DNA of 64,000 nt. Source: Pseudoclavibacter endophyticus. Lineage in GTDB: Bacteria > Actinomycetota > Actinomycetes > Actinomycetales > Microbacteriaceae. The stretch is taken from contig NZ_WBJY01000001.1 of the NCBI RefSeq assembly GCF_008831085.1, positions 1,860,001 to 1,924,000 of the forward strand. Direction: 5' to 3'. Each line of letters begins with the position of its first letter. Position 1 is the first letter of the stretch. The notes under the pieces were generated by a model. It had not been told where the DNA came from. It saw only the letters and a list, made by a program, of their open reading frames with translations, and ran no database searches. Made by a program: the position numbers and the translations under genes. Positions 1-64,000 of the stretch are shown here, in pieces.

Positions 1-1
1 G

Positions 2-922
2 GGCACGATTCGCATCGGAGCGGTCCAGGGCGCCACGCCCGAAGCCGCCTACTTCATCCCCAACGAGCGCCGGGACGTGTTCGACGCCCACGCCCTCGCG
101 ACCGGGCTCATCGCCCTCGACGCCGACCTCGACCTCCTGCTGTGGCCCGAGGGGTCGATGTCGAGCAGCAGTCCGCTCTTCAACCCCGACGTGGCCCGCG
201 AGCTGTCGATCCTGAGCGCCAGGTACGGCGTCCCCATCCTCGCGAACACGGTCACCGTCCGGCCTGGCGAGTCCGAGGGCGACGACCAGTACTTCAACAC
301 CCAGTTCGTCTGGGACGGCTCGGCGCCGTCCGCGCCGGGCTGGACGGGCCAGACCGTCGACAAGCAGCATCCGATCCCGTTCGGCGAGTACATTCCCGAC
401 CGCGACTTCTGGTACCCGCTCGCCCCCGACCTCATCGGGTTGGTCCAGCGCGGCTATACACCGGGGGAGGGGCCCGCCGTGCTCGACGTCGCCGGGGTTC
501 GCGCCGGCACGTTCATCTGTTACGACATCGTCGACGATGGCGTCATCCACGACGCGGTCACGGCCGGCTCCACGGTGCTGCTGGCGCCCACGAACAACGC
601 CGATTTCGGGCGCACCGACGAACTCGACCAGCAGCTCGCGTTCGCTCGGCTGCGAGCCATGGAGACGGGGCGCGCGATCGTGCAGGTCTCGACCGTCGGC
701 AACAGTGCCGCGTACGGGCCGGATGGGACCGAGCTCGCCTCCCTGACGCAGTACGTGCCAGGCGCGATGGTGGTGGACGTTCCGCTCTCCGAGACGACAA
801 CGCCGGCCGTCGCATTCGGGCGGGCGATCGAATGGCTCCTGGCCGGAGCCGGGCTCGCCCTGCTGCTCGGGGCGCGAGGCGCTGCCGCGATGCCGCGCCG
901 AAGGCGCTCGGGCAACGAGTGA
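2..922 (+). CDS. lnt: Apolipoprotein N-acyltransferase, C-terminal part (5' end outside window)
   Basis: C-terminal nitrilase-like domain of the membrane enzyme that N-acylates the lipid-modified cysteine of lipoproteins. The reading frame is open from the first bases, so the N-terminal membrane region lies outside. The domain opens with IRIGAVQG. The catalytic triad is visible: Glu in LLLWPEGS, Lys in TVDKQHPIPFGEYIP, Cys in FICYDIVDDG. A terminal hydrophobic helix (WLLAGAGLALLLG) matches the last membrane segment of Lnt, followed by a basic tail. The Cys loop reads CYDIVDD where CYE is usual. It converges on rbpA, with a strong hairpin between. A stand-alone CN-hydrolase is less likely because of the terminal helix and Lnt-type motifs. 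Confidence 0.88.
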   Translation, partial: GTIRIGAVQGATPEAAYFIPNERRDVFDAHALATGLIALDADLDLLLWPEGSMSSSSPLFNPDVARELSILSARYGVPILANTVTVRPGESEGDDQYFNTQFVWDGSAPSAPGWTGQTVDKQHPIPFGEYIPDRDFWYPLAPDLIGLVQRGYTPGEGPAVLDVAGVRAGTFICYDIVDDGVIHDAVTAGSTVLLAPTNNADFGRTDELDQQLAFARLRAMETGRAIVQVSTVGNSAAYGPDGTELASLTQYVPGAMVVDVPLSETTTPAVAFGRAIEWLLAGAGLALLLGARGAAAMPRRRRSGNE

Positions 923-959
923 CGCCCGATCGCGCTCGTCTCCGAGCTGCGATCGGGCG
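923..959. terminator. Strong bidirectional hairpin between lnt and rbpA
   Basis: Perfect 11-bp arms CGCCCGATCGC (923-933) and GCGATCGGGCG (949-959). The loop itself can pair further (CTCG with CGAG). It begins right after the lnt stop and lies between two converging genes, so it can end both transcripts. Only a short T run follows on the + strand. Confidence 0.75.
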
Positions 960-1023
960 CCGTTTCCGGTCTCGCCCCGGGTGCCGGGTCACGCTGGAGC
1001 GCGACCCGCCAGCCGGCGCGCGA

Positions 1024-1389
1024 CTATCGGTCCTTGTTCGCAGTACCGCGTCGTGCCCGAAGCACCCGCAGTCGTTCGTCCAGGATCTCTTCGAGCTCCT
1101 CGCGCGAACGACGCTCGAGCAGCATGTCCCAGTGCGTGCGCTGGTGCTTCTCGGGCGGGGCCTCGTAGGGCACGGGGGCCCCCTCATCGTCCAGCAGGCG
1201 ACCCTCGTTGCCCGACTTCGGCGAGTACCACACCTCGGGCACCTCGGCGTCGGCTGCGAACGTCACGACGAACCGCTCGCCGTCGTCGGTCACGTACGAG
1301 CGGTACTGCCGGTCGACGAGCACAACGCCCTCTTCGCTCTGGAGGCTCTGGCCGCCGAGACGCATACCGCGCAGGCTACGATCTGCCAT
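1024..1389 (-). CDS. rbpA: RNA polymerase-binding protein RbpA
   Basis: Actinobacterial transcription factor of 121 residues that binds RNA polymerase and the principal sigma factor and stabilises the open complex. It starts MADRSLRGMRLGGQS and ends with the sigma-binding block THWDMLLERRSREELEEILD, both diagnostic. The start is set by AGGAGG six bases before the ATG; an in-frame start nine codons upstream lacks such a site. The central fold has VWYSPKSGNEG where zinc-binding members carry cysteines, and no cysteine remains in the protein, so it should not bind zinc there. Confidence 0.95.
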   Translation of the reverse strand: MADRSLRGMRLGGQSLQSEEGVVLVDRQYRSYVTDDGERFVVTFAADAEVPEVWYSPKSGNEGRLLDDEGAPVPYEAPPEKHQRTHWDMLLERRSREELEEILDERLRVLRARRGTANKDR

Positions 1390-1483
1390 CGCGTCCTCCT
1401 TCCTCAATGGGCCCATGTCTACCGCGTCAACCAGGGAGCGCGGTGACGGTTCGACCGCGGCGCGGGATGCTCGCGGGCGATGT

Positions 1484-2473
1484 TCAGACGCGGGGGCGGC
1501 CCTCGTATCCCGCTGCGTCTGCTTCTGGTGTATCCGGGTGGCGAGGAGCCGACACGGCTGGAGGCGGCGAGCCGTCCGCGAACGAAGATGCCGTCGCCGC
1601 GATGGATGCCCGTGCCGCCACGGCGAGATCCGTGCGGTCGGTCACGATGCCGTCGACACCGGCCCGCCAGAGCCGAACCATAGCGGTTTCATCGTTGACC
1701 GTCCAAACGTGAACCTCCCGGACATGCCGCCGGAGGCGAGGCAGCCGCTTCGGATGGACGAGGCTAAGTCCGAGCGCACGCTCCGGCACCTGCACCGCGT
1801 CGATGTCTCGCAGGGCGCGGCGCAGCATCCGATCGCTTCCGACCTCGATGGCGGCAAGCGCGGCCGCGATCCGCTCTCGCGTCGCACCGCGGGCGGCATC
1901 GGGCGCGTGGCGCCACGCTGCGCGGGCGTTCGCCTCGGTGAACGAGGTCAGGAGCACGCGCCCGCTCGCCCGGGCGGCGACGACCGCGCGCGCGACGGGC
2001 TCCGCGGCCGCCGGGGTCTTCACGTCGATGTTGAAGCGGGCTCCGGGGAACTCAGCGAGCGCATCGGCGAGCGTCATGAGCTCAGCGCCCTGCGAGCGCC
2101 GTTTCGCGAGCGCGGGCCAGCGCTCGTCGGCGATCGTGAGCCGGCTCCCATCGAACCGTTCCAGCGTCGGGTCGTGCCACAGCACCGCGACGCCGTCGGC
2201 GGTGACATGCGCGTCGGTCTCGAGGTGGGATGCGCCGAGAGCGAGGGCGGCGGCGAACGCCGCATGCGTGTTCTCGACGGGGCTGAGATCGCCGAACGAA
2301 CTCGTCCCGACTTCGCCCGCGCCGGGGGAGCGACCGCCGCGCGGCACGCCGCCGGCCGCGCGCGGCGACGCATCACGGATGAAGCCGCGATGGGCGAGAA
2401 TCCGCGGGGGCGGTGGCGAGAAGTACGCGAGCTCGGCGCCGGGTGCGTCGGCGGCGTCGGCGTTCTTGGTCAC
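1484..2473 (-). CDS. Glycerophosphodiester phosphodiesterase family protein
   Basis: Likely hydrolyses glycerophosphodiesters to glycerol 3-phosphate and an alcohol. The 329-residue product has the GDPD signature: RILAHRGF, then after a long insert ENTHAAF, LETDAHVTADG and WHDPTLERFDG (catalytic His pair and metal-binding Glu/Asp), FNIDVK, and a final HVWTVND...GVDGIVTD. An insert of about 35 Gly/Pro/Arg-rich residues separates HRG from ENT. There is no signal peptide, so it is probably cytoplasmic. The GTG start is chosen because a TACGCT box lies six bases upstream, the leaderless arrangement seen at many genes here. It is transcribed divergently from the dehydrogenase at 2546. Confidence 0.85.
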   Translation of the reverse strand: MTKNADAADAPGAELAYFSPPPPRILAHRGFIRDASPRAAGGVPRGGRSPGAGEVGTSSFGDLSPVENTHAAFAAALALGASHLETDAHVTADGVAVLWHDPTLERFDGSRLTIADERWPALAKRRSQGAELMTLADALAEFPGARFNIDVKTPAAAEPVARAVVAARASGRVLLTSFTEANARAAWRHAPDAARGATRERIAAALAAIEVGSDRMLRRALRDIDAVQVPERALGLSLVHPKRLPRLRRHVREVHVWTVNDETAMVRLWRAGVDGIVTDRTDLAVAARASIAATASSFADGSPPPAVSAPRHPDTPEADAAGYEGRPRV

Positions 2474-2533
2474 GCGCCGAGCGTATCGCGGCACGGGCTG
2501 GCCGTGCCGGAGGATCCCGCCCGGGCCGGCCAC

Positions 2534-2539
2534 TAGACT
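2534..2539 (+). promoter_or_regulatory. -10 box for a leaderless short-chain dehydrogenase mRNA
   Basis: TAGACT sits six bases before the ATG at 2546 with no ribosome-binding site between, so transcription should begin at the start codon. The opposite gene has its own box, TACGCT, on the minus strand (2480-2485), six bases from its GTG. Confidence 0.6.
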
Positions 2540-2545
2540 CGCGGC

Positions 2546-3352
2546 ATGGTTGCAGACTCCACCAATCCGCTCGGTTCTGACGCCCTCGAGGGCACGCGTG
2601 CACTCGTCACCGGCTCGTCGCGTGGCATCGGCGCCGACACCGCGCGCTACTTCGCCGCGGCTGGCGCGAGCGTCGTCATCAACTACCGGAGCAAGGCTCC
2701 CCGCGCCGAGAAGCTCGCCGCACAGATCGAGGCGGACGGCGGGCGCGCCATCGCCGTCGGCGCCGACCTGACTGATGCCGAGTCGCGCGCCACGATGTTC
2801 GCGACGATCCGCGAGGCGTACGGCGGGCTCGACCTGCTCGTGCTCAACGCGTCGGGCGGCATGGAGAAGGACATGGGCGACGATTACGCGCTTCGCCTCA
2901 ACCGCGACGCCCAGGTCGCGACGCTCGATGGGGCCGTGGAGCTCATGGACCCCGGAGCTCGCGTCGTGTTCGTCACGAGCCACCAGGCCCACTTCATCGA
3001 CACGACCCCGACCATGCCGGAGTACGAGCCCGTGGCCCGCTCCAAGCGGGCCGGCGAGATCGCCCTGCTCGAACGCGTGCCGCGGCTCACCGAGCGCGGC
3101 ATCGGCTTCGTCGTCGTCTCAGGCGACATGATCGAGGGAACCGTGACGGCGACGCTGCTCAACCGGCTCTCGCCCGGGGCGCTCGAGGCCCGCCGCGAGG
3201 AGGCGGGCCGACTCTACAACGTCGCCGAGTTCGCGGCCGAGGTCGCAAGGGCCGCCGTCGATCCGATCCCGGAGGGGAACCTGCGTCTCGTCGGCGACAC
3301 GTCGAGTTTCATCGGCGGGGGAACCGTCGTGCCCGAGGCGCAGGAGGCGTAA
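2546..3352 (+). CDS. SDR family oxidoreductase with atypical active site
   Basis: NAD(P)-dependent short-chain dehydrogenase/reductase of 268 residues; substrate unknown. The Rossmann glycine motif TGSSRGIG is near residue 25 and NASGG near residue 100. The catalytic Tyr-Lys pair is not in the usual YxxxK spacing: the best candidate is YEPVARSK, with Tyr and Lys seven apart, and the expected Ser lies 15 residues before the Tyr. This may define a divergent subgroup. The stop is two bases before ribE, so the two genes are probably co-transcribed; whether the enzyme has a riboflavin-related role is not shown. Confidence 0.85.
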   Translation: MVADSTNPLGSDALEGTRALVTGSSRGIGADTARYFAAAGASVVINYRSKAPRAEKLAAQIEADGGRAIAVGADLTDAESRATMFATIREAYGGLDLLVLNASGGMEKDMGDDYALRLNRDAQVATLDGAVELMDPGARVVFVTSHQAHFIDTTPTMPEYEPVARSKRAGEIALLERVPRLTERGIGFVVVSGDMIEGTVTATLLNRLSPGALEARREEAGRLYNVAEFAAEVARAAVDPIPEGNLRLVGDTSSFIGGGTVVPEAQEA

Positions 3353-3354
3353 CG

Positions 3355-3993
3355 GTGTTCACGGGGCTCGTCGAAGAGGTCGGCACGGTCGTGGCGATCG
3401 AGCGCGCGGGCGATCTCGTTCGCCTGCGCATCCACGGCCCCGTCGCGGCCGGCGGCGCGTCGCTCGGCGACTCGATCGCCGTGAGCGGCGTGTGCCTCAC
3501 GGTGACCGAGCTGCCGGGCGACGGCGCCTTCGCCGTCGACGTCATCGGCGAGACGCTGAACCGTTCGTCGCTCGGGGCGGTCGCCGAGGGAGGAGCCGTG
3601 AACCTCGAACGGGCCATGGCGCTCGGCGATCGCCTCGGCGGGCACATCGTGCAGGGTCACGTCGACGCGACCGCGGCGCTCGTCGAGCGCCGCGACGAAG
3701 GGGAGTGGCGCGTGCTGCGCTTCGAGCTGCCGGCCCCGGCGGCACCGCTCGTCGTCGAGAAGGGCTCGATCACGGTCGACGGCGTCTCGCTGACCGTCTC
3801 CGCGGTGACGCCGGCGACGGCCCCAGCGCAGTGGTTCGAGGTCAGTCTCATCCCCGCCACACTGCGCGAGACGACGCTGGGCGCGGTTGGGTCGGGCGCG
3901 CTGGTCAATCTGGAGACCGACCTCGTCGCGCGCCACGTCGAGCGGCTCCTCGCATTCGGTGCCCGGAACCCCGACTCGGCGTCGCCGGCCTAG
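3355..3993 (+). CDS. ribE: Riboflavin synthase, alpha subunit
   Basis: Converts two molecules of 6,7-dimethyl-8-ribityllumazine to riboflavin. The 212-residue protein starts MFTGLVEEVGTV and shows the two tandem lumazine-binding barrels: the first with SIAVSGVCLTV, GGHIVQGHVD at the junction, the second with SITVDGVSLTV. The start is GTG. ribD, ribBA and ribH are not in the window, and no FMN riboswitch is apparent upstream, where only the SDR gene lies. It converges on the SRPBCC gene 20 bases away. Confidence 0.95.
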   Translation: MFTGLVEEVGTVVAIERAGDLVRLRIHGPVAAGGASLGDSIAVSGVCLTVTELPGDGAFAVDVIGETLNRSSLGAVAEGGAVNLERAMALGDRLGGHIVQGHVDATAALVERRDEGEWRVLRFELPAPAAPLVVEKGSITVDGVSLTVSAVTPATAPAQWFEVSLIPATLRETTLGAVGSGALVNLETDLVARHVERLLAFGARNPDSASPA

Positions 3994-4013
3994 CCGTCGA
4001 GGAGGCGAGAGCC

Positions 4014-4484
4014 CTATCGCCCGATGCGATGGGCGTGTTCGATGGCGCGGACGTTCTCGTCGCTGCCGAGGAAGTCGACGAGATCGCCGAGCAGCCGGCG
4101 CCATCCCTCGCGGGATTGCGCGACGATTTGCTGAGCATCGGCCACGTCGTCAGGGAATCCCGTCTCGATGACGCGGATCTTCGTGCCGTGCTTGCCCTCG
4201 CTCACGAGGAGACGGAAGGTCGTCGTGTAGTTGCCCGGCGTCGAGGTCCACGAAGCGTGCAGCTCGCGACCCTCGTGATCGATCGCCGTGATGTCGCCGC
4301 GCACGCGTCGCGCCGGGGTTCGTCCCGGTCGTGGGGAGATCGCCTCGATGGTGGCGCCGGCGACCGCCTGGAAGTCGTGCCCCGGCCACCACCGGGTCCG
4401 GACATCCGGGTCGACGATCGCGTGCCAGACCAGGTCGATGCGCGTCGTGACGCGAACGGAGATGTCGAGCGAGGGGGTGTGCAC
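4014..4484 (-). CDS. SRPBCC (START-like) family protein
   Basis: A 156-residue protein resembling the AHSA1/polyketide-cyclase-like SRPBCC fold, which forms a hydrophobic ligand cavity. Visible signs are the opening strand (VRVTTRIDLVWHAIVDP), WWPGHDF in the ligand region, the central strand motif ASWTSTPGNYTTTFRL, and a C-terminal amphipathic helix (EGWRRLLGDLVDFL). No ligand or reaction can be assigned. The GTG start gives the full fold; a weak GAGG precedes it. The small membrane gene lies 74 bases upstream on the same strand. Confidence 0.7.
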   Translation of the reverse strand: MHTPSLDISVRVTTRIDLVWHAIVDPDVRTRWWPGHDFQAVAGATIEAISPRPGRTPARRVRGDITAIDHEGRELHASWTSTPGNYTTTFRLLVSEGKHGTKIRVIETGFPDDVADAQQIVAQSREGWRRLLGDLVDFLGSDENVRAIEHAHRIGR

Positions 4485-4558
4485 GCCGTCAGCCTCGTGA
4501 GCCGGGAGTCTGGCCCCGGAAGTCGTCACGAACAGCGGACACCGCGCGATCTCGACCG

Positions 4559-4738
4559 CTACTTGCGGCTGTGGCCGAGGATCTGGGTCGGGATGAAGAT
4601 CGCGAGCGAGTTCAGCAGGATGCCCGAGAGAAACACCAGGAGGCGGAGGGTGTCGCCATCGACCTGGAACGCGAGGCCGTAGCACCAGAGACCCGCCACA
4701 AAGATGGCGATGCAGAAGATGGCGATCAACGCGCTCAC
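4559..4738 (-). CDS. Small two-helix membrane protein, 59 residues
   Basis: Unrecognised. The frame encodes two hydrophobic helices (about residues 2-24 and 32-52) joined by a short polar turn (QVDGDTLR) and ending in a basic tail GHSRK. A GAGGAG ribosome-binding site lies seven bases before the GTG start. Upstream on the same strand is a candidate -10 box TAGGCT (4790-4795), and the leader contains a hairpin (GGGCG, three bases, CGCCC at 4766-4778). The hairpin-like topology, good ribosome site and stop close to the next gene support a real gene. Small actinobacterial membrane proteins of this type are often missed. Confidence 0.6.
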   Translation of the reverse strand: MSALIAIFCIAIFVAGLWCYGLAFQVDGDTLRLLVFLSGILLNSLAIFIPTQILGHSRK

Positions 4739-4816
4739 AGTCGGAACTCCTCGGCAGTCGTACGGGGGCGAAACGCCCAGGTGCGACCCAGCCTAGTGGA
4801 TGCCCGGCCCCGGACA

Positions 4817-4845
4817 TGGACGGCGGCACGCCGACGCCCTATACT
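4817..4845 (+). promoter_or_regulatory. Promoter of the aromatic monooxygenase gene
   Basis: TGGACG (4817-4822) as -35, a 17-base spacer and TATACT (4840-4845) as -10. It is one of the best sigma-A-like promoters in the window. Initiation would fall near 4852, exactly where the operator begins, leaving a leader of about 127 bases. Confidence 0.6.
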
Positions 4846-4851
4846 CAGAGT

Positions 4852-4878
4852 GATATTGGAACAGCATGTTCGAATATC
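4852..4878. promoter_or_regulatory. 27-bp operator palindrome before the monooxygenase
   Basis: Arms GATATTGGAACA (4852-4863) and TGTTCGAATATC (4867-4878) pair at 11 of 12 positions around a 3-base centre. It is an AT-rich island in GC-rich DNA placed at the expected start of transcription, so a bound dimer should block initiation. Further short repeats follow: GAATC/GATTC (4879-4893) and AAGAT/ATCTT (4887-4900). The regulator is not encoded next to it. Confidence 0.7.
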
Positions 4879-4978
4879 GAATCAGCAAGATTCCGATCTT
4901 GCACGGACAATGTCGTCACCCCGCGACATCGACGTCCAAGCGCTACAGCGAAGAGCGCCACAGAGAAGAGGAGAGGCC

Positions 4979-6871
4979 GTGCTGTTCCACGACCACGGAT
5001 ACGTGTCAACCGACCCGCGCATCAAGCCAGCGGCGGGCACCGGGATCGACCGCCAGGCGGAGCTGCCCGACGAGATGGATGTGCTGATCATCGGCAGCGG
5101 CCCGGCCGGCATGCTCACGGCGGCACAGCTGTCGGCGTTCCCGAACATCACGACGCGAATCATCGAGCGCAGGCCCGGCCGCCTCGCCATCGGTCAGGCT
5201 GACGGCATCCAGGCGCGAAGCGTCGAGACCTTCCAGGCGTTCGGCTTCGCCGACGAGATCATCAATGAGGCATTCCACCTGACCGAGATGGCGTTCTGGA
5301 AGCCCGACCCGCAGCATCCGGAGCACATCGTGCGCTCGGCACGCGAGAAGGACGACCCGTCCGGGGTCAGCGAGTTCCCTCACCTCATCGTGAACCAGGC
5401 CCGCGTCCTCGACTACTTCGCGACGTTCGCTCGCCGCCAGCCCGGGCGCATCGAGCCCGACTTCGGCATCGAGTTCCAGGGCCTCGAGATCGAGGATGGC
5501 GCCGAGCACCCGGTCAAGGTGACCGTCAAGCACGTGGCGGGGGAGCGCGAGGGCGAAGAGCGCGTCGTCCGGGCCAAGTACGTGCTCGGCGCAGACGGCG
5601 CGCATTCTCGCGTTCGCGAGTCGATCGGCGCGAAGCGTCAGGGCAAGGTCGCGTTCCACGCCTGGGGCGTCATGGATGTGACGGCCAACACCGACTTTCC
5701 CGACATCCGACTCAAGTGCGCCATCACGTCGAACGACGGCGGCAGCATCCTGCACATCCCCCGCGAGGGCGGGTACCTGTTCCGCATGTACGTCGATCTC
5801 GGTGAGGTCCCCGAGGACGACAACCACGCGGTGCGCCGCACGCCGGTCGAGGAGATCATCAAGCGCGCCAACCAGATCATCCACCCGTACACGCTCGACG
5901 TGCGCAACGTCGCGTGGCACAGCGTGTACGAGGTCGGCCACCGTGTCACCGACCGCTTCGACGACATCTCGGAGGACCGCGCCCACCTCGACCCCCACGT
6001 GTTCATCGCCGGTGACGCGTGCCACACGCACTCCGCCAAGGCAGGCCAGGGCATGAACGTCTCGATGCAGGACGGCTTCAACCTCGCGTGGAAGCTCGCC
6101 TATGTGCTCGATGGCCGCAGCCCCGCCTCGCTGCTGCGCACCTACACAGGGGAGCGCCAGGTCATCGCGCAGAACCTCATCGACTTCGACATGGAGTGGT
6201 CGGCGATGATGGCCAAGCGGCCCGAGGAGTTCGCGACGCCGACCGAGCTCGAGGACTTCTACACGAGCACGTTCGAGTTTCCCGCGGGCTTTATGACGCA
6301 GTACGAACCGTCGATGATCACGGGCGAGGCGACGCACCAGCACCTCGCGACCGGATTCCCCGTCGGCAAGCGTTTCAAGTCGGCCGAGGTCGTGCGCATC
6401 TGCGACTCGACACCCCAGCACCTCGGCCACCTGCACGAGGCCGACGGCCGCTGGCGCGTGTACGTGTTCCCCGGCGCGCAGGCGCCGGGACAGCCCGGCA
6501 CGCTGGCCGACTGGGCCGAGTGGTGGTCGAACGATCCGGAGTCGCCCCTCAACGTGCACACGCCGGCCGGCGACGACATCCCCAGCCTGTTCGACGTCAA
6601 GGTCGTCTACCAGCAGGACTACGCCGAAGTCGAGCTCGCCCACGCGCCCGACGCGTTCAAGCCGGCGGGCGGGCCGTTCCAGCTCGTGAACCTCAACAGC
6701 GTCTTCGCGACGGGCTTCGGCACCGGCAACTTCTACGACGAGCGCGGCATCTCCGACGAGGGCTGCGTCATCGTCGTCCGCCCCGACCAGTACGTCGCGA
6801 ACATCGTGCCGCTCACCGCGACCGATGAGCTTGCCACGTTCTTCCGCGCCTTCTTGCTCGACCGCCGGTAA
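4979..6871 (+). CDS. FAD-dependent aromatic ring monooxygenase (3-hydroxybenzoate 4-monooxygenase / phenol 2-monooxygenase type)
   Basis: Flavoprotein hydroxylase of 630 residues that likely adds one oxygen to a phenolic ring. The order of domains is: FAD-binding GxGxxG (DVLIIGSGPAGM, about residue 37); the QADGIQARSVETFQAFGF substrate-domain motif; VLGADGAHSRVR; FIAGDACHTHSAKAGQGMN (FAD ribityl motif); and a C-terminal thioredoxin-like dimerisation domain ending VVRPDQYVANIVPL. Length and motif order match Comamonas MobA (3-hydroxybenzoate 4-monooxygenase) closely, but the substrate cannot be fixed without active-site comparison. The GTG start follows AGAGGAGAGG. No ring-cleavage gene is adjacent, so the product must be processed elsewhere. 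Confidence 0.88.
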   Translation: MLFHDHGYVSTDPRIKPAAGTGIDRQAELPDEMDVLIIGSGPAGMLTAAQLSAFPNITTRIIERRPGRLAIGQADGIQARSVETFQAFGFADEIINEAFHLTEMAFWKPDPQHPEHIVRSAREKDDPSGVSEFPHLIVNQARVLDYFATFARRQPGRIEPDFGIEFQGLEIEDGAEHPVKVTVKHVAGEREGEERVVRAKYVLGADGAHSRVRESIGAKRQGKVAFHAWGVMDVTANTDFPDIRLKCAITSNDGGSILHIPREGGYLFRMYVDLGEVPEDDNHAVRRTPVEEIIKRANQIIHPYTLDVRNVAWHSVYEVGHRVTDRFDDISEDRAHLDPHVFIAGDACHTHSAKAGQGMNVSMQDGFNLAWKLAYVLDGRSPASLLRTYTGERQVIAQNLIDFDMEWSAMMAKRPEEFATPTELEDFYTSTFEFPAGFMTQYEPSMITGEATHQHLATGFPVGKRFKSAEVVRICDSTPQHLGHLHEADGRWRVYVFPGAQAPGQPGTLADWAEWWSNDPESPLNVHTPAGDDIPSLFDVKVVYQQDYAEVELAHAPDAFKPAGGPFQLVNLNSVFATGFGTGNFYDERGISDEGCVIVVRPDQYVANIVPLTATDELATFFRAFLLDRR

Positions 6872-6900
6872 CGCCGTCTGCTCGACCGCCGGTAGCGCCG
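6855..6900 (+). repeat. Tandem 22-bp repeat across the monooxygenase stop
   Basis: Copies at 6855-6876 and 6879-6900 differ at one base. The first encodes the last residues and stop of the monooxygenase; the second repeats that end, stop included, outside the gene. It looks like a recent short duplication. Confidence 0.7.
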
Positions 6901-6901
6901 G

Positions 6902-6920
6902 CGCCGCCGAACCGGCGGCG
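6902..6920. terminator. Hairpin after the monooxygenase gene
   Basis: CGCCGCC (6902-6908) and GGCGGCG (6914-6920) form a perfect 7-bp stem around a 5-base loop. No T run follows, so termination strength is uncertain. Confidence 0.45.
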
Positions 6921-7018
6921 TGAACGCCCACGGCCGGATGCCCCGGTTGATTTCTCGAATCCTGACCGATTCCGAGAGATCGGCCCACGCATCCGGCCAT
7001 CGCGTTACCGTGATCGGC

Positions 7019-9421
7019 ATGGGCCAAAGCGACGACGCCACGACGACCACCCTCGACCACGCAGACGCCGCGCATCCGGCTGACGCCCACGACACGATCC
7101 GCGTGCACGGCGCACGGGAGAACAACCTGCGCGACGTCGACATCGAACTGCCGAAGCGCCGGCTGACCGTGTTCACGGGTGTTTCGGGATCCGGCAAGAG
7201 CTCGCTCGTCTTCGCGACGATCGCGGCCGAGTCGCAGCGCATGATCAACGAGACCTACACGAGCTTCGTGCAGAGCTTCATGCCGTCGCTCGCGCGCCCC
7301 GACGTCGATCTGCTCGAGGGCCTCACGACCGCGATCGTCGTCGACCAGGAACGGCTCGGGGCCAACCCGCGTTCGACCGTCGGCACGGCGACGGACGCGA
7401 ACGCATACCTGCGGATCCTGTTCAGCAAACTCGGCGACCCGCAGGTCGGGCCGCCGACCGCGTTCGCGTTCAACACCCCATCGGTGTCCGCCAGTGGCGC
7501 CATCACGGTGCAGCGAGGCGACAAGACGATCGCCGAGAAGGCAACCTTCAACCGCATCGGCGGCATGTGCCCCCGATGCGAGGGCACGGGGTCGGTGCAG
7601 GACTTCGATCTGGCGGCGGTGATCGACGACTCGCGGACGCTCGCCGATGGGGCGATCCTCGTGCCCGGCTACTCGATGGACGGCTGGTACGGCCGCATCT
7701 ACGGCGGCTCGGGCTACTTCGACATGAACAAGCCCGTTGGCAGGTTCACGAAGCGCGAGCGGCACGACCTGCTCTACCGGGAACCGACAAAGCTCAAGGT
7801 CGACGGCACGAACCTCACGTACGAGGGCCTGATCCCGCGCATCCAGAAGTCGATGCTCTCGAAAGACGTCGAGGCGATGCAGCCGCACATTCGCCGCTTC
7901 GTCGAGCGTGCCGTGACCTTCGGCCGCTGCCCCGACTGCGACGGCACGCGGCTCGCCGAGCACGCCAGGACGTCGCTCATCGACGGGAAGAGCATCGCCG
8001 ACTGCTGCCGCATGCAGATCGATGAACTCGCGGCGTGGGTGCGCGGCATCGACGCGCCGGGCCTCGGGCCCCTCGTGACGGGGCTGCAGGACCTGCTCGA
8101 CTCGTTCACCGAGATCGGTCTCGGCTACCTGTCGCTCGAGCGACCGGCCGGGTCGCTGTCTGGCGGCGAGGCGCAGCGCATCAAGCTCATCCGCCACCTC
8201 GGGTCATCGCTCACCGACGTCACGTATGTGTTCGACGAGCCGACGATCGGGCTGCACCCGCACGATATCGAGCGCATGAACCGGCTGTTGCTGAGCCTGC
8301 GCGACAAGGGCAACACCGTGCTCGTCGTCGAGCACAAGCCCGAGACGATCGCGATCGCCGACCGCGTCGTCGACCTCGGGCCGGGCGCCGGCTCGGACGG
8401 CGGCGAAATCTGCTTCGAGGGCACCCTTGAGGGGCTGCGACGGAGCGGCACCCTGACAGGCCGCCACCTCGATGACCGGGCGCGCCTCAAAAATGCCGTG
8501 CGCAGCCCATCCGGCGCCCTCGAGATCCGCGGCGCCAACGACAACAACCTGCAGAACGTCGACGTCGACATCCCGCTCGGTGTGCTCACGGTCGTCACGG
8601 GCGTCGCCGGGTCGGGCAAGAGCTCGCTCATCCATGGGGCCCTCGGCGAGCGAGAGGAGGTCATCACGATCGACCAGGGCGCCATCAAGGGCTCGCGACG
8701 CAGCAACCCGGCGACCTACTCGGGCGTGCTCGACCCGATCCGCAAGGCGTTCGCGAAGGCGAACGGGGTCAAGCCCGGGCTGTTCAGCGCGAACTCCGAA
8801 GGCGCGTGCCCCGCCTGCAATGGCGCCGGCGTCATCTACACCGAGCTCGGGTTCATGGACACGGTGTCGACGCCGTGTGAAGTCTGCGAGGGCCGGCGCT
8901 TCGACGCGTCGGTGCTCGAGTACCGGTTCGGCGGGCGCGACATCAGCGAGGTGCTGGCGATGTCGGTCGCCGAGGCCGCGGCGTTCTTCAGCGAGGGCGA
9001 GGCACGCACACCCGCCGCGCACAAGGTGCTGGCGCGACTCGTCGACGTCGGGATCGGCTACATCAAGCTCGGTCAGCCGCTCACGACCCTGTCGGGCGGC
9101 GAGCGCCAGCGCCTCAAGCTCGCCGTGCACCTCGGCGGCGACGGTGACGTCTACGTGCTCGACGAGCCAACGACCGGCCTGCACCTCGCCGATGTGGGCA
9201 ACCTGCTCGGCGTGCTCGACCGGCTCGTCGATGCCGGCAAGACCGTGATCGTCATCGAGCACCACCAGGCGGTCATGGCGCACGCCGACTGGATCATCGA
9301 TCTCGGGCCGGGCGCCGGCCACGACGGTGGGCGCATCGTCTTCGAGGGCGCGCCCCGTGACCTCGTGCTCGACCCCTCGACGCTGACCGGGCAGCACCTC
9401 GCGGCGTACGTGGGGGAGTAG
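7019..9421 (+). CDS. UvrA-like tandem ABC ATPase, short form
   Basis: An 800-residue protein of the excinuclease UvrA family with two ATP-binding cassettes. The first has VSGSGKSS and signature LSGGEAQRIKL; the second has VAGSGKSS and LSGGERQRLKL. Zinc-module cysteines are present (CPRCEGTG with CPDCDGT; CPACNGAG with CEVCEGRRFD). Canonical UvrA is about 950 residues; this one matches the shorter paralogues linked to self-resistance (DrrC-like) rather than the housekeeping UvrA of nucleotide excision repair, and reduction of the UvrB-interaction insert is inferred from length. A TACCGT box seven bases before the ATG suggests a leaderless transcript. It stands alone, with no uvrB, uvrC or drug-biosynthesis genes nearby. 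Confidence 0.85.
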   Translation: MGQSDDATTTTLDHADAAHPADAHDTIRVHGARENNLRDVDIELPKRRLTVFTGVSGSGKSSLVFATIAAESQRMINETYTSFVQSFMPSLARPDVDLLEGLTTAIVVDQERLGANPRSTVGTATDANAYLRILFSKLGDPQVGPPTAFAFNTPSVSASGAITVQRGDKTIAEKATFNRIGGMCPRCEGTGSVQDFDLAAVIDDSRTLADGAILVPGYSMDGWYGRIYGGSGYFDMNKPVGRFTKRERHDLLYREPTKLKVDGTNLTYEGLIPRIQKSMLSKDVEAMQPHIRRFVERAVTFGRCPDCDGTRLAEHARTSLIDGKSIADCCRMQIDELAAWVRGIDAPGLGPLVTGLQDLLDSFTEIGLGYLSLERPAGSLSGGEAQRIKLIRHLGSSLTDVTYVFDEPTIGLHPHDIERMNRLLLSLRDKGNTVLVVEHKPETIAIADRVVDLGPGAGSDGGEICFEGTLEGLRRSGTLTGRHLDDRARLKNAVRSPSGALEIRGANDNNLQNVDVDIPLGVLTVVTGVAGSGKSSLIHGALGEREEVITIDQGAIKGSRRSNPATYSGVLDPIRKAFAKANGVKPGLFSANSEGACPACNGAGVIYTELGFMDTVSTPCEVCEGRRFDASVLEYRFGGRDISEVLAMSVAEAAAFFSEGEARTPAAHKVLARLVDVGIGYIKLGQPLTTLSGGERQRLKLAVHLGGDGDVYVLDEPTTGLHLADVGNLLGVLDRLVDAGKTVIVIEHHQAVMAHADWIIDLGPGAGHDGGRIVFEGAPRDLVLDPSTLTGQHLAAYVGE

Positions 9422-9442
9422 GGGTGGACACGGCGCTCCGTC

Positions 9443-9847
9443 TTACGCCTCCCCGGCGTACGAGCCAATGCTGAACGTATTGCCTTCCGGATCGCGCACC
9501 GTGCAGCCCCGGCCACCGTACGGCTCGTCGACGGGGGCCGCGAAGGACGTGCCGCCCGCAGCGAGCGCGCGCTCGTGCGCCGCGTCGACCTCGGCGTCGG
9601 TCTCGACCACGAGGTAGGCGCTCGCTGTGCCGACGGCGTCGTCGGTGGCGTGGGACGCGCCCTCCCGCACCGAGCCCGCCATGAGGCCGCCCGTGTCGCG
9701 CCAGCGGAACTGGGAGTGCTCGACGAGACGCTCATCGTCGGGATTGCGCACCACGAGCACCTCCTCGAACCCGAGAGCCCGGAGGAAGGCAAAGCCGGCG
9801 TCGGCGTCGCGGTACATGACGGTCAGAAAGAGCTGTGGTGTGGTCAT
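9443..9847 (-). CDS. VOC (glyoxalase/bleomycin resistance-like) family protein
   Basis: A 134-residue protein with the paired beta-alpha-beta-beta-beta modules of the vicinal oxygen chelate superfamily: PQLFLTVMYRDADAGFAFL at the start, then AYLVVETDAEVDAAHERALAAGG and GGRGCTVRDPEGNTFSIGSY at the end. The Gly-Arg-Gly then Asp-Pro-Glu-Gly-Asn pattern is typical. The metal ligands are incomplete, so it may be a binding or stress protein rather than an enzyme. Its ATG overlaps the stop of the AraC-type gene (ATGA), so the two are translationally coupled and probably respond to the same signal. Confidence 0.85.
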   Translation of the reverse strand: MTTPQLFLTVMYRDADAGFAFLRALGFEEVLVVRNPDDERLVEHSQFRWRDTGGLMAGSVREGASHATDDAVGTASAYLVVETDAEVDAAHERALAAGGTSFAAPVDEPYGGRGCTVRDPEGNTFSIGSYAGEA

Positions 9848-10743
9848 GACGTCGATGGTTCCGGATGCGGGCGGGTCGCGTCTTGCAGGAATGGGACGGG
9901 ATCCGCGCGGACGGGGAACGGATCGCCGAGCGCGGCGAGCGGGGGACGCCCGGCGAGCTCGCGCCACTCGTTGGCGAGGTGCGATTGATCCGCGTATCCC
10001 GCGAGCGCCGCGACGTCGGCCAGGGGAGTGCCGGAAGCGGCCGACCGCCATGACCGTTCGAAGCGCGCCACCCGTACGAGTCGCTTGGGGCTGAGTCCGA
10101 ATTCCTGCGTGCACCGTCTGGCGAGCTGCCGTCGGCTCCATCCGATCTCGTCCGCGACGGCCTCCACGCGATCGCGCGTGCCGGTCAGCAGCGCCCATGC
10201 CCGCGCGAGGTCGGGCGAGTCGAATCCGGGCGAATGCGGCCCGGGAACTCGGCGCGCCTGCGGGCGATGTCCGTCCGCTCGCCAGTTCTTGACTCGCGCG
10301 AGCAGCCAGCGCTCGAGCAGGTTGAGGCGCTCATGCCACTCGGGCGCGTCGGCCAAGCGTTCATGGAGGCCCGCGGGGATCCCCGCCGACAGCTCGTCAT
10401 GGTGCGCGAGCCCCTCGGAGAGTTCGGCGATGGGAAGACCAAAAATCGCGCGGACACCGAGGGGCGTGAGCGCGAGTTGCACGCCGTGCTGCCGGCCGTG
10501 GGTGTGCACGAGCGACGGGCGCGAGTGGAGGCCTGCGGCGAGACGCCAGAACGGCGTCGAGCGCTCGGGCTGCGCGGCCCATCCCGTGTCGAGCGGCTCG
10601 TCGAATGCCAGAATCACCGTGGCGGTGGTGCTCGGCAAGCCGAAGTGCACAGCACGACGATCGACGTGGAGGTCGTAGCCGACGATCGGACCCGCGAGGA
10701 TGCCCCGCAGACCAGGATGCACACGCCGTTCCGCCACCGACAT
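9844..10743 (-). CDS. AraC-family transcriptional regulator
   Basis: A 299-residue regulator. The C-terminal third carries the double helix-turn-helix: VEAVADEIGWSRRQLARR (first HTH), GLSPKRLVRVARFERS, then PLADVAALAGYADQSHLANEW (second HTH). The N-terminal half begins with strands such as VGYDLHVDRRAVHFGLPS and is likely a cupin-like ligand domain. It is transcribed first in a two-gene operon with the VOC gene. A TACGCT box six bases before the ATG on the minus strand points to a leaderless mRNA. The 157-bp gap to the HTH gene at 10901 is shared by two divergent promoters. Confidence 0.88.
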   Translation of the reverse strand: MSVAERRVHPGLRGILAGPIVGYDLHVDRRAVHFGLPSTTATVILAFDEPLDTGWAAQPERSTPFWRLAAGLHSRPSLVHTHGRQHGVQLALTPLGVRAIFGLPIAELSEGLAHHDELSAGIPAGLHERLADAPEWHERLNLLERWLLARVKNWRADGHRPQARRVPGPHSPGFDSPDLARAWALLTGTRDRVEAVADEIGWSRRQLARRCTQEFGLSPKRLVRVARFERSWRSAASGTPLADVAALAGYADQSHLANEWRELAGRPPLAALGDPFPVRADPVPFLQDATRPHPEPSTS

Positions 10744-10853
10744 GGGCTCAGCGTAGCCTCGCCACGTCCGCGTCAGCAGGATTGCAGGGGTGCAGGGCTG
10801 CAGGCGCCGCAGGCGCCGCAACAGCGTCACGAACTCAACGAGACGCCGCGAGA

Positions 10854-10899
10854 TGTCAAAGTGGGTTGACAACTCGCACCGTGTCAACCACCATTGACA
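10854..10899. promoter_or_regulatory. Twin operators overlapping the promoter of the HTH/Clp-N operon
   Basis: Two perfect inverted repeats of the form TGTCAA-N6-TTGACA occupy 10854-10871 and 10882-10899, separated by 10 bases (28 bases centre to centre). The TTGACA of the first copy (10866-10871) can act as a consensus -35. Seventeen bases on, CACCAT (10889-10894) falls at -12 to -7 from the ATG at 10901, so the mRNA is probably leaderless. Each operator therefore covers one promoter element, an arrangement expected for tight repression, probably by the HTH protein encoded directly downstream (inference). Confidence 0.75.
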
Positions 10900-10900
10900 C

Positions 10901-11107
10901 ATGGAGCACGCATTCGTCGACTCGGCCGCCAGCGACGACCCGGGAGTCGGCCTCCGGGCGGTCGGTTCGCTGCGCGAACTGGCGGACCGCATCGAGGCCC
11001 TCCAGGTGAGGCGCGCCCGCGACCTCGGCTGGTCATGGCAGGAGATCGCGGACGCGCTCGGCGTCACCCGGCAGGCAGTCCACAAAAAGCACGGCAGGAG
11101 AGTCTGA
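10901..11107 (+). CDS. Small helix-turn-helix regulator, 68 residues
   Basis: A short DNA-binding protein. After a variable N-terminal tail come a helix (LRELADRIEALQVRRARDL, residues 24-42) and a helix-turn-helix (WSWQEIADALGVTRQAVHKK, 45-64). There is no ligand domain, so a signal would have to come through a partner. The start codon is directly preceded by the second of two operator palindromes. Its TGA overlaps the ATG of the Clp-N gene by one base, so the two products are made together. The pairing of such an HTH protein with a Clp N-domain protein suggests autoregulation coupled to protein-quality control; this is inference. Confidence 0.8.
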   Translation: MEHAFVDSAASDDPGVGLRAVGSLRELADRIEALQVRRARDLGWSWQEIADALGVTRQAVHKKHGRRV

Positions 11108-11646
11108 TGTTCGAACGTTTCACCCGCGAGGCCCGCGAAGCGGTCATCGGCGCGCAGGAGGTGGCCCGTGAGGCCGGGTCGCACACCATCGACCCGCGAC
11201 ACCTCTTGGTGGCACTGGCGGAGCGCGACGACACGGCGGCCAGAGCGCTGCGCGATTCCGGGGTCGACGTCGACGGGCTCACCATGGCGCTGCGCTCGGA
11301 GCTGAACACTGAGGGACTCGACCAGAAAGCCCTGTCCAGCCTCGGCATCGACCTCGCCGCCATCCGCAGCCACGCAGACGCCACCTTCGGCCCTGGCGCG
11401 CTCGACCGCGCCGGCCACGCTTCCGGTCACATTCCGTTCACCCGAGACGCAAAGAAGTCGCTCGAGCTCGCATTGCGCGAGACGCTCCGCCTCAAACACA
11501 AGACCATCGGCGGTCGACACCTGCTGCTCGGCATGATCCGCGCAGCAGGCCCTGGCCGCGACGCGCTCAGCGACCGGGGCGTCGACCTCGACGAACTCCG
11601 CCGCGCACTGGACGAGCCGGACGCCTCCGGATCACGGGACGCGTGA
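11107..11646 (+). CDS. Clp N-domain protein without ATPase
   Basis: A 179-residue protein made almost only of two Clp-N repeats as in ClpA/ClpC: FTREAREAVIGAQEVAREAG...HLLVAL (about residues 5-40, repeat to 75) and FTRDAKKSLELALRETLRL...HLLLGMI (about 100-140, repeat to 165). No Walker motif follows, whereas ClpC is about 830 residues; the stop is natural and the frame is not broken. Such free-standing N-domains could bind substrates or adaptor proteins in competition with ClpC, or sense damaged protein for the upstream HTH regulator. Function is not established. The gene is coupled to the HTH gene by TGATG. Confidence 0.88.
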   Translation: MFERFTREAREAVIGAQEVAREAGSHTIDPRHLLVALAERDDTAARALRDSGVDVDGLTMALRSELNTEGLDQKALSSLGIDLAAIRSHADATFGPGALDRAGHASGHIPFTRDAKKSLELALRETLRLKHKTIGGRHLLLGMIRAAGPGRDALSDRGVDLDELRRALDEPDASGSRDA

Positions 11647-11785
11647 CCGGGCGAGGGACCAGAATGCAGAGCACAGTGATTGGCGCCGGTGCCGCGCACT
11701 CTCGCCCCTCGCGCCGGCAAGGTCGAGGACCCGCCCAGCCTGCGCGGGTAGGCCGGCCCAGGTTGATGAATACCCCGCAGCGCCG

Positions 11786-12163
11786 TCAGGGGTCGTCTGC
11801 GCCCGGCTGCAGGCGCCGGAGGAGCGACACGAACTGCTCGCGCTCATGGTCGGTGAGCGGTGCCAGCACGGCGGCCTGCACCGCGGCGACGACGGTTGCG
11901 AGCTGGGCGGCTCGAGCGCGCCCGTCCTCGGTCAGCGTCACCAGCTTGCGCCGGCCGTCGTCGGGGTCGGGCTCGCGCGTGACGTATCCGCCGGCTTCGA
12001 GCCGGTCCAGTGTTGTCGAGAGATCGGCGCGGTCAATGTCGGCGAGGCCGGCGATGCCGACCTGGGGGATCGGTCCCTGCTCGTCGAGGACCGCCACGAC
12101 GCGCATCTCGCACCCCGTCGCGCCGATCTCGGCGAGGCGCGATTGCAGGCGCGTCTCGTTCAC
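11786..12163 (-). CDS. MarR-family regulator, possibly N-terminally truncated
   Basis: The 125-residue frame from GTG 12163 has the MarR core: RVVAVLDEQGPIP, a recognition helix region (ADLSTTLDRLEAGGYVTRE), the wing with EPDPDDGRRKLVTLTEDGR, and C-terminal dimer helices ending FVSLLRRL. Full-length members usually have about 15-25 more N-terminal residues forming the first dimer helix. Upstream the frame stays open but its sequence (RSRSSTSLNRST) does not look like that helix. No -10 box or ribosome site of quality precedes the start. The gene may be a remnant or use an unusual start. Confidence 0.6.
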   Translation of the reverse strand: MNETRLQSRLAEIGATGCEMRVVAVLDEQGPIPQVGIAGLADIDRADLSTTLDRLEAGGYVTREPDPDDGRRKLVTLTEDGRARAAQLATVVAAVQAAVLAPLTDHEREQFVSLLRRLQPGADDP

Positions 12164-12203
12164 CGCGGTCGGCACAACACAGCATGCGGCAGCCACACGA
12201 CGC

Positions 12204-12401
12204 GTCGAGCGATTGAGGCTGGTGCTCGAACGAGACCTGGCGGCGAACGACCGCGCACAGCTCGTCTCGGCGCTCGACACGATCCGCGCTCGTGCAACGA
12301 CGCTCATCGACGCTGACTCCGAGACGTTCCGCGCCGAGACGCCCGACACCGAGGCGACTCCGGCGACAGAGCCACCCGCAAACGGTCCAGGCGAGCGCTG
12401 A
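12204..12401 (+). pseudogene. Possible C-terminal fragment of another MarR-like gene
   Basis: On the strand opposite the truncated MarR gene, an open frame ends at 12401 with a helix-rich stretch (RLRLVLERDLAANDRAQL, then LVSALDTIRARATTL) like the last dimerisation helices of MarR proteins, followed by an acidic Pro/Thr tail. There is no helix-turn-helix before it and no convincing start codon. It abuts the missing N-terminus of the MarR gene on the other strand, as an inversion or deletion between two marR copies would leave it. This is a tentative call from pattern alone. Confidence 0.3.
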
Positions 12402-12450
12402 CGCGCAAGTGGGACCGCACGCCCCGCTCCCGCGCGACCCGGCGCATCCG

Positions 12451-12464
12451 ATAATGCACATTAT
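12451..12464. promoter_or_regulatory. 14-bp palindrome upstream of cmtR
   Basis: ATAATGCACATTAT is a near-perfect palindrome (6-bp perfect arms, CA centre) in an AT-rich pocket about 100 bases before cmtR. It has the look of an ArsR/SmtB- or MarR-type operator. No other gene starts in between, so it may belong to cmtR or to the MarR gene on the other strand. Confidence 0.5.
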
Positions 12465-12552
12465 GACAATACAGTTTGATGTCGACCGTGTCGCGCTCCG
12501 AAGCCGCCCTCCCTCACTGCGGACGAGCAGAGCATCAGTTCATCCAAGGCTG

Positions 12553-12558
12553 TATAGT
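12553..12558 (+). promoter_or_regulatory. -10 box of leaderless cmtR
   Basis: TATAGT ends six bases before the GTG at 12565, which fixes the start codon as the probable first transcribed base. No good -35 is visible 16-18 bases upstream. Confidence 0.6.
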
Positions 12559-12564
12559 CACTCC

Positions 12565-12924
12565 GTGCTGACACGTGCTTCCCGCATCGACGTGATGAAC
12601 CGGCTCGGCCGAGCCATGGCCGATCCCACCCGTTCGCGGATCCTCATGACGCTCCTCGAAGGTCCGAGCTATCCGGCTGTCCTGTCGCGGTCACTGGAGC
12701 TCTCCCGATCGAACGTGTCCAACCACCTGACGTGCCTGCGCGACTGCGGCATCGTGGTCGCCGAGCCCGAAGGGCGGCGGACCCGTTACGAGATCTCGGA
12801 CCCGCACCTCGCGGCCGCGCTCACCGCGCTCGTCGACGTGACGCTCGCCGTCGACGAGAACGCGGCGTGCATCGATGCCGCGTGCACGGTGCCGGGCTGC
12901 TGCGCGGCGGCGACGACGCGATGA
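12565..12924 (+). CDS. cmtR: CmtR-type ArsR metal-sensing repressor
   Basis: Cadmium/lead-responsive repressor of 119 residues. The winged helix includes MNRLGRAMADPTRSRILMTL and SRSNVSNHLTCLRDCGIV. The two recognition-helix cysteines fall at residues 57 and 61 and a C-terminal cysteine at residue 102, the same numbers as the three metal-binding cysteines of Mycobacterium tuberculosis CmtR; this supports both the call and the GTG start. Four further cysteines are clustered near the end (positions 107-113). It overlaps the cation transporter by ATGA, so metal would relieve repression of its own efflux operon. Confidence 0.93.
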   Translation: MLTRASRIDVMNRLGRAMADPTRSRILMTLLEGPSYPAVLSRSLELSRSNVSNHLTCLRDCGIVVAEPEGRRTRYEISDPHLAAALTALVDVTLAVDENAACIDAACTVPGCCAAATTR

Positions 12925-13568
12925 CCGCATCCCTCACGGACGAGCGCCGCGCAACATTGCACCGCCGCGTGCGCCTCATCGTCGCCTTCACGATCGCGTA
13001 CAACGTGATGGAGGCGATCGTGGCCCTGTGGGCCGGCGCCATGGCTTCCTCGGCGGCCCTGATCGGGTTCGGGCTGGACTCGGTCGTCGAGGTGCTGTCC
13101 GCCGCCGCGATCGCGTGGCAGTTCACCCGCGCGGATCCGGAGCGCTGGGAGAAGATCACGGTGCGGGCGATCGGCGTCGCCTTCTTCGCCCTGGCCGCCT
13201 ACGTCACCGTGGATGCCGTGCTCGCTCTGGTTGCCCAAGAAGGCCCCGAGCACAGCCCGCTGGGTCTCGGGATCACCGCGCTGAGCCTCGTCGTCATGCC
13301 GCTGCTCGCCTGGTTCGAGGTGCGCACGGGCCGCGCGCTCGACTCGAAGAGTGTCATGGCAGATGCCAGGCAGCTCATCCTGTGCATCTACCTCTCCGGG
13401 GCGGTGTTCATCGGCCTGATCCTCAACAGCCTCTTCGGCTGGTGGTGGGCCGACTCGGCGGCTGCGCTCGTCGTCGCGGCCCTCGCGGTCCGCGAGGGAA
13501 TAGAGGCCTGGCGCGGCGACGTCGAATCGCCCTTCGAGGTGCTGGAAGACCTGGGGAACGAGGATTGA
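12921..13568 (+). CDS. Cation diffusion facilitator-like efflux protein
   Basis: A 215-residue inner-membrane protein with about six hydrophobic segments. It resembles the transmembrane half of CDF/cation-efflux proteins: NVMEAIVALWAGAMASSAALIG, then GFGLDSVVEVLSA with the Asp of the first metal-site helix, and WWWADSAAALVVAALAVREG in the last helices. The cytoplasmic C-terminal domain of classical CDF members is absent. Translational coupling to cmtR indicates export of cadmium, lead or a related metal. It ends 10 bases from a converging gene. Confidence 0.85.
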   Translation: MTASLTDERRATLHRRVRLIVAFTIAYNVMEAIVALWAGAMASSAALIGFGLDSVVEVLSAAAIAWQFTRADPERWEKITVRAIGVAFFALAAYVTVDAVLALVAQEGPEHSPLGLGITALSLVVMPLLAWFEVRTGRALDSKSVMADARQLILCIYLSGAVFIGLILNSLFGWWWADSAAALVVAALAVREGIEAWRGDVESPFEVLEDLGNED

Positions 13569-13578
13569 TCGACGCGCG

Positions 13579-14325
13579 TCAGCGACCCGCGCCGAGCGCC
13601 GTCTCGACAAACGCGCCCACGCGAGCCTCGATGTCGCCTGCCCGGAGACACTTCTCCTGATCGGCGGAGGCGCCGTCGGCGGCACCACCGGTCGGCCCGT
13701 CCGGAGGCGCCTCCCGATACCCACCACGGTCATCGCGCACGAACCGGGTGTGGCTCCCGCCATCATCGTCGAGCACGTCGACCGACACCTCCTCGTACTC
13801 GGGCATGTCGGCGAGCGTGGCTCCGTAGCGGCCGACCATACCGGCGAGCGGCAGTTCGGGTGCGACTGACAGGTACACCCGCCACGTGTCGGCGAGGTCG
13901 GCGTCGAGGAGCACGAATGCGTCCTCGGTCTGCGTGAACAGCGCGCTGCGAGGCGCCGACCCTCCCCTGACCGCCACGCGCACCCAGAAGCGCGCCGAGC
14001 GCAGCACCGCGCCAAGCCGTGCGGCCAGGCCCGTCACCACGAGCCCGCCGTCCCCGCCCACGGCGACCAGGCCGCGGGTGTAGAGGATGCCGACGCCGGC
14101 GCGCGCGAGCCGATCGGCGACGGCGGGATCATCGTCGGCGTCGTCGTACCCGAGAGCCTCCATCGTCAACCACGCACCAGGTTCGAGATCCGATCCGCCG
14201 GGGCCTCTGGTGATCGTCAGCAGCTCGAAATGCGTCAACCGCACCCGAGCCGTGTCGGGCGCCGGCGTGCCCGGCGCCGTGTCGGGCGCGGGCCGATCCC
14301 CCTCGGCGGATGACGCGGTGCTCAT
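13579..14325 (-). CDS. Hypothetical protein coupled to the WXG100 gene; EspG-like chaperone candidate
   Basis: Unrecognised 248-residue protein. It is acidic, has no signal peptide or membrane segment, and shows alternating strands and helices (HFELLTITRGPGG, DPAVADRLARAGVGILYTRG, AFVLLDADLADTWRVYLSV). Size, solubility, and an ATGA overlap with an upstream WXG100-type gene resemble the placement of EspG secretion chaperones in ESX loci, and the N-terminal strand followed by a long helix pair fits loosely. The match is by context and outline, not by a firm motif. It could also be an immunity partner of that gene's product. Confidence 0.55.
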   Translation of the reverse strand: MSTASSAEGDRPAPDTAPGTPAPDTARVRLTHFELLTITRGPGGSDLEPGAWLTMEALGYDDADDDPAVADRLARAGVGILYTRGLVAVGGDGGLVVTGLAARLGAVLRSARFWVRVAVRGGSAPRSALFTQTEDAFVLLDADLADTWRVYLSVAPELPLAGMVGRYGATLADMPEYEEVSVDVLDDDGGSHTRFVRDDRGGYREAPPDGPTGGAADGASADQEKCLRAGDIEARVGAFVETALGAGR

Positions 14326-15446
14326 TTCACGCCGAGCCGCTCACCGACGTCGCCGATCGCCTCGCCCGCGCCATCGATCACGCCCGAACCGATGTCGACG
14401 ACCCTTTCGAACTCGTCGCCCCATCCGGCATCGTTGGCGACCCCCTCGGCGAACGAGTACGCGTCCTCCCCGATCCGGGCGACATCGACATTGACCCCGA
14501 AGTCGACACCGGCGCCGAGCCCCCACGCCGCGTAGGCGCGGAAGCCCCCGTAGACGTTGCCGTCGCTGTATCCGACACGCGCGTTGGCGCCCACCCCGGC
14601 GCCCGCCCGGCCATCGACCCCGGGCTGAATCGACACGTAGTCGCCGATGATCGGGATCGGTTCGGCGGCGGAGAGCGAGGCCTTCGCGCCGGCGAACGCG
14701 CTGACGCCGACCCGCGCGTCGGCGCCGCCCGTGCCCACGCGCGCCGATGCCGCGGCGGCGGCCTCAGCCGTCACGGCGGCCGAGCCGCCGACCATTGACC
14801 CTCCGTAGTCCATGCGCGCGAGGTCAAGGCCCACGCCGAGGGCGCCCTCGCCGATCAGGAAGGCCTCATTGTCCTTCGGACCGACTCGGCCGCCACGCTG
14901 ATCGCCAAAGATGTCCCAGCGCGCCTCTTGCCCGTCCCAGAGGTTGCCGTTCGCGCCGAAACTGAAGCCGCCGATGGTGCGGACACCGCTCTCGAGCGTC
15001 CACTCCCCGTTGTTTGACTGCCACCAGGTGACCCGTCCATCGTCGAGCAGATCCTCGACGGTGCGATCGAACCAATTGCGCTCGTGGGCATCGTCCGGCT
15101 GCGGCCCGCGGTCGCGCGGTTCGCCCGAACCATCCTCCCCCGGCGACGGCGGCGTCCCCGGTCCATTCGGGCCTCCGCCCGCCGCACTCGCGAGGTCCTG
15201 CTCGTCGGCGTTGCGGCGCAACACGCCGGCCAACGCCGCGGCGACATCGGCGAGCGCCCGCGTCCGCCCGGCCGTTTCGGCCCAGTCGCTGTGATACCGC
15301 GTCGCATCGGGGCCGGTCCATTCGACGCCAGCGACACTCGTCGTCGCCGTGGACTCCGAAACCCCGATGCTCGCCGCGATGCGATTCGTTTCACTGGCAA
15401 TCGCGCGCAAGACCTCGGTGTCGGCACCGTACATCGCCAACGGCAT
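14322..15446 (-). CDS. WXG100-type secretion substrate with Gly/Ala-rich C-terminal domain
   Basis: A 374-residue protein. The first 90 residues form a helical hairpin with W43-x-G45 (VEWTGPDATRYHSDW) in the turn, as in WXG100/ESAT-6-like type VII substrates. A Gly/Pro-rich linker (about 95-120) follows, then a domain opening FDRTVEDLLDDGRVTWWQSNNG and a long Gly/Ala/Val region with repeated GVxAxAxVG-like strands to the end. No nuclease, deaminase or other toxin motif is seen. The ATG at 15446 is preferred over a GTG two codons upstream because GGGGGAG precedes it at good spacing. ESX machinery genes are not in the window. Confidence 0.7.
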   Translation of the reverse strand: MPLAMYGADTEVLRAIASETNRIAASIGVSESTATTSVAGVEWTGPDATRYHSDWAETAGRTRALADVAAALAGVLRRNADEQDLASAAGGGPNGPGTPPSPGEDGSGEPRDRGPQPDDAHERNWFDRTVEDLLDDGRVTWWQSNNGEWTLESGVRTIGGFSFGANGNLWDGQEARWDIFGDQRGGRVGPKDNEAFLIGEGALGVGLDLARMDYGGSMVGGSAAVTAEAAAAASARVGTGGADARVGVSAFAGAKASLSAAEPIPIIGDYVSIQPGVDGRAGAGVGANARVGYSDGNVYGGFRAYAAWGLGAGVDFGVNVDVARIGEDAYSFAEGVANDAGWGDEFERVVDIGSGVIDGAGEAIGDVGERLGVK

Positions 15447-15590
15447 CGTCACTCCCCCATCAAGCCCCGATTCAGAGGCGCACCCACCGTGCGGCGCATC
15501 ACCGTGACGCTATCCGCATCCCCCGTCTCGGGGAATGGAGAGAACTCCCCACCCGGATTCGCTGGTCCTGGTCGTCACCCGTCGCGGATG

Positions 15591-16319
15591 CTAGGAGGGC
15601 CGGAGCACCGTCCAGAACTCGAGACCGACGACGGCGGAGGCGGCGAGGCAGACCAGGGCGAACGTCGTATTCCACAGGAACGCCGGCACGCGGGTGAGCT
15701 GCGCGAGCACGCCAGGATCGCTCGAGCGGCCACCGCTCCCCCAGACGGCCGCTAGGTGCCGCCAGGCGCCGACGACGAGCACGGTGCCGGCGCCGAGAAG
15801 CACGGGCGCCTGCAGCGCGTCGTCACGGAACCACCACAGGGCGGCCGTCGCGGCGATCGCCGCGAACATGACGAGCGCCGTGAGCAGTGAGCGGACCCGC
15901 ACGAGCGAGACGATGAGCACGCCGAGGCACGCCGCGATGGCGGGCGCCGCCCAGCCGTTCGCACCGAGCCAGGCGAGACCGGCCCCGACGACCGCCGGCG
16001 CCGGGTAGCCGGCCCAGGTCGTGATCACCCGCCCGAAGCCTCGCGCCGGACCCTTCGTGACGGCGTGGCCGGACATGTCGCCGCGGACGACGAACCCGGT
16101 GAACTTGCGACCGACGAGGACGCCAACGAGCGCGTGACCGAGCTCGTGCACGAGGGTGATGGCGACGCGTAGCACCCGCCAAAGCGGCGGCGCGCCGATG
16201 CCGACGGCCGCGACGCCGAGGACGACGTACAGGATCGCCGGGTCGAGCGAAACGCCGCCTTCGGTCGGCGCGGTGCGTGCCCAGAGTTCTCGGAGCCAGG
16301 GCTCCTCGAAGATCGCCAC
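15591..16319 (-). CDS. M50-type membrane zinc metalloprotease-like protein
   Basis: A 242-residue membrane protein with about six hydrophobic segments and the zinc-protease motif HELGH at residues 58-62 inside a transmembrane helix (ITLVHELGHALVGVLVG). It matches the M50B-like family found in actinobacteria. Part of the second metal site of M50 (an Asp in an NPDG-like motif) is not obvious, though YPAPAVVGAGLAW occupies a comparable place. It starts with GTG one base after the stop of the DUF1851-like gene, so they form an operon. Substrate unknown; regulated intramembrane proteolysis is the family's usual role. Confidence 0.8.
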   Translation of the reverse strand: MAIFEEPWLRELWARTAPTEGGVSLDPAILYVVLGVAAVGIGAPPLWRVLRVAITLVHELGHALVGVLVGRKFTGFVVRGDMSGHAVTKGPARGFGRVITTWAGYPAPAVVGAGLAWLGANGWAAPAIAACLGVLIVSLVRVRSLLTALVMFAAIAATAALWWFRDDALQAPVLLGAGTVLVVGAWRHLAAVWGSGGRSSDPGVLAQLTRVPAFLWNTTFALVCLAASAVVGLEFWTVLRPS

Positions 16320-16320
16320 C

Positions 16321-16767
16321 CTATGACGCGCGGCTACTGGCGCGCAGCGATTGGGCGCAGATCGAGTGCCACACGACGGGGCTTAGGAGCATGACGTGAT
16401 CCCAGTTGATCGAGCCCGTGAAGATGGGGTGCGGCGCGAAGGCGTAGCACTCCCCCGCGCCCGGCACGATGCCGCGCTGGTGAAGCAGGGCGACTCCTTC
16501 GATGAGCAGCGCGTCGCGCGCCCATTCCGGCGTGTTCATGAGGCGCCTGAAGTGCGCCCGGTCATCAGCGACCGGGACGACGCCACCCTCGAGTACATCG
16601 ATGCGCGCCACGACACCGTCGGAGCGGTCGAAGTACACGTCGCCGAACATCGACATCCCGATCGGACGAATGGGACCGTGCACGAGACCGTTCCACGGTT
16701 CGACGATGCGCTCCATATCGAGTCTGGAAGCGTCGACGAACAGGTGATCCCAGTCGAGCGGTGCCAT
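16321..16767 (-). CDS. DUF1851 / T6SS immunity Tdi1-like protein
   Basis: A 148-residue soluble protein. The C-terminal half, with GECYAFAPHPIFTGSINWDHV followed by a final helix (VVWHSICAQSLR), resembles the Tdi1 C-terminal domain (DUF1851), in which a Tyr-x-Phe-x-Pro strand, a Gly turn and a terminal helix recur. The middle has FGDVYFDRSDG and a Glu/Asp-rich helix before it. In other bacteria this domain is often an immunity protein. Here it leads an operon with the M50-like gene. A TAGCCT box six bases before the ATG indicates a leaderless transcript. The toxin partner, if any, is not identified. Confidence 0.6.
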   Translation of the reverse strand: MAPLDWDHLFVDASRLDMERIVEPWNGLVHGPIRPIGMSMFGDVYFDRSDGVVARIDVLEGGVVPVADDRAHFRRLMNTPEWARDALLIEGVALLHQRGIVPGAGECYAFAPHPIFTGSINWDHVMLLSPVVWHSICAQSLRASSRAS

Positions 16768-16968
16768 TCGACCAGGCTAAGTGACATTCGCGCGCCCCGC
16801 GCCCTCCGATCGTCGAATTTCCGCCTCGCGGCGTGCGTGAGGCGCAGCGTTCGGCGTGTCGCGATGCTCGCTCGCGGCCGCGCTCGCCCGTCGCCGCGCC
16901 CGACACGCCGCAGCCCACCTGCGTCCAGAACCGACACGCCCGTCTATCGAGGCGCCGCCGGCGCTTGC

Positions 16969-16974
16969 TAGCGT
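16969..16974 (+). promoter_or_regulatory. -10 box of leaderless Hsp70-like gene
   Basis: TAGCGT lies seven bases before the ATG at 16982 and no ribosome-binding site is present. Confidence 0.55.
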
Positions 16975-16981
16975 CGCTCCT

Positions 16982-18493
16982 ATGCGCATCGGCATCGACT
17001 TCGGCACGACGCGAACGGTCGTGGCCCTCGTCGATCGCGGCAACTACCCGGCCATCTCGTTCGACGACCACAACGGCGACGCCGTCGACTACGTTCCAAC
17101 GATCGCCGCCGAGCGCGACGGCGTCATGCGCTACGGGTTCGACGCCCTCGCCGCCGCCGCGGGCGGCGCGCCGGTCACCCGCTCGTTCAAGCGCCACCTC
17201 GCCGACCCGGGCGTTTCGTTCGACGACACGGTCCGCGTCGGCGCGGTCACGCTCCCGCTCGTCGACCTCATCGCCGGGTTCGCCTCCTCGCTCGAGAGCG
17301 CGATTCGCACGGCATCCAACCTGGCTGGCGAAACCGGCGACGAGGCGCTCCAGGCCGTGCTGGGCGTCCCGGCGCACGCCCCGACCGGTCAGCGGATGCT
17401 CACGCTCGAGGCGTTCGCGCGCGCGGGCTTCGAGGTGCTCGGCATGATGAACGAGCCGAGCGCCGCCGCCTTCGAGTACACGCACCGCTATCCGAGGTCG
17501 ATCACGTCGCGGCGCAACGACGTCATCGTGTTCGACCTCGGCGGCGGCACCTTCGACACCTCGCTCGTGCGCGTCGACGGCCGCGAGCACCGCGTCCTCA
17601 GCTCGGTCGGCGACCCCAGGCTCGGCGGCGACGACTTCGACGAGGTGCTCGCGGGCGCCGCCCTGCGAACGGCCGGTCGCGCCGGGTCGCCGAGCGCGGA
17701 GTTGCTCGATGAGGCGCGTGCGGTGAAGGAGCAGATTTCGCCGCAGACCCGGCGGGTGACGATCGAGGTCGACGGTGCGCCCGCCACAGTCGCGCTCGAC
17801 GACTTCTATCGGGCGTGCGGCCCGCTCGTCGAGCGTGCGCTCGACGTCATGGAGCCGCTGCTCGCAGGCAGCGGACTCGACTCCACCTCCGACACCGACC
17901 TCGCCGGCATCTACCTCGTCGGGGGTGCGAGCGGGCTGCCGCTCGTGCCGCGCACCCTGCGCGAACGGTTCGGACGACGCGTGCATCGCTCACCGCATCC
18001 GAGCGCATCCACCGCCATCGGTCTCGCGATCGCGGCCGACCCCGAGTCGGGGTATCGCCTCTTCGACCGGCTCACGCGGGGTATCGGGGTGTTCCGCGAG
18101 GGCGACGCCGGCGGATCGATCGTGTTCGACCTCGTCGTCGGCGGCTCGGCACGGCTGCCGGAGCCCGGCAGCTCCCTCGAGATCACCCGCAGGTACCGCG
18201 CGGCGCATGACCTCGGTCGGTTCCGCTTCGTCGAGGTGTCCGGGGTCGATGAGCGCGGGGCACCCCAGGGCGATATCGCCCCGTTCACCGAGATCGACGT
18301 CCCCTTCGACGCAGCCCTGCGCGATGGCCGAGATCTCGCCGCCCTCGAGCCGCGGCGCACCGACGGCGGGCCCCTGATCGAGGAGCGATATCGCATCGAC
18401 GCGAACCGCGTCGTGCACATCCGCATCACGGACATCGACACGGGGTACCACGTCGACGCACGGCTCGACGGGCAGCGGGCGCCCACGGCCTGA
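16982..18493 (+). CDS. Hsp70 family (DnaK-like) protein
   Basis: A 503-residue ATPase of the actin/Hsp70 fold. The phosphate-1 motif GIDFGTTRTVVALVD opens the protein. NEPSAAAFEY, the phosphate-2 motif VFDLGGGTFDTSLV, RLGGDDFDE and the adenosine motif YLVGGASGLPLVPRTLRERFG follow. The nucleotide domain is complete, but the remainder (about 140 residues) covers only a shortened substrate-binding beta domain and no helical lid; DnaK is about 610-640 residues. No dnaJ or grpE is nearby, so this is a specialised paralogue rather than the housekeeping chaperone. Confidence 0.9.
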   Translation: MRIGIDFGTTRTVVALVDRGNYPAISFDDHNGDAVDYVPTIAAERDGVMRYGFDALAAAAGGAPVTRSFKRHLADPGVSFDDTVRVGAVTLPLVDLIAGFASSLESAIRTASNLAGETGDEALQAVLGVPAHAPTGQRMLTLEAFARAGFEVLGMMNEPSAAAFEYTHRYPRSITSRRNDVIVFDLGGGTFDTSLVRVDGREHRVLSSVGDPRLGGDDFDEVLAGAALRTAGRAGSPSAELLDEARAVKEQISPQTRRVTIEVDGAPATVALDDFYRACGPLVERALDVMEPLLAGSGLDSTSDTDLAGIYLVGGASGLPLVPRTLRERFGRRVHRSPHPSASTAIGLAIAADPESGYRLFDRLTRGIGVFREGDAGGSIVFDLVVGGSARLPEPGSSLEITRRYRAAHDLGRFRFVEVSGVDERGAPQGDIAPFTEIDVPFDAALRDGRDLAALEPRRTDGGPLIEERYRIDANRVVHIRITDIDTGYHVDARLDGQRAPTA

Positions 18494-18560
18494 AGGCCCG
18501 GATCGTCGACCGTGCCGCGTCGACGACGCCGCGACGGCGGGGATCCGCGCCCGGGTCCTG

Positions 18561-18593
18561 TTCAGTTTGGGGCGATCGGTGCCATATTGTGGC
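18561..18593 (+). promoter_or_regulatory. Promoter and small palindrome before the ectoine-hydrolase-like gene
   Basis: TTCAGT (18561-18566), an 18-base spacer and TATTGT (18585-18590) form a plausible promoter. GCCA-N5-TGGC (18581-18593) straddles the -10 box and could be a repressor half-site pair. The leader is about 70 bases and ends in GAGGAG. Confidence 0.45.
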
Positions 18594-18668
18594 CGAACGC
18601 ACCGGCGACGACAACGCGTCCGGCGGGGAGCGACGCGCAGCCGCGACCGCCGGCGAGTGAGGAGCACC

Positions 18669-19859
18669 ATGACCTTTCCCCCCGCCGAGCACCGCGCGCG
18701 GATCGCCCGAGCCGCCGCCGCGGCTCGGGGTGAGGGCTTCGCCGGCGTCGTCGTCGCCGACCCGGCCAACCTGCACTACCTCACCGGCTACAACGCGTGG
18801 TCCTTCTACATGCCGCAGGTGCTCGTGATCGATGCCACGACCGCCGAGGTGCTGTTCGTGGCGCGTGAGATGGATGCGAAGGGCGCGCACCGCACGGCGA
18901 TGCTCGAGCCGCACGAGGTGCTCGGCTACCCCGAGTCGACGGTGCACCGACGCGACACGCACCCGTTCGTGTGGGCGGCGCAGGAGCTGCGTGCGCGCGG
19001 CTGGGCCGAGCGGTTCGCGGGCGGCCGCGTCGCGATCGAGGGCGACGCCGACTTCTTCTCGGTCCGTTCCTACCTCTCGCTGCGCGATGGGCTGCCCGAG
19101 TGGGAGTTCGCCGACGGCCATCGCATCATCAGCTGGCTGCGCGTGATCAAGTCCGACGCCGAGATCTCGCTCATGCGGGGTGCCGGCCGCATCGTGTCGA
19201 ATGCCATGGCGGTCGCGGTCGACATGATCGCTGCGGGTGTTCCGCAGCACGAGCTCGTCGCTGCGATCTGGCACGCTCAGATCGCCGGCCTGCCGGGGGT
19301 CGACGGCGACTACCCCGCGATCGTGCCGATGCTCCCGACGGGCGGCGCGGGCGACACCCCCCATCTCACGTGGACGGCGAGCCCGCTCGTCGAAGGCGAG
19401 ATCGTGTCGGTCGAGATCGCGGGCGTGCACCGGCGGTATCACGCGCCGCTCGCCCGCTCCGTGGCGATCGGTGACGTGCCCCGCGACCTCGACCGTCTCT
19501 CGGGCATCACGTCAGAGGGGCTCGACTGCACGCTCGAGGCGATCCGGCCGGGCCGCACCGCCGGCGAGGTCGCCGACGTGTACTGGTCGTGGCTGCGCCG
19601 GCACGGGCTCGAGAAGAACTCGCGCCTCGGCTACTCGATCGGCGTCGGCTACCCGCCCGACTGGGGCGAGGGCACCATCAGCATCCGGCCGGAGGACCCG
19701 ACCGTCCTGCAGCCCAACATGACGTTGCACGTTATCGCCGGCATGTGGATGAGCGGCTACGGGTGCGAGGTGAGCGAGTCGATCCGCGTGACCGACGACG
19801 GGGTCGAAGTGCTCACGGATGCGCCGCGCGAACTGATCAGGCGGCCGGGGTCGCGATGA
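18669..19859 (+). CDS. doeA: M24-fold hydrolase, ectoine hydrolase (DoeA/EutD)-like
   Basis: A 396-residue creatinase/aminopeptidase-P-fold protein. Motifs shared with ectoine hydrolase DoeA include LTGYNAWSFYMPQ, GDYPAIVPMLPTG, PHLTW, VEIAGVHRRYHAPLARSV, YPPDWGEGT and EVSESIRVTDDGVE. DoeA opens ectoine to N-alpha-acetyl-L-2,4-diaminobutyrate, letting cells use this osmolyte as carbon and nitrogen source. The usual M24 metal ligands are only partly kept (Glu-x-Ala where Asp is common), as in the DoeA branch. GAGGAG five bases before the ATG fixes the start. The next gene overlaps by ATGA. A proline dipeptidase is the main alternative. Confidence 0.72.
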   Translation: MTFPPAEHRARIARAAAAARGEGFAGVVVADPANLHYLTGYNAWSFYMPQVLVIDATTAEVLFVAREMDAKGAHRTAMLEPHEVLGYPESTVHRRDTHPFVWAAQELRARGWAERFAGGRVAIEGDADFFSVRSYLSLRDGLPEWEFADGHRIISWLRVIKSDAEISLMRGAGRIVSNAMAVAVDMIAAGVPQHELVAAIWHAQIAGLPGVDGDYPAIVPMLPTGGAGDTPHLTWTASPLVEGEIVSVEIAGVHRRYHAPLARSVAIGDVPRDLDRLSGITSEGLDCTLEAIRPGRTAGEVADVYWSWLRRHGLEKNSRLGYSIGVGYPPDWGEGTISIRPEDPTVLQPNMTLHVIAGMWMSGYGCEVSESIRVTDDGVEVLTDAPRELIRRPGSR

Positions 19860-21262
19860 CGACGGACGCCACTCCCCCGCGGCCAGGGCGCCATGTCGAG
19901 CGGCCTGCGGTACTGCCCGGGGTACCGCCCGCGGCGACCGCTCGCTCCCGCCCACCGGCCATGCCCGCGACGGGCCCGATCACGCTGCCCGGCACGGCGC
20001 CCTCGGTGCCGGGAGACTGGGCGGGTGATCGCCTCGCGTCGCTCGCGGCCCGCCTCATCGCGGCGCCCAGCGAGAACCCGGACCCCGACGGCTGGTTCGA
20101 GCTGCTGGCGGTGGATGCCCTGGAGCGCGAGGCGACCGCGCTCGGCTTCCGGGTCTCCCGCCAGCCCGTCGCCCCCGGCCGCGACAACCTCCACATCGTG
20201 GCGGCGGGCGACCGGCCCGCCGCTCCCGTCGTGTTCCTCGGCCACAGCGATGTGGTGCCGGCCGGGGCGGGGTGGACGCGCGATCCGTTCGTGCCCGTCG
20301 TCGAGGGCGGCCGCCTCTACGGCCGCGGGGCGACGGACATGAAGGGCGGGCTCGCCGCCGCGATCGCCGCGATGGACGTGCTCTCGCGAGACACCGGCTT
20401 CGCGCATCCGGTCGAGCTCATCGTCACCGTCGATGAAGAGGATTACGCCACGGGCGTGCGCCGCTACCTCGAGGAGGTGCCCGACCGCGAGTTCGTGGCG
20501 TGCATCGTCGCCGAGCCGACCGACCTGGACGTCGTCGTCGGCTGCCGCGGCGCCGCGAATCTGCACCTCGACATCGCGGGCGTTGCGGCCCACGCTGGCC
20601 GGCCCGCGGACGGTGCGAGCGCCATCGTGGCGGCGAGCCGCATTGTCGCGCTGCTCCAGGCGGAGCACGAAGACTGGGCGCAGCGGGCGGGCGAGACGAG
20701 CTGGGCGCCGACGTGGAACGTCGGGCGCATCGACGGCGGCCACGGCACGTCGATCGTGCCCGATCGTTGCGCGATCGACGTCGACCGTCGAATGATGCCG
20801 CACGAGCAGCCGGATGAGATCCTCCGAGATCTGCTCGCGGCCATCGACGACGCCGGTATCACGTCGGACACGATCACCGTGACGGGGCGCCTGGACATGA
20901 GCATGCCGGGGTTCCTCACCGACGAGGACGACCCGCTCCCCCGGCTCGCGCTCGATGCGGTGCGGGCCTCTGGCATCCCGGATGCCCGGATCCGGCGATG
21001 GACCGCCGCCTGCGAGGGCGGGTTCCTCGCACGCCAGCATGGCGCCCCGACGATCGTGCTCGGTCCTGGTGACGTCACGACCGAGGCGCACCAGCCCGAC
21101 GAGTCCGTCGCGCTGCGCGACCTCGACGCGGCGGCCGAGGCCTACGTGCGCCTCGCCGCCGCTCTCGCAGATCGCGTCGGTCACCACGCGGACCTCGGCG
21201 GCGCGCCCGACGTCCCGCCCCCGCATGCGGTCGATACGCCTTCACTGAGCTCGTCGCCGTGA
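19856..21262 (+). CDS. M20 family amidohydrolase (acetylornithine/diaminopimelate deacylase-like)
   Basis: A 468-residue zinc-dependent deacylase. Metal and catalytic residues are visible: His-x-Asp in LGHSDVVPAG, Asp in GRGATDMKGG, the general-base Glu pair in VDEEDY, Glu in AEPTDLDV, and the distal His in TEAHQPDES. A Pro/Arg-rich N-terminal extension of about 45 residues precedes the catalytic domain. Translational coupling to the DoeA-like gene suggests it removes the acetyl group from acetyl-diaminobutyrate, the step done elsewhere by DoeB, a member of an unrelated family; this would be a non-orthologous replacement (inference). Confidence 0.85.
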   Translation: MTTDATPPRPGRHVERPAVLPGVPPAATARSRPPAMPATGPITLPGTAPSVPGDWAGDRLASLAARLIAAPSENPDPDGWFELLAVDALEREATALGFRVSRQPVAPGRDNLHIVAAGDRPAAPVVFLGHSDVVPAGAGWTRDPFVPVVEGGRLYGRGATDMKGGLAAAIAAMDVLSRDTGFAHPVELIVTVDEEDYATGVRRYLEEVPDREFVACIVAEPTDLDVVVGCRGAANLHLDIAGVAAHAGRPADGASAIVAASRIVALLQAEHEDWAQRAGETSWAPTWNVGRIDGGHGTSIVPDRCAIDVDRRMMPHEQPDEILRDLLAAIDDAGITSDTITVTGRLDMSMPGFLTDEDDPLPRLALDAVRASGIPDARIRRWTAACEGGFLARQHGAPTIVLGPGDVTTEAHQPDESVALRDLDAAAEAYVRLAAALADRVGHHADLGGAPDVPPPHAVDTPSLSSSP

Positions 21263-21275
21263 GGCCACGGCCCGG

Positions 21276-22067
21276 TCAGCGCCCCCTGAACGCAGGCGTG
21301 CGCTTCTGCTGGAACGCCGCGAAGCCCTCCCGGTAGTCCGCGGTGTCGCGCAGCTCGGCCTGCGTCGCGCTCTCGTTCACCATCGACGCCCACAAGCCAA
21401 GCCGCTCGTCGCGCACCTGCGCGACGAGACGCTTCGAGGCGACGAACGCCCGCGTCGCGCCCTGAGCCGCCCGCCCCACGCGCTCGCGCGTGAACTCGAG
21501 CAACTCGTCATCGGGCACGGCCCTGCTGAACAGCCCCTGCGCGACCGCTTCGGCCCCACTCATGAGCTCGCCCGTGAAGATGAGGTCGAGCGCCCGGTGC
21601 GCACCGAGACGCTCGACGAAGAGCGCGTGACCGCCCGAGTCGAGGGCCGCACCGAGGTTCGCGAACGGCGACCCCAGCTTGGCGCGCTCGCCGACGTACA
21701 CGACGTCGGTCGCGATCGCGAGCCCGAGCCCCACGCCGAGGCAGGCCCCGTGTACCGCCGCGAACGTCGGCGCGGGGAAGCAGCTCATGCGTCGCATGAG
21801 CGGCGCGACGAGCCCGTCGAGGTACCCGGTGACGTCGTCCGTCGCCGGGTCGACGCCCGCGATGTCCCGGCCGGCGCAGAACCCTCGTCCCTCACCACGA
21901 AGCAGCAGGGCGCGCACGTCGCCCGCCGCGGCGGCGGCCTCCGCCTCCGCATAGGCCGCGTCGAGATCGCGAAGATCGTCGGCGCCCAGCGCGTTGAGCT
22001 TGCCCGGGGCGTTCAGCACGATCTCGGCGACTCCGCCGTCGATCGTGACGTCGATCATTCCCGCCAT
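21276..22067 (-). CDS. Enoyl-CoA hydratase/isomerase, PaaG/PaaF-like
   Basis: A 263-residue crotonase-family enzyme. The oxyanion-hole segments are GEGRGFCAGRDI and ACLGVGLGLAIATD; FANLGAALDSGG lies at the active-site entrance. At the end of the paaABCDE operon it is expected to isomerise the ring-epoxide of phenylacetyl-CoA to the oxepin (PaaG) or hydrate a later intermediate (PaaF). Residues alone do not decide between them. It lies 68 bases after paaE, with GAGAGG before the ATG. paaH and paaJ, needed to finish the pathway, are not in the window. Confidence 0.85.
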   Translation of the reverse strand: MAGMIDVTIDGGVAEIVLNAPGKLNALGADDLRDLDAAYAEAEAAAAAGDVRALLLRGEGRGFCAGRDIAGVDPATDDVTGYLDGLVAPLMRRMSCFPAPTFAAVHGACLGVGLGLAIATDVVYVGERAKLGSPFANLGAALDSGGHALFVERLGAHRALDLIFTGELMSGAEAVAQGLFSRAVPDDELLEFTRERVGRAAQGATRAFVASKRLVAQVRDERLGLWASMVNESATQAELRDTADYREGFAAFQQKRTPAFRGR

Positions 22068-22135
22068 GCGAGCATCCTCTCGTTTGGGTCGAGTCGCGTC
22101 GGTCGAGTCGCGTCGGTCGGTCGGGCCGCGTGCGC

Positions 22136-23377
22136 CTACGCGTCGTAGTCGACGGCGACGAGCTCCGTCTTCGGGCGCGCCTGGCAGGTGAGGATGTAGC
22201 CGCGCTCAAGGTCGTCGTGCTCGAGCGCGTAGTTCTCGGCCATGTCGACCTCGCCCGTGACGAGCTTCGCGCGGCAGGTGCCGCACACGCCTCCCGCGCA
22301 CGCGAAGGGGACATCGCCGCGCACGCGCAGCGCGGCGTTGAGGATCGTCTCGTGCGCGCTCTTGGGGCTCTTGACCTGGCCCGACAATCCGTCGAGCGAG
22401 AACTGAATCTCGATGTTGTCCCCGTCCTCGTCGACCACGACGGGGCGCCCCGCGCTGCCCTTGGCGCCCTCGCCCGGCTGACCGGTCGAGAAGAGCTCGA
22501 AGCGCACATGGTCGCTCGACACTCCGCGCGCCGTGAGCTCGTCGCGGAACAGCTGCACGAGCTCGAATGGGCCGCAGAGGAACCACTCGTCGACCTGGTC
22601 GACGCGAATGACGCGGTCGAGCAGCTGCGCGAGCTTCTCGGCGTCGACGCGACCCGTGTGCGTCGGCGAGATGCGCTGCTCGCGCGACAGCACGTGGTGG
22701 AGCGCGAGTCGGGTCGGGTAGCGATCTTTCAGATCGGCGAGCTCTTCGAGGAACATGACGTCGCTCGCCGCCCGGTTGGCATAGATGAGATCGAACGTCG
22801 TGCCGGGCTCGGCGAGCACGGTGCGGGCGATCGCGATGACGGGCGTGATGCCCGAGCCTGCCGCTGCGGCGACGAAGTGCTGCTCGCCCTGCTCGCGGAT
22901 CTCACGCGTGAGCTCGCCCGGCCGGTTCAGGCTGGTCAGCCGGTGCTTCGACACGAAGGCACCCTGCGGGTTCATGACGTCGAGCACGTCGCCGGGCTTC
23001 AGGTTGTCGTTGGCCCAGTTCGAGAAGAGCCCGCCAAGGTCGCGCTTGATCGCGATGCGCAGCTCCCCCGGCGTCGGTTCGGCGCAGATCGAATAGCTGC
23101 GACGCACCTGCTCGCCGCCGACGGTGGTTCGCAGCGCCACGTACTGGCCGGCGAGGTAATCGAACTCGGGCTGAAGCGACTCGGGCACCTCGAACGTGAC
23201 CTCGATCGCCTTTTCGGTGAGCGGGCGGACCGCGGCCACCGTGAGCGGGTGGAACGTGACGCGGCGCCGCCCTGCACCCGTCTCGTCGCTGGTCCTCGTC
23301 CCGGGCTCGGCGTCGACGGGGTCCGTGGCGGCGTCGGCGGAGGCGTCGAGAGCTGTCTGGCTCGTCTCGTCGGTCAC
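22136..23377 (-). CDS. paaE: 1,2-phenylacetyl-CoA epoxidase, reductase subunit
   Basis: Transfers electrons from NADPH through FAD and a [2Fe-2S] cluster to the PaaA di-iron centre. The 413-residue product has a variable acidic N-terminus (about 40 residues), an FAD-binding barrel with RRSYSICAEP, a nucleotide domain (AAAAGSGITPVIAIA, FLCGPFELV) and a C-terminal plant-type ferredoxin with the cluster cysteines in CAGGVCGTCRAK and a distal Cys in ILTCQARP. PaaE of E. coli is about 356 residues, so the N-terminus is longer here. The GTG start overlaps the paaD stop by one base (TAGTG). Confidence 0.95.
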   Translation of the reverse strand: MTDETSQTALDASADAATDPVDAEPGTRTSDETGAGRRRVTFHPLTVAAVRPLTEKAIEVTFEVPESLQPEFDYLAGQYVALRTTVGGEQVRRSYSICAEPTPGELRIAIKRDLGGLFSNWANDNLKPGDVLDVMNPQGAFVSKHRLTSLNRPGELTREIREQGEQHFVAAAAGSGITPVIAIARTVLAEPGTTFDLIYANRAASDVMFLEELADLKDRYPTRLALHHVLSREQRISPTHTGRVDAEKLAQLLDRVIRVDQVDEWFLCGPFELVQLFRDELTARGVSSDHVRFELFSTGQPGEGAKGSAGRPVVVDEDGDNIEIQFSLDGLSGQVKSPKSAHETILNAALRVRGDVPFACAGGVCGTCRAKLVTGEVDMAENYALEHDDLERGYILTCQARPKTELVAVDYDA

Positions 23378-23973
23378 TAGAGCACCTTGAAGTAGTCGAA
23401 CGGTTCCTGACAGTCCAGGCAGGAGTACAGGGCTTTGCACGAGGTCGAGCCGAAGCGGCTCAGCTCGCGGGTGTGCAAGGAGCCGCATCGCGGGCAGCGC
23501 ACGCTGATCGTGAGGCGAACCGGACCAGCTGGCCTCGCGGCTGCGCGCCCCGTCGGGGGCGCGATGCCGTAGCGCTCGAGCTTCTCGCGCCCCTCCGCGG
23601 TCATCCAATCGGTCGTCCATGCGGGCGACAGCGAGAGCTCGACCGCGATCCGCACATACCCCGCCGCGGCGAGCGCGCGCTCGACGTCGGCCGTGATGGT
23701 GTCCATTGCGGGGCACCCCGAGTAGGTCGGCGTGATCGTCACGACCGCCCCGTCGTCGCCGTCCGCCCGCGCGCCGCGCAGAATGCCGAGGTCGGCGATC
23801 GAGAGCACGGGGATCTCCGGGTCGTTCACCGTGGCCGCAACGTCCCAGACCCGCGCGTCCTCGTCGCCCTCGGGGCGCGTCGACGCCCCCGCGGCCCGCG
23901 TGTCGTCAGCGGCCCGCGTTTCGAGGGCGGTTCGAGCGGCGGCGCCGGGTCGAGCGTGAGCCATCACGCTCAC
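23377..23973 (-). CDS. paaD: PaaD, iron-sulfur assembly protein for the epoxidase
   Basis: A 198-residue MIP18/DUF59-domain protein needed for assembly of the phenylacetyl-CoA epoxidase. The core has VWDVAATVNDPEIPVLSI, the conserved ITPTYSGCPAMDTI with its Cys, and SPAWTTDWMTAEGREKL. The C-terminal zinc ribbon pairs CPRCGS with SCLDCQEPFDYFKVL. The GTG start overlaps the paaC stop (GTGA), the coupling used throughout this operon. An ATG three codons downstream (23964) is an alternative start. An unusually long Ala/Arg-rich N-terminal tail of about 35 residues precedes the domain. Confidence 0.93.
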   Translation of the reverse strand: MSVMAHARPGAAARTALETRAADDTRAAGASTRPEGDEDARVWDVAATVNDPEIPVLSIADLGILRGARADGDDGAVVTITPTYSGCPAMDTITADVERALAAAGYVRIAVELSLSPAWTTDWMTAEGREKLERYGIAPPTGRAAARPAGPVRLTISVRCPRCGSLHTRELSRFGSTSCKALYSCLDCQEPFDYFKVL

Positions 23974-24821
23974 CAGGACGCGCCCGGATGCTTGCGCGCC
24001 AGCACCTGCATCTCGGCCAGCAGAAAGCCGAGCGCCTCGCGATGCTCGCCGCGGCGGCCCCCCGTACGCGCCTGCTTCACCTCGGGCACGCGCAGGTTCG
24101 CGGCCTCGAGCACGCCGGCGATGCGCTCGAGCGCCGGCTCGCGAAGCGTCGAAGGCCGCACGGCGACTCCCTCGAGGCGGTCGTGCAGCCCCTCGTCCTC
24201 GAACAGCTCGTCGAGGTACACCCACACGGTGTCGAGCCCGGCCTGAAGGCGGCGATTTGCTTCCTCGGTGCCGATGCCGAGCCGCAGGGCCCACTGCGTC
24301 GCGTGGTCGAGGTGGTACTCGACCTCCTTGACCGCCTTCGCCGCGATCGCCGCGAGCGTCGCGTCGCCCGATGCCTGCAGCCGCGAGTACAGCTCGTACG
24401 CGTACGCGCTGAAGACGAGCTGTCGGGCGATGGTCTGGCCGAAGTCGCCATTCTCGAGCTGCACGAGGTGCACGCAGCGGAACTCCTCTTCGTCGCGGAA
24501 GTATGCGAGCTCGTCCTCCGACTTCCCCCACGCCGAGCCGGCGTAGGAGAGCAGCACGCGCGCGTGACCGAGCGTGTCGAGCGCCACGTTGCCGAGGGCG
24601 ATGTCCTCCTCGATCTCGGGACCGCGAGAGATCCACCAGCTCAGCCGCTGCGCGAGGATCAGGGCGTCGTCGCCGAGGCGCAGGGCGTACTGCGCAACGT
24701 CCTCGCCGGGCGCCTCCCCGGCGGCCGCGCGCTCGGCGATCTCCTCGGCAGTGAGCGCGTAGCCCGCCGAGATCAGCGTGGCGGAGCCGAAGCCGCCGCC
24801 GCCGTCAGCCGGGCCGCTCAC
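23970..24821 (-). CDS. paaC: 1,2-phenylacetyl-CoA epoxidase, structural subunit PaaC
   Basis: Ferritin-like partner of PaaA; it holds the catalytic subunit and lacks a functional metal site. The 283-residue protein is helix-rich and shows the family segments EDIALGNVALDTLGHARVLL, DELAYFRDEEEFR, NGDFGQTIARQLVFSAY and VEYHLDHATQWALRLG. The GTG start overlaps the paaB stop (GTGA), giving expected equimolar production. Confidence 0.95.
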   Translation of the reverse strand: MSGPADGGGGFGSATLISAGYALTAEEIAERAAAGEAPGEDVAQYALRLGDDALILAQRLSWWISRGPEIEEDIALGNVALDTLGHARVLLSYAGSAWGKSEDELAYFRDEEEFRCVHLVQLENGDFGQTIARQLVFSAYAYELYSRLQASGDATLAAIAAKAVKEVEYHLDHATQWALRLGIGTEEANRRLQAGLDTVWVYLDELFEDEGLHDRLEGVAVRPSTLREPALERIAGVLEAANLRVPEVKQARTGGRRGEHREALGFLLAEMQVLARKHPGASW

Positions 24822-25177
24822 AGGTGCTTCACCCCTTCGCTCTTCGTGTAGTACGTGGCGTGGCGGTAGTTCTTGCCCTGGGGCGACTCGAAGTACGACC
24901 CCTTGTGGTCGGGGTCGGAGGCGACGATGTCGGTCGCTCGAACGACCCAGATCGACACGCCCTCATTGCGGCGCGTGTAGAGGTCGCGTGCGTTGCGCAG
25001 CGCCATGCCCTCGTCCGGTGCGTGCAGCGAGCCGGCGTGCACGTGACTCAGGCCGCGCGACGAACGCACGAACACCTCCCACAGCATCCATTCGTTGTCG
25101 GATGCCGGAGCGCCCGACGCGGTCGTGTCTGGGCCCGCAGCGCTCCCGGCCGGTGCGTCGCGGTGCTGCTCGCTCAC
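24818..25177 (-). CDS. paaB: 1,2-phenylacetyl-CoA epoxidase subunit PaaB
   Basis: Small 119-residue bridging subunit of the PaaABC complex. After about 27 Ala/Gly-rich residues comes the core: [50 protein letters not shown] and a C-terminal Tyr/Lys-rich tail ([10 protein letters not shown]). The GTG start overlaps the paaA stop (GTGA). Confidence 0.95.
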
Positions 25178-26196
25178 GAGGCCACCTGCGCTTCCGCCGC
25201 CTCCGCCTGCTTGCGCGCGTAGGCGGCCGCGGCCTCGCGCACCCATGCGCCGTTCTCGTGCGCCTCGATGCGGCGCTCGAGTCGCTGGGCGTTGCACGGG
25301 CCGTTGCCCTTGATGACGCCAAAGAACTCGTCCCAGTCGAGCTCGCCGAAGTCGTAGTGGCCGCGCTCCTCGTTCCATTTTAGGTCGGGGTCGGGCAGCG
25401 TGAGCCCGAGCGCCTCGGCCTGCGGAACGATCATGTCGACGAAGCGCTGGCGCAGCACGTCATTCGAGAAGCGCTTGATGTTCCAGGCCGTCGACTGCTG
25501 CGAGTTCGGAGACTCGTCGTCGGGCGGGCCGAACATCTGCAGGGCCGGCCCGTAGAAGCGGTTGACCGAGTCCTGCGCCATCTGCTTCTGCTCGGGCGTG
25601 CCGTGCGAGAGCTCGTAGAGGATTTCCCAGCCCTGACGCTGATGGAACGACTCCTCCTTGCAGATGCGCACCATCGCACGACCGTATGGCCCGTACGACG
25701 CGCGGCACAGCGGCACCTGGTTGCAGATGGCGGCACCGTCGACGAGCCAGCCGATCGCGCCCATGTCGCCCCACGAGCGCGCCGGGTAGTTGAAGATCGA
25801 CGAGTACTTGGCCTTGCCGCTCATGAGCTGCTCGAACATGACGTCGCGGGGCGTGCCGAGGGTCTCGGCAGCCGAGTACAGGTAAAGCCCGTGGCCGGCC
25901 TCATCCTGCACCTTCGCCATGAGGATCGCCTTGCGTTTCAGCGACGGCGCGCGCGTGATCCAGTTCGCCTCCGGCTGCATGCCGATGATCTCGGAGTGCG
26001 CGTGCTGTGAGATCTGCCGCGTCAAGGTCTTGCGGTACCCCTCCGGCATCCAATCGCGCGGCTCGATGCGGGAGTCTTGCTCGATGATCGCATCGAAGGA
26101 GGCCTGCGCTGCCTCGGTGTCGAACACCGCATCGGCGGCCTCACGCGCTTCGCGCGACGACGCGTCGCCGCGCAGTCTCGTCACGTTCTCGGTCAT
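25174..26196 (-). CDS. paaA: 1,2-phenylacetyl-CoA epoxidase, catalytic subunit PaaA
   Basis: Di-iron oxygenase subunit that forms ring-1,2-epoxyphenylacetyl-CoA. The 340-residue protein has the ferritin-like iron ligands in [17 protein letters not shown] and [17 protein letters not shown] (two ExxH motifs), plus [19 protein letters not shown] for CoA binding. GGAGGAG lies before the ATG. It is the first gene of a leftward operon paaA-B-C-D-E-enoyl-CoA hydratase. A PaaR-like operator lies about 105 bases upstream. Confidence 0.96.
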
Positions 26197-26284
26197 GTCG
26201 CTGCTCCTCCTTCGCTCCGCCGGACTCGCCCGCGGGAAGTGGTGTCGATATCGGCGCCCCACGCTGGGCGCAGCCGAAGTATTG

Positions 26285-26300
26285 ATCGATGTACATCGAT
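26285..26300. promoter_or_regulatory. 16-bp perfect palindrome in the paaA/paaI intergenic region
   Basis: ATCGATGTACATCGAT is a perfect palindrome next to, and sharing two bases with, the PaaR-like site. It lies in the 315-bp divergent region between paaA and paaI. The sequence differs from the PaaR-like boxes, so a second regulator may bind here. Confidence 0.55.
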
Positions 26301-26301
26301 T

Positions 26302-26321
26302 TACCGACCTTGCGTTCAGTT
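26302..26321. promoter_or_regulatory. PaaR-like operator upstream of paaA
   Basis: TACCGAC-CTTGCG-TTCAGTT fits the pattern TACYGAC-N6-GTCGGTA seen before paaZ, with the left arm intact and the right arm degenerate. The surrounding bases agree well with the consensus I recall for PaaR of Corynebacterium glutamicum (ACCG-NNCGNN-CGGT core). Confidence 0.6.
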
Positions 26322-26422
26322 TATGTGGGTGCCGCGGCAGGGTCAAGCCTCGCGCGCGACGACGGGAGTCGAATCCTCACCCCATCTCGACGTTCGGAGC
26401 CACCGCGGATCCACCGATCAGC

Positions 26423-26467
26423 TTGACAATGTCGGACGTTTGGTATTTTCTGCATGAGCGGTCGGGA
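26423..26467 (+). promoter_or_regulatory. paaI promoter with PaaR-like operator
   Basis: TTGACA (26423-26428) is a consensus -35; TTTTCT at 17-base spacing or TATTTT slightly nearer serves as -10. TTCTGCA-TGAGCG-GTCGGGA (26448-26467) overlaps the -10/start region and matches the PaaR-like pattern, strongly in the right arm. Confidence 0.6.
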
Positions 26468-26511
26468 AATACGTCCGCCGCTCGCACGACACGCACGCAC
26501 AAGGGAGTGCC

Positions 26512-26991
26512 ATGGAGACCCCCCCACCCCTCGCTGATGGTGCGACGCCCCCATCGCTCGGAGACCTCGCCGCAGTGCACGACTCGCTCAGCGAGAACCT
26601 CCTCGCCGAGTGGATGCGCGTGCACGTCGTGCGCGCGACCCGCGGCGATGCGGTCATCCAGATGGCCGTGCGGCCCGAGATGCTCAACGGCTTCGGCACG
26701 GTGCAGGGCGGCATGATCTTCGCCTTCGCCGACACCGCCTTCGAGCTCGCCAGCAACCACGCCGAACGGACCGACACCATGACGGTCGCCTCCGGCGCCG
26801 ACGTGACCTTCCTCAGCCCCGCCCGCGAGGGCGACACGCTCACGGCCATCGGCACGCAGGTGCACGACGCGCGCAGCGGCGTCTACGACGTCCAGGTCCT
26901 GGCCCAGCGCCCGGGCGAGCGCGAGCCTCGGCGCGTCGCCCTGTTCCGCGGCCGCAGCCGCACCGTCCCGAGGCCGGCCGACGAAACCTGA
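26512..26991 (+). CDS. paaI: PaaI-type hydroxyphenylacetyl-CoA thioesterase
   Basis: Hotdog-fold thioesterase of 159 residues that releases CoA from dead-end (hydroxy)phenylacetyl-CoA esters. The active-site helix is FGTVQGGMIFAFADTAFELA with the catalytic Asp. Where many members have HGG this one has QGG, so the usual His is replaced by Gln. GACVTFLSPAREGDTL-like strands follow (seen as SGADVTFLSPAREGD). GGGAG precedes the ATG. It is transcribed away from paaA and towards paaK. Confidence 0.93.
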   Translation: METPPPLADGATPPSLGDLAAVHDSLSENLLAEWMRVHVVRATRGDAVIQMAVRPEMLNGFGTVQGGMIFAFADTAFELASNHAERTDTMTVASGADVTFLSPAREGDTLTAIGTQVHDARSGVYDVQVLAQRPGEREPRRVALFRGRSRTVPRPADET

Positions 26992-27109
26992 CGGCATCCA
27001 TCCCTCGCTCCAGACTGCACCGCACACCGCACCCGGCGAACCCCACACACGAACGCACCCACGACAACGCGATCGGCCGGCACCCGCCGACCGGAGAAGG
27101 AAGACGACA

Positions 27110-28444
27110 GTGACGACGACGCACGGCATCCAGGCGGCGCAGCACGACGACGACCTGCTCGATCCCGAAGAGCGCATGAGCCGCGACGAGCTCGAGGCGC
27201 TGCAGCTGCGGCGGCTGCAGTGGACCGTGCGGCATGCCTACGAGAACGTGCCCATGTATCGCGAGAAGTTCGACGCGCACGGCGTGCATCCCGACGACCT
27301 GCGCGAGCTCGGTGACCTCAGCCGGTTCCCCACCACGACGAAGGAGGACCTGCGGCAGAACTACCCGTTCAAGACGTTCGCCGTGCCCATGGAGCAGGTG
27401 CGGCGCGTGCACGCGTCGTCGGGAACGACCGGCCGCCCCACCGTCGTCGGCTACACCGAACGGGACCTCGCGAACTGGGCGACCGTCGGCGCGCGTTGCT
27501 TCCGGCTCGCGGGCGTTCGCCCCGGGATGCTCGTGCAGAACTCGTACGGGTACGGCCTCTTCACCGGCGGGCTCGGGGCGCACGCCGCGATCGAGCGACT
27601 CGGGGCCACCGTGATCCCCATGTCCGGAGGGCAGACCGAACGCCAGATCCAGCTCATTCAGGACTTCGAGCCCCAGGCGATCGCCTGTACGCCGACATAC
27701 CTGCTGACGATCCTCGATGCGATGCGTCGGAAGGGCCTCGACCCCCGTGCGACTTCGCTGAAGTATGCCGTGCTCGGCGCCGAACCGTGGACCGAGCAGA
27801 TGCGCGCCGAGATCGAGGAGGGCCTCGACCTCACGGCGAGCGACATCTACGGCCTCAGCGAGGTCATCGGGCCCGGCGTCGCCGGCGAGTCCTTCGAGCA
27901 CCAGAACGGCTCGACGATCTGGGAGGACCACTTCCTGCCAGAGATCTGCGACCGCGACGATCTCGCGGCCGTGCTCGCGGACGGCGAAGAGGGTGAGCTG
28001 GTCTTCACGTCGCTGACGAAAGAAGCCATGCCGATCATCCGGTACCGCACGAAGGACCTCTCGCGCCTGCTGCCGGGCGACGCGCGGCCCAACATGCGCC
28101 GCATGCAGAAGATCAGAGCGCGCACCGACGACATGATCATTTTGCGGGGCGTCAACCTGTTCCCGTCGCAGATCGAGGAGCTCGCGCTGCCCGTGCCCGA
28201 GCTGAGCCCCCACTACCAGCTCGAGCTCACGCGCCCGAATCGCATGGACGAGCTCACGGTCGTCATCGAACGTCGGCCGGAGGTCGCGCGCGGGGAGGCC
28301 GAGGCGGGGGCGGAGCGACTCGTGAAAGATATCAAGGTCCACATCGGCTCGTCGGTGCGCGTCCAGGTCGCGGAGCCGAACACGATCGAGCGGTCTGCGG
28401 GCAAGATGAAGCGCGTCTACGACCGCCGCGGGCTCGGCGAATGA
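27110..28444 (+). CDS. paaK: Phenylacetate-CoA ligase
   Basis: Activates phenylacetate to phenylacetyl-CoA with ATP, the first pathway step. The 444-residue protein shows the adenylate-forming motifs: VHASSGTTGRPTVVGYT (P-loop), NSYGYGLFTGGLG, YGLSEVIGPGVAGE, FTSLTKEAMPIIRYRTKDL, and the C-terminal hinge and lysine region GRSAGKMKRVYD-like (RSAGKMKRVYDRRG). The GTG start follows GGAGAAGGA. The gap of 118 bases after paaI holds no further gene. Confidence 0.95.
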   Translation: MTTTHGIQAAQHDDDLLDPEERMSRDELEALQLRRLQWTVRHAYENVPMYREKFDAHGVHPDDLRELGDLSRFPTTTKEDLRQNYPFKTFAVPMEQVRRVHASSGTTGRPTVVGYTERDLANWATVGARCFRLAGVRPGMLVQNSYGYGLFTGGLGAHAAIERLGATVIPMSGGQTERQIQLIQDFEPQAIACTPTYLLTILDAMRRKGLDPRATSLKYAVLGAEPWTEQMRAEIEEGLDLTASDIYGLSEVIGPGVAGESFEHQNGSTIWEDHFLPEICDRDDLAAVLADGEEGELVFTSLTKEAMPIIRYRTKDLSRLLPGDARPNMRRMQKIRARTDDMIILRGVNLFPSQIEELALPVPELSPHYQLELTRPNRMDELTVVIERRPEVARGEAEAGAERLVKDIKVHIGSSVRVQVAEPNTIERSAGKMKRVYDRRGLGE

Positions 28445-28483
28445 CCCACCGCGAGCTGCCCGCGGCGGGCGACGGCACGGCAC

Positions 28484-28489
28484 TACGAT
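28484..28489 (+). promoter_or_regulatory. -10 box of the TetR regulator gene
   Basis: TACGAT ends seven bases before GTG 28497. The box overlaps an upstream in-frame ATG (28488), making that ATG an unlikely start. Confidence 0.5.
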
Positions 28490-28496
28490 GAGCGCC

Positions 28497-29105
28497 GTGC
28501 CAACGACCAGCAAGCCCGCCCCGCGCCGCGGCCGCCCGGGTTACGACCAGGATGCCGTGGTCGCCGCTGCCGTCGAGCTCTTCAACCGGCACGGCTACGA
28601 GGCGACGAGCATGGGAATGATCGCCGATCGCCTCGGCATCTCGAAGTCGGCCATCTATCACCACGTGCCCGGCAAGGAGCAGCTGCTCGAGGTGGCGCTC
28701 GACCGCGCGATCAGCGAGCTGGAGGCCGTGCTGGATCGGCCCGCGGCCCGCGAACGACCCGTCGACCAGCGGCTCGAATACGTGCTGCGGGCCATGGTCG
28801 GCGTGCTCGTCGACGAGCTCTCGAACGTGACCCTGCTGCTGCGGGTGCGAGGCAACACGCCGATGGAGCGACGCGCCATGGAGCGGCGGCGAGCCTTCGA
28901 CCACGCAGTGGCCGATCTCATCGAGGAGGCGGCGAAGTCTGGCGCCCTGCGCTCGGATCTGCAGCCGCGCGTCGTCACCCGCCTCCTGTTCGGCATGATC
29001 AACTGGATCACGGAGTGGTACCGGCCCGATGGCCCCCTGCGGCGAGAGGAACTCGGCGACAGCGTCGTCGCGATCGCCTTTGACGGCCTGCGCCCGCGCG
29101 GATAG
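28497..29105 (+). CDS. paaR: TetR-family regulator, probable PaaR
   Basis: A 202-residue repressor. The N-terminal helix-turn-helix is clear (AAVELFNRHGYEATSMGMIA, then RLGISKSAIYHHVPGKEQLL). The C-terminal ligand domain contains RLEYVLRAMVGVLVDELSNV, LRVRGNTPMERRAMERRR and FGMINWITEWYRPDGPL, the pattern of TetR regulators found in actinobacterial phenylacetate clusters. It probably senses phenylacetyl-CoA and represses the paaA, paaI-paaK and paaZ transcripts through the repeats listed here (inference). GTG 28497 is chosen from the leaderless spacing; ATG 28488 would add three residues. Confidence 0.82.
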   Translation: MPTTSKPAPRRGRPGYDQDAVVAAAVELFNRHGYEATSMGMIADRLGISKSAIYHHVPGKEQLLEVALDRAISELEAVLDRPAARERPVDQRLEYVLRAMVGVLVDELSNVTLLLRVRGNTPMERRAMERRRAFDHAVADLIEEAAKSGALRSDLQPRVVTRLLFGMINWITEWYRPDGPLRREELGDSVVAIAFDGLRPRG

Positions 29106-29160
29106 GTCGGCCCCGAACGCGGGGGCAGCTCCCCGGTCGGCCCCGAACGCGGGGCAGCTC
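29105..29160. repeat. Tandem direct repeat after the TetR gene
   Basis: Two copies of a 26-27-base unit (29105-29131 and 29135-29160, period 30) differ by one inserted G. The first begins on the last base of the TetR stop codon. Confidence 0.7.
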
Positions 29161-29170
29161 GGTCGGCGTC

Positions 29171-29211
29171 GGCTACCGGTTGGGACGATTGCTACCGCTC
29201 CTCCGGTAGCC
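29171..29211. terminator. Hairpin between convergent paaR and paaZ
   Basis: Two alternative stems share one arm: GGCTACCGG (29171-29179) with CCGGTAGCC (29203-29211), or the tighter GCTACCG (29191-29197) with CGGTAGC (29204-29210). The right side is followed by a short T run near 29220. It can terminate both transcripts. Confidence 0.55.
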
Positions 29212-29253
29212 GGTGTCCGTTTTGGTAGCTCCACGGCCGAGCGCCTAGGCGGC

Positions 29254-31359
29254 CTACCCCAGAGCCTGTGACTCGTCCTTCGCGACGAGCGTGAGCACGT
29301 CGTAGGTCGCGACGAGCTCGTCGTGCTGGTTGTACAGCACGGCATCCCACACGACCTCGCCGTAGTCGGCATCCACGCGGGAGCGGATCTCCTTCGCCGT
29401 CAGCACGACGCGCACCGAGTCGCCCGCGCCGATCGGCGTGGTGAACCGCAGCTTTTCAAGCCCGTAGTTCGCGAGCACGGGGCTGCGGCCCGGTGCGACG
29501 AACAGACCGGCGGCCCACGACACGAGCAGGTAGCCGTGCGCGACGATGCCGGGGAAGAAAGGGTTCGCCGTCGCCGCCTCGTCGTTGACGTGCGCGTAGA
29601 AGATGTCGCCGGTCGACTCGGCGAACGCCGTGATCTCGTCGAGCGTGGCCTGCCGCAAGCCCGACGCGAACGCGTCGCCGACGCGGAGCGTGTCGAGGGC
29701 CTTGCGGAACGGGTGCACGAATTCCTCGGAGCCTCCGAACGCCGCCTCGCCCGCGACGCGCTGCGGCGCTCCCCGATGCCAGACGCCCGTGACCTGCGTC
29801 AGGAGATCGGGCGATCCCTGGAGCGCCGAACGCTGCATGTAGTGGTGCACGGCGCGGATGCCGCCGAGCTCTTCGCCGCCGCCCGCGCGGCCCGGCCCAC
29901 CGTGTACGAGGTGCGGCATCGGCGAGCCGTGGCCCGTCGAGGTCTTCGCGTCGTCGCGGTTGAGGAGCAGCACCCGGCCGTGGTGCCCCGCAATGCCCGT
30001 CAGCAGCGTGCGGGCCGTGTTGCCGTCGTTCGTGCAGATCGTCGCGACGAGCGAGCCCGCGCCGAGCGCGGCGAGTTCAACGGCGTCGCCGAGCGACTCG
30101 TAGCCGACGACGCTCGTGACCGGCCCGAACGCCTCGCGCGAGTGCAGCAGCTCGGCCCGGTTGTCGTCCCAGGTCAGCACGACAGGGCTCATGTACGCCC
30201 CGCGGGCGGCGAGCGAGTCGGGCAGGGCGCCGCGATACGCGACACGCGCACCGGCGGCGAGGAGCTCGTCGACCGCTCCCCCGACGTCGCGCAGCTGCTC
30301 GAGCGACGCGAGGGGCCCCATCGTCGTCGTCTCGTCGTGCGCGTCGCCGACGACGACGCGCTTCGCGATACGTTCGGCGACCGCGTCGACCACGGGTTGC
30401 ACGAGGCCGCTCGGAACGATCGTGCGACGGATCGCGGTGCACTTCTGGCCGGCCTTCGCCGTCGTCTCAGTGACGACCGAACGCACGAACGCGTCGAACT
30501 CCGGCGTGCCCGGAACGGCATCCGGGCCGAGAATGGCCGCGTTCAGCGAGTCCGCCTCGGCGGTGAATCGGACCCCGCCCTCCGCGACGTTGACGTGAGC
30601 GCGGAGCGCGTTCGCGGTCGATGCCGAGCCGGTGAAGGCCACCGCGTCGCGGTAGTCGAGGTGGTCGAGCAGGCCGCGCGCCGAGCCCGAGACGAGCTGC
30701 AGGGCGCCATCCGGAAGAATGCCCGACTCGATGATGAGCCGCACCGCCGCTTCGGTCACGAACCCGGTCGGTGTCGCCGGCTTCACGATCGACGGGACCC
30801 CGGCGATGAAGGCGGGGGCGAACTTCTCGAGCATGCCCCAGACGGGGAAGTTGAAGGCGTTGATCTGCACGGCCACGCCCGGCATCGACGTGTAGACGTG
30901 CTCTCCCAGGAACGTGCCGTCCTTCGACAGCGACTCGACGTCGCCGTCGATGATGATCGTCGAGTTGGGCAGCTCACGGCGCCCTTTCGAGCCGTAGGTG
31001 AACAGCACTCCGATGCCGCCGTCGACGTCGACGAGGTTGTCGCGCGCCGTCGCCCCCGTGCGCCGCGAGACGTCGTAGAGCGTCTCCTTCCGCTCCTGCA
31101 GAAACAGGGCGAGCTGCTTCAGCGTGAACGCCCGCTCGTGAAAGGTCATCGATTGGATGACCCGCCGGCCGACCGTGCGGGCGTGGTCGATGACGGCGGC
31201 GAGGTCGAGCCCCTCGGTCGACGAGCGGGCGATCTGCTCGCCCGTGTTGGCGTCGAGCACCGGCGTTCCCGAGGCATCGTCGGCCGGCGACCACCAGGCG
31301 CCTCCGACGTAGCTCTGCACGTAGGGCGCGGCCACCGCGGCCGTTTCCGTTGCGTTCAT
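29254..31359 (-). CDS. paaZ: PaaZ, bifunctional oxepin-CoA hydrolase / semialdehyde dehydrogenase
   Basis: Ring-opening enzyme of 701 residues. The N-terminal aldehyde dehydrogenase (about 1-520) has VQINAFNFPVWGMLEKF, FTAEADSLNAA and the catalytic Cys in AGQKCTAIRR. The C-terminal MaoC-like hotdog domain (about 545-690) has ESTGDIFYAHVNDEAA with the hydratase Asp, and FFPGIVAHGYLLVSWAAGLF with the His. Both activities are therefore intact. The start has GGAGAGAAGAGA upstream. It is divergent from the 4HBT gene, and a PaaR-like operator lies between. Confidence 0.95.
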   Translation of the reverse strand: MNATETAAVAAPYVQSYVGGAWWSPADDASGTPVLDANTGEQIARSSTEGLDLAAVIDHARTVGRRVIQSMTFHERAFTLKQLALFLQERKETLYDVSRRTGATARDNLVDVDGGIGVLFTYGSKGRRELPNSTIIIDGDVESLSKDGTFLGEHVYTSMPGVAVQINAFNFPVWGMLEKFAPAFIAGVPSIVKPATPTGFVTEAAVRLIIESGILPDGALQLVSGSARGLLDHLDYRDAVAFTGSASTANALRAHVNVAEGGVRFTAEADSLNAAILGPDAVPGTPEFDAFVRSVVTETTAKAGQKCTAIRRTIVPSGLVQPVVDAVAERIAKRVVVGDAHDETTTMGPLASLEQLRDVGGAVDELLAAGARVAYRGALPDSLAARGAYMSPVVLTWDDNRAELLHSREAFGPVTSVVGYESLGDAVELAALGAGSLVATICTNDGNTARTLLTGIAGHHGRVLLLNRDDAKTSTGHGSPMPHLVHGGPGRAGGGEELGGIRAVHHYMQRSALQGSPDLLTQVTGVWHRGAPQRVAGEAAFGGSEEFVHPFRKALDTLRVGDAFASGLRQATLDEITAFAESTGDIFYAHVNDEAATANPFFPGIVAHGYLLVSWAAGLFVAPGRSPVLANYGLEKLRFTTPIGAGDSVRVVLTAKEIRSRVDADYGEVVWDAVLYNQHDELVATYDVLTLVAKDESQALG

Positions 31360-31468
31360 GCTGTCTCTTCTCTCCACTGAGCTTCGACGGTGCCACGGCT
31401 CCAGCACCGTACGATCGGGACGATCGAGGGCGGAGTGCGCACCGCATGGGGCCTCGCCGAGCATGAAT

Positions 31469-31488
31469 TACTGACTTGGCGGTCGGTA
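31469..31488. promoter_or_regulatory. PaaR-like operator between paaZ and the thioesterase gene
   Basis: TACTGAC-TTGGCG-GTCGGTA pairs at 6 of 7 arm positions. It is the best of three similar repeats in the paa region; all three have a 6-base centre ending GCG. It can serve either divergent gene. Confidence 0.65.
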
Positions 31489-31542
31489 TTGTCTCAGCGT
31501 ACCCGACCACCCTCGACCTTTCCGCACGAATCGGAGACCCCA

Positions 31543-31968
31543 ATGCCGTTCCAACCCTGGACGATCACCCTCGGCGAGCTCGATGAGCGCATGGGCGTTC
31601 GCGTCCTCGAACAGTCAATCGACCGCGTCGTCGCGACGATGCCCGTTGCCGGCAATCGCCAGTCGTTTGGGCTCCTGCACGGCGGCGCCTCGCTCGCGAT
31701 CGGCGAGGCGGTGGGTTCTTGGGCCGCCGTGATCTACGCCTCGACCCTCGGCAAGTCGGCCGTCGGCGTCGATGTCTCGGCGACGCACCACCGCTCGGCC
31801 ACGGACGGCACGATCACGGTGACCGCGACGCCGATTTCGCTCGGCCGTTCGCTCACCAGCCACGACGTCATCATCGAAGACGAGTCGGGCACGCGGTTGT
31901 GCTCGATGCGGATCACGAACAAGGTCGTCGACCGCCCGATCCCGGGCTTCGACTACGTCGAGGCCTGA
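31543..31968 (+). CDS. Hotdog-fold thioesterase (PaaI/DHNA-CoA thioesterase-like)
   Basis: A 141-residue acyl-CoA thioesterase. The active-site segment is SFGLLHGGASLAIGEAVGS with the catalytic acidic residue as Glu, as in the DHNA-CoA/YbdB-type hotdog enzymes; later VGVDVSATHHRSATDG. It could hydrolyse 1,4-dihydroxy-2-naphthoyl-CoA in menaquinone synthesis or another aromatic acyl-CoA. Shared control region with paaZ suggests the latter. GGAGA lies eight bases before the ATG. Confidence 0.85.
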   Translation: MPFQPWTITLGELDERMGVRVLEQSIDRVVATMPVAGNRQSFGLLHGGASLAIGEAVGSWAAVIYASTLGKSAVGVDVSATHHRSATDGTITVTATPISLGRSLTSHDVIIEDESGTRLCSMRITNKVVDRPIPGFDYVEA

Positions 31969-32014
31969 AGCCCGTCACCGGACGCGGAGCGCCACCTCCA
32001 GTGACCGGCGAACC

Positions 32015-32617
32015 CTACTGCGGACCTCGAGTCGACTCGGCGTCCCACGACGCGCGGTAGAGCGGAAAGACCGAGGCCCACGTGAAGAGGAACGTCATGG
32101 TGAATACGATCGCGATGACGGTCACCATGTCGAGAAAGTCGATCGACATGATGACGACGCCGGCCAGGGTTGCCCCCGACGCCGCGAACGCCGACTCGCC
32201 GAAGGCGAGCTTGATGGTGTCGGTGCGCCGCGAGCGTCGCGCGGGGTTCGAGATCGCCCGCGACAGCGAGATCGCGACGAGCGCGGCGAGCACAATGATC
32301 GCGATCATGCCGAGCCACGTGAAGGCGAGACCGAGCACGCCGCGCTCGACGACGAGCTCCCGGCCCTGCGGGGTCGCCGTGGCGAACGGGATGCACAGGA
32401 GCATGCCGACGATCAGGAGCGCCGGGGCGACGCGTTTCACCGTTGGGAGCATGGCGGGCCGAAAGGCCACGAGCTCCAGATGCTCGTCGAGATCGGCGGC
32501 ATCGACCGGCGTGTCGTCGGGCCTCGCATCGGCCAGTTCGTCGGCGACGTCGTCGCGCGACGGCAGTCGCTCGGGCGATTGATCGTCGTCCGACCGCCGA
32601 CCACGTCGCTTGAACAC
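32015..32617 (-). CDS. Hypothetical membrane protein
   Basis: Unrecognised 200-residue protein. About 70 charged residues (Asp/Glu/Arg-rich) form an N-terminal cytoplasmic region, followed by four hydrophobic segments: VAPALLIVGMLLCIPFAT, AFTWLGMIAIIVLAALVAIS, ATLAGVVIMSIDF and VTVIAIVFTMTFLFTWAS. GTG 32617 is chosen because a TACACT box lies six bases upstream on the minus strand. The gap to the GlsB gene is 125 bases, so it is probably transcribed alone. Confidence 0.7.
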   Translation of the reverse strand: MFKRRGRRSDDDQSPERLPSRDDVADELADARPDDTPVDAADLDEHLELVAFRPAMLPTVKRVAPALLIVGMLLCIPFATATPQGRELVVERGVLGLAFTWLGMIAIIVLAALVAISLSRAISNPARRSRRTDTIKLAFGESAFAASGATLAGVVIMSIDFLDMVTVIAIVFTMTFLFTWASVFPLYRASWDAESTRGPQ

Positions 32618-32742
32618 GGGCTCAGTGTACGTGGCGCAGGCGACGCCAGCGGCTAAGCGGGAACGCGGCGAGAACGACGAAGCTCCGGTGCGACCGCCGA
32701 ATGCGGTCGCACCGGAGCCACGGTGCAGAGACGCCCGTCGAA

Positions 32743-33027
32743 CTAGACGGTGGTGTCGCGTCGACGTCCGCGGGTGATGAGGCCCCAGATAAGCAGGACG
32801 ACGATCGAACCGACGACCGCGAACACCCATGTCCAGATGTTCCAGAAGCCCCACTCTTCGGGGTTGAAGAAGATCGAGGCGATCAGGCCGCCCACGACGG
32901 ATCCAATGACGCCGAGCAGCAGCGTCAGCCAGAAGCCGCCACCCTGCCGGCCTGGAAGGATGAGCTTCGCGACTGCACCTGCGATGAGCCCGACGATGAT
33001 CCAGGGGATGAAACTGAGACCGAGCAT
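32743..33027 (-). CDS. GlsB/YeaQ/YmgE family stress-response membrane protein
   Basis: A 94-residue protein with three transmembrane helices and the family pattern: IPWIIVGLIAGAVAKLILPG, GGGFWLTLLLGVIGSVVGG, and a final helix before RGRRRDTTV. Transglycosylase-associated and general-stress roles have been proposed for the family; the molecular role is unknown. GGAGG lies before the ATG. An insert (FNPEEWGFWNIWTWV) separates helices two and three. Confidence 0.88.
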   Translation of the reverse strand: MLGLSFIPWIIVGLIAGAVAKLILPGRQGGGFWLTLLLGVIGSVVGGLIASIFFNPEEWGFWNIWTWVFAVVGSIVVLLIWGLITRGRRRDTTV

Positions 33028-33235
33028 GTTGTCCTCCAGTGACAGCTTTCGTATTGCGTGGGAGTTCCGCGCATGTTTACCGTACATGCGCACCTCGCCC
33101 GGATGCCGAACATAAAGTAAGGATTTAGTTGCGGCTGCACCGCGTCGGGGGCGCGAAAAGGCCCCGGGCGCGCGCCCGGGGCCCCTCAGCGGCGTCCGAC
33201 TCAGCGCTGGAGCGCGGGCAGCCATCCATTGCCGA

Positions 33236-34741
33236 TCAGGCGCGCGACTCCTCAAAGTCAGCGCCGTCGCCGCTGCCAGCGCCGTTGCCGTCGTCGCGTC
33301 GCGAGCCGAGGCCGGAGGCTTTGCCGACGTTGCTGAGCAGCGCGCGAAGGTCGATGCCCGTGAGGGTTTCAAGTACTTCGGTGCTCTCGCCCAGCACCTG
33401 ACCGACGACCTTCGTGACGGCCGAGGCGCCGTCGGTCGAGACGACGGTGAGCTGGTCGATGTTGCCGACCGGGGCAGCGACCGCCGACACGATCTCGGGC
33501 AGACGCGAGATGATCTCCTGCGCGAGCGCGGCCTCGCCGTACTTCCGGAGGGCCTGGGCCTTCGCGTCGGTCGCGGCAGCCTCGGCAAGACCCTCGGCCT
33601 GCGTCGCGGCAGCCCGGGCGTCACCCTCGGCCTTGATACCTTCGGCGAGGGCGATCTGCCGGTCACGCTCGGCCTCACCGGCGAAGCGGACCGAAGTGGC
33701 CGCGGCCTCGGCGTCCTGCACGGCGGCGACCTTGTTGGCCTCGGCCGTTCGCGTGCGCCGGTACACCTCGGCGTCGGTCGCCGCGTTCTCGGTGTCGCGG
33801 CGAGCAGTCGCCTCCTGCACCTTGGCGTAGGCTTGGGCCTCCGCGGGCTTCCGGACCTCGATGTCGAGACGCTCCTGGGTCACGCGCGCTTGTTCGGCGA
33901 GCGCTTCGCGCTCCTGCTGGGCAACGAGGCGGTCCTGCTCGGCGCGGGCGAACTGGCCCGCCGCATCGGCCTCGGCGTTCGCGCGGTCGGTCTCGGCCTT
34001 GATGGTCGCCTGACGCAAGCGCAGTTCCTTCTCACGCTCGGCGATGCGCTCGGAGGCCTCGATCTTGGCGAACTCGCTGATACGTGCGGCCTCGGCCTCG
34101 CTGACCTCGGCGACCTGACGAGCGCGGGCGGCCTCGGCGCGGCCGAGGTTCTGCAGGTAGTCGTTGCCCGGCGTCGAGATGTCCGAGATGTTGAGCAGGT
34201 CGACCTGCAGACCCTGCTCGATCAGGTCGGCCTTCGTCTCGGCGACGACGCGGTCGCCGAGGAACTTGCGATCGGAGATGATCTGCTCGATCGTCATGTC
34301 GCCGACGATCGAACGGAGCGACCCTTCGAGCGACTCGCGAATGATGTCGTTGAGCGCCTCTTGCTGGTCGAGGAATCGCTGCGCGGCGCGGCGCACGCCG
34401 TCCTCCGAGCCCGACACCTTGAAGTTGATCGACGCCTTGATCGCGATCTTGATGCGGTTCTTGTCGACGCCCTCGACGTTGATGCCGATCTGGCGCTGCT
34501 CGAGCGAGATCGGGAAGCCCTGCTGCAGGATCGGCCAGATGAAGGTACGGCCGCCGATGACGACGCGCTGTCCGGTGAGATCGGCGGTCGGGCCTTGGCC
34601 CGCGCCGCGTCCGACGATGATGAGCGCCTCGTTCGGAGGAACGCGGCGGATTCGGGACGAGATGAAGATCACCACCGCCAGGAGGGCGATGATGACCGCC
34701 ATCACCGCGATGACGGTGACGTTGTTCTGTATGAAGTCCAT
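33236..34741 (-). CDS. Flotillin family protein
   Basis: Membrane-microdomain scaffold of 501 residues. One N-terminal transmembrane helix (VIAVMAVIIALLAVVIFI) is followed by a SPFH/band-7 domain (about 30-200; PPNEALIIVGRG, GDMTIEQIISDR) and a long Ala/Glu-rich coiled coil (about 200-420) with repeated AEAxA. The Gly/Asp-rich tail is flexible. Length matches Bacillus FloT/YuaG (about 509). It lies 75 bases after an NfeD-like gene on the same strand, the standard flotillin/NfeD pair. Confidence 0.93.
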   Translation of the reverse strand: MDFIQNNVTVIAVMAVIIALLAVVIFISSRIRRVPPNEALIIVGRGAGQGPTADLTGQRVVIGGRTFIWPILQQGFPISLEQRQIGINVEGVDKNRIKIAIKASINFKVSGSEDGVRRAAQRFLDQQEALNDIIRESLEGSLRSIVGDMTIEQIISDRKFLGDRVVAETKADLIEQGLQVDLLNISDISTPGNDYLQNLGRAEAARARQVAEVSEAEAARISEFAKIEASERIAEREKELRLRQATIKAETDRANAEADAAGQFARAEQDRLVAQQEREALAEQARVTQERLDIEVRKPAEAQAYAKVQEATARRDTENAATDAEVYRRTRTAEANKVAAVQDAEAAATSVRFAGEAERDRQIALAEGIKAEGDARAAATQAEGLAEAAATDAKAQALRKYGEAALAQEIISRLPEIVSAVAAPVGNIDQLTVVSTDGASAVTKVVGQVLGESTEVLETLTGIDLRALLSNVGKASGLGSRRDDGNGAGSGDGADFEESRA

Positions 34742-34816
34742 CGGTTGCTGGTGCTCTCTCTTGCTGGTGTCGGGCGGTGGGTGAGCGCCCGCGATGGGGC
34801 GGATGCTATGGGCGGG

Positions 34817-35344
34817 CTAGCCGGACGCGGGCGCGTTCGGTGAGTCCGGGGCGGCAGGCTGCGCTGGATCCGCCGGGGCGGGCGTCTCCCGCTCGACCTT
34901 GACTCTCGGGCCGTAGACGCGCACGACGCGAATGCGAACGCCCTGCGGAATCTCCTCGTCGGCGAACGCCTGGCGCCGCTCGATCTCGCCGGGGGCGTCG
35001 AGGTACACCTCGCCGGTCGAGACCGTGATGCGGCTCATCGTCACGCCCGTGTCACCCGTCACGTCCCTGGCCTCGCCGTCACTCGAGCGCTGCAGGCTCC
35101 GAACGACAAGAGCCGCGAGGGCGTAGGCGACCAGGCCCATCATGATCGCGATCACGTAGACCCAGATCATGTCCAGACCCGCGCTCAGGGTGATCGCGCC
35201 GGACGCGCCGAACAGCACGAGTCCCACCGCGATGCCGGGGAGTGAGACCAGCCCGCCGCCGTCGAAATCAAGAAAATCGCCGAAAATGAGCGTCACCAGC
35301 AAGAGCGCCAGGCCGACGCCGCCGAGGATGATGAAAAGTGTCAT
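34817..35344 (-). CDS. NfeD-like membrane protein
   Basis: A 175-residue partner of flotillin. Three transmembrane helices (ILGGVGLALLLVTLIFG, LPGIAVGLVLFGASGAI, IWVYVIAIMMGLVAYALAALVV) are followed by a C-terminal OB-fold (GVTMSRITVSTGEVYLDAPG, GVRIRVVRVYGPRVKVE). The Pro/Ala-rich tail is not part of the fold. It is transcribed first and the flotillin gene second. Confidence 0.88.
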   Translation of the reverse strand: MTLFIILGGVGLALLLVTLIFGDFLDFDGGGLVSLPGIAVGLVLFGASGAITLSAGLDMIWVYVIAIMMGLVAYALAALVVRSLQRSSDGEARDVTGDTGVTMSRITVSTGEVYLDAPGEIERRQAFADEEIPQGVRIRVVRVYGPRVKVERETPAPADPAQPAAPDSPNAPASG

Positions 35345-35437
35345 GCGCTGTGTGTGCTCCGAGAGTTTGCCGTGGTGCGTCTCAGAGCCTATCGGTGTGG
35401 CGCGAACGGCAGGTCATGCTGTGGTCTGGCTTCGTCG

Positions 35438-35489
35438 TGCAGGCGCGCCGCGTTTGCGCCTGCAGCATCCGTCCCGTGCATGACGGGAC
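35438..35489. terminator. Two adjacent hairpins downstream of trpD
   Basis: TGCAGGCGC (35438-35446) pairs with GCGCCTGCA (35456-35464), and GTCCCGT (35471-35477) with ACGGGAC (35483-35489). Both stems are perfect. They lie in the 237-bp gap after the trpD stop and before the NfeD start; neither has a clear T run. No gene is seen in this gap. Confidence 0.5.
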
Positions 35490-35581
35490 TCACCCGTTCG
35501 TGCAGCTCGGTCACCTGTCACGCGCCGCGCTCAAGGCGACGGCGCGCCGGGTGCGTGACCTTTCGATGCTGTCGCGGGCAG

Positions 35582-36640
35582 TTAGTCCGCCTGCGTGGCA
35601 GCGAGCCATCGGTCGAGGAGCGCGATCGCCGCCCCCGAATCGATCGTTTCGCGCGCGACTTCGATCTTGCCGGTCAGCCGCTCTCGGATGGGCACCTCGT
35701 CGCTCGCGGGATCGGTCGACAGGTCGTAGGCGACCATGCCTGCTGCCGCATTGAACAGCACGATGTCGCGCACGGCGCCATGCTGCTCGCCGCTCAGGGC
35801 ACGTCTTGCGATCTCGGCATTGAGCTCGGGAGCGCCGCCGAGAAGGTCATCCATCGGGTAGGTTCCGAGGCCGAGATCACGCGGATGCACGTCGTGCTCG
35901 GTAATGACGCCCTTCGAGACCTGCCAGATGCGGCTGTACCCCGTCACGGTCAGCTCATCGAGGCCGTCGTCTCCGCGGAAGACGAGTGCGGACGCACCCC
36001 GCTTGGCGAACACTCCCGTGATCATGGGGATCGCCGATTCCTTCGCCACGCCGACCGCGTTCGCCTCCGGTCGGGCGGGGTTGGTGAGGGGGCCGAGGAA
36101 GTTAAAGACCGACGAGACGCCAAGCTCCTTGCGCACGGGTCCGGCGTGGGCGAACCCGGGATGGAACTCGCTTGCGAACAGGAAGGTCAGTCCCACCTCC
36201 TCGAAGATGCGCCGCGCGCGGTCGGGGTCGCTGCTGTGCACCGCTCCCAGCGCGGTGAGCACGTCGGACGATCCCGATTTGGCGCTCGCGGCCCGCCCCC
36301 CGTGTTTGATGACCGGAACCCCGGCTCCTGCGCACACCATCGCCGACATCGTGGACACGTTCACGGTGCCGACCATGTCGCCGCCGGTGCCGACGATGTC
36401 GAGTGCGTCGGTCGTGATGTCGAGCGGAACCGCGTTGGCGAGCACCGCATCCCGGAAGCCCACCACTTCTTCGACCGTCTCGCCCTTCGAGCGCAGCGCG
36501 ATGAGGAAGCCGGCGAGACGTGCGGGTGAGACCTGCCCGCGCATGATCTGCTCCATCGCCCATGTCGCCTCAGAGACCGTCAGGTCCTCGCGCGTGAGAA
36601 GCGATTCGAGCAGGCCGGGCCACGTGGGAGCGTTCGACAT
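35582..36640 (-). CDS. trpD: Anthranilate phosphoribosyltransferase
   Basis: Transfers phosphoribose to anthranilate in tryptophan synthesis. The 352-residue enzyme shows the PRPP/metal loop [61 protein letters not shown] and [11 protein letters not shown]. It stands alone; other trp genes are absent here, as in many actinobacteria. A TACAGT box seven bases before the ATG on the minus strand indicates a leaderless transcript. It is divergent from ctaE. Confidence 0.96.
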
Positions 36641-36744
36641 GCGGTCAACTGTAGTGGGGCCGGCGACACGCCGATCGAACGACTTCTACACGCTGTCGAC
36701 ACGCGCATGGAGCCGCGCGTGGCACCCCTACCTGTGATTTCAGA

Positions 36745-36750
36745 CATAAT
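36745..36750 (+). promoter_or_regulatory. -10 box of ctaE
   Basis: CATAAT ends seven bases before GTG 36758, supporting that codon as a leaderless start instead of the ATG at 36749, which overlaps the box. Confidence 0.5.
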
Positions 36751-36757
36751 GGTGTGC

Positions 36758-37390
36758 GTGACTGCTGCATCTCCCACCACCGCGCTCCCCGCGGTCAAGC
36801 GACCGAACACGACAGCGATCGGCGTCATCGTCTGGCTCGGCAGTGAGGTGATGTTCTTCGCGGGTCTCTTCGCGATCTACTTCACGCTGCGCGCAATGGC
36901 GCCGGAGCAGTTCGCGGCTGGCCACGACATCATGAACATCCCGTTCGCGTCGATCAACACCTCGATCCTCGTGCTGTCCTCGGTCACCTGCCAGTTCGGC
37001 GTCTTCGCCGCAGAGCACAGCAAGCCGCGCGCGACCGGCTGGTCACCGGCGAAATGGGGCACGATCGAGTGGTTCTACGCCACGGTCGTGCTCGGGTCGA
37101 TCTTTGTCGGCGGCCAGGTATGGGAGTACGCCACGCTCGTGAGTGAGGGCTATGTGCTCAACCTCAACGCGTTCACGAGCACCTTCTACATGTCGACCGG
37201 CTTCCACGGTCTGCACGTGACCGGCGGTCTCATCGTGTTCCTCATCGTGATCGGGCGCATCTACGCGGCTCGACGGATGGGGCACCGCGAAGCGACGAGC
37301 GCGATCTGCATCTCGTACTACTGGCACTTCGTCGACGTGGTCTGGATCGGTCTGTTCTTCGTCATCTACATCCTGCCGTTCATCTCGTAA
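36758..37390 (+). CDS. ctaE: Cytochrome c oxidase subunit III
   Basis: Membrane subunit of the aa3-type terminal oxidase, 210 residues with five helices as usual for actinobacteria. Family segments: [60 protein letters not shown] and [20 protein letters not shown]. It heads the operon ctaE-qcrC-qcrA-qcrB, which makes a bcc-aa3 supercomplex together with the ctaCDF set further along. Confidence 0.96.
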
Positions 37391-37410
37391 GCCGCCGAGG
37401 GATACACATC

Positions 37411-38238
37411 ATGCAACGCAAGAAGACGACTCGGACACGGGCGACACGGAAGACGGCAGCTCGCCGCGCCCCATTCGCCACTGCAGCGCTGCTCGGTCTC
37501 GGGCTGCTCGCGACGGGCGGTGCCTACACCGGCATCGACGCTGCGATCAGCACGCCGACGGCCCACGCGGCAACCATCGATGACGCCTCGAAGGTCGCGG
37601 AGGGCAAGGCGCTGTTCAACGCCAACTGCGCAACCTGCCACGGCATGGATGCCGTCGGCACCGAGAACGGTCCGAGCCTGATCGGCGTCGGTGCCGCTTC
37701 GGTCGACTTCCAGGTGGGCACGGGCCGCATGCCGATGCAGTCGCAGTCGCCACAGGCCCCGAAGAAACCGGTGCAGTTCACCGACGAGCAGATCGACCAG
37801 ATGGCGGCCTACGTCGCGTCACTCGCGCCCGGGCCAGCGATTCCCGACGAGCAGTATTTGCAGGCGGACGGCGATGCGGCGCACGGCGCCGAGCTCTTCC
37901 GCATCAACTGCGCCATGTGTCACAACGTCGCGGCGGCGGGCGGCGCGCTCACGCAGGGCAAGTTCGCCCCTGAGCTCCAGACCGTCGAGCCAGTGCACCT
38001 CTACGAGGCCATGATCACGGGGCCGCAGAACATGCCCGTGTTCAACGACGCCAACCTCACCCCCCAGGACAAGGCCGACATCATCACCGCCATCCGCTGG
38101 CAGACCGAGGTCTCGGACGGTGTCGCCGGCTACGGCCTCGGTTCGATCGGTCCCGTCTCGGAGGGCCTGTTCGTCTGGGTCTTCGGCATCGGCGGCGCGA
38201 TCGCGATGGCCATCTGGATCACGTCGCGGCCGAGCTAG
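37411..38238 (+). CDS. qcrC: Cytochrome bc1 complex di-heme cytochrome c subunit
   Basis: Electron carrier between the Rieske protein and oxidase CuA in the actinobacterial supercomplex. The 275-residue protein has a basic N-terminus, a signal/anchor helix (ATAALLGLGLLATGGAYTG), two c-type heme sites CATCH and CAMCH, and a C-terminal anchor helix (GLFVWVFGIGGAIAMAIWI). No separate soluble cytochrome c gene is present, as expected when QcrC has two hemes. Confidence 0.96.
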   Translation: MQRKKTTRTRATRKTAARRAPFATAALLGLGLLATGGAYTGIDAAISTPTAHAATIDDASKVAEGKALFNANCATCHGMDAVGTENGPSLIGVGAASVDFQVGTGRMPMQSQSPQAPKKPVQFTDEQIDQMAAYVASLAPGPAIPDEQYLQADGDAAHGAELFRINCAMCHNVAAAGGALTQGKFAPELQTVEPVHLYEAMITGPQNMPVFNDANLTPQDKADIITAIRWQTEVSDGVAGYGLGSIGPVSEGLFVWVFGIGGAIAMAIWITSRPS

Positions 38239-38304
38239 GTAGCGTCAAGCCAGTCCGGCGCGCGTACAGACTTCGATATCTGCTTTACCCAGAAAGGGAC
38301 TTCA

Positions 38305-39384
38305 ATGGCTGAAGACGAACACGGCGGCGAGTTGCGCACCGCCACTTCGTCCGAGCGGACGGTGAGCCGGGGCACCGCCCTGCTCCCCACTGACGGCTTC
38401 CAGAATCCCGGGCTGCCGGAGCACCGGCCCCGCGTGACCGACACGGATCCCCGTGCCGCGAAGCGGGTCGAGCGCTTCATCATCTTCCTTTTCTGGCTTT
38501 CGTTCGCCGCGACCGTGTTCACGGTCGCCGCGTACTTCATCTGGCCGATCGATCGAGAAGACATCACGTCGGTGCGGGCCAACAACATGTTCCTCGGGCT
38601 CGGCATCGCACTCTCGATGATGACGATCGGCATCGGGGCCGTCATGTGGTCGAAGTACCTCATGAAAGACCACGAGATGGTCGAGTCGCGTCATAAGACC
38701 GAGGGGTCGCCCGCCACGCGCGCCCGCGCCGTCGAGGTCTTCCAGCAGGCGAACGAGGAGTCCGGATTCGGACGCCGGACGTTGCTGCGCAACTCGCTCA
38801 TCGGCGCGGTCCTCGCCCTGCCGATTCCCGGCATCGTGCTCTTCCGCGACCTGTACAACGGCAATAACCCCGCGCCCGTCGACCTCCTGCACGAGACCAT
38901 GTGGGACGAGGGCGTCCGGCTCGTGCGCGACCCCATCGGAACGCCGATCAAGGCATCCGACGTGACGATCGGTTCGGTCTTCCATGTGATCCCGGATGGC
39001 CTCATCGACCTCGAGCACCACATGCTCGAGGAGAAGGCCAAGGCCGTCGTGCTCCTCATGCGCCTCCCCGAGGAGCGCCTGAAGGAAGAAGAGCACCGCA
39101 AGTCGTGGTCCTACAACGGCATCGTCGCGTACTCGAAGGTCTGCACGCACGTCGGATGCCCCGTCGCCCTCTACGAGCAGCAGACCCACCACCTGCTCTG
39201 CCCCTGCCACCAGTCGCAGTTCGATGTGACGGAGCACTGCAAGGTCATTTTCGGTCCAGCGGGCCGTCCGCTGCCACAGCTGCCCATCACGGTCGACGGC
39301 GAGGGCTACCTGGTCGCACAGAGCGACTTCCTCGAACCTGTCGGCCCGAGCTTCTGGGAGCGCAAGCATGACTACAACGTCTAG
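38305..39384 (+). CDS. qcrA: Cytochrome bc1 complex Rieske iron-sulfur subunit
   Basis: Carries the [2Fe-2S] cluster that accepts electrons from menaquinol. The 359-residue protein has three N-terminal helices typical of actinobacterial QcrA (for example FIIFLFWLSFAATVFTVAAYF) and the cluster motifs CTHVGCP and CPCHQSQF, with the disulfide cysteines in place. AGAAAGGGA precedes the ATG. It overlaps qcrB by 17 bases. Confidence 0.96.
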   Translation: MAEDEHGGELRTATSSERTVSRGTALLPTDGFQNPGLPEHRPRVTDTDPRAAKRVERFIIFLFWLSFAATVFTVAAYFIWPIDREDITSVRANNMFLGLGIALSMMTIGIGAVMWSKYLMKDHEMVESRHKTEGSPATRARAVEVFQQANEESGFGRRTLLRNSLIGAVLALPIPGIVLFRDLYNGNNPAPVDLLHETMWDEGVRLVRDPIGTPIKASDVTIGSVFHVIPDGLIDLEHHMLEEKAKAVVLLMRLPEERLKEEEHRKSWSYNGIVAYSKVCTHVGCPVALYEQQTHHLLCPCHQSQFDVTEHCKVIFGPAGRPLPQLPITVDGEGYLVAQSDFLEPVGPSFWERKHDYNV

Positions 39385-40966
39385 CCCGGTGCGCGAGACC
39401 GGCCTCATCGCGAAGACGGCCGACTACCTCGACCAACGGACCAGCATGTCCGGGCTCGTGAAGGAACTCGGGCGCAAGATCTTCCCCGATCACTGGTCGT
39501 TCATGCTCGGCGAGGTGGCGCTGTACAGCTTCGTTGCCGTTCTGCTGAGTGGAACGTTCCTGACGTTCTTTTTCGACCCGACGATGACGCACACCACCTA
39601 CGAGGGCTCGTACATTCCCCTCAAGGGCGTCGGCATGTCGGCGGCGATGGCCTCTACGCTCGACATCTCCTTCGATGTCCGCGGCGGCCTGCTCATGCGT
39701 CAGGTGCACCACTGGGCGGCGCTACTCTTCGTCGCCTCGATCGGCGTGCACATGCTCCGCGTGTTCTTCACGGGCGCATTCCGCAAGCCCCGCGAGCTCA
39801 ACTGGGTGATCGGCTTCGTGCTGTTCATCCTCGCGATGGCGGAGGGCTTCACCGGCTACTCGCTCCCCGACGATCTGCTCTCGGGCAACGGATTGCGCAT
39901 CATCGACGGCATGGTGAAGGGCATCCCGCTGATCGGCACTTGGATCTCGTTCCTGCTCTTCGGTGGCGAGTTCCCCGGCCTCGACATCGTGGGGCGCCTG
40001 TATTCGCTGCACATCATGATCCTGCCCGCGATCCTGATCCTCTTCCTGGCCCTGCATCTGCTGTTGATGATCATCAACAAGCACACGCAGTGGCCCGGCC
40101 CCGGGCGTACCAACGAGAACGTCGTCGGTAATCCCGTGTTGCCCGTCTTCGGCGGCAAGGCGATCGGCTTCTTCTTCATGGTGTTCGGGTTCATCTTCCT
40201 GATCGCCTCGCTGTTCCAGATCAACCCGGTGTGGAACTACGGCCCATACGACCCCTCCCCCGTTTCGGCCGGCACGCAGCCCGACTGGTACATCGGCTTC
40301 GCCGACGGCATGTTGCGTCTTATTCCCCCGGGCTGGGAGACGTACTGGTTCGGCTTCACCTGGTCGTGGGCGATCCTCGTGCCGATCGCGCTGATCATGC
40401 TGCTGTTGATCCCTGTTGCGGTCTGGCCGTTCATTGAGAACTGGATCACGGGCGACAAGCGCGAGCACCACCTCGTCGACCGTCCGCGCAACGCCCCGAC
40501 GCGAACGGCGATCGGTGCCGCCGGCACGATGTACTACGGCGTCATGTGGGCAGCGGCATCGTCCGACCTCATCGCGACGCACTTCCACGTCGCCTTGGAG
40601 CATGTCATCCACGTGCTGCAGTTCTTGCTGATCGTCAGCCCGTTCGTCGCGTTCTTCGTCACCAAGCGCATCTGCCTCGGCCTGCAGAAGAAGGACCGCT
40701 CGATCGCGCTGCACGGCATCGAGTCCGGCCGCGTCGTGCGACTCCCGCACGGCGAGTTCGTCGAGGTGCACGTGCCACTCGCGGATGAGGAGCGCTGGTC
40801 CATCACGTCGTACAACGACTACGGCCCGCTCGTGGTGCGGCCCGACGCGAACGGCAAGATCAGCACGGTCCAGCGTGTTCGAGCCGCGGTCAGCCGCTGG
40901 TTCTTCGAGGACCGCATCGAACCCATCACGAAGACGGAGCTCGAGCGGGCGAAGCACCACGACTGA
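39368..40966 (+). CDS. qcrB: Cytochrome bc1 complex cytochrome b subunit
   Basis: Quinol-oxidising membrane subunit of 532 residues. Heme-ligand helices contain HHWAALLFVASIGVHMLRVFF and YSLHIMILPAILILFLALHLLL with the paired His residues; SGNGLRIIDG, the PEWY-like motif as QPDWYIGFADG, and MWAAASSDLIATHFH complete the b-type core. A C-terminal cytoplasmic extension of about 100 residues is usual in actinobacteria. It is the last gene before a strong terminator. Confidence 0.96.
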   Translation: MTTTSSPVRETGLIAKTADYLDQRTSMSGLVKELGRKIFPDHWSFMLGEVALYSFVAVLLSGTFLTFFFDPTMTHTTYEGSYIPLKGVGMSAAMASTLDISFDVRGGLLMRQVHHWAALLFVASIGVHMLRVFFTGAFRKPRELNWVIGFVLFILAMAEGFTGYSLPDDLLSGNGLRIIDGMVKGIPLIGTWISFLLFGGEFPGLDIVGRLYSLHIMILPAILILFLALHLLLMIINKHTQWPGPGRTNENVVGNPVLPVFGGKAIGFFFMVFGFIFLIASLFQINPVWNYGPYDPSPVSAGTQPDWYIGFADGMLRLIPPGWETYWFGFTWSWAILVPIALIMLLLIPVAVWPFIENWITGDKREHHLVDRPRNAPTRTAIGAAGTMYYGVMWAAASSDLIATHFHVALEHVIHVLQFLLIVSPFVAFFVTKRICLGLQKKDRSIALHGIESGRVVRLPHGEFVEVHVPLADEERWSITSYNDYGPLVVRPDANGKISTVQRVRAAVSRWFFEDRIEPITKTELERAKHHD

Positions 40967-40979
40967 CCCGCGCTCCGCA

Positions 40980-41022
40980 CGCCGAGGGGCAGCATCCAAC
41001 GTCCGGATGCTGCCCCTCGGCG
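40980..41022 (+). terminator. Intrinsic terminator after qcrB
   Basis: Eighteen-bp perfect stem: 40980-40997 pairs with 41005-41022 around the 7-base loop AACGTCC, followed by TTTCGT. It ends the ctaE-qcrCAB transcript. Confidence 0.85.
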
Positions 41023-41135
41023 TTTCGTCGGGCGCCGCCTCATCGCGCGCTCGATACCCGACGTTCATTGGCGTTCCCTAGCCTTCGGGCGGCGTCACTT
41101 GCGCGCCAGTTCCTTCACCGAAGAAAGTGACGAAA

Positions 41136-42260
41136 ATGCGAAGCCTGTTCTCGAGCATCTCTGCCGCGACGATCGCGGTTGCCATGGGGGTTGGCGGCCT
41201 GCTGCTCATCGCCCCTGCCCAGCCCGCCTCGGCGGCCGGCGCCACCTCCGACCTCAGCGTCACCTACTTCCGCGACCAGCAGCCGAACGGTCAGTACGAC
41301 GAGGGCGAAGACCTGAACCCGGGCCTGCTCTACGCGCAGGACGCTGCCGGCAACTGGTACGGCACCGGCGCCGGCGACGACGGCACGTTCAACTTCGCAG
41401 ACCTTCCCGCCGGCGAGTACCAGGTGTACTTCCAGCTCGCGAACCCGCGTTCTACGGCGTTCAACGTCGATGGCAATGAGCGCATGGAGGTTGTCGAGGT
41501 CCCGCGGGTGACCGATGCCACGTGGATCAACTCACGCACGGGCGAACGTTCGACCTTCTCAACGGTCGCCGGCGAGCGCTCGGTCACGACGGTGACGGTG
41601 AGCTCGGGCAGTGACATGCTGCAAGTGGGCGTCTCGATGATCTCGTCGACCGCGGTGGTGTTCACTCCCGGCTCGGAGGAGCCGACGTACGAGGCCGCGA
41701 GCATCGCGTTCATCGACGGCGCGGACGAGATCGCGTCGTACGAGAGCGCGTCGAACGGGGACTACCTGGCCGTCACGGCGCCCGGCGGGGCGACCCAGTA
41801 CAACTTCCTCGAGGCTGCCATGGGTGTCGTTGTGACCCCCGTCGACGGGTACGTCGTCGAAAGCGTCACGGCGACGAACTCCGGGGGCGAGGCATTGACG
41901 GTGACCAACGCCGGCACGGGCGTCTACACGATCGCGAGGAGCGACCTGACGTCATCGTTCGACCGCGCTACGTTCACGGTCACGCTGGCCGAGGCACCGA
42001 CGCCGACGCCAACGGAGACCGCGACCCCGACGGAGACGCCAACGGAGACCGCGACCCCGACGGCGACGGCTGACCCCACCGACCCCGCCGACCCCACCAC
42101 GCCGACCACGCCCGGACAGGGCACCGGTGGCAACGGCACTGGCGATGACGACGGACTCGCATCGACCGATGGCGGGAACGGTCTGCTGATCGCCGCCGTT
42201 GCCGCAGCGGCGCTCACTCTCGGTGGAGCCGCCCTGCTGCTGCGTCGCCGCACCGCCTAG
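41136..42260 (+). CDS. Surface-anchored protein with Pro/Thr/Glu repeat stalk
   Basis: Secreted protein of 374 residues. The signal peptide (about 1-32; IAVAMGVGGLLLIAPAQPASA) precedes an SdrD-B-like domain (VTYFRDQQPNGQYDEGEDLN, FNFADLPAGEYQVYF) and a second beta-rich domain. A PTPTETATPTET-type stalk (DNA repeat period 30 bases, 42011-42060) leads to a C-terminal helix and RRRTA tail. The expected sortase signal is altered: LASTDGGNG stands where LPxTG or LAxTG would be, so anchoring may be by the helix alone or by a relaxed sortase. GTG 41127 is an alternative start. Confidence 0.78.
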   Translation: MRSLFSSISAATIAVAMGVGGLLLIAPAQPASAAGATSDLSVTYFRDQQPNGQYDEGEDLNPGLLYAQDAAGNWYGTGAGDDGTFNFADLPAGEYQVYFQLANPRSTAFNVDGNERMEVVEVPRVTDATWINSRTGERSTFSTVAGERSVTTVTVSSGSDMLQVGVSMISSTAVVFTPGSEEPTYEAASIAFIDGADEIASYESASNGDYLAVTAPGGATQYNFLEAAMGVVVTPVDGYVVESVTATNSGGEALTVTNAGTGVYTIARSDLTSSFDRATFTVTLAEAPTPTPTETATPTETPTETATPTATADPTDPADPTTPTTPGQGTGGNGTGDDDGLASTDGGNGLLIAAVAAAALTLGGAALLLRRRTA

Positions 42261-42270
42261 CGACAACGCG

Positions 42271-42335
42271 CTGCCACGTACGGGCGGTCGGGACGAGCAT
42301 GACGCTCGGCCCGGCCGCCCGTACGTATTTGGCAG
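42271..42335. terminator. Large hairpin after the surface protein gene
   Basis: Arms 42271-42292 and 42310-42335 pair over about 20 positions (CTGCCA/TGGCAG at the base, then CGTACGGGCGG/CCGCCCGTACG). The 17-base loop can form a further CGAGC/GCTCG stem. TATTT interrupts the right arm near its base. Likely terminator. Confidence 0.75.
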
Positions 42336-42396
42336 CGAATCCTCGAGGTTCAGAACAGACGGGGCGCGTGGCCAGGAGTGGTGGCACACCCACACA

Positions 42397-42510
42397 GCCA
42401 CGACGAGCGTTGGCAGGAGCCGCCCGGATGGCTCACGGGGCGAAGCCCCCACGGCCACGACGAGCGTTGGCAGGAGGCGCCCGGATGGCTCACGGGGCGA
42501 AGCCCCCGAG
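42397..42510. repeat. 57-bp tandem repeat, two copies, each with a GGGGC-GAA-GCCCC hairpin
   Basis: Units 42397-42453 and 42454-42510 are about 95 percent identical. Each contains a short perfect stem (42437-42449 and 42494-42506). The 355-bp gap between the surface gene and ctaF otherwise holds the terminator above and no credible gene; the frames open through the repeat encode only low-complexity Arg/Pro/Ala sequence. Confidence 0.75.
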
Positions 42511-42615
42511 TCCCCGACCACCCGCTCCGATGGGGATGCAGCAGACGCCTACGACGACAGGCCCCTGCCGGGCGGCGGGGGCCTGTCGTCGCGGCGGTGC
42601 GCCAGACGGAGCGCG

Positions 42616-43035
42616 TCAGTGCTTCAGGTGACCCCGGTAGTACTCGAAGGACCAGCCGATGATGCCCCACAGCACGAGCGGAGCGACGAAGAACGCGGGC
42701 CAGATGCCGACCGCCATGCCGAACATCGCGAAGCCGACCGTAGCGGCGAGCAGGATGGGCCACCAGCTCCACGGGCTGAACTGACCGAGCTCGAACTCGG
42801 CCTCGTCAACATCGGCGTCAAGCCGGTCTTCGGGCAGGATCTTCACTCGGAACGGCTTGCGCTCGAACCAGAGGTAGAACGCGATGAACCCCGAGAATAC
42901 GAACAGCAGTGTGAGGGCGACCACGCCGACCCATTCGGGCTGACCCTGGTCGACCGTCGTCCAGACCGAGTACGCGATCGCGACGATGAGAAAGAAGCCT
43001 CCGATGACGAGGAGGATTCGCTCGAGCGACTTCAT
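42616..43035 (-). CDS. ctaF: Cytochrome c oxidase subunit IV (actinobacterial CtaF)
   Basis: Small 139-residue oxidase subunit with four helices (ILLVIGGFFLIVAIAYSVW, WVGVVALTLLFVFSGFIAF, WWPILLAATVGFAMFGMAVG, FVAPLVLWGIIGWSFEYY). WFERKP before the loop is typical. It follows ctaD by five bases. Confidence 0.94.
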   Translation of the reverse strand: MKSLERILLVIGGFFLIVAIAYSVWTTVDQGQPEWVGVVALTLLFVFSGFIAFYLWFERKPFRVKILPEDRLDADVDEAEFELGQFSPWSWWPILLAATVGFAMFGMAVGIWPAFFVAPLVLWGIIGWSFEYYRGHLKH

Positions 43036-43040
43036 GGTCC

Positions 43041-44789
43041 CTACTTCACCTCTCCGGAGTGCTCATCGGTCACCGGCACTTGCGGCGCGTCCTTCAGCGG
43101 GCCACGCCCAACCATGACGGTCTGAAGCTCGGGGTGGTGCAGGTCAAATGCCGGTCGCTCCGACCGGATGCGCGGGATCGACGTGAAGTTGTGCCGCGGC
43201 GGGGGGCAGCTCGTCGCCCACTCAAGCGAGGCTCCGTAACCCCAGGGGTCGTCGACCTCGACCTTGGGCGCTTTGACGGCCGTCACAAGCAGGTTGAGGA
43301 AGAACGGAATCATCGAGATGGCCAGCACGATCGCCCCGAGCGACGAAAGCTGGTTCATCCACGTCAAATCGTCCTCCGGCTGGTACGTGGAGTAGCGCCG
43401 AGGCATGCCCATGACGCCAAGCCAGTGCTGGATGAGGAAGGTCATGTGGAAACCGACGAACAGCAACCAGAAATGGATCTTGCCGAGCCGCTCGTTGAGC
43501 ATCTTGCCCGTCCACTTGGGCCACCAGAAGTAGAAGCCGGCAAACATGGCGAACACGACCGTGCCGAACACCACGTAGTGGAAGTGCGCGACAACGAAGT
43601 AGGTGTCTGACAGGTGGAAGTCGAGCACGGGAGACGCGAGGATCACACCGGTCAGACCGCCGAAGATGAACGTGACGAGGAACCCGAGCGACCATAGCAT
43701 CGGCGTCTCGAACGTGATCGAACCTCGCCACATCGTGCCGATCCAGTTGAAGATCTTCACGCCAGTCGGCACCGCGATGAGCATCGTCATGAGCGCGAAG
43801 AACGGAAGGAGGACCGAACCGGTCACGTACATGTGGTGGGCCCACACCGACGCCGACAGCGCAGCGATCGCGATGGTGGCCCCGACGAGCGTTTTGTAGC
43901 CGAAGATCGGCTTGCGGCTGAAGACCGGGAAGATCTCCGAGACGATGCCGAAGAACGGCAGCGCGATGACGTAGACCTCCGGATGCCCGAAGAACCAGAA
44001 CAGGTGCTGGTAGAGGATCGTGCCACCGGCATCCACGTCATAGATGTGCGTGAGGAAGACGCGGTCCATCAGGAGGCCGAACCAGGCCACGGCAAGCACG
44101 GGGAACGCGAACAGCACGAGGATCGAAGTGATGAGAGCGTTCCACGTGAAGATCGGCATGCGCCACATGGTCATACCGGGCGCGCGCATCGTCACGATCG
44201 TGGTGATGAAGTTCACGGCACCGAAGATTGTGGAGAAACCGGTCGCGGCAAGGCCCGCGGTCCAGAGATTCCCCCCGACCCCGGGCGAGAACGTTGTCAG
44301 CGAGAGGGGCGTGTACGCCGTCCAGCCGAACGCCGCCGCTCCGCTCGGCGTGAGGAACCCGGCGACGGCGACGATCGCACCGAAGGTGAACAGCCAGAAG
44401 GCGAACGCGTTCAAGCGGGGGAACGCGACGTCGGCCGTACCGATCTGCAGCGGTACCAGCACATTCGCGAAGCCCGAGAAGAGCGGCGTCGCGAACATGA
44501 GCAGCATGATCGTGCCGTGCATCGTGAACAGCTGGTTGTACTGGTCGCGCGAGGCGATGAGCTCCATACCGGGCTCGAAGAGCTGTGCGCGGATAAGCAG
44601 CGCCATGACGCCGCCGATGCAGAACCAGATCACGCTCGAGATCAGGTACATGTACCCGATCACCTTGTGGTCGGTGCTCGAGAGCCAGTTGACGAGCGTG
44701 TTCCCCTTGCGGGCGACGGTGCGGCTCGGGACGGGGTTCGCCTCGCTGACCGGGATGGTCTTCGCCGGACGGTTCAACGTCGAAGTCAT
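43041..44789 (-). CDS. ctaD: Cytochrome c oxidase subunit I
   Basis: Catalytic subunit of the aa3 oxidase, 582 residues and 12 helices, with heme a, heme a3 and CuB. Diagnostic segments: [19 protein letters not shown] (heme a His), [18 protein letters not shown] (CuB His and cross-linked Tyr region), [11 protein letters not shown] (His pair) and [15 protein letters not shown]. The order is ctaC (14 bases upstream) then ctaD then ctaF. Confidence 0.97.
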
Positions 44790-44803
44790 GATCTTCGCCT
44801 GTC

Positions 44804-45751
44804 CTACTCGGTCTCTTCGGGGCCGTGGTGCGGAACCTCAGTACCCGGAAGGTTGTTGTTGCGGTTGTATTCGTCGCCCCGTGAGCCGACGTTGCCCTCG
44901 TCGCGCAGTGACTGGATGTAGGCGTTGTACTCGTCGGCCTCCACCACGTGCACCTGGAACAGCATCATCGCGTGGTACTCGCCGCACAGCTCCGCGCACT
45001 TGCCGAGGTACGTTCCGACTCGGTCGGCCGTGAACGACATCTGGTTGGTCTTGCCCGGAATCGTGTCTTCCTTGTAGTGGAAGTCGATGATCCAGAACGA
45101 GTGGGCGACGTCGCGGCTCTTGAGATCGACGAGTACCTGCGCGCCGACGGGCACGTACAGCACGGGGAGCGACGCCTCATCGATCTCGCCGGTCGTGTTG
45201 CCGTCCTCGTCGAAGGTCGGCTGAGCCTGGACGCCCTCGTAGTAGACGTCACCGTCGTACTCGCTGCCGTCGACGGGGAGATAGTTGAAGTCCCACGCCC
45301 ATTGCTTTCCGTACACCTCGATGTGCACGTCCGCCGCGTTGTCGGGGTCGAGCGCGGCGTCTTCGCCGACCGCGTAGTTGTTCTCGATCGCGGCCGAGTC
45401 GCGTGCCGTGAAGGCGAAGAACCCGCCGACCAAGATCAACGGCATCACCGTGAAGAGGATCTCGATGGGCATGTGGTAGCGGAGCTGGCGCGGCGCGGCC
45501 GTGTCGGTCTTGCGTCGGCGATACGCCACGAGGCACCAGATGATGAGGCCCCACACGAAGACGCCGAGCGCGACGAGCGTGATCCAGCTGTTGACCCAGA
45601 ACGGCATCACCATGTCGCCGATCGAGCTGACCCCGGGCTCACCGGGCAGCCAGCCCTGCTGATACTGCTGGGGAGTGCAGGCCGCGAGAACCGCGACGAT
45701 GAGTCCCGCGAGGGGAAGCGCGATCCACTTGGATCGGTGGTCTTTTCGCAC
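44804..45751 (-). CDS. ctaC: Cytochrome c oxidase subunit II
   Basis: CuA-bearing subunit of 315 residues. It looks like a lipoprotein: the signal peptide ends LAAC. Two helices follow ([21 protein letters not shown] and [18 protein letters not shown]), then the cupredoxin domain with [12 protein letters not shown] and the CuA motif [15 protein letters not shown] 45751 is preferred: AAAGG lies six bases upstream, and the first eight residues of the longer frame are outside the signal-peptide pattern. A minus-strand TAGACT (45789-45794) is a probable -10 box. Confidence 0.94.
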
Positions 45752-45932
45752 GACAGACCTTTCGGGGTGACGCATACAGGTGGCTGTCAGTCTAGTGGGT
45801 CCTGCCGCGTCAGAACGATTCGGGCGCGCCGACTTCGACAGCTCGTCGAACGAGAGACGGCGGCTCTCCCGCAGGAGAATGCCGCCGTCGCGCCGTTCAG
45901 CCCGGGCGTGTCGGAGCCCGGTCAGCCGTCGG

Positions 45933-46298
45933 TCAGTGGAATGAGTCGCCGCACGCGCACGAGCCGACCGCGTTGGGGTTGTCGATCGTGAACCCCTGCT
46001 TCTGGATCGTGTCTTCGAAGTCGATCGAGGCGCCCTCGAGGTACGGTGTGCTCATCGGGTCGATGATGACCTCGACGCCGTCGAAATCGACCGAGGCGTC
46101 GCCCTCGAGCTCGCGCTCATCGAAGTACAGCTGGTAGATGAGGCCCGAGCAGCCGCCGGGCTGCACGGCGACGCGCAGGCGCAGGTCGTCGCGGCCCTCT
46201 TGACTGAGCAGGCTCTTGACCTTGGCTGCCGCCGTCGGCGAGAGCGTCACGCCGTGCGTGTTCTCGGTCATCGTGATCCCGTCGAGCGTCGTGCTCAT
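45933..46298 (-). CDS. erpA: ErpA-type iron-sulfur cluster insertion protein
   Basis: A-type carrier (121 residues) delivering [Fe-S] clusters to target proteins. Core SPTAAAKVKSLLSQEG, then the conserved Cys in VAVQPGGCSGLIYQLYF and the C-terminal pair in GSCACGDSFH. GGAGGA before the ATG fixes the start. It precedes the respiratory genes, whose Rieske protein needs such a cluster. Confidence 0.94.
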   Translation of the reverse strand: MSTTLDGITMTENTHGVTLSPTAAAKVKSLLSQEGRDDLRLRVAVQPGGCSGLIYQLYFDERELEGDASVDFDGVEVIIDPMSTPYLEGASIDFEDTIQKQGFTIDNPNAVGSCACGDSFH

Positions 46299-46475
46299 GG
46301 TTCCTCCTTCGTCAAGCGCCTCAGGTGCCGATGCGCGGTACTGCCATTGCGCGGAGGCGCGGACCAGCCCACGCTGCACCGCGGTGCGCGTCCGACGGCC
46401 GTCGTGGGGTCGGTCGTCGCGTTCCTCCGCCGCCGCTCTAGCAGCAACACTTGGAGCGTACGCGATATTCCCAAA

Positions 46476-47972
46476 TCACCGCTCGGCGACGCCGCGACCG
46501 AAGCGCAGCAGGAACCGCGCCTCGGCCTGCGTCGCCCGCCGCAACACGCCGAGGTGCTGTGACTCGTTCGGGCTGTGCGCCATGGTGGCCGGGTCTTCGA
46601 CGCCCGTGACGAGGATCTGCGCGTCGGGGTAGCGCTCAACCAGCGACGCGATGAACGGAATCGATCCGCCGATGCCGACGAGCGCGGGCTCGCTCCCCCA
46701 GGTGTCGCGCATGGCGTCGAGCATCGTCGTGACGGCGGGAGTCCCGTGGTCGACCAGGAACCCCTGGCCGATGTCGAATTCGCTCATCTCCACGGTGGCA
46801 CCGAAGGGTGCGTGGGCACGCAGGTGCGCGACGACGGCGTCCCGCGCGGCGTCGGCATCCTGCCCTGGCGCGACGCGCACCGAAACGCGCGCACTCACAC
46901 TCGGAACGAGGGTGTTCGAGGCGGTGGCGACCGAGGGCGCATCGATGCCCGTGACCGTGATGGCCGGTTGATTCGCGGTCCGGTCGCGCACCGATCCCCG
47001 CCCAATGGGCGTCGCGGCGCCATGCAGTCCCGCTTCGACGATGCGCCGCTCGTCCCCCTCGATGCCCGGGTCCGCGCCCTCGCGAGCCGTGAGCCCCGCG
47101 ACGGCGACGCCTCCGTCAGGGCCCCACAGGGAGTCGAGGGTCCGCACCATCGCAAGCACGGCATCCGGCACCGCACCGCCGAACATGCCGGAGTGCCAGG
47201 CGTGTTCGAGGGTGCGCACCGTGAGTCGGAACGTGATGTTGCCGCGCAGCGACACCGTCAGCCCGGGGGTCGAGACCGAGGGGTTCTCGCTGTCGGCGAC
47301 GATGATCGCGTCTGCCCTGAGCGCGTCGCCGTGGTCGGCGAGGAAGCGGTCGAAACTCGGCGAGCCGTCTTCCTCCTCACCCTCGATGAACAGCGCGAGT
47401 CCGAGCGGCAGGTCGCCGCCGGTGACATCCCGCAGGGCCTCGATCGCCGCGAGGTGCAGCGCAATGCCGGCCTTGTCGTCGCTCGCGCCGCGTCCGTAGA
47501 GGCGGTCGCCGACGACGGTCGGCTCAAAGGCGGGCGTGCGCCAGCCGTCCTCGTCACCGGGCGGCTGCACGTCGTGGTGCGCGTAAAGCAGCACGGTGGG
47601 CGCACCGTCAGGTGCCGGTCGCACCGCGACGACCGCCGGCTGGCCGGGCGTGCCGTCGGCTCGATTCGAGCGCAGCACGTCGACGCGTTCGAACACGCCG
47701 AGCGCCCGCACGATCTCGGCGACGCGCGCCGCACTGCGCTCGACGTGCTCGGGATCGAACGACGCCCACGAGACCGACGGGATGCGAACGAGCTCCGCGA
47801 GCCTCGCGACCGCGCTGGGAAACAGCAGGTCGACTCGCTCACCGAGGTCTCTCTCGAGCGCGACGTCGTCGCGGTCGCCCACGAGCGCACCGGTCCGGTC
47901 ATCGCGGGCCGTCTCCCTCCCGGCGGCGACGGTTGCTGGATCGCTGGCGTCGGGCGTCGTCGGCTGCTGCAT
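46476..47972 (-). CDS. M20 family dipeptidase
   Basis: Zinc-dependent peptidase of 498 residues, cytosolic. Metal ligands and base: His-x-Asp in LLYAHHDVQPPG, Asp in GRGASDDKAG, EGEEEDGSPSF with the Glu pair, Asp in VADSENPS, and the final His in AHSPNESQHLG. Dimerisation-domain motif EHAWHSGMFGG matches the carnosinase-like M20 group. Unusual N-terminal extension of about 45 residues (Asp/Arg/Ala-rich). A TAAGCT box seven bases before the ATG implies a leaderless transcript. Confidence 0.9.
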   Translation of the reverse strand: MQQPTTPDASDPATVAAGRETARDDRTGALVGDRDDVALERDLGERVDLLFPSAVARLAELVRIPSVSWASFDPEHVERSAARVAEIVRALGVFERVDVLRSNRADGTPGQPAVVAVRPAPDGAPTVLLYAHHDVQPPGDEDGWRTPAFEPTVVGDRLYGRGASDDKAGIALHLAAIEALRDVTGGDLPLGLALFIEGEEEDGSPSFDRFLADHGDALRADAIIVADSENPSVSTPGLTVSLRGNITFRLTVRTLEHAWHSGMFGGAVPDAVLAMVRTLDSLWGPDGGVAVAGLTAREGADPGIEGDERRIVEAGLHGAATPIGRGSVRDRTANQPAITVTGIDAPSVATASNTLVPSVSARVSVRVAPGQDADAARDAVVAHLRAHAPFGATVEMSEFDIGQGFLVDHGTPAVTTMLDAMRDTWGSEPALVGIGGSIPFIASLVERYPDAQILVTGVEDPATMAHSPNESQHLGVLRRATQAEARFLLRFGRGVAER

Positions 47973-48083
47973 GTCGATAAGCTTAGGTTTCATCTCTTTC
48001 GAAGCCGGCCGCAGCCACGGCCGGCGCGATGCGCCGCAGCCGGGCTGCGTGACGTGCGCATCGGCGTTTCCCCGGAGGCACCC

Positions 48084-48644
48084 ATGAGCGAGCCCACCGC
48101 CCCGAAGAAGACCGGCGACGGGAAGAAGGGCCCGACCCCGAAACGACGGGAGCGCGAGGCCGCAAACTTCCGTCCGCTCGTCCCAGACGATCGCAAGCAG
48201 GCGAAGAAGGAGATGCAGGCGCAGATGCGCCGCAAGCAGCAGGAGGCGCGCGAGGGCATGGCCCGGGGCGACGACCGTTACCTGCGCGAGAACGACCGCG
48301 GCCCGCAGAAGCGCTACATGCGTGATTACATCGACGCGCGGTTTTCGTTCGGCGAGCTGCTCTTGCCGCTCATGTTCGTGGTGATCTTCGTGACGTTCGT
48401 CCCCGCGCCCGAGGCCGGCATCTGGGCCATGACGTTCATCTGGGCCTACCTCGCGATCGCCATCACGGAGGCCGTGATCATCGCGAACCTCATTAAGCGG
48501 CGGATCCGTGCGGTCGTCGGCGAGTCCAAACTCGAGAAGGGGTTCATCTTTGGAACCCTCGCCCGCATCATGCAGCTGCGGATGCTGCGGATGCCGAAGC
48601 CGCAGGTCAAGCGCGGCGAACGCATCGTCTTCACCGGACATTGA
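48084..48644 (+). CDS. DUF3043 domain membrane protein
   Basis: A 186-residue protein typical of actinobacteria. A strongly basic cytoplasmic N-terminus (residues 1-80, many Lys/Arg) contains RPLVPDDRKQAKKEMQAQMR and RDYIDARFSFGELLLPLMF; two helices follow (LMFVVIFVTFVP, WAYLAIAITEAVIIANLI) with a short basic tail. Function unknown. GGAGG lies before the ATG. A bidirectional hairpin separates it from pyrD. Confidence 0.88.
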   Translation: MSEPTAPKKTGDGKKGPTPKRREREAANFRPLVPDDRKQAKKEMQAQMRRKQQEAREGMARGDDRYLRENDRGPQKRYMRDYIDARFSFGELLLPLMFVVIFVTFVPAPEAGIWAMTFIWAYLAIAITEAVIIANLIKRRIRAVVGESKLEKGFIFGTLARIMQLRMLRMPKPQVKRGERIVFTGH

Positions 48645-48709
48645 CCGTCGCCGCCGCAGCACCGCTGACTGACGCGCGACCTCCGGCTGCCACGCCGCTA
48701 CGAAACCCA

Positions 48710-48739
48710 AAGGCCCGCTCGGTACTCCGTGCGGGCCTT
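48710..48739. terminator. Hairpin between DUF3043 gene and pyrD
   Basis: AAGGCCCGC (48710-48718) and GCGGGCCTT (48731-48739) form a perfect 9-bp stem. On the minus strand TTTGGGTTT follows, so it mainly serves the pyrD operon. Confidence 0.7.
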
Positions 48740-48816
48740 CGTGGTGGTAACTGTAGGCGAGCCACCCGAATCGTCGCTCAACGCTTCCAGGTAGCCCGCT
48801 GAGAACGCATGCCCCC

Positions 48817-48837
48817 GGATCGGGTAGAATCCGATCC
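48817..48837. terminator. Second hairpin just after pyrD
   Basis: GGATCGG (48817-48823) and CCGATCC (48831-48837), a perfect 7-bp stem with a 7-base loop, lies six bases beyond the pyrD stop. Together with the hairpin at 48710 it makes a tandem terminator. Confidence 0.5.
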
Positions 48838-48842
48838 CCGTT

Positions 48843-49922
48843 TCACGCCGCCGATACGGTGCGCGGCAGGCCTCGCCGGCGCAGTGCCCGATTGATGCGC
48901 GCCGCCCAGAGCGGGCCCTCGTAGAGAAACGCCGTGTAGCCCTGCACGAGATTCGCGCCCGCCTCGAGCCGCTCGAGCACGTCGTCGGCCGAAGTGACCC
49001 CACCGACCGAGACGAGGCACCGGTCGGCGGGCAGCGCATCACGCAGAACGCGCAGCACATGGAGCGATCGCTCACGGAGCGGCCCGCCCGAGAGCCCGCC
49101 GGCCCCGTACGCCTCGACAACGCGGGCGGATGCCCGCAGTCCCTCACGTGACACGGTCGTGTTCGTCGCGACGACGCCGGCAAGCCCCGCGTTCGTCGCG
49201 AGCCCGGCGATGCGGCGGATCTCGTCATCGCTCAGGTCCGGCGCGATCTTCACCAGCAGGGGGACGCCCCCCGCGGCGTCGAGGGTCGCTCGAAGGATCG
49301 GTTCGAGCGCGTCAAGCTCCTGCAGCCCGCGGAGGCCGGGCGTGTTCGGCGAGGAGACATTGACGACGAGGTAGTCGGCGACGTCACGGACCGCCTGCGC
49401 CGCGGCAACGTAGTCCCGCGCAGCCTGGTCGGCGGGAGTGTCCTTGTTCTTGCCGATGTTGACGCCGACGATGATCCGGCCGCCCGTGGCCGGGCCGGTT
49501 GCGCGGCGACGCAGGGCGCTCGCCGCCTGCACCGCGCCGAGGTTGTTGAATCCCATGCGATTGATGAGCCCTCGGTCGTCGATGAGCCGATACATTCGTG
49601 GCCGCGGATTGCCGGGCTGCGGCACCGGCGTCACGGTGCCCACCTCGACGTGCCCGAACCCGAGCGCATGGAGTCCGTCGACGTCGCGTGCATCTTTGTC
49701 GAATCCGGCGGCGAGCCCGAACGGACTCGGGAACGTGAGCCCGAGCGCCTCGGTTCGCAGGCTCGGATGCGGTGCGGTGAACCGGCGGACGATCGTGGCG
49801 AGCGGGGCCGAGCCGAGCATCCGAATGGCGACGGAGCCGAGCGCGTGCGCGCGTTCGGTCTCGAGACGGCGTAGTACGAGCTCGAACACCAGCGGGTAGA
49901 GGCGAAGGCGGTACACGGTCAC
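48843..49922 (-). CDS. pyrD: Dihydroorotate dehydrogenase, class 2 (quinone-dependent)
   Basis: Membrane-associated flavoprotein of pyrimidine synthesis, 359 residues. Segments: [15 protein letters not shown] (FMN site), [39 protein letters not shown] with the catalytic Ser, [27 protein letters not shown] and [10 protein letters not shown]. Class 2 is shown by the N-terminal membrane helix region and catalytic Ser. The GTG start overlaps the nrdR stop (GTGA). Confidence 0.96.
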
Positions 49923-50407
49923 TCCTCGTCGTCGAGCGGCTCGCCGCCGTGCCGTGAGGTCACGCCATCGCTCCGCAGGCTCTCGATCGCCCGCTCGAAG
50001 TCCTCGAGGCCGGCGAACGACTGATACACGGATGCGAAGCGCAGGTAGGCGACCTCGTCGAGCTCACGAAGCGGGGGCAGAATCGCGAGTCCGATGTCGT
50101 TCGCCTCGATCTGCGAGATGCCGGAGGCACGTACCGCCTCCTCGACGCGCTGGGCGAGCAGACCGAGGTCGGCATCGGTCACCGGGCGGCCCTGGCAGGC
50201 CTTGCGCACCCCCGCGACGATCTTCTCGCGAGAGAAGGGCTCGACGATGCCGTTTCGCTTGACGACGTTGAGGCTCGCCGACTCCGTGGTCGTGAACCGG
50301 CGCCCGCATTCCGGACACTGCCGGCGGCGGCGCACGGCGTTGCCATCGTCGGTCGTGCGCGAGTCGACGACGCGCGAGTCGGGGTGTCGGCAGAACGGGC
50401 AGTGCAT
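49919..50407 (-). CDS. nrdR: Transcriptional repressor NrdR
   Basis: Zn-finger/ATP-cone repressor of ribonucleotide reductase genes, 162 residues. N-terminal ribbon: [17 protein letters not shown] and [14 protein letters not shown]; the ATP-cone follows ([20 protein letters not shown]). It overlaps hisD by one base (TGATG) and pyrD by GTGA. The placement ties nucleotide and histidine metabolism in one transcript. Confidence 0.96.
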
Positions 50408-51714
50408 CAGCGGGCGCGCGCCTTGGCCGCCTCGCCGTGCGCGGGCAGATCCTCCGCAGCTGCGAGGGCGACGAGCTGCGGCGCGACCTCGGCAAGCGCC
50501 GCGGCGTCGTACCGGATGATCTGCTGGGGCCGGAGGAAGGTGTGCGCGCCGAGCCCGGCGGTGTGCGCCGATTGCCCGCCCGTCGGCAGCACGTGGTTCG
50601 ATCCGGCGACGTAGTCGCCGAGGCTCACGGGCGAGTCGCGCCCGACAAAAATAGCGCCGGCGTTCGTGATGCCCGTCAGCAGGGCGTCATCGTCGGACGT
50701 CTGCAACTCGAGGTGTTCGGGCGCGTAGGCGTTCGAGATGAGCGCGGCTTGCCCGAGGTCGCCGACCCGAACGATCGCCGACTGGGGCCCGCCGAGCGCG
50801 GCGGCGACCCGGTCGGCGTGCCTCGTCGCCTTCGCGCGCCGCAGCGTCGCCGCGCGCACCCGCTCGACCCACGCATCCGGCGCCGTCGTGACGAGCACGG
50901 ATGCGGCCATCTCGTCGTGCTCGGCTTGGCTGACGAGATCGCTCGCGACCGCCTCGATGTCGGCCGACTCGTCAGCGATCACGAGGATCTCGGTCGGCCC
51001 AGCCTCTGCGTCGATGCCGACGAGCGACTGCACGACGCGCTTCGCGGCCGCGACGTAGATGTTGCCCGGCCCGGTGATGACGTCGACCTTCCCGAGGCCA
51101 ATCGCCGGGACACCGTGGGCGAATGCGCCGATCGCCCCGGCGCCGCCCATGGCGTACACCTCATCGACACCGAGCAGCGCGGCGGCGCCGAGGATCGTCG
51201 GGTGCACTCCGCCGCCGAAGGCGCGCTGCGGCGGCGAGGCGATGGCGATCGACGGCACTGCGGCCGCCTGGGCCGCGACGACGTTCATGACGACGCTCGA
51301 TGGGTAGACCGCCTTGCCCCCGGGCACATAGAGGCCGACCCGGTCGACGGGCTGCCAGCGCTGCACGACGACCGCGCCGGGGGCGAGGGTGGTGGTCTTC
51401 GGCGGGGGCACCTGCGCGGCCGACGCCTTCCGGACACGCGCGATCATGAGTTCGAGGGCCTCACGCACGGCGGGGTCGAGCCCGGTCAGGGCCGTATTCA
51501 GCTCCGCCGCGCCCACGCGGACGGTCGCCGGCTCGGCGCCGTCGAAGCGAGCGGACTGCTCGCGGAGCGCCGGCTCGCCGCGGTCGCGAACGTCGTCGAT
51601 CAGCTCCGCGGCGGTCGCGAGGGCGGCGGACACGTCGACGGCCGGACGGGGCAGCGCGGCATGCAGTTCGTGCGGTTGCGGGAACGTGCGGCGGAAGTCG
51701 ATGGTGCGCAGCAT
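50407..51714 (-). CDS. hisD: Histidinol dehydrogenase
   Basis: Last step of histidine synthesis: NAD-dependent oxidation of histidinol to histidine. The 435-residue enzyme has [51 protein letters not shown] (Glu, His), YAPEHLEL and [17 protein letters not shown], all Zn- and substrate-site motifs. A minus-strand TACGAT nine bases before the ATG points to a very short leader. It heads the operon hisD-nrdR-pyrD. Confidence 0.96.
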
Positions 51715-51776
51715 GATTGGTCAATCGTACTGGCACGGCCGATGGACTCAGGCGAGTGAACGCGCGCCGACACCGG

Positions 51777-51782
51777 TAGCGT
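51777..51782 (+). promoter_or_regulatory. -10 box of leaderless hypothetical gene
   Basis: TAGCGT lies six bases before GTG 51789. The same box sequence precedes the Hsp70-like gene. Confidence 0.55.
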
Positions 51783-51788
51783 TGGCGC

Positions 51789-52391
51789 GTGAATGCACGG
51801 GGTGGCTCCGAGGGCGAAGCGTCCGACCGGGCGGGAGTCTGCTACTCCGCCTCGTACGATGGCACGCCGTCCTTCCACGCCGATCGGCTCGACGTCGTGT
51901 TCGCGCCGCCGAACGACCCGAGTTCGACGACCGCGCGGGTCGCGGCGACGCTCCACGGTTTCCTGCTTCTCGCCCGGGACCGACCATCCGCCATCCCTCC
52001 CACCCTCGTCGCGATCGGCACGAGCGATGCGCTTGTCACGGTTCTCTTCGATCGTCCTCCCCTGCCGTTCCTGTTGTCGCTGCGGGCGCCGGACTCATGG
52101 GTGCACCACGACCCCATCACGGGCGCCGACGCACGATCCATCGAGTTCGTGGCGGCGGACCTCTACGACGCCCTCGACGAACCGCACGACGTCGAACGAA
52201 TGCCGAGGACGTCGCTCGTTCTTGAACCCGAGCCCGGCGCGCGCCACCGAGGGGAACGCCTCGACACGGTGGCCAGCCCGCACGTGATCGAGCTCCGGTG
52301 GTTCGGCGACCTCGCCGGCCCGGAACCGCTCGAACCCCCGGCAGGCCTGCTCACCCGACTGCGGGGATACGCCTGGCGGGAAGAGCACTAG
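51789..52391 (+). CDS. Hypothetical protein between hisD and dnaE
   Basis: Unrecognised 200-residue protein. It is acidic, without signal peptide or membrane helix. Regular strand/helix alternation (LHGFLLLARDRPSAIPPTLVAIG, VTVLFDRPPLPFLLSL, SIEFVAADLYDALDEPHD) suggests a folded domain, followed by VIELRWFGDLAGPEPLEP. It is the only rightward gene within a long leftward block (dnaE to pyrD) and ends 15 bases before dnaE, so it is independently transcribed. Confidence 0.6.
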   Translation: MNARGGSEGEASDRAGVCYSASYDGTPSFHADRLDVVFAPPNDPSSTTARVAATLHGFLLLARDRPSAIPPTLVAIGTSDALVTVLFDRPPLPFLLSLRAPDSWVHHDPITGADARSIEFVAADLYDALDEPHDVERMPRTSLVLEPEPGARHRGERLDTVASPHVIELRWFGDLAGPEPLEPPAGLLTRLRGYAWREEH

Positions 52392-52406
52392 GCGGCTCGC
52401 CCCGCC

Positions 52407-55400
52407 CTACGACACGGCGCCGGGCCCGAGCAATGTGAGCAGCTCACCGGCCAGGTCGGCTCCGCCGCGCACGCGGTGCGGCAGCTCGAACGTTCGGATC
52501 GACTGTGCCGTGTGCAGCCGCAGTCGCACTTCGTTGTCGCCGGGATGACGCCGCAGGGTCGCCCCCAGATCCGTCACGACCTTCGTTGTCGCAACCGTGT
52601 CGACGAGGTCGATCGTGAGCGACCGCTGCTCGACGCCGCCCTGCAGCCTCGGCTGCGAGAGCCGCTTTGCGTGCAGGCTGACGCCGTCATCGCGCAGCTG
52701 CACGCGCGCTTCGAGCACGACGATCGTGTCGGGCTTGAGGAGCTCATGGAAGTCTTTGTAGGAGCGGCCGAGAAACATGACGCTGATCTCGCCGCCGAAG
52801 TCTTCGATGGTGATCTGCCCGAACGGGTTGCCGCTCGAGCGAGCGACGCGGTGCTGCACCGACGTGATGAGGCCCGAGACCGTGACCGTGTCACCGTCGG
52901 AGTAGCCGCCGTTCTCGTCCTGCAGGTCGAGGATCGAGGTCGATGCGAGCTTGCCGAGTTCCTGCTCCAAGCCCTTCAGGGGGTGATCCGAGACGTACAG
53001 GCCGAGCATGTCGCGCTCGAACGCGAGCTTTTCGCGGCGCTGGAACTCCGGCAGGTCGGGCACCTGCTCGGTGTCCTCCTCGAACTCCACGAGCCCGGCG
53101 AAGAGGTCGATCTGCCCGTGGGCTTCATTGCGCTTGCGTGATGTCGACGCGTCGATCGCATCCTCGTGGATCTCGACGAGCGCGCGGCGCGTGTTCCCGA
53201 GCGAGTCGAAACCGCCGGCCTTGATGAGCGATTCGATCGTGCGCTTGTTGGCGACGCCGAGCGGCACCTTGCGAAGGAAGTCGTGGAAGCTCTCGAAGCG
53301 GCCCTGCTCCGCCCGGGCGCGCACGATCTCGTCCACCACGTTCGCCCCGACGTTGCGCACCGCGCCCATGCCGAAGCGGATGTCGTCGCCGACGGCGGCG
53401 AAACGCAGCTTCGACTCGTTGACGTCGGGCGGGAGCACGTCGATGTGCATGCGGCGGCACTCGTTGAGGTACAGCGCGAGCTTGTCACGCGAATCACCCA
53501 CCGACGTCAGCAGCGCCGCCATGTACTCGGCCGGGTAGTGGGCTTTGAGGTAGGCCGTCCAGTACGACACCACGCCGTAGGCCGCCGAGTGCGCCTTGTT
53601 GAACGCGTAGTCCGAGAACGGCAGCAGGATGTCCCACAGCTTCGTGATCGCCTCGTCCGAATAGCCCCGCTCGCGCATGCCTCCAGAGAAGGCCACGAAC
53701 TGCTTGTCGAGCTCCGACTTCTTCTTCTTGCCCATCGCGCGGCGCAGGATGTCCGCCTGGCCGAGGCTGTAGCCCGCAACCCTCTGGGCGACGGCCATCA
53801 CCTGCTCCTGGTAGATGATGAGGCCGTAGGTCTCGCCGAGGATCTCGGCCAGCGGCTCCTCAAGCTCCGGATGGATCGGCGTGATCTCTTGGAGGCCGTT
53901 CTTCCGCAGCGCGTAGTTCGTGTGGGAGTCGGCGCCCATCGGGCCCGGGCGGTACAGCGCGATGACCGCCGAGATGTCCTCGAACTTGTCGGGCTTCATG
54001 AGCCGGAGCAGCGAGCGCAGCGGCCCGCCATCCAGCTGGAACACACCGAGGGTGTCGCCGCGGGACAGCAGCTCGTACGCCGCGCGATCATCAAGGGGTA
54101 GCGTCTCGAGGTCGAGCGTCTCGTCCCGGTTCGACTCGATGTTGTCGAGCGCATCCGAGATGATCGTCAGGTTCCGCAGCCCGAGGAAGTCCATCTTGAT
54201 CAGCCCGAGCGACTCGCACGCCGGGTAGTCGAACTGCGTGACGATCTGCCCGTCCTGCTCCCGCTTCATGATCGGGATGATGTCGATGAGCGGGTCGGAC
54301 GACATGATCACGCCCGCCGCGTGCACGCCCCATTGCCGCTTCAGGTTCTCGATGCCACGGGCGGTCTCGAACACCTTCTTCGAGTCGGGGCTCTGCTCGA
54401 TGAGCGCGCGAACCTCGCCCGCCTCCTGGTATCGGGGATGGTCCGAATCGACGATGCCGCCGAGCGGAATGTCCTTCCCCATGACGGCCGGCGGCATCGC
54501 CTTCGTGAGCTGCTCGCCCGTCGAGAATGGGTAGCCGAGCACACGGGAGGCGTCCTTGAGCGCCTGCTTCGCCTTGATCGTGCCGTAGGTGACGATCATG
54601 GCCACGCGGTCGGAGCCGTATTTCTCCGTCACGTAGTGGATGACCTCGGAGCGACGACGGTCATCGAAGTCGACATCGAAGTCCGGCATCGAGACGCGGT
54701 CCGGGTTGAGGAAGCGCTCGAAGATGAGACCGTGCTCGAGCGGGTCGAGGTCGGTGATGCGCATCGCGTACGCGACCATCGACCCGGCTCCGGAGCCGCG
54801 GCCGGGACCGACCCGGATGCCGTTGTCCTTCGCCCAGTTGATGAAGTCGGCGACGACGAGGAAGTAGCCGGGGAACCCCATGCTCCTGATGACGTCGATC
54901 TCGTAGTCGGCCTGCCTGCGCACCTGATCCGGCACGCCGTCCGGATAGCGGTAGGCAAGACCCTTGTCGACCTCCTTGACGAACCACGTCTCCTCGGTCT
55001 CGCCCTCGGGAACGGGGAACCGCGGCATGTAGCTCGTCTCGGTGTCGAAGGCTGCGTTGCAGCGCTCGGCGACGAGCAGCGTGTTGTCGCAGGCCTCGGG
55101 ATGATCGCGGAAGATGAACCGCATCTCGCCGGCCGACTTCAGGTAGTACCCCGTGCCGTTGAACTGGAACCGGTTCGGGTCGTCCATTGTCGACCCCGAT
55201 TGCACGCAGAGCAGCGCGGAGTGCGCCTCGGCGTCGTGCGCGTGCGTGTAGTGCAGGTCGTTCGTCGCGAGCAACGGCAGGTCGAGGTCCTTCGCGAGCT
55301 GCAGCAGATCGCCCATGACGCGGCGCTCGATGTCGATGCCGTGGTCCATGAGCTCGCAGTAGAAGTTCTCCTTGCCGAAGATGTCGCGGAACTCGGCCGC

Positions 55401-55919
55401 AGCCTCGCGCGCCTCCCGGTACTGACCGAGTCGCAACCGCGTCTGCACCTCGCCGGAGGGGCATCCGGTCGTGGCGATGAGCCCCTTGCCGTACTGCTGC
55501 AGGAGCTCACGGTCCATGCGCGGCTTGAAGTAGTACCCCTCGAGCGACGCGAGCGAGTTGAGGCGGAAGAGATTGTGCATCCCCTCGGTCGACTCGCTGA
55601 ACATCGTCATATGCGTGTACGCGCCCGAGCCCGAGACGTCGTCGCCGCCGCCGTCGCCCCACTTGACGCGCGTGCGGTCGGAGCGGTGCGTTCGCGGTGT
55701 CAGGTACGCCTCGGTGCCGATGATCGGCTTGATGCCGGCCTTCGTCGCAGCGTCGGCGAACGCCTTGGCGCCGAAGACGTTGCCGTGGTCAGTCATGGCG
55801 ATGGCCGGCATGTTCTCGGCGGCGGCCGCCGCCATGAGTTCATCGAGGCGCGCGGCGCCGTCGAGCATCGAGAACTCCGTGTGCACGTGCAGATGTACGA
55901 ACGAGTCTTTCTCAGACAC
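52407..55919 (-). CDS. dnaE: DNA polymerase III alpha subunit (DnaE1)
   Basis: Replicative polymerase, 1170 residues. The PHP domain opens the protein (FVHLHVHTEFSMLDGAARL). The polymerase core follows, with catalytic Asp in MPDFDVDFDD and VGPGRGSGAGSMVAYA. The helix-hairpin-helix, beta-binding and OB-fold parts lie after residue 800 (ISVMFLGRSYKDFHEL). The GTG start is chosen because GGGGAGG lies four bases upstream and the residues before it in the longer frame (GRIWGGY) are unlike the family. A TAGGCT box lies further upstream. Confidence 0.97.
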   Translation of the reverse strand: MSEKDSFVHLHVHTEFSMLDGAARLDELMAAAAAENMPAIAMTDHGNVFGAKAFADAATKAGIKPIIGTEAYLTPRTHRSDRTRVKWGDGGGDDVSGSGAYTHMTMFSESTEGMHNLFRLNSLASLEGYYFKPRMDRELLQQYGKGLIATTGCPSGEVQTRLRLGQYREAREAAAEFRDIFGKENFYCELMDHGIDIERRVMGDLLQLAKDLDLPLLATNDLHYTHAHDAEAHSALLCVQSGSTMDDPNRFQFNGTGYYLKSAGEMRFIFRDHPEACDNTLLVAERCNAAFDTETSYMPRFPVPEGETEETWFVKEVDKGLAYRYPDGVPDQVRRQADYEIDVIRSMGFPGYFLVVADFINWAKDNGIRVGPGRGSGAGSMVAYAMRITDLDPLEHGLIFERFLNPDRVSMPDFDVDFDDRRRSEVIHYVTEKYGSDRVAMIVTYGTIKAKQALKDASRVLGYPFSTGEQLTKAMPPAVMGKDIPLGGIVDSDHPRYQEAGEVRALIEQSPDSKKVFETARGIENLKRQWGVHAAGVIMSSDPLIDIIPIMKREQDGQIVTQFDYPACESLGLIKMDFLGLRNLTIISDALDNIESNRDETLDLETLPLDDRAAYELLSRGDTLGVFQLDGGPLRSLLRLMKPDKFEDISAVIALYRPGPMGADSHTNYALRKNGLQEITPIHPELEEPLAEILGETYGLIIYQEQVMAVAQRVAGYSLGQADILRRAMGKKKKSELDKQFVAFSGGMRERGYSDEAITKLWDILLPFSDYAFNKAHSAAYGVVSYWTAYLKAHYPAEYMAALLTSVGDSRDKLALYLNECRRMHIDVLPPDVNESKLRFAAVGDDIRFGMGAVRNVGANVVDEIVRARAEQGRFESFHDFLRKVPLGVANKRTIESLIKAGGFDSLGNTRRALVEIHEDAIDASTSRKRNEAHGQIDLFAGLVEFEEDTEQVPDLPEFQRREKLAFERDMLGLYVSDHPLKGLEQELGKLASTSILDLQDENGGYSDGDTVTVSGLITSVQHRVARSSGNPFGQITIEDFGGEISVMFLGRSYKDFHELLKPDTIVVLEARVQLRDDGVSLHAKRLSQPRLQGGVEQRSLTIDLVDTVATTKVVTDLGATLRRHPGDNEVRLRLHTAQSIRTFELPHRVRGGADLAGELLTLLGPGAVS

Positions 55920-56041
55920 GTAGCCTCCCCAGATCCGGCCCACCAGCCTACGCGCGAAGCGGATCCGGACGCTCGCGGCGCGTCGGCCGCTCGTGTCGCC
56001 GCTCGCTCCGTGCGGGCCGGCGACCGGTCCGCGCGTGAGGA

Positions 56042-56971
56042 CTACACGATCCCGTCGCGCAGCAGCTCGAGGGCGTGTGCGAGATCGTCGGGGTACGCGC
56101 TCACGAACTCACGGAGTTCGCCCGTCTCGGGGTGTGCGAACGACAGGCGCATAGCATGCAGCCACTGCCGCGTGAGGCCGAGCGCCTCGGCGAGCGTGGG
56201 ATCGCCTCCGTACAGGGGGTCGCCGACGCAGGGATGGCGCTGCGCCGCCATGTGGACGCGAATCTGATGCGTGCGACCCGTTTCCAGGTGCACTTCGAGC
56301 AGGCTGCCCCGGCGGAACGCCTCAAGGGTCTCGTAGTGGGTCACGGACGGCTTGCCCTCGGCCGTGACCGCAAACTTCCACTGCGAGCCCGGGTGGCGGC
56401 CGATCGGCGCGTCGATGGTGCCGCGAAGGGGGTCTGGATGTCCCTGCACGGCGGCGTGATAGACCTTGCCGACCTCGCGATCGTGAAAGGCGCGTTTGAG
56501 GGCGGCGTAGGCGCCCTCGCTCTTCGCGACGACCATGAGGCCGGAGGTGCCGACATCCAGTCGGTGCACGATGCCCTGCCGCTCGGCCGCGCCGGAGGTG
56601 GAAATGCGGAAGCCGCCCGCCGCGAGCGCCCCGAGCACGGTCGGCCCCTCCCAACCCACCGAGGGGTGGGCGGCGACACCGACGGGCTTGTCGATCACGA
56701 CGAAACCGGGCTCATCGTGCACCACGCGGAGGCCCGGCACCTCGATCGGCACAACTTTGACGGGCGCCGCGGGCTGCCACGTGACCTCAACGAGGGTGCC
56801 GGCGACGAGCCGATCGGACTTGGCAGCCGGCCGTCCGTCGACGACGACGCCGCCGTCCGCGGCGATCTCGGCGACCGCCGTGCGGCTGAGCCCGAGGAGC
56901 TTCGCGAGGCCGGCGTCGACGCGTGCGCCGTCGAGCCCCTCGGGCACGGGGAGAGTGCGCGACTCGCTCAT
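56042..56971 (-). CDS. RluA/RluD family 23S rRNA pseudouridine synthase
   Basis: Isomerises uridine in ribosomal RNA. The 309-residue protein has an S4 RNA-binding domain (about 14-80; [18 protein letters not shown]), the catalytic motif [16 protein letters not shown] with its Asp, and a C-terminal [16 protein letters not shown]. It fits RluD best in length. It overlaps lspA by ATGA; lspA-rluD-dnaE is a common actinobacterial order. Confidence 0.93.
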
Positions 56972-57618
56972 GCGCGAATCCCCGGCGCGTCGGTCTCAGG
57001 TTCCCCCGGCTTGGGCTCCCCCGGCTCGGGTTCCCCCGGCTCGAGCTCCCCCGGCTCAGGCTGCCGCTTTGGCGTGCGGCCCCGGGTTCCGTCGAGGCGC
57101 ACGTCGCGCAGTGTGAGCCACACGAACAGGATCATGCCGAACACGATGCCCATGTCGGCGACGTTGTAGATCGCGGGCAGCAACCACGGGGTCGAGATGA
57201 CGTCCACGACGTGGCCGACGCCGAAGCCCGGGGGCCGGAACAGGCGGTCGGTGAGATTGCCGAGCACCCCCCCGAGCACGAGGCCGAAGACGGTGGCCCA
57301 CGCGAACGACCGGATGCGCCGTGCCAGGACGGCGATCACGATCACGACGATGACGGCGAAGGCCGTGAAGATCCAGGTCTGTCCGGCCGCTAACGAGAAT
57401 GCCGCACCGGGGTTGCGCACGAAGTGCCATTGCAGCACGGGGCCGAGCACCTCGATGACCTGTCCCTCGACCATGTTCGTCTCGACCACGATCTTGACGA
57501 ACTGGTCAACCGCGTACCAAACCACCGCAACCGTCGCGAGGAGGGCGAGGGCGATCGCCCTGCTTCGCGACGGCTGGGAAGTCGGTGCCGCGGCACCGTG
57601 AGCGTGTTGCTGCGTCAC
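56968..57618 (-). CDS. lspA: Lipoprotein signal peptidase
   Basis: Aspartic membrane protease removing signal peptides from lipoproteins, such as CtaC here. The 216-residue protein has four helices and the catalytic aspartates in GNLTDRLF and [11 protein letters not shown], plus [12 protein letters not shown]. The C-terminus is extended by about 45 residues with PEPGE-type repeats encoded by a 15-bp tandem repeat. The GTG start lies six bases after the divIVA stop. Confidence 0.94.
57000..57060. repeat. 15-bp tandem repeat encoding the LspA tail
   Basis: Four units of the type GGNTCCCCCGGCTNG, in frame, encode the pentapeptide repeat (E/K)PGEP in the cytoplasmic tail of LspA. Copy number is likely variable between strains. 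Confidence 0.75.
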
Positions 57619-57624
57619 CTGGGG

Positions 57625-58362
57625 CTACGGTTGCTGGGCAACCGGGCCCTGCGGCTCGATGTTCGACGCCTGCTTGTTGAGATCGTTGAGCTGTCCCTCG
57701 ATGTAGGCGCGCAGCTCGTTGCGGTATTCGCGCTCGAAGATACGCAGTTCCTCGATGCGCGCCTCGAGCTTCTGCTTCTGCTCCTCCGCGCGACCTACAG
57801 TCTCGCGCTCGCGTCGCTCGGCGTCGGCCACGATCTGCGCGGCGCGCGCCTGGCCCTCGCTCGCGAGGTTCTTCGCGTTCAACTCGGCCTCGGCGAGTAC
57901 CTGCTGGGCCTTCGACTCGGCTTCCGCGATCAGCTCGTCGCGGCGGCGAGCGCCGTCGGCAACGTGCTCGTCGTGCAGGCGCCGCGCGAGCAACAGCAGC
58001 GAGTTCGACGTCTCAGCCTCGTTCTCGGGTGTCGACGAATCGTCCTGAATGCTGGCGAGGTCGTCGAACTGCGAGGGCATCCCCTGCGTAGCGGGGGCGG
58101 CGGCCGGCGTCTGCTCGGGCGCCTGCGCCTGGTTTGCGGGAGTCTCGGTCGGGGCCTCGACCTGCGGTGCGGCCGCGGGCGCCGGTGCGCCCTTCGGGGC
58201 CTCGTCGAGGGCTCGGCGGAGCTCTTCGTTCTCGGCAATCAGCCGGCGAAGTTCAACCACGATCTCGTCGAGAAAGTCATCGACCTCGTCCTGGTCGTAG
58301 CCCTCACGGAACTTCGTCTGCTGAAACCGCTTGTTGACGACGTCTTCCGGCGTAAGTGCCAT
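57625..58362 (-). CDS. DivIVA/Wag31 polar growth protein
   Basis: Coiled-coil cytoskeletal protein that marks curved membrane at cell poles and steers wall growth. The 245-residue protein starts with the conserved membrane-binding segment LTPEDVVNKRFQQTKFREG and YDQDEVDDFLDEIV, then has a Pro/Ala/Gln linker (about 55-115) and a long coiled coil (AEAELNAKNLASEGQARA, REYRNELRAYIEGQL). It sits two genes from sepF, as usual in actinobacteria. A palindrome lies at its promoter. Confidence 0.93.
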   Translation of the reverse strand: MALTPEDVVNKRFQQTKFREGYDQDEVDDFLDEIVVELRRLIAENEELRRALDEAPKGAPAPAAAPQVEAPTETPANQAQAPEQTPAAAPATQGMPSQFDDLASIQDDSSTPENEAETSNSLLLLARRLHDEHVADGARRRDELIAEAESKAQQVLAEAELNAKNLASEGQARAAQIVADAERRERETVGRAEEQKQKLEARIEELRIFEREYRNELRAYIEGQLNDLNKQASNIEPQGPVAQQP

Positions 58363-58436
58363 CCCGACTCCCTACTCAATGGTTCTGTGCAACGGTCTTG
58401 CCTACTGCCGTGGTCCGCACGACGCGGTGGTCAATC

Positions 58437-58454
58437 GGTAACACTATCGTTACC
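58437..58454. promoter_or_regulatory. 18-bp palindrome at the divIVA promoter
   Basis: GGTAAC-ACTATC-GTTACC is a perfect 6-bp inverted repeat with a 6-base centre. On the minus strand the centre reads GATAGT, a possible -10 box for divIVA, whose start lies 75 bases downstream. A regulator bound here would cover the promoter. Confidence 0.6.
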
Positions 58455-58563
58455 TGGTTCCGCTCGCGCTCGCCGCTGACGGGTGACGCCCACGCGGACA
58501 CGATCACACTACGACACATCGTCCCCGTCCGTCACATCCCTTCCGGGCGCTGACGGCTGTGCA

Positions 58564-58854
58564 TTAGCGGATGAAGATGACCAGGTTCGACAGGATGATC
58601 AACGCGAACATCACGATGAGCCAGGCGAGATCAATGGCGATGTTGCCGAGCCGCAGGGGCGGGACGAAGCGACGTACGAACTTCAACGGCGGATCGGTCA
58701 GGGTGTAGACGAGCTCGCACAGCAGGAGCACGACGCCCTTGGGCCTCCAGGTGCGCGCGAACAGCTGCACGTAGTCGAGAATCAGCCGTCCCCACATCAC
58801 GAAGATGTAGAGGCCGATGACGAAACCGAGCAGTGCGCCGACGATCTGGAGCAT
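58564..58854 (-). CDS. YggT family membrane protein
   Basis: Small 96-residue protein with two hydrophobic helices (IVGALLGFVIGLYIFVMWG and IDLAWLIVMFALIILSNLVI) and the family motif TDPPLKFVRRFVPPLRLG. Linked to sepF throughout Gram-positive bacteria and cyanobacteria; thought to support division or envelope stress, exact role unknown. GAGGAA precedes the ATG. Confidence 0.92.
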   Translation of the reverse strand: MLQIVGALLGFVIGLYIFVMWGRLILDYVQLFARTWRPKGVVLLLCELVYTLTDPPLKFVRRFVPPLRLGNIAIDLAWLIVMFALIILSNLVIFIR

Positions 58855-58953
58855 TGGTTCCTCTAGTTCAGGCCAGGTGATTGGCGTGGCAGGTGTCCCG
58901 ACACGTGGAACGGGACGGGCCCCGCGGGGTCCGTCCCGTTCGCAGGCGGCGAC

Positions 58954-59481
58954 TCAGGCGAAGAAGGATGCTTCCTTTGCGGCGCCGTCGCGCTGCTGTT
59001 CCGTGTGCACCGCCACGTGGTGGGGCGAGAGCAGGAACACGCGATTCGTGACGCGCTCGATTTTGCCATAGAGGCCCTGACTGAGACCGCTCGCGAAGTC
59101 GATGAGGCGACGGGCCTCGGCATCTTCCATCTGCGAGAGGTTGATGATGACGGGCACGCCGTCGCGGAAGTGCTCAGCGATCACTTGCGCGTCCTTGTAC
59201 GCCTTGGGGTTCACGGTGAGGATCTCGTTCATCTCGCTCGCCACTGGGTTCTGCACCGGCTTCGATGCGTTCGGATTGATGGGGGTGACCGGTGCGGGAG
59301 GCTGCTCATCGACGGCCTCGTGGCGCTCCGACCGCACGTACGGTTCCTGGCGGCTCGCCCGCTCGGTGCGCTCCGTGCGGGTGGCCGCGGCCGGCGGAGC
59401 CTGGCGCGGCGCCTCATACTGCTCGTCGTCCTCTTCGGCCAGTCCGAGATAGACCATTGCATTGCGCAGCGGGTTCGCCAT
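58954..59481 (-). CDS. sepF: Cell division protein SepF
   Basis: Membrane anchor of FtsZ in bacteria lacking FtsA, 175 residues. N-terminal amphipathic helix ([17 protein letters not shown]), a charged Pro-rich linker, and the C-terminal domain with [28 protein letters not shown] and [22 protein letters not shown] before the ATG. Located between yggS and yggT. Confidence 0.95.
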
Positions 59482-59513
59482 GTTGTACCTCCGTGATGTC
59501 GCCTTCGAGAACG

Positions 59514-60242
59514 CTACGGCCGGCGGGGGCGTTTTCCCGTGATTGCCGCGCCGATTCGAAGGTGTGTCGCCCCCTGTGAAATCGCTGAACGAAAGTCGCC
59601 GCTCATCCCCATCGAGAGCGCGGTCGCCTCGGGAGCGATGGACCGGATGCGCTCGGAGCGCCGGCGAACGGTCTCGAAGGCGTGATCGGGATCGTCGCCG
59701 AGCGGGGCGACTGCCATGAGTCCGCGGAGGCGAAGCGTCGGGGTCGCGAGCACCTGCTCGACGAGCGGTTCGAGCCCTGCGTCGTCGACGCCGCCGCGCC
59801 CCGCATCGTCCGTGAGATTCACCTGCACGAAGACGTCGAGCGGGGACGGGCGTGAGATCGACGCCAGCGCATTCACGAGCTCAGGCCGGTCGATCGCATG
59901 CAGGCAGCTCGCGTACGCGGCGATCTGTCGCGCCTTGTTCGTTTGTATCTGGCCGACGAAGTGCCACTCGGGGGCAGGCGAGTCGGCGAGGAGCCCGGCC
60001 ACGGCCGCGGCCTTCTCCCTCGACTCGGGGTGTCGACTCTCGCCGAATCGGCGCTCGCCGAGCGCGATGAGGTCGCGCACGAGCGTGGCGGGGTGGAACT
60101 TCGTCACGACGATGAGCGCCGGCAGGTCATCGGCACGACCGGCCCGGGCGCTGGCGTCGCGGATCTCCTCGCGGACGCGTGCGAGACGCCCGGCGAGCTC
60201 GGGGTCGGCGGGATCGCCGGGCTCCGCGATGGGCGTCGACAC
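59514..60242 (-). CDS. YggS/YlmE pyridoxal-phosphate homeostasis protein
   Basis: PLP-binding barrel protein of 242 residues that balances vitamin B6 pools. The PLP lysine is in [43 protein letters not shown] and [24 protein letters not shown] complete the family. Many members have GENRVQE where this has GESRHPE. The GTG start lies five bases after the ftsZ stop, so it is in the division operon. Confidence 0.94.
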
Positions 60243-60247
60243 GTGGC

Positions 60248-61597
60248 CTACTTCAGGAAGTCGGGGATGTCGAAGGGGTCGTCGCTGACGTCGTCGTAGC
60301 TGCGCTGCGGCTGCGCGGGCTGCACGGTCGGAGCCTCTGCCGTGGACCAGGCGGGGGCCGGGGCGTTCGTCGCAGACTGCGAGTGCTCGGTGCGAGCCGC
60401 TTCCTGACGACGCGGTGCGGCGTCGCTCGGCGTCGCCGCACCCGCGCCGTTCGCCGACGAGCCGTACGCGCTGACGCCGACCGGCTCGGGCCGTGGCTCG
60501 GCCTCGTGCGCGGTCGCCGCCGGGTGACCGATCGTGACGGCGCGCGAGGCGTCGTCGGCTCGCTGGGTCGAGCCCGCACCTGCGGTCGAGCCGCCGCTCG
60601 TCTGGGCCCCGAGGGTGGCGCCGGCGTCAACATCCTTTCGGACCTTCGGCTCGCCGGAGTCGAAGCCGGCGGCGATGACCGTCACCCGCACCTCGTCGCC
60701 GAGCGAGTCGTCGATCGCCGTGCCGAAGATGATGTTCGCGTCGGAGTGGACGACCTCTTCGACGAGCCGCGCGGCGTCGCTGATCTCCAGCAGGCCGAGG
60801 TTCGAGCCACCCTGGATCGACAGCAGCACACCGTGCGCCCCCTCGATCGATGCCTCGAGGAGCGGGGATGCGACGGCGAGTTCCGACGCCTTGATCGCCC
60901 GGTCGGCCCCCCGGGACGAGCCGATGCCCATGAGTGCCGTGCCGGCGCCCTTCATGACCGACTTCACGTCGGCGAAGTCGAGGTTGACGAGGCCGGGCGT
61001 GGTGATGAGGTCGGTGATGCCCTGGACGCCGGCGAGGAGCACCTGGTCGGCCGTCGAGAAGGCCTCGAGCATGGAGATGCCGCGGTCGCTGATCTCGAGC
61101 AGCCGGTCGTTCGGCACGACGATGAGGGTGTCGACCTCTTCCTTGAGGGCCGCGACGCCGACTTCGGCCTGCTGCATGCGGCGGCGGCCCTCGAAGCCGA
61201 AGGGCTTCGTGACCACACCGATGGTGAGCGCGCCGATGGAGCGGGCAATGCGCGCGACCACGGGCGCGCCGCCCGTTCCGGTGCCGCCGCCCTCCCCGGC
61301 GGTGACGAACACCATGTCGGCGCCAGCAAGCGCCTGCTCGATCTCTTCCGCGTGGTCTTCGGCGGCACGGCGGCCGATCTCGGGGTCGGCTCCCGCGCCG
61401 AGCCCGCGCGTGAGCTCGCGGCCCACGTCGAGCTTGACGTCGGCGTCGCTCATGAGCAGCGCCTGTGCGTCGGTGTTGATGGCGATGAATTCCACGCCGC
61501 GCAGGCCGAGCTCGATCATGCGGTTGACGGCATTGACGCCGCCACCGCCGATGCCGACGACCTTGATGACGGCGAGGTAATTGTTGGTGTTCGACAC
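60248..61597 (-). CDS. ftsZ: Cell division protein FtsZ
   Basis: Tubulin-like GTPase forming the Z ring, 449 residues. [16 protein letters not shown], the tubulin signature [34 protein letters not shown] and the T7 loop [12 protein letters not shown] are present. A low-complexity linker of about 120 residues leads to the conserved tail [12 protein letters not shown], which binds SepF. The GTG start gives [15 protein letters not shown], the usual N-terminus. Upstream lies a palindromic control region. Confidence 0.97.
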
Positions 61598-61796
61598 GTG
61601 TCCGGCCCCTCGTTGATTGTCCGATCCCGCCGGCACCTCGTGGCGGCCACACCGTGTGGACTGCCCGATCGTGACGACGCGGGAGCGGATTCGTCGCGGT
61701 CTGCGATTCCTGGTCACGACGGTACGTCTGGGCCGCCCCTCCGGCGCGGAGGGCGTGGGGAGTGTCGCGCGCACCCTGCTATGAATCCCCAGGTCG

Positions 61797-61810
61797 CCTC
61801 AACCTTGAGG
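61797..61810. promoter_or_regulatory. Palindrome in the ftsZ promoter region
   Basis: CCTCAA-CC-TTGAGG is a 6-bp inverted repeat in the 243-bp ftsQ-ftsZ gap. On the minus strand TTGAGG is a possible -35, with TAGCAG 15 bases on. A related half, ACTTGAAGG, follows at about 61815-61823. Confidence 0.5.
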
Positions 61811-61840
61811 TGAAACTTGAAGGTCCGGCGTGTGCCCGCC

Positions 61841-62614
61841 TCACCGGGTGACGGGAGCCTCCGGGCTCGAGACGTCGTACTGCGACGGCGGGGCGTCGCT
61901 GGTGGCGGCGATGAGCGCCAGGAGCACCTCGACCTTCTTCGTCGACTCATCGGCGCTTCCCCACACGACACTCGTACCGTCGCGCAGCTCGAGCGTCACG
62001 TCGTCCAGTGAGGCCGCCTCGATCGTGGCGACCTGCGAGCGGAACGCGCTCGGCAACGCGAGCGACACTTCTGCGGCCGAGGCGAAGGCGTCCGAGCCCG
62101 GGTCGCCACCGCGGAGCTCGAGCGAGGGCACGTCCATCGGCGCGGTCGCGGCATCCCAGAGCGCAATGCCCGCGGCGTCGTAGACGGTGAAACCGCCCCC
62201 GTTCGGAAGGGCGCCGATCGCCTGTCGCTCGATGACCTCAACGACGAGGGTCGAGGGCGGCTCGGCCCGCGTGGAATAGCTCTGCACCAACACGAAGGGC
62301 GCGAGCCGCTCGGCGATGTCACCGCTCCCGACCAGGGCGAGCGGTCGGCCCTCGAGATCGGCGAGCGCCTGGTGGACCGTCGCCTCGTCAAGGCGATCGA
62401 GCCCCTCCACCTCGATCGTGCGCACCGACATCACCGGTGAGAACAGGGCGACGGCAACGAACACCGCCAGCGCCACGAGGGGCGCGACGATCGCGACGAT
62501 CACGCCGCGCCGTCGAGTGCGATGGCGGGTGAACCGGCGCGCTTCCGAGGGACGGCGCGACGCACCGCCACCCGTGCCATCCGCTTGGCGGCCGCCGCCC
62601 GCCCCGACGGTCAC
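61841..62614 (-). CDS. ftsQ: Cell division protein FtsQ
   Basis: Bitopic divisome protein of 257 residues. A basic cytoplasmic tail (about 1-37) precedes one membrane helix ([21 protein letters not shown]), a POTRA domain ([33 protein letters not shown]) and the FtsQ beta domain ([16 protein letters not shown]). The GTG start overlaps the murC stop (GTGA). Confidence 0.93.
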
Positions 62615-64000
62615 GCGCCGCGGCCCTGTCCCGGACCACCGCCCCGCAGTGCGTCGAGCAGCTGCGGGATGATCCGGTACACGTCGCCGCAGCCGAAGGT
62701 GATGACGACGTCGCCCGCCCGGGCGACTGACGCCGTGTGGTCGGCCGCGTCCTGCCAATCGGGTTGGTAGGAGACCCGGCCCGGGTCGGAGAACTCCTTC
62801 GAGACGAGCTCGCCGGTGACCCCGGGGATCGGATCCTCGCGGGCACCGCACACGTCGAGCACGACCGTGTGATCGGCGAGCCGCTCGTAGACCTCCGCGA
62901 ACACGTCGCTCATGGCCTGCGTGCGCGAGTACAGATGCGGCTGGTGAACCGCGATGATCCGCCCGTCGCCGACGACGGTGCGCGCGGCGGTGAGCGCGGC
63001 CTCCACCTCTGCCGGGTGATGCGCGTAGTCGTCATAGACCCGCACGCCACGCACGGTGTCGTGCAGTTCGAAGCGTCGCTTCGTGCCACCGAAGCGCGAG
63101 AGGCCATCGAGCACGGCTCGCGGAGCGAAGCCGAGATGCACGAGGACCGCGAAGGCTCCGGCCGCGTTGAGCGCGTTGTGGTGACCGGGGACCTCGAGCT
63201 CACCGTCGTAGACGCCGCCGTCGTACGCGATGCGGAACGTCGTCGCGCCACCTGCGGTCGCGACGCTGCTCAGCCGGACATCGGCGGTCTCGGCCTCGCC
63301 GAAGGTGATGACCCGCTCGTTGCCGATCCGGGGCGTGATCTCGACCGCGAGGGGATCGTCGCTCGAGATGACGTCCCCCTCGCTCGCGCGGCTTGCGAAG
63401 TCGACGAATGCCCGCTCGAAGGCGTCGATCGTGCCGTAATGGTCGAGGTGGTCGTCATCGACGTTCGTGATGAGCGCAACGGCCGTGTCGTAGAAGAGGA
63501 ACGACCCGTCCGACTCGTCGGCCTCGACGACGAAGGTCTCGCCGGTCCCGAGGCGCGACGACGTCCCGAGACCGCCGATGACGCCGCCGTTGACGAAGCT
63601 CGGGTCGGCCCCCATCGCCTCGAGCGCCGTGACGATCATCCCGGTCGACGTGGTCTTGCCGTGCGCACCCGCGACGGCGACGAGGCGGCGTCCACGGGTA
63701 AGCCACGCGAGCGCCTGCGACCGATGCAGCACCGTGAGCCCGAGCTCGCGTGCCCGCACGAGCTCCGGGTTGTCCGGCCACAGGGCGCTCGTGACGACGA
63801 GCGTCTCGGCGTCGCCCACATTCGCCGCGTCGTGGCCGATGGCGATGCGCGCGCCCCGCTCACGGAGTTCCGTCGTAGCCGCGTTCTCGGTGCGGTCCGA
63901 CCCGGAGACGCGGATCCCCCGGTCGAGCAGCATGCGCGCGATACCGCTCATGCCCGACCCGCCGATGCCGACGAGGTGCACTGCCCCCAGGTCGTCGGGT
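62611..64000 (-). CDS. murC: UDP-N-acetylmuramate--L-alanine ligase (5' end outside window)
   Basis: Adds L-alanine to UDP-MurNAc in peptidoglycan synthesis. The 463 residues present begin within the N-terminal domain: the frame stays open past a GTG at 63981 ([18 protein letters not shown]), and MurC normally has about ten more residues before it, so the gene is cut by the window edge. The ATP loop [23 protein letters not shown], and [13 protein letters not shown] are intact. It is followed by ftsQ and ftsZ as usual. Confidence 0.96.

What the first reader, a model, noticed from the sequence alone, without database searches (positions are those of the whole stretch)
10854..11646. Tiny HTH regulator and ATPase-less Clp-N protein under a twin operator
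Two perfect TGTCAA-N6-TTGACA palindromes, 28 bases centre to centre, cover the -35 and -10 of a leaderless two-gene operon. The operon encodes a 68-residue HTH protein and a protein made only of two Clp-N repeats. The layout suggests a sensor pair in which the Clp-N protein reports substrate or ClpC occupancy to the repressor. I know of no described mechanism of this kind; the Clp-N protein may also be a decoy for ClpC adaptors.
Basis: partly seen in the sequence, partly recalled or inferred. Interest (0 to 1): 0.78.

Follow-up and report, generated by a model that had tools for sequence, protein, structure and literature searches.

The report
Two-gene version of antibiotic-sponge regulator ClpC2
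This is a small, probably self-repressing operon found in many actinobacteria, in which a tiny DNA-binding protein and a copy of the ClpC protease's docking domain are made as two proteins; it is the two-gene counterpart of ClpC2, a mycobacterial protein known to sense and soak up an antibiotic that attacks ClpC.

Summary
In detail: two exact TGTCAA-N6-TTGACA boxes, 28 bp apart, precede a leaderless-looking pair encoding a 68-aa HTH protein and a 179-aa Clp-N protein without ATPase. The claim that no such mechanism is described is wrong: mycobacterial ClpC2 joins a dimer domain to a Clp-N domain, represses its own promoter through such boxes, is released by cyclomarin A and soaks it up (PMC10030653). 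The window holds a two-gene counterpart. In 80 of 80 loci fetched by HTH similarity a separate Clp-N gene follows; 78 have the twin boxes. New here: (1) ClpC2's N-terminal domain holds the same HTH, cut off in its crystal fragment before the recognition helix, so the HTH is probably the DNA reader; (2) split systems use 18-bp boxes, ClpC2 19-bp, also within one genome; (3) split Clp-N proteins form their own branch with an insertion; (4) the same HTH and boxes also head ABC exporters and beta-lactamase-family hydrolases. Contact between the two proteins, and what they sense, is untested.

The parts
10854..10871 (.). Operator box 1, exact palindrome; its right half (10866-10871) is a perfect -35 TTGACA
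   Evidence: part of a twin operator in 78 of 80 loci; TTGACA in 66 of those 78
10882..10899 (.). Operator box 2, exact palindrome; the putative weak -10 (CACCAT, 10889-10894) lies inside it
   Evidence: 27-29 bp from box 1 in 78 of 78; start codon 1-3 nt after box 2 in 78 of 78
10901..11107 (+). 68-aa HTH protein (P0001), leaderless-looking start; predicted long helix 14-41 and helices 46-53 and 57-64 (HTH); candidate autorepressor related to the ClpC2 N-terminal domain
11107..11646 (+). 179-aa Clp-N protein without ATPase (P0002); positions aligned with the cyclomarin contacts F2/F80/E89 of ClpC1 are F2/F111/E120; about 30 extra residues between the repeats

Best explanation
The locus is a two-gene counterpart of ClpC2. 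A dimer of the HTH protein binds each box and blocks the -35 and -10 of its own leaderless promoter (inferred from homology and anatomy). The Clp-N protein, a mimic of the ClpC N-terminal docking domain with the peptide pocket kept, is both effector and sensor: in the uninduced state it supports repression by contact with the HTH dimer (inferred), and when its pocket is filled by a ClpC-targeting peptide, a misfolded or tagged protein, or another ClpC ligand, repression is lost, the operon is induced and the new Clp-N protein soaks up the ligand and protects ClpC1 (release by cyclomarin A and sponge action are shown for fused ClpC2 in mycobacteria; inferred here).
For: ClpC2 is the natural fusion of the same two parts: 8 of 8 ClpC2 frames from genomes of family f22 match the HTH profile (E 2e-4 to 4e-9). 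The dimer salt-bridge pair D46-R57 of ClpC2 aligns with D29/R40 of the window (counted by me on the alignment): D or E in 56 of 57 and R in 56 of 57 Clp-N-partnered HTHs sampled. Positions aligned with the cyclomarin contacts are kept in the window and in 81 (F2), 77 (F111) and 69 (E120) of 84 split proteins. The Clp-N model (mean pLDDT 85.6) matches the ClpC1 N-domain, drug-bound forms among them (best Foldseek E 7e-9).
Against: The split Clp-N branch is distinct from ClpC2 and has an insertion, so function may differ. The HTH-operator module also heads genes with no Clp-N, so it need not use Clp-N as a sensor; in the ABC-partnered HTHs the acid of the dimer pair is an alanine in 6 of 11. Taylor et al. 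place DNA binding in the Clp-N domain helix with R185/R189; of the aligned positions R124 is kept in 80 of 84 split proteins but R128 in only 43. Ecumicin and ilamycin bind ClpC2 without inducing it (PMC12913811, passages), so a conserved pocket does not guarantee sensing. Of the 80 loci L046 has no boxes and L069 has degenerate ones; the G105 split locus (L148) shows only one box. The sequence match of the HTH profile to the ClpC2 crystal fragment is weak (E 0.023), and Foldseek with the HTH model found nothing significant.
Confidence: 0.57

Rival explanations
1. The HTH protein is the whole regulator; the Clp-N protein is only the regulated product (sponge, holdase or competitor for ClpC clients). 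Induction comes from loss of the HTH protein itself, for example by proteolysis, or from its own ligand, and the partner gene is exchangeable.
For: Of 67 loci with twin 18-bp operators that I opened, 61 have the HTH family just downstream; 38 have a Clp-N partner, 11 an ABC exporter, 6 a beta-lactamase-family hydrolase, 6 an unassigned partner. The window's own genome has such a copy with a beta-lactamase-family partner (L130/L212).
Against: HTH sequences cluster by partner (hydrolase-partnered 97, fused 100 SH-aLRT; ABC-partnered only 64; few columns), as expected if they adapted to a partner, though common descent alone would do this too; in ClpC2 the two parts are one protein and a ligand of the Clp-N part changes DNA binding (PMC10030653).
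Confidence: 0.3
2. The Clp-N protein itself reads the DNA, as proposed for the ClpC2 C-terminal domain, and the HTH protein serves for dimerisation or architecture.
For: ClpC2 R185A/R189A binds DNA less well (PMC10030653, section 11); the first arginine is kept in 80 of 84 split proteins.
Against: The second arginine is kept in only 43 of 84. In vivo the arginine double mutant raised clpC2 mRNA 2.0-fold against 4.6-fold for the N-domain dimer mutant R57A, and the Clp-N part alone is named with R57A among the variants whose EMSAs showed the need for the dimer. The N-domain crystal fragment ends at residue 72, just before the recognition helix, so a whole HTH could not be seen there. ABC- and hydrolase-partnered copies have the operators without Clp-N beside them.
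Confidence: 0.06
3. Toxin-antitoxin-like pair: the HTH protein is an antitoxin of the RelI kind and the partner is toxic.
For: The HTH profile matches RelI (9sdc, E 8e-4); the RelS-RelI paper suggests that RelI-type HTHs came from ClpC2 (PMC13284704, passages).
Against: The partner matches Clp-N and Clp ATPase N-terminal families, no toxin family; no PADLOC family matched either protein.
Confidence: 0.03

Closest known systems
ClpC2 (Rv2667 and relatives; PMC10030653)
   Same: HTH-containing dimerising domain plus Clp-N domain; start codon right after twin palindromes with GTCAAC/GTTGAC halves over -35 and -10; kept positions of the drug pocket; kept acid/arginine dimer pair
   Different: Two proteins instead of one; operator 18 bp (N4) instead of 19 bp (N5); extra residues between the Clp-N repeats (73 in the window, about 79 on average, against 42-43); separate branch in the Clp-N tree; found together with ClpC2 in some genomes; DNA reading assigned here to the HTH
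ClpC1 N-terminal domain (3WDB, 6CN8, 3WDC)
   Same: Clp-N double repeat; residues aligned with F2, F80, E89 kept; best Foldseek E 7e-9
   Different: No AAA+ modules; insertion between the repeats; gene follows an HTH gene under twin operators
RelI antitoxin family (9SDC; PMC13284704)
   Same: Related small actinobacterial HTH (profile E 8e-4)
   Different: Partner is the RelS toxin, not Clp-N
M. smegmatis ClpC3 (PMC10864484, PMC10914731, PMC10454040; passages only)
   Same: A review calls it a small Clp protein that binds cyclomarin and ecumicin
   Different: Whether it is of the split kind was not checked. One paper labels MSMEG_3761 clpC3; another found MSMEG_3761 transcribed alone (PMC5660060, passages), which speaks against a pair if that label is right. 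The primary paper (Hoi 2023) is not held

Membership tests
ClpC2 (strict, one polypeptide) | HTH/dimer domain fused to a Clp-N domain in one protein | tested here: not met
   Separate ORFs with TGATG overlap in the window; separate frames in 80 of 80 relatives fetched
ClpC2-like system (wide sense) | N-terminal domain homologous to the ClpC2 N-terminal domain | tested here: met
   HTH profile hits 8ADA weakly (E 0.023, residues 35-72) and 8 of 8 ClpC2 frames at E 2e-4 to 4e-9; 27 of 30 loci with 19-bp twin operators, the same 8 genomes included, are HTH-plus-Clp-N fusions placed right after the operator
ClpC2-like system (wide sense) | Twin palindromic operator with GTCAAC/GTTGAC halves over -35/-10, leaderless start | tested here: met
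   half-site gap differs by one base; leaderless start inferred from geometry; the generic promoter scan found no promoter
ClpC2-like system (wide sense) | Cyclomarin contacts F2/F80/E89 (ClpC1 numbering) conserved | tested here: met
   F2, F111, E120 in the window; 81, 77 and 69 of 84 split proteins
ClpC2-like system (wide sense) | Clp-N part groups with the ClpC2 C-terminal domain | tested here: not met
   84 split rows and the window lie apart from 8 ClpC2 and 33 ClpC1 rows (branch support 89/91, below the tool's mark of 95/80 for the first value)
ClpC2-like system (wide sense) | Autorepression lifted by a ClpC-targeting peptide; sponge protection | not testable with these tools
   Needs bench work; shown for mycobacterial ClpC2 in PMC10030653
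ClpC AAA+ unfoldase | Walker motifs and AAA+ modules | tested here: not met
   Only PF02861 matched; no Walker A
RelS-RelI toxin-antitoxin | RelE/BrnT-type toxin partner | tested here: not met
   Partner is Clp-N

The most novel reading that the evidence does not exclude
The HTH protein and its twin 18-bp operator form a portable, self-contained defence switch that has been joined to different protective outputs against the same class of ClpC-directed peptides: a Clp-N sponge, an ABC exporter and a beta-lactamase-family hydrolase. A one-base difference in half-site spacing (18 against 19 bp) keeps the split switches insulated from ClpC2 when both are in one cell.
Probability: 0.22. Interest if true: 0.75.

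Novelty: new variant of a known kind. Interest (0 to 1): 0.5.

Why it matters
ClpC1 is a drug target, and ClpC2 is the known rescue response to one of its ligands. The split form separates the DNA reader from the sensor, so their contact and the inducing signal can be tested cleanly, and it suggests that the HTH cut off in the published ClpC2 crystal fragment is the true DNA reader. The 18/19-bp difference gives a direct test of how near-identical repressors may stay insulated, and the exchanged partners point to other actinobacterial genes that may answer the same kind of signal.

Tried and rejected
Tried without result: Foldseek with the HTH model gave no match at E 0.001 or better, so the HTH assignment rests on sequence. 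PADLOC gave nothing. The generic promoter scan found no promoter in 10750-11850.

Phage or plasmid origin: 8 phage and 43 plasmid records hold Clp-N matches, all under 60% identity. I opened 1 phage record (Myrna) and 5 plasmid records. Myrna, p3-JPH1, the Nonomuraea record and the Arthrobacter record have no HTH of this family (the Arthrobacter match is a long Clp ATPase frame). The Nocardia farcinica record (2.66 Mb, called a plasmid) has HTH, Clp-N and twin 18-bp boxes; the S. cattleyicolor megaplasmid has HTH and Clp-N but no twin boxes within 2 mismatches. So pairs on large replicons exist; 45 of the 51 records were not opened, and a mobile origin is neither shown nor excluded.

Simple fission of ClpC2 was considered and is not favoured: separate branches, an insertion, and both kinds in one genome. 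Fused ClpC2 in the window's genome: P0002 found only the pair and ClpC1 at E 1e-8, a limited test.

Paper searches on the split pair; on ClpC2; on ClpC3. No listing showed a paper on the two-gene form, but I saw mostly listings and subscription papers (Hoi 2023 among them) are not held.

Rows left out: of the sites listed (a cut list) I did not open six (G072, G078, G098, G115, G190, G229); four of these (G098, G115, G190, G229) have GTCAAG-type boxes like the Xre-type loci L132 and L136. Of the 67 opened, 6 have no HTH of this family at the operator (L132, L136, L178, L188, L190, L205). Searches use 78 of the 80 split loci (L046 and L069 fall out by the 2-mismatch rule) plus 6. One search uses every second of the 78, 12 picked by me out of the 38, and the 6; it leaves out L162, whose frame is shifted. 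The 58 genomes were picked by me, 35 of them from family f22; all 30 loci opened are from f22, and 8 of them are the loci. ABC partners: Pfam for 10 of 11, BLASTP 75% to L118 for L122 after a first frame of mine gave no Pfam match. Hydrolase partners: Pfam for 6 of 6.

Full report
What is there. Two exact 18-bp palindromes at 10854-10871 and 10882-10899, 28 bp apart, lead into an ATG at 10901 that starts 1 nt after box 2. The right half of box 1 is a perfect TTGACA; 17 bp further a weak -10 (CACCAT) lies inside box 2, and the start codon follows 6 nt later, which fits a leaderless transcript. A generic promoter scan did not call this promoter; the -10 matches only 3 of 6 positions. The first gene encodes 68 aa (PF13384, E 1.6e-6), the second, overlapping by one base, 179 aa with two Clp-N stretches and no ATPase.

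Is it conserved? All 80 loci have a separate Clp-N frame next to the HTH frame. 78 of 80 have two boxes 27-29 bp apart within 2 mismatches each, against 3 single matches in 460 kb of the remaining sequence of the same loci. In those 78, box 1 ends in TTGACA in 66, the start codon follows box 2 by 1-3 nt in all 78, and the Clp-N start (taken as the start codon nearest the domain start) overlaps the HTH stop by one base in 30 and lies within 19 nt of the stop codon's first base in 74. Exceptions: L046 has no boxes, L069 has degenerate boxes at the right spacing. Organisms include Promicromonospora, Isoptericola, Cellulomonas, Actinomadura, Streptomyces, Kitasatospora, Rhodococcus, Geodermatophilus and Saccharopolyspora.

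What it is. PMC10030653 (Taylor 2023; abstract, sections 11 and 13, the first of three parts of the Results, and passages seen) describes ClpC2: an N-terminal dimer domain and a Clp-N domain in one protein, binding CGTCAAC-n5-GTTGACG, in many actinobacteria twice, over -35 and -10 of a promoter thought to be leaderless; cyclomarin A binds the Clp-N part, lifts repression and is soaked up. The window has the same logic in two genes. The HTH profile finds the ClpC2 N-domain crystal 8ADA weakly (E 0.023) over residues 35-72, where the chain ends. The crystal fragment thus stops just before the recognition helix. I infer that the HTH, not the Clp-N helix with R185/R189, is the main DNA reader in both systems. 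PMC13284704 (passages) already reports an HTH region in ClpC2 by HHpred; the reassignment of DNA reading is mine. In keeping with it, Taylor et al. saw clpC2 mRNA rise 4.6-fold with the dimer-domain mutant R57A and 2.0-fold with the arginine double mutant. Their R57 and D46 align with R40 and D29 of the window protein; R is kept in 56 of 57 and D or E in 56 of 57 Clp-N-partnered HTHs sampled, but in ABC-partnered HTHs the acid is alanine in 6 of 11. The HTH model has a long helix and an HTH (mean pLDDT 89); Foldseek gave it no significant match.

How it differs from ClpC2. (a) Operator length: ClpC2 loci have 19-bp boxes (8 of 8 loci). Among 58 genomes that I picked, a 19-bp twin pattern occurs in 36, of which 30 are among the 35 of family f22; reversed control 0. 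Of the 30 loci opened, all from f22 and including the 8, 27 are HTH-Clp-N fusions that start just after the boxes, one more (L232) is a fusion with a shifted frame, and two show no match. The 18-bp loci, by contrast, head split systems: none of the 61 HTH frames at 18-bp twins runs on into Clp-N. Of 8 f22 genomes searched with the Clp-N profile, 8 have a ClpC2-sized frame and 5 also have a split pair; in 4 of those 5 the split pair has the 18-bp twin (L187, L209, L210, L211). So both kinds coexist with distinct operators; insulation is inferred. (b) Between two fixed points split Clp-N proteins have on average 79 residues (78 rows) and the window 73, ClpC1 42 and ClpC2 43. (c) In a tree of 126 rows, split rows with the window, ClpC2 rows and ClpC1 rows lie apart; the branch between split and the rest has support 89/91, and the bootstrap had not settled. 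This speaks against recent fission of ClpC2. Positions aligned with the cyclomarin contacts are kept in the window and in 81, 77 and 69 of 84 split proteins.

Partner exchange. A relaxed twin 18-bp pattern occurs in 124 of 394 genomes of the class, reversed control 0. I opened 67 distinct sites (30 fetched by the tool, 37 by me; six listed sites not opened, further matches not listed). 61 have the HTH family just downstream. Partners: Clp-N 38, ABC exporter 11, beta-lactamase family (PF00144) 6, unassigned 6. The window's own genome has a second copy of the hydrolase kind (L130/L212). HTH sequences cluster by partner, with support for the hydrolase (97) and fused (100) groups, not for the ABC group (64), on few columns. 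This is the main evidence that the HTH-operator module can work without Clp-N, and so the main argument for the first rival. At one site (L188) an alpha/beta-hydrolase gene (PF12697) lies right behind the twin operator with no HTH of the family beside it.

Distribution near the window. With P0002 as query (E 1e-8), the 9 other same-genus genomes and 27 other family genomes showed only ClpC1 or nothing; more divergent HTH/Clp-N pairs without canonical boxes exist in the genus (L219, L220). The neighbouring AraC-type gene has no match at E 1e-20 in the 9 other genus genomes. With the nearest tree neighbours being Saccharopolyspora, Nocardioides and Ruania (99/94), horizontal gain is likely.

Mechanism, shown and inferred. 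Shown here by sequence: boxes, geometry, pair, conservation, homology to both ClpC2 parts. Shown elsewhere for ClpC2: autorepression, ligand release, sponge action. Inferred: HTH dimer binds the boxes; Clp-N contacts the HTH dimer; a filled Clp-N pocket lifts repression. The pocket alone does not prove sensing: ecumicin and ilamycin bind ClpC2 without inducing it (PMC12913811, passages).

Verdict. A real operon found in many actinobacteria; the mechanism class is known from ClpC2, and the two-gene form with its own operator length and exchangeable partners is a new variant as far as the paper searches show.

Noticed in passing
L212 / G000:C1:882964-883008 (own genome): Second twin 18-bp operator in the same genome, heading a related HTH and an overlapping beta-lactamase-family (PF00144) gene; similar pairs at L179-L182 and L196.
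   Followed up: partly
L118-L126, L128, L129: In other genera of the window's family the same HTH and twin operator head an ABC exporter (PF00664 in 10, BLASTP for L122).
   Followed up: partly
L215 (phage Myrna gp251); phage Phabba: Mycobacterium phages encode a Clp-N protein; in Myrna (opened) no HTH of the family or boxes lie beside it. Possibly a decoy or adaptor for host ClpC.
   Followed up: partly
L216 (plasmid p3-JPH1) and similar 13-kb plasmids: Plasmids of the M. avium group, p3-JPH1 typed mobilizable, carry a Clp-N ORF; in p3-JPH1 (opened) no HTH of the family or boxes.
   Followed up: partly
L254, L257: Nocardia farcinica record called a plasmid (2.66 Mb): HTH, Clp-N and twin boxes; S. 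cattleyicolor megaplasmid: HTH and Clp-N without twin boxes.
   Followed up: partly
L132, L136; L213 (G000:C1 around 1288635): A different small HTH that looks Xre-type beside what looks like a membrane protein; at L132 and L136 twin GTCAAG-N4-CTTGAC boxes, at L213 similar boxes nearby. A look-alike operator system, judged by eye.
   Followed up: no
L219:479-1468 (-), L220:506-1465 (-): Same-genus genomes: HTH followed by a Clp-N domain fused to a polyketide-cyclase/AHSA1-type domain, no canonical boxes.
   Followed up: partly
L188:2497-3331: Twin 18-bp operator right before an alpha/beta-hydrolase gene (PF12697), no HTH of the family beside it; the genome has a split pair elsewhere (L187), so this may be a second target in trans.
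   Followed up: partly
window 6920-9421, 9446-10743, 11789-12166, 12565-13565: Neighbours: a long ABC ATPase that looks UvrA-like, glyoxalase-family and AraC-type genes, a MarR-type regulator, an ArsR-type regulator with a cation efflux gene (Pfam); the AraC-type gene has no match at E 1e-20 in 9 other same-genus genomes.
   Followed up: partly
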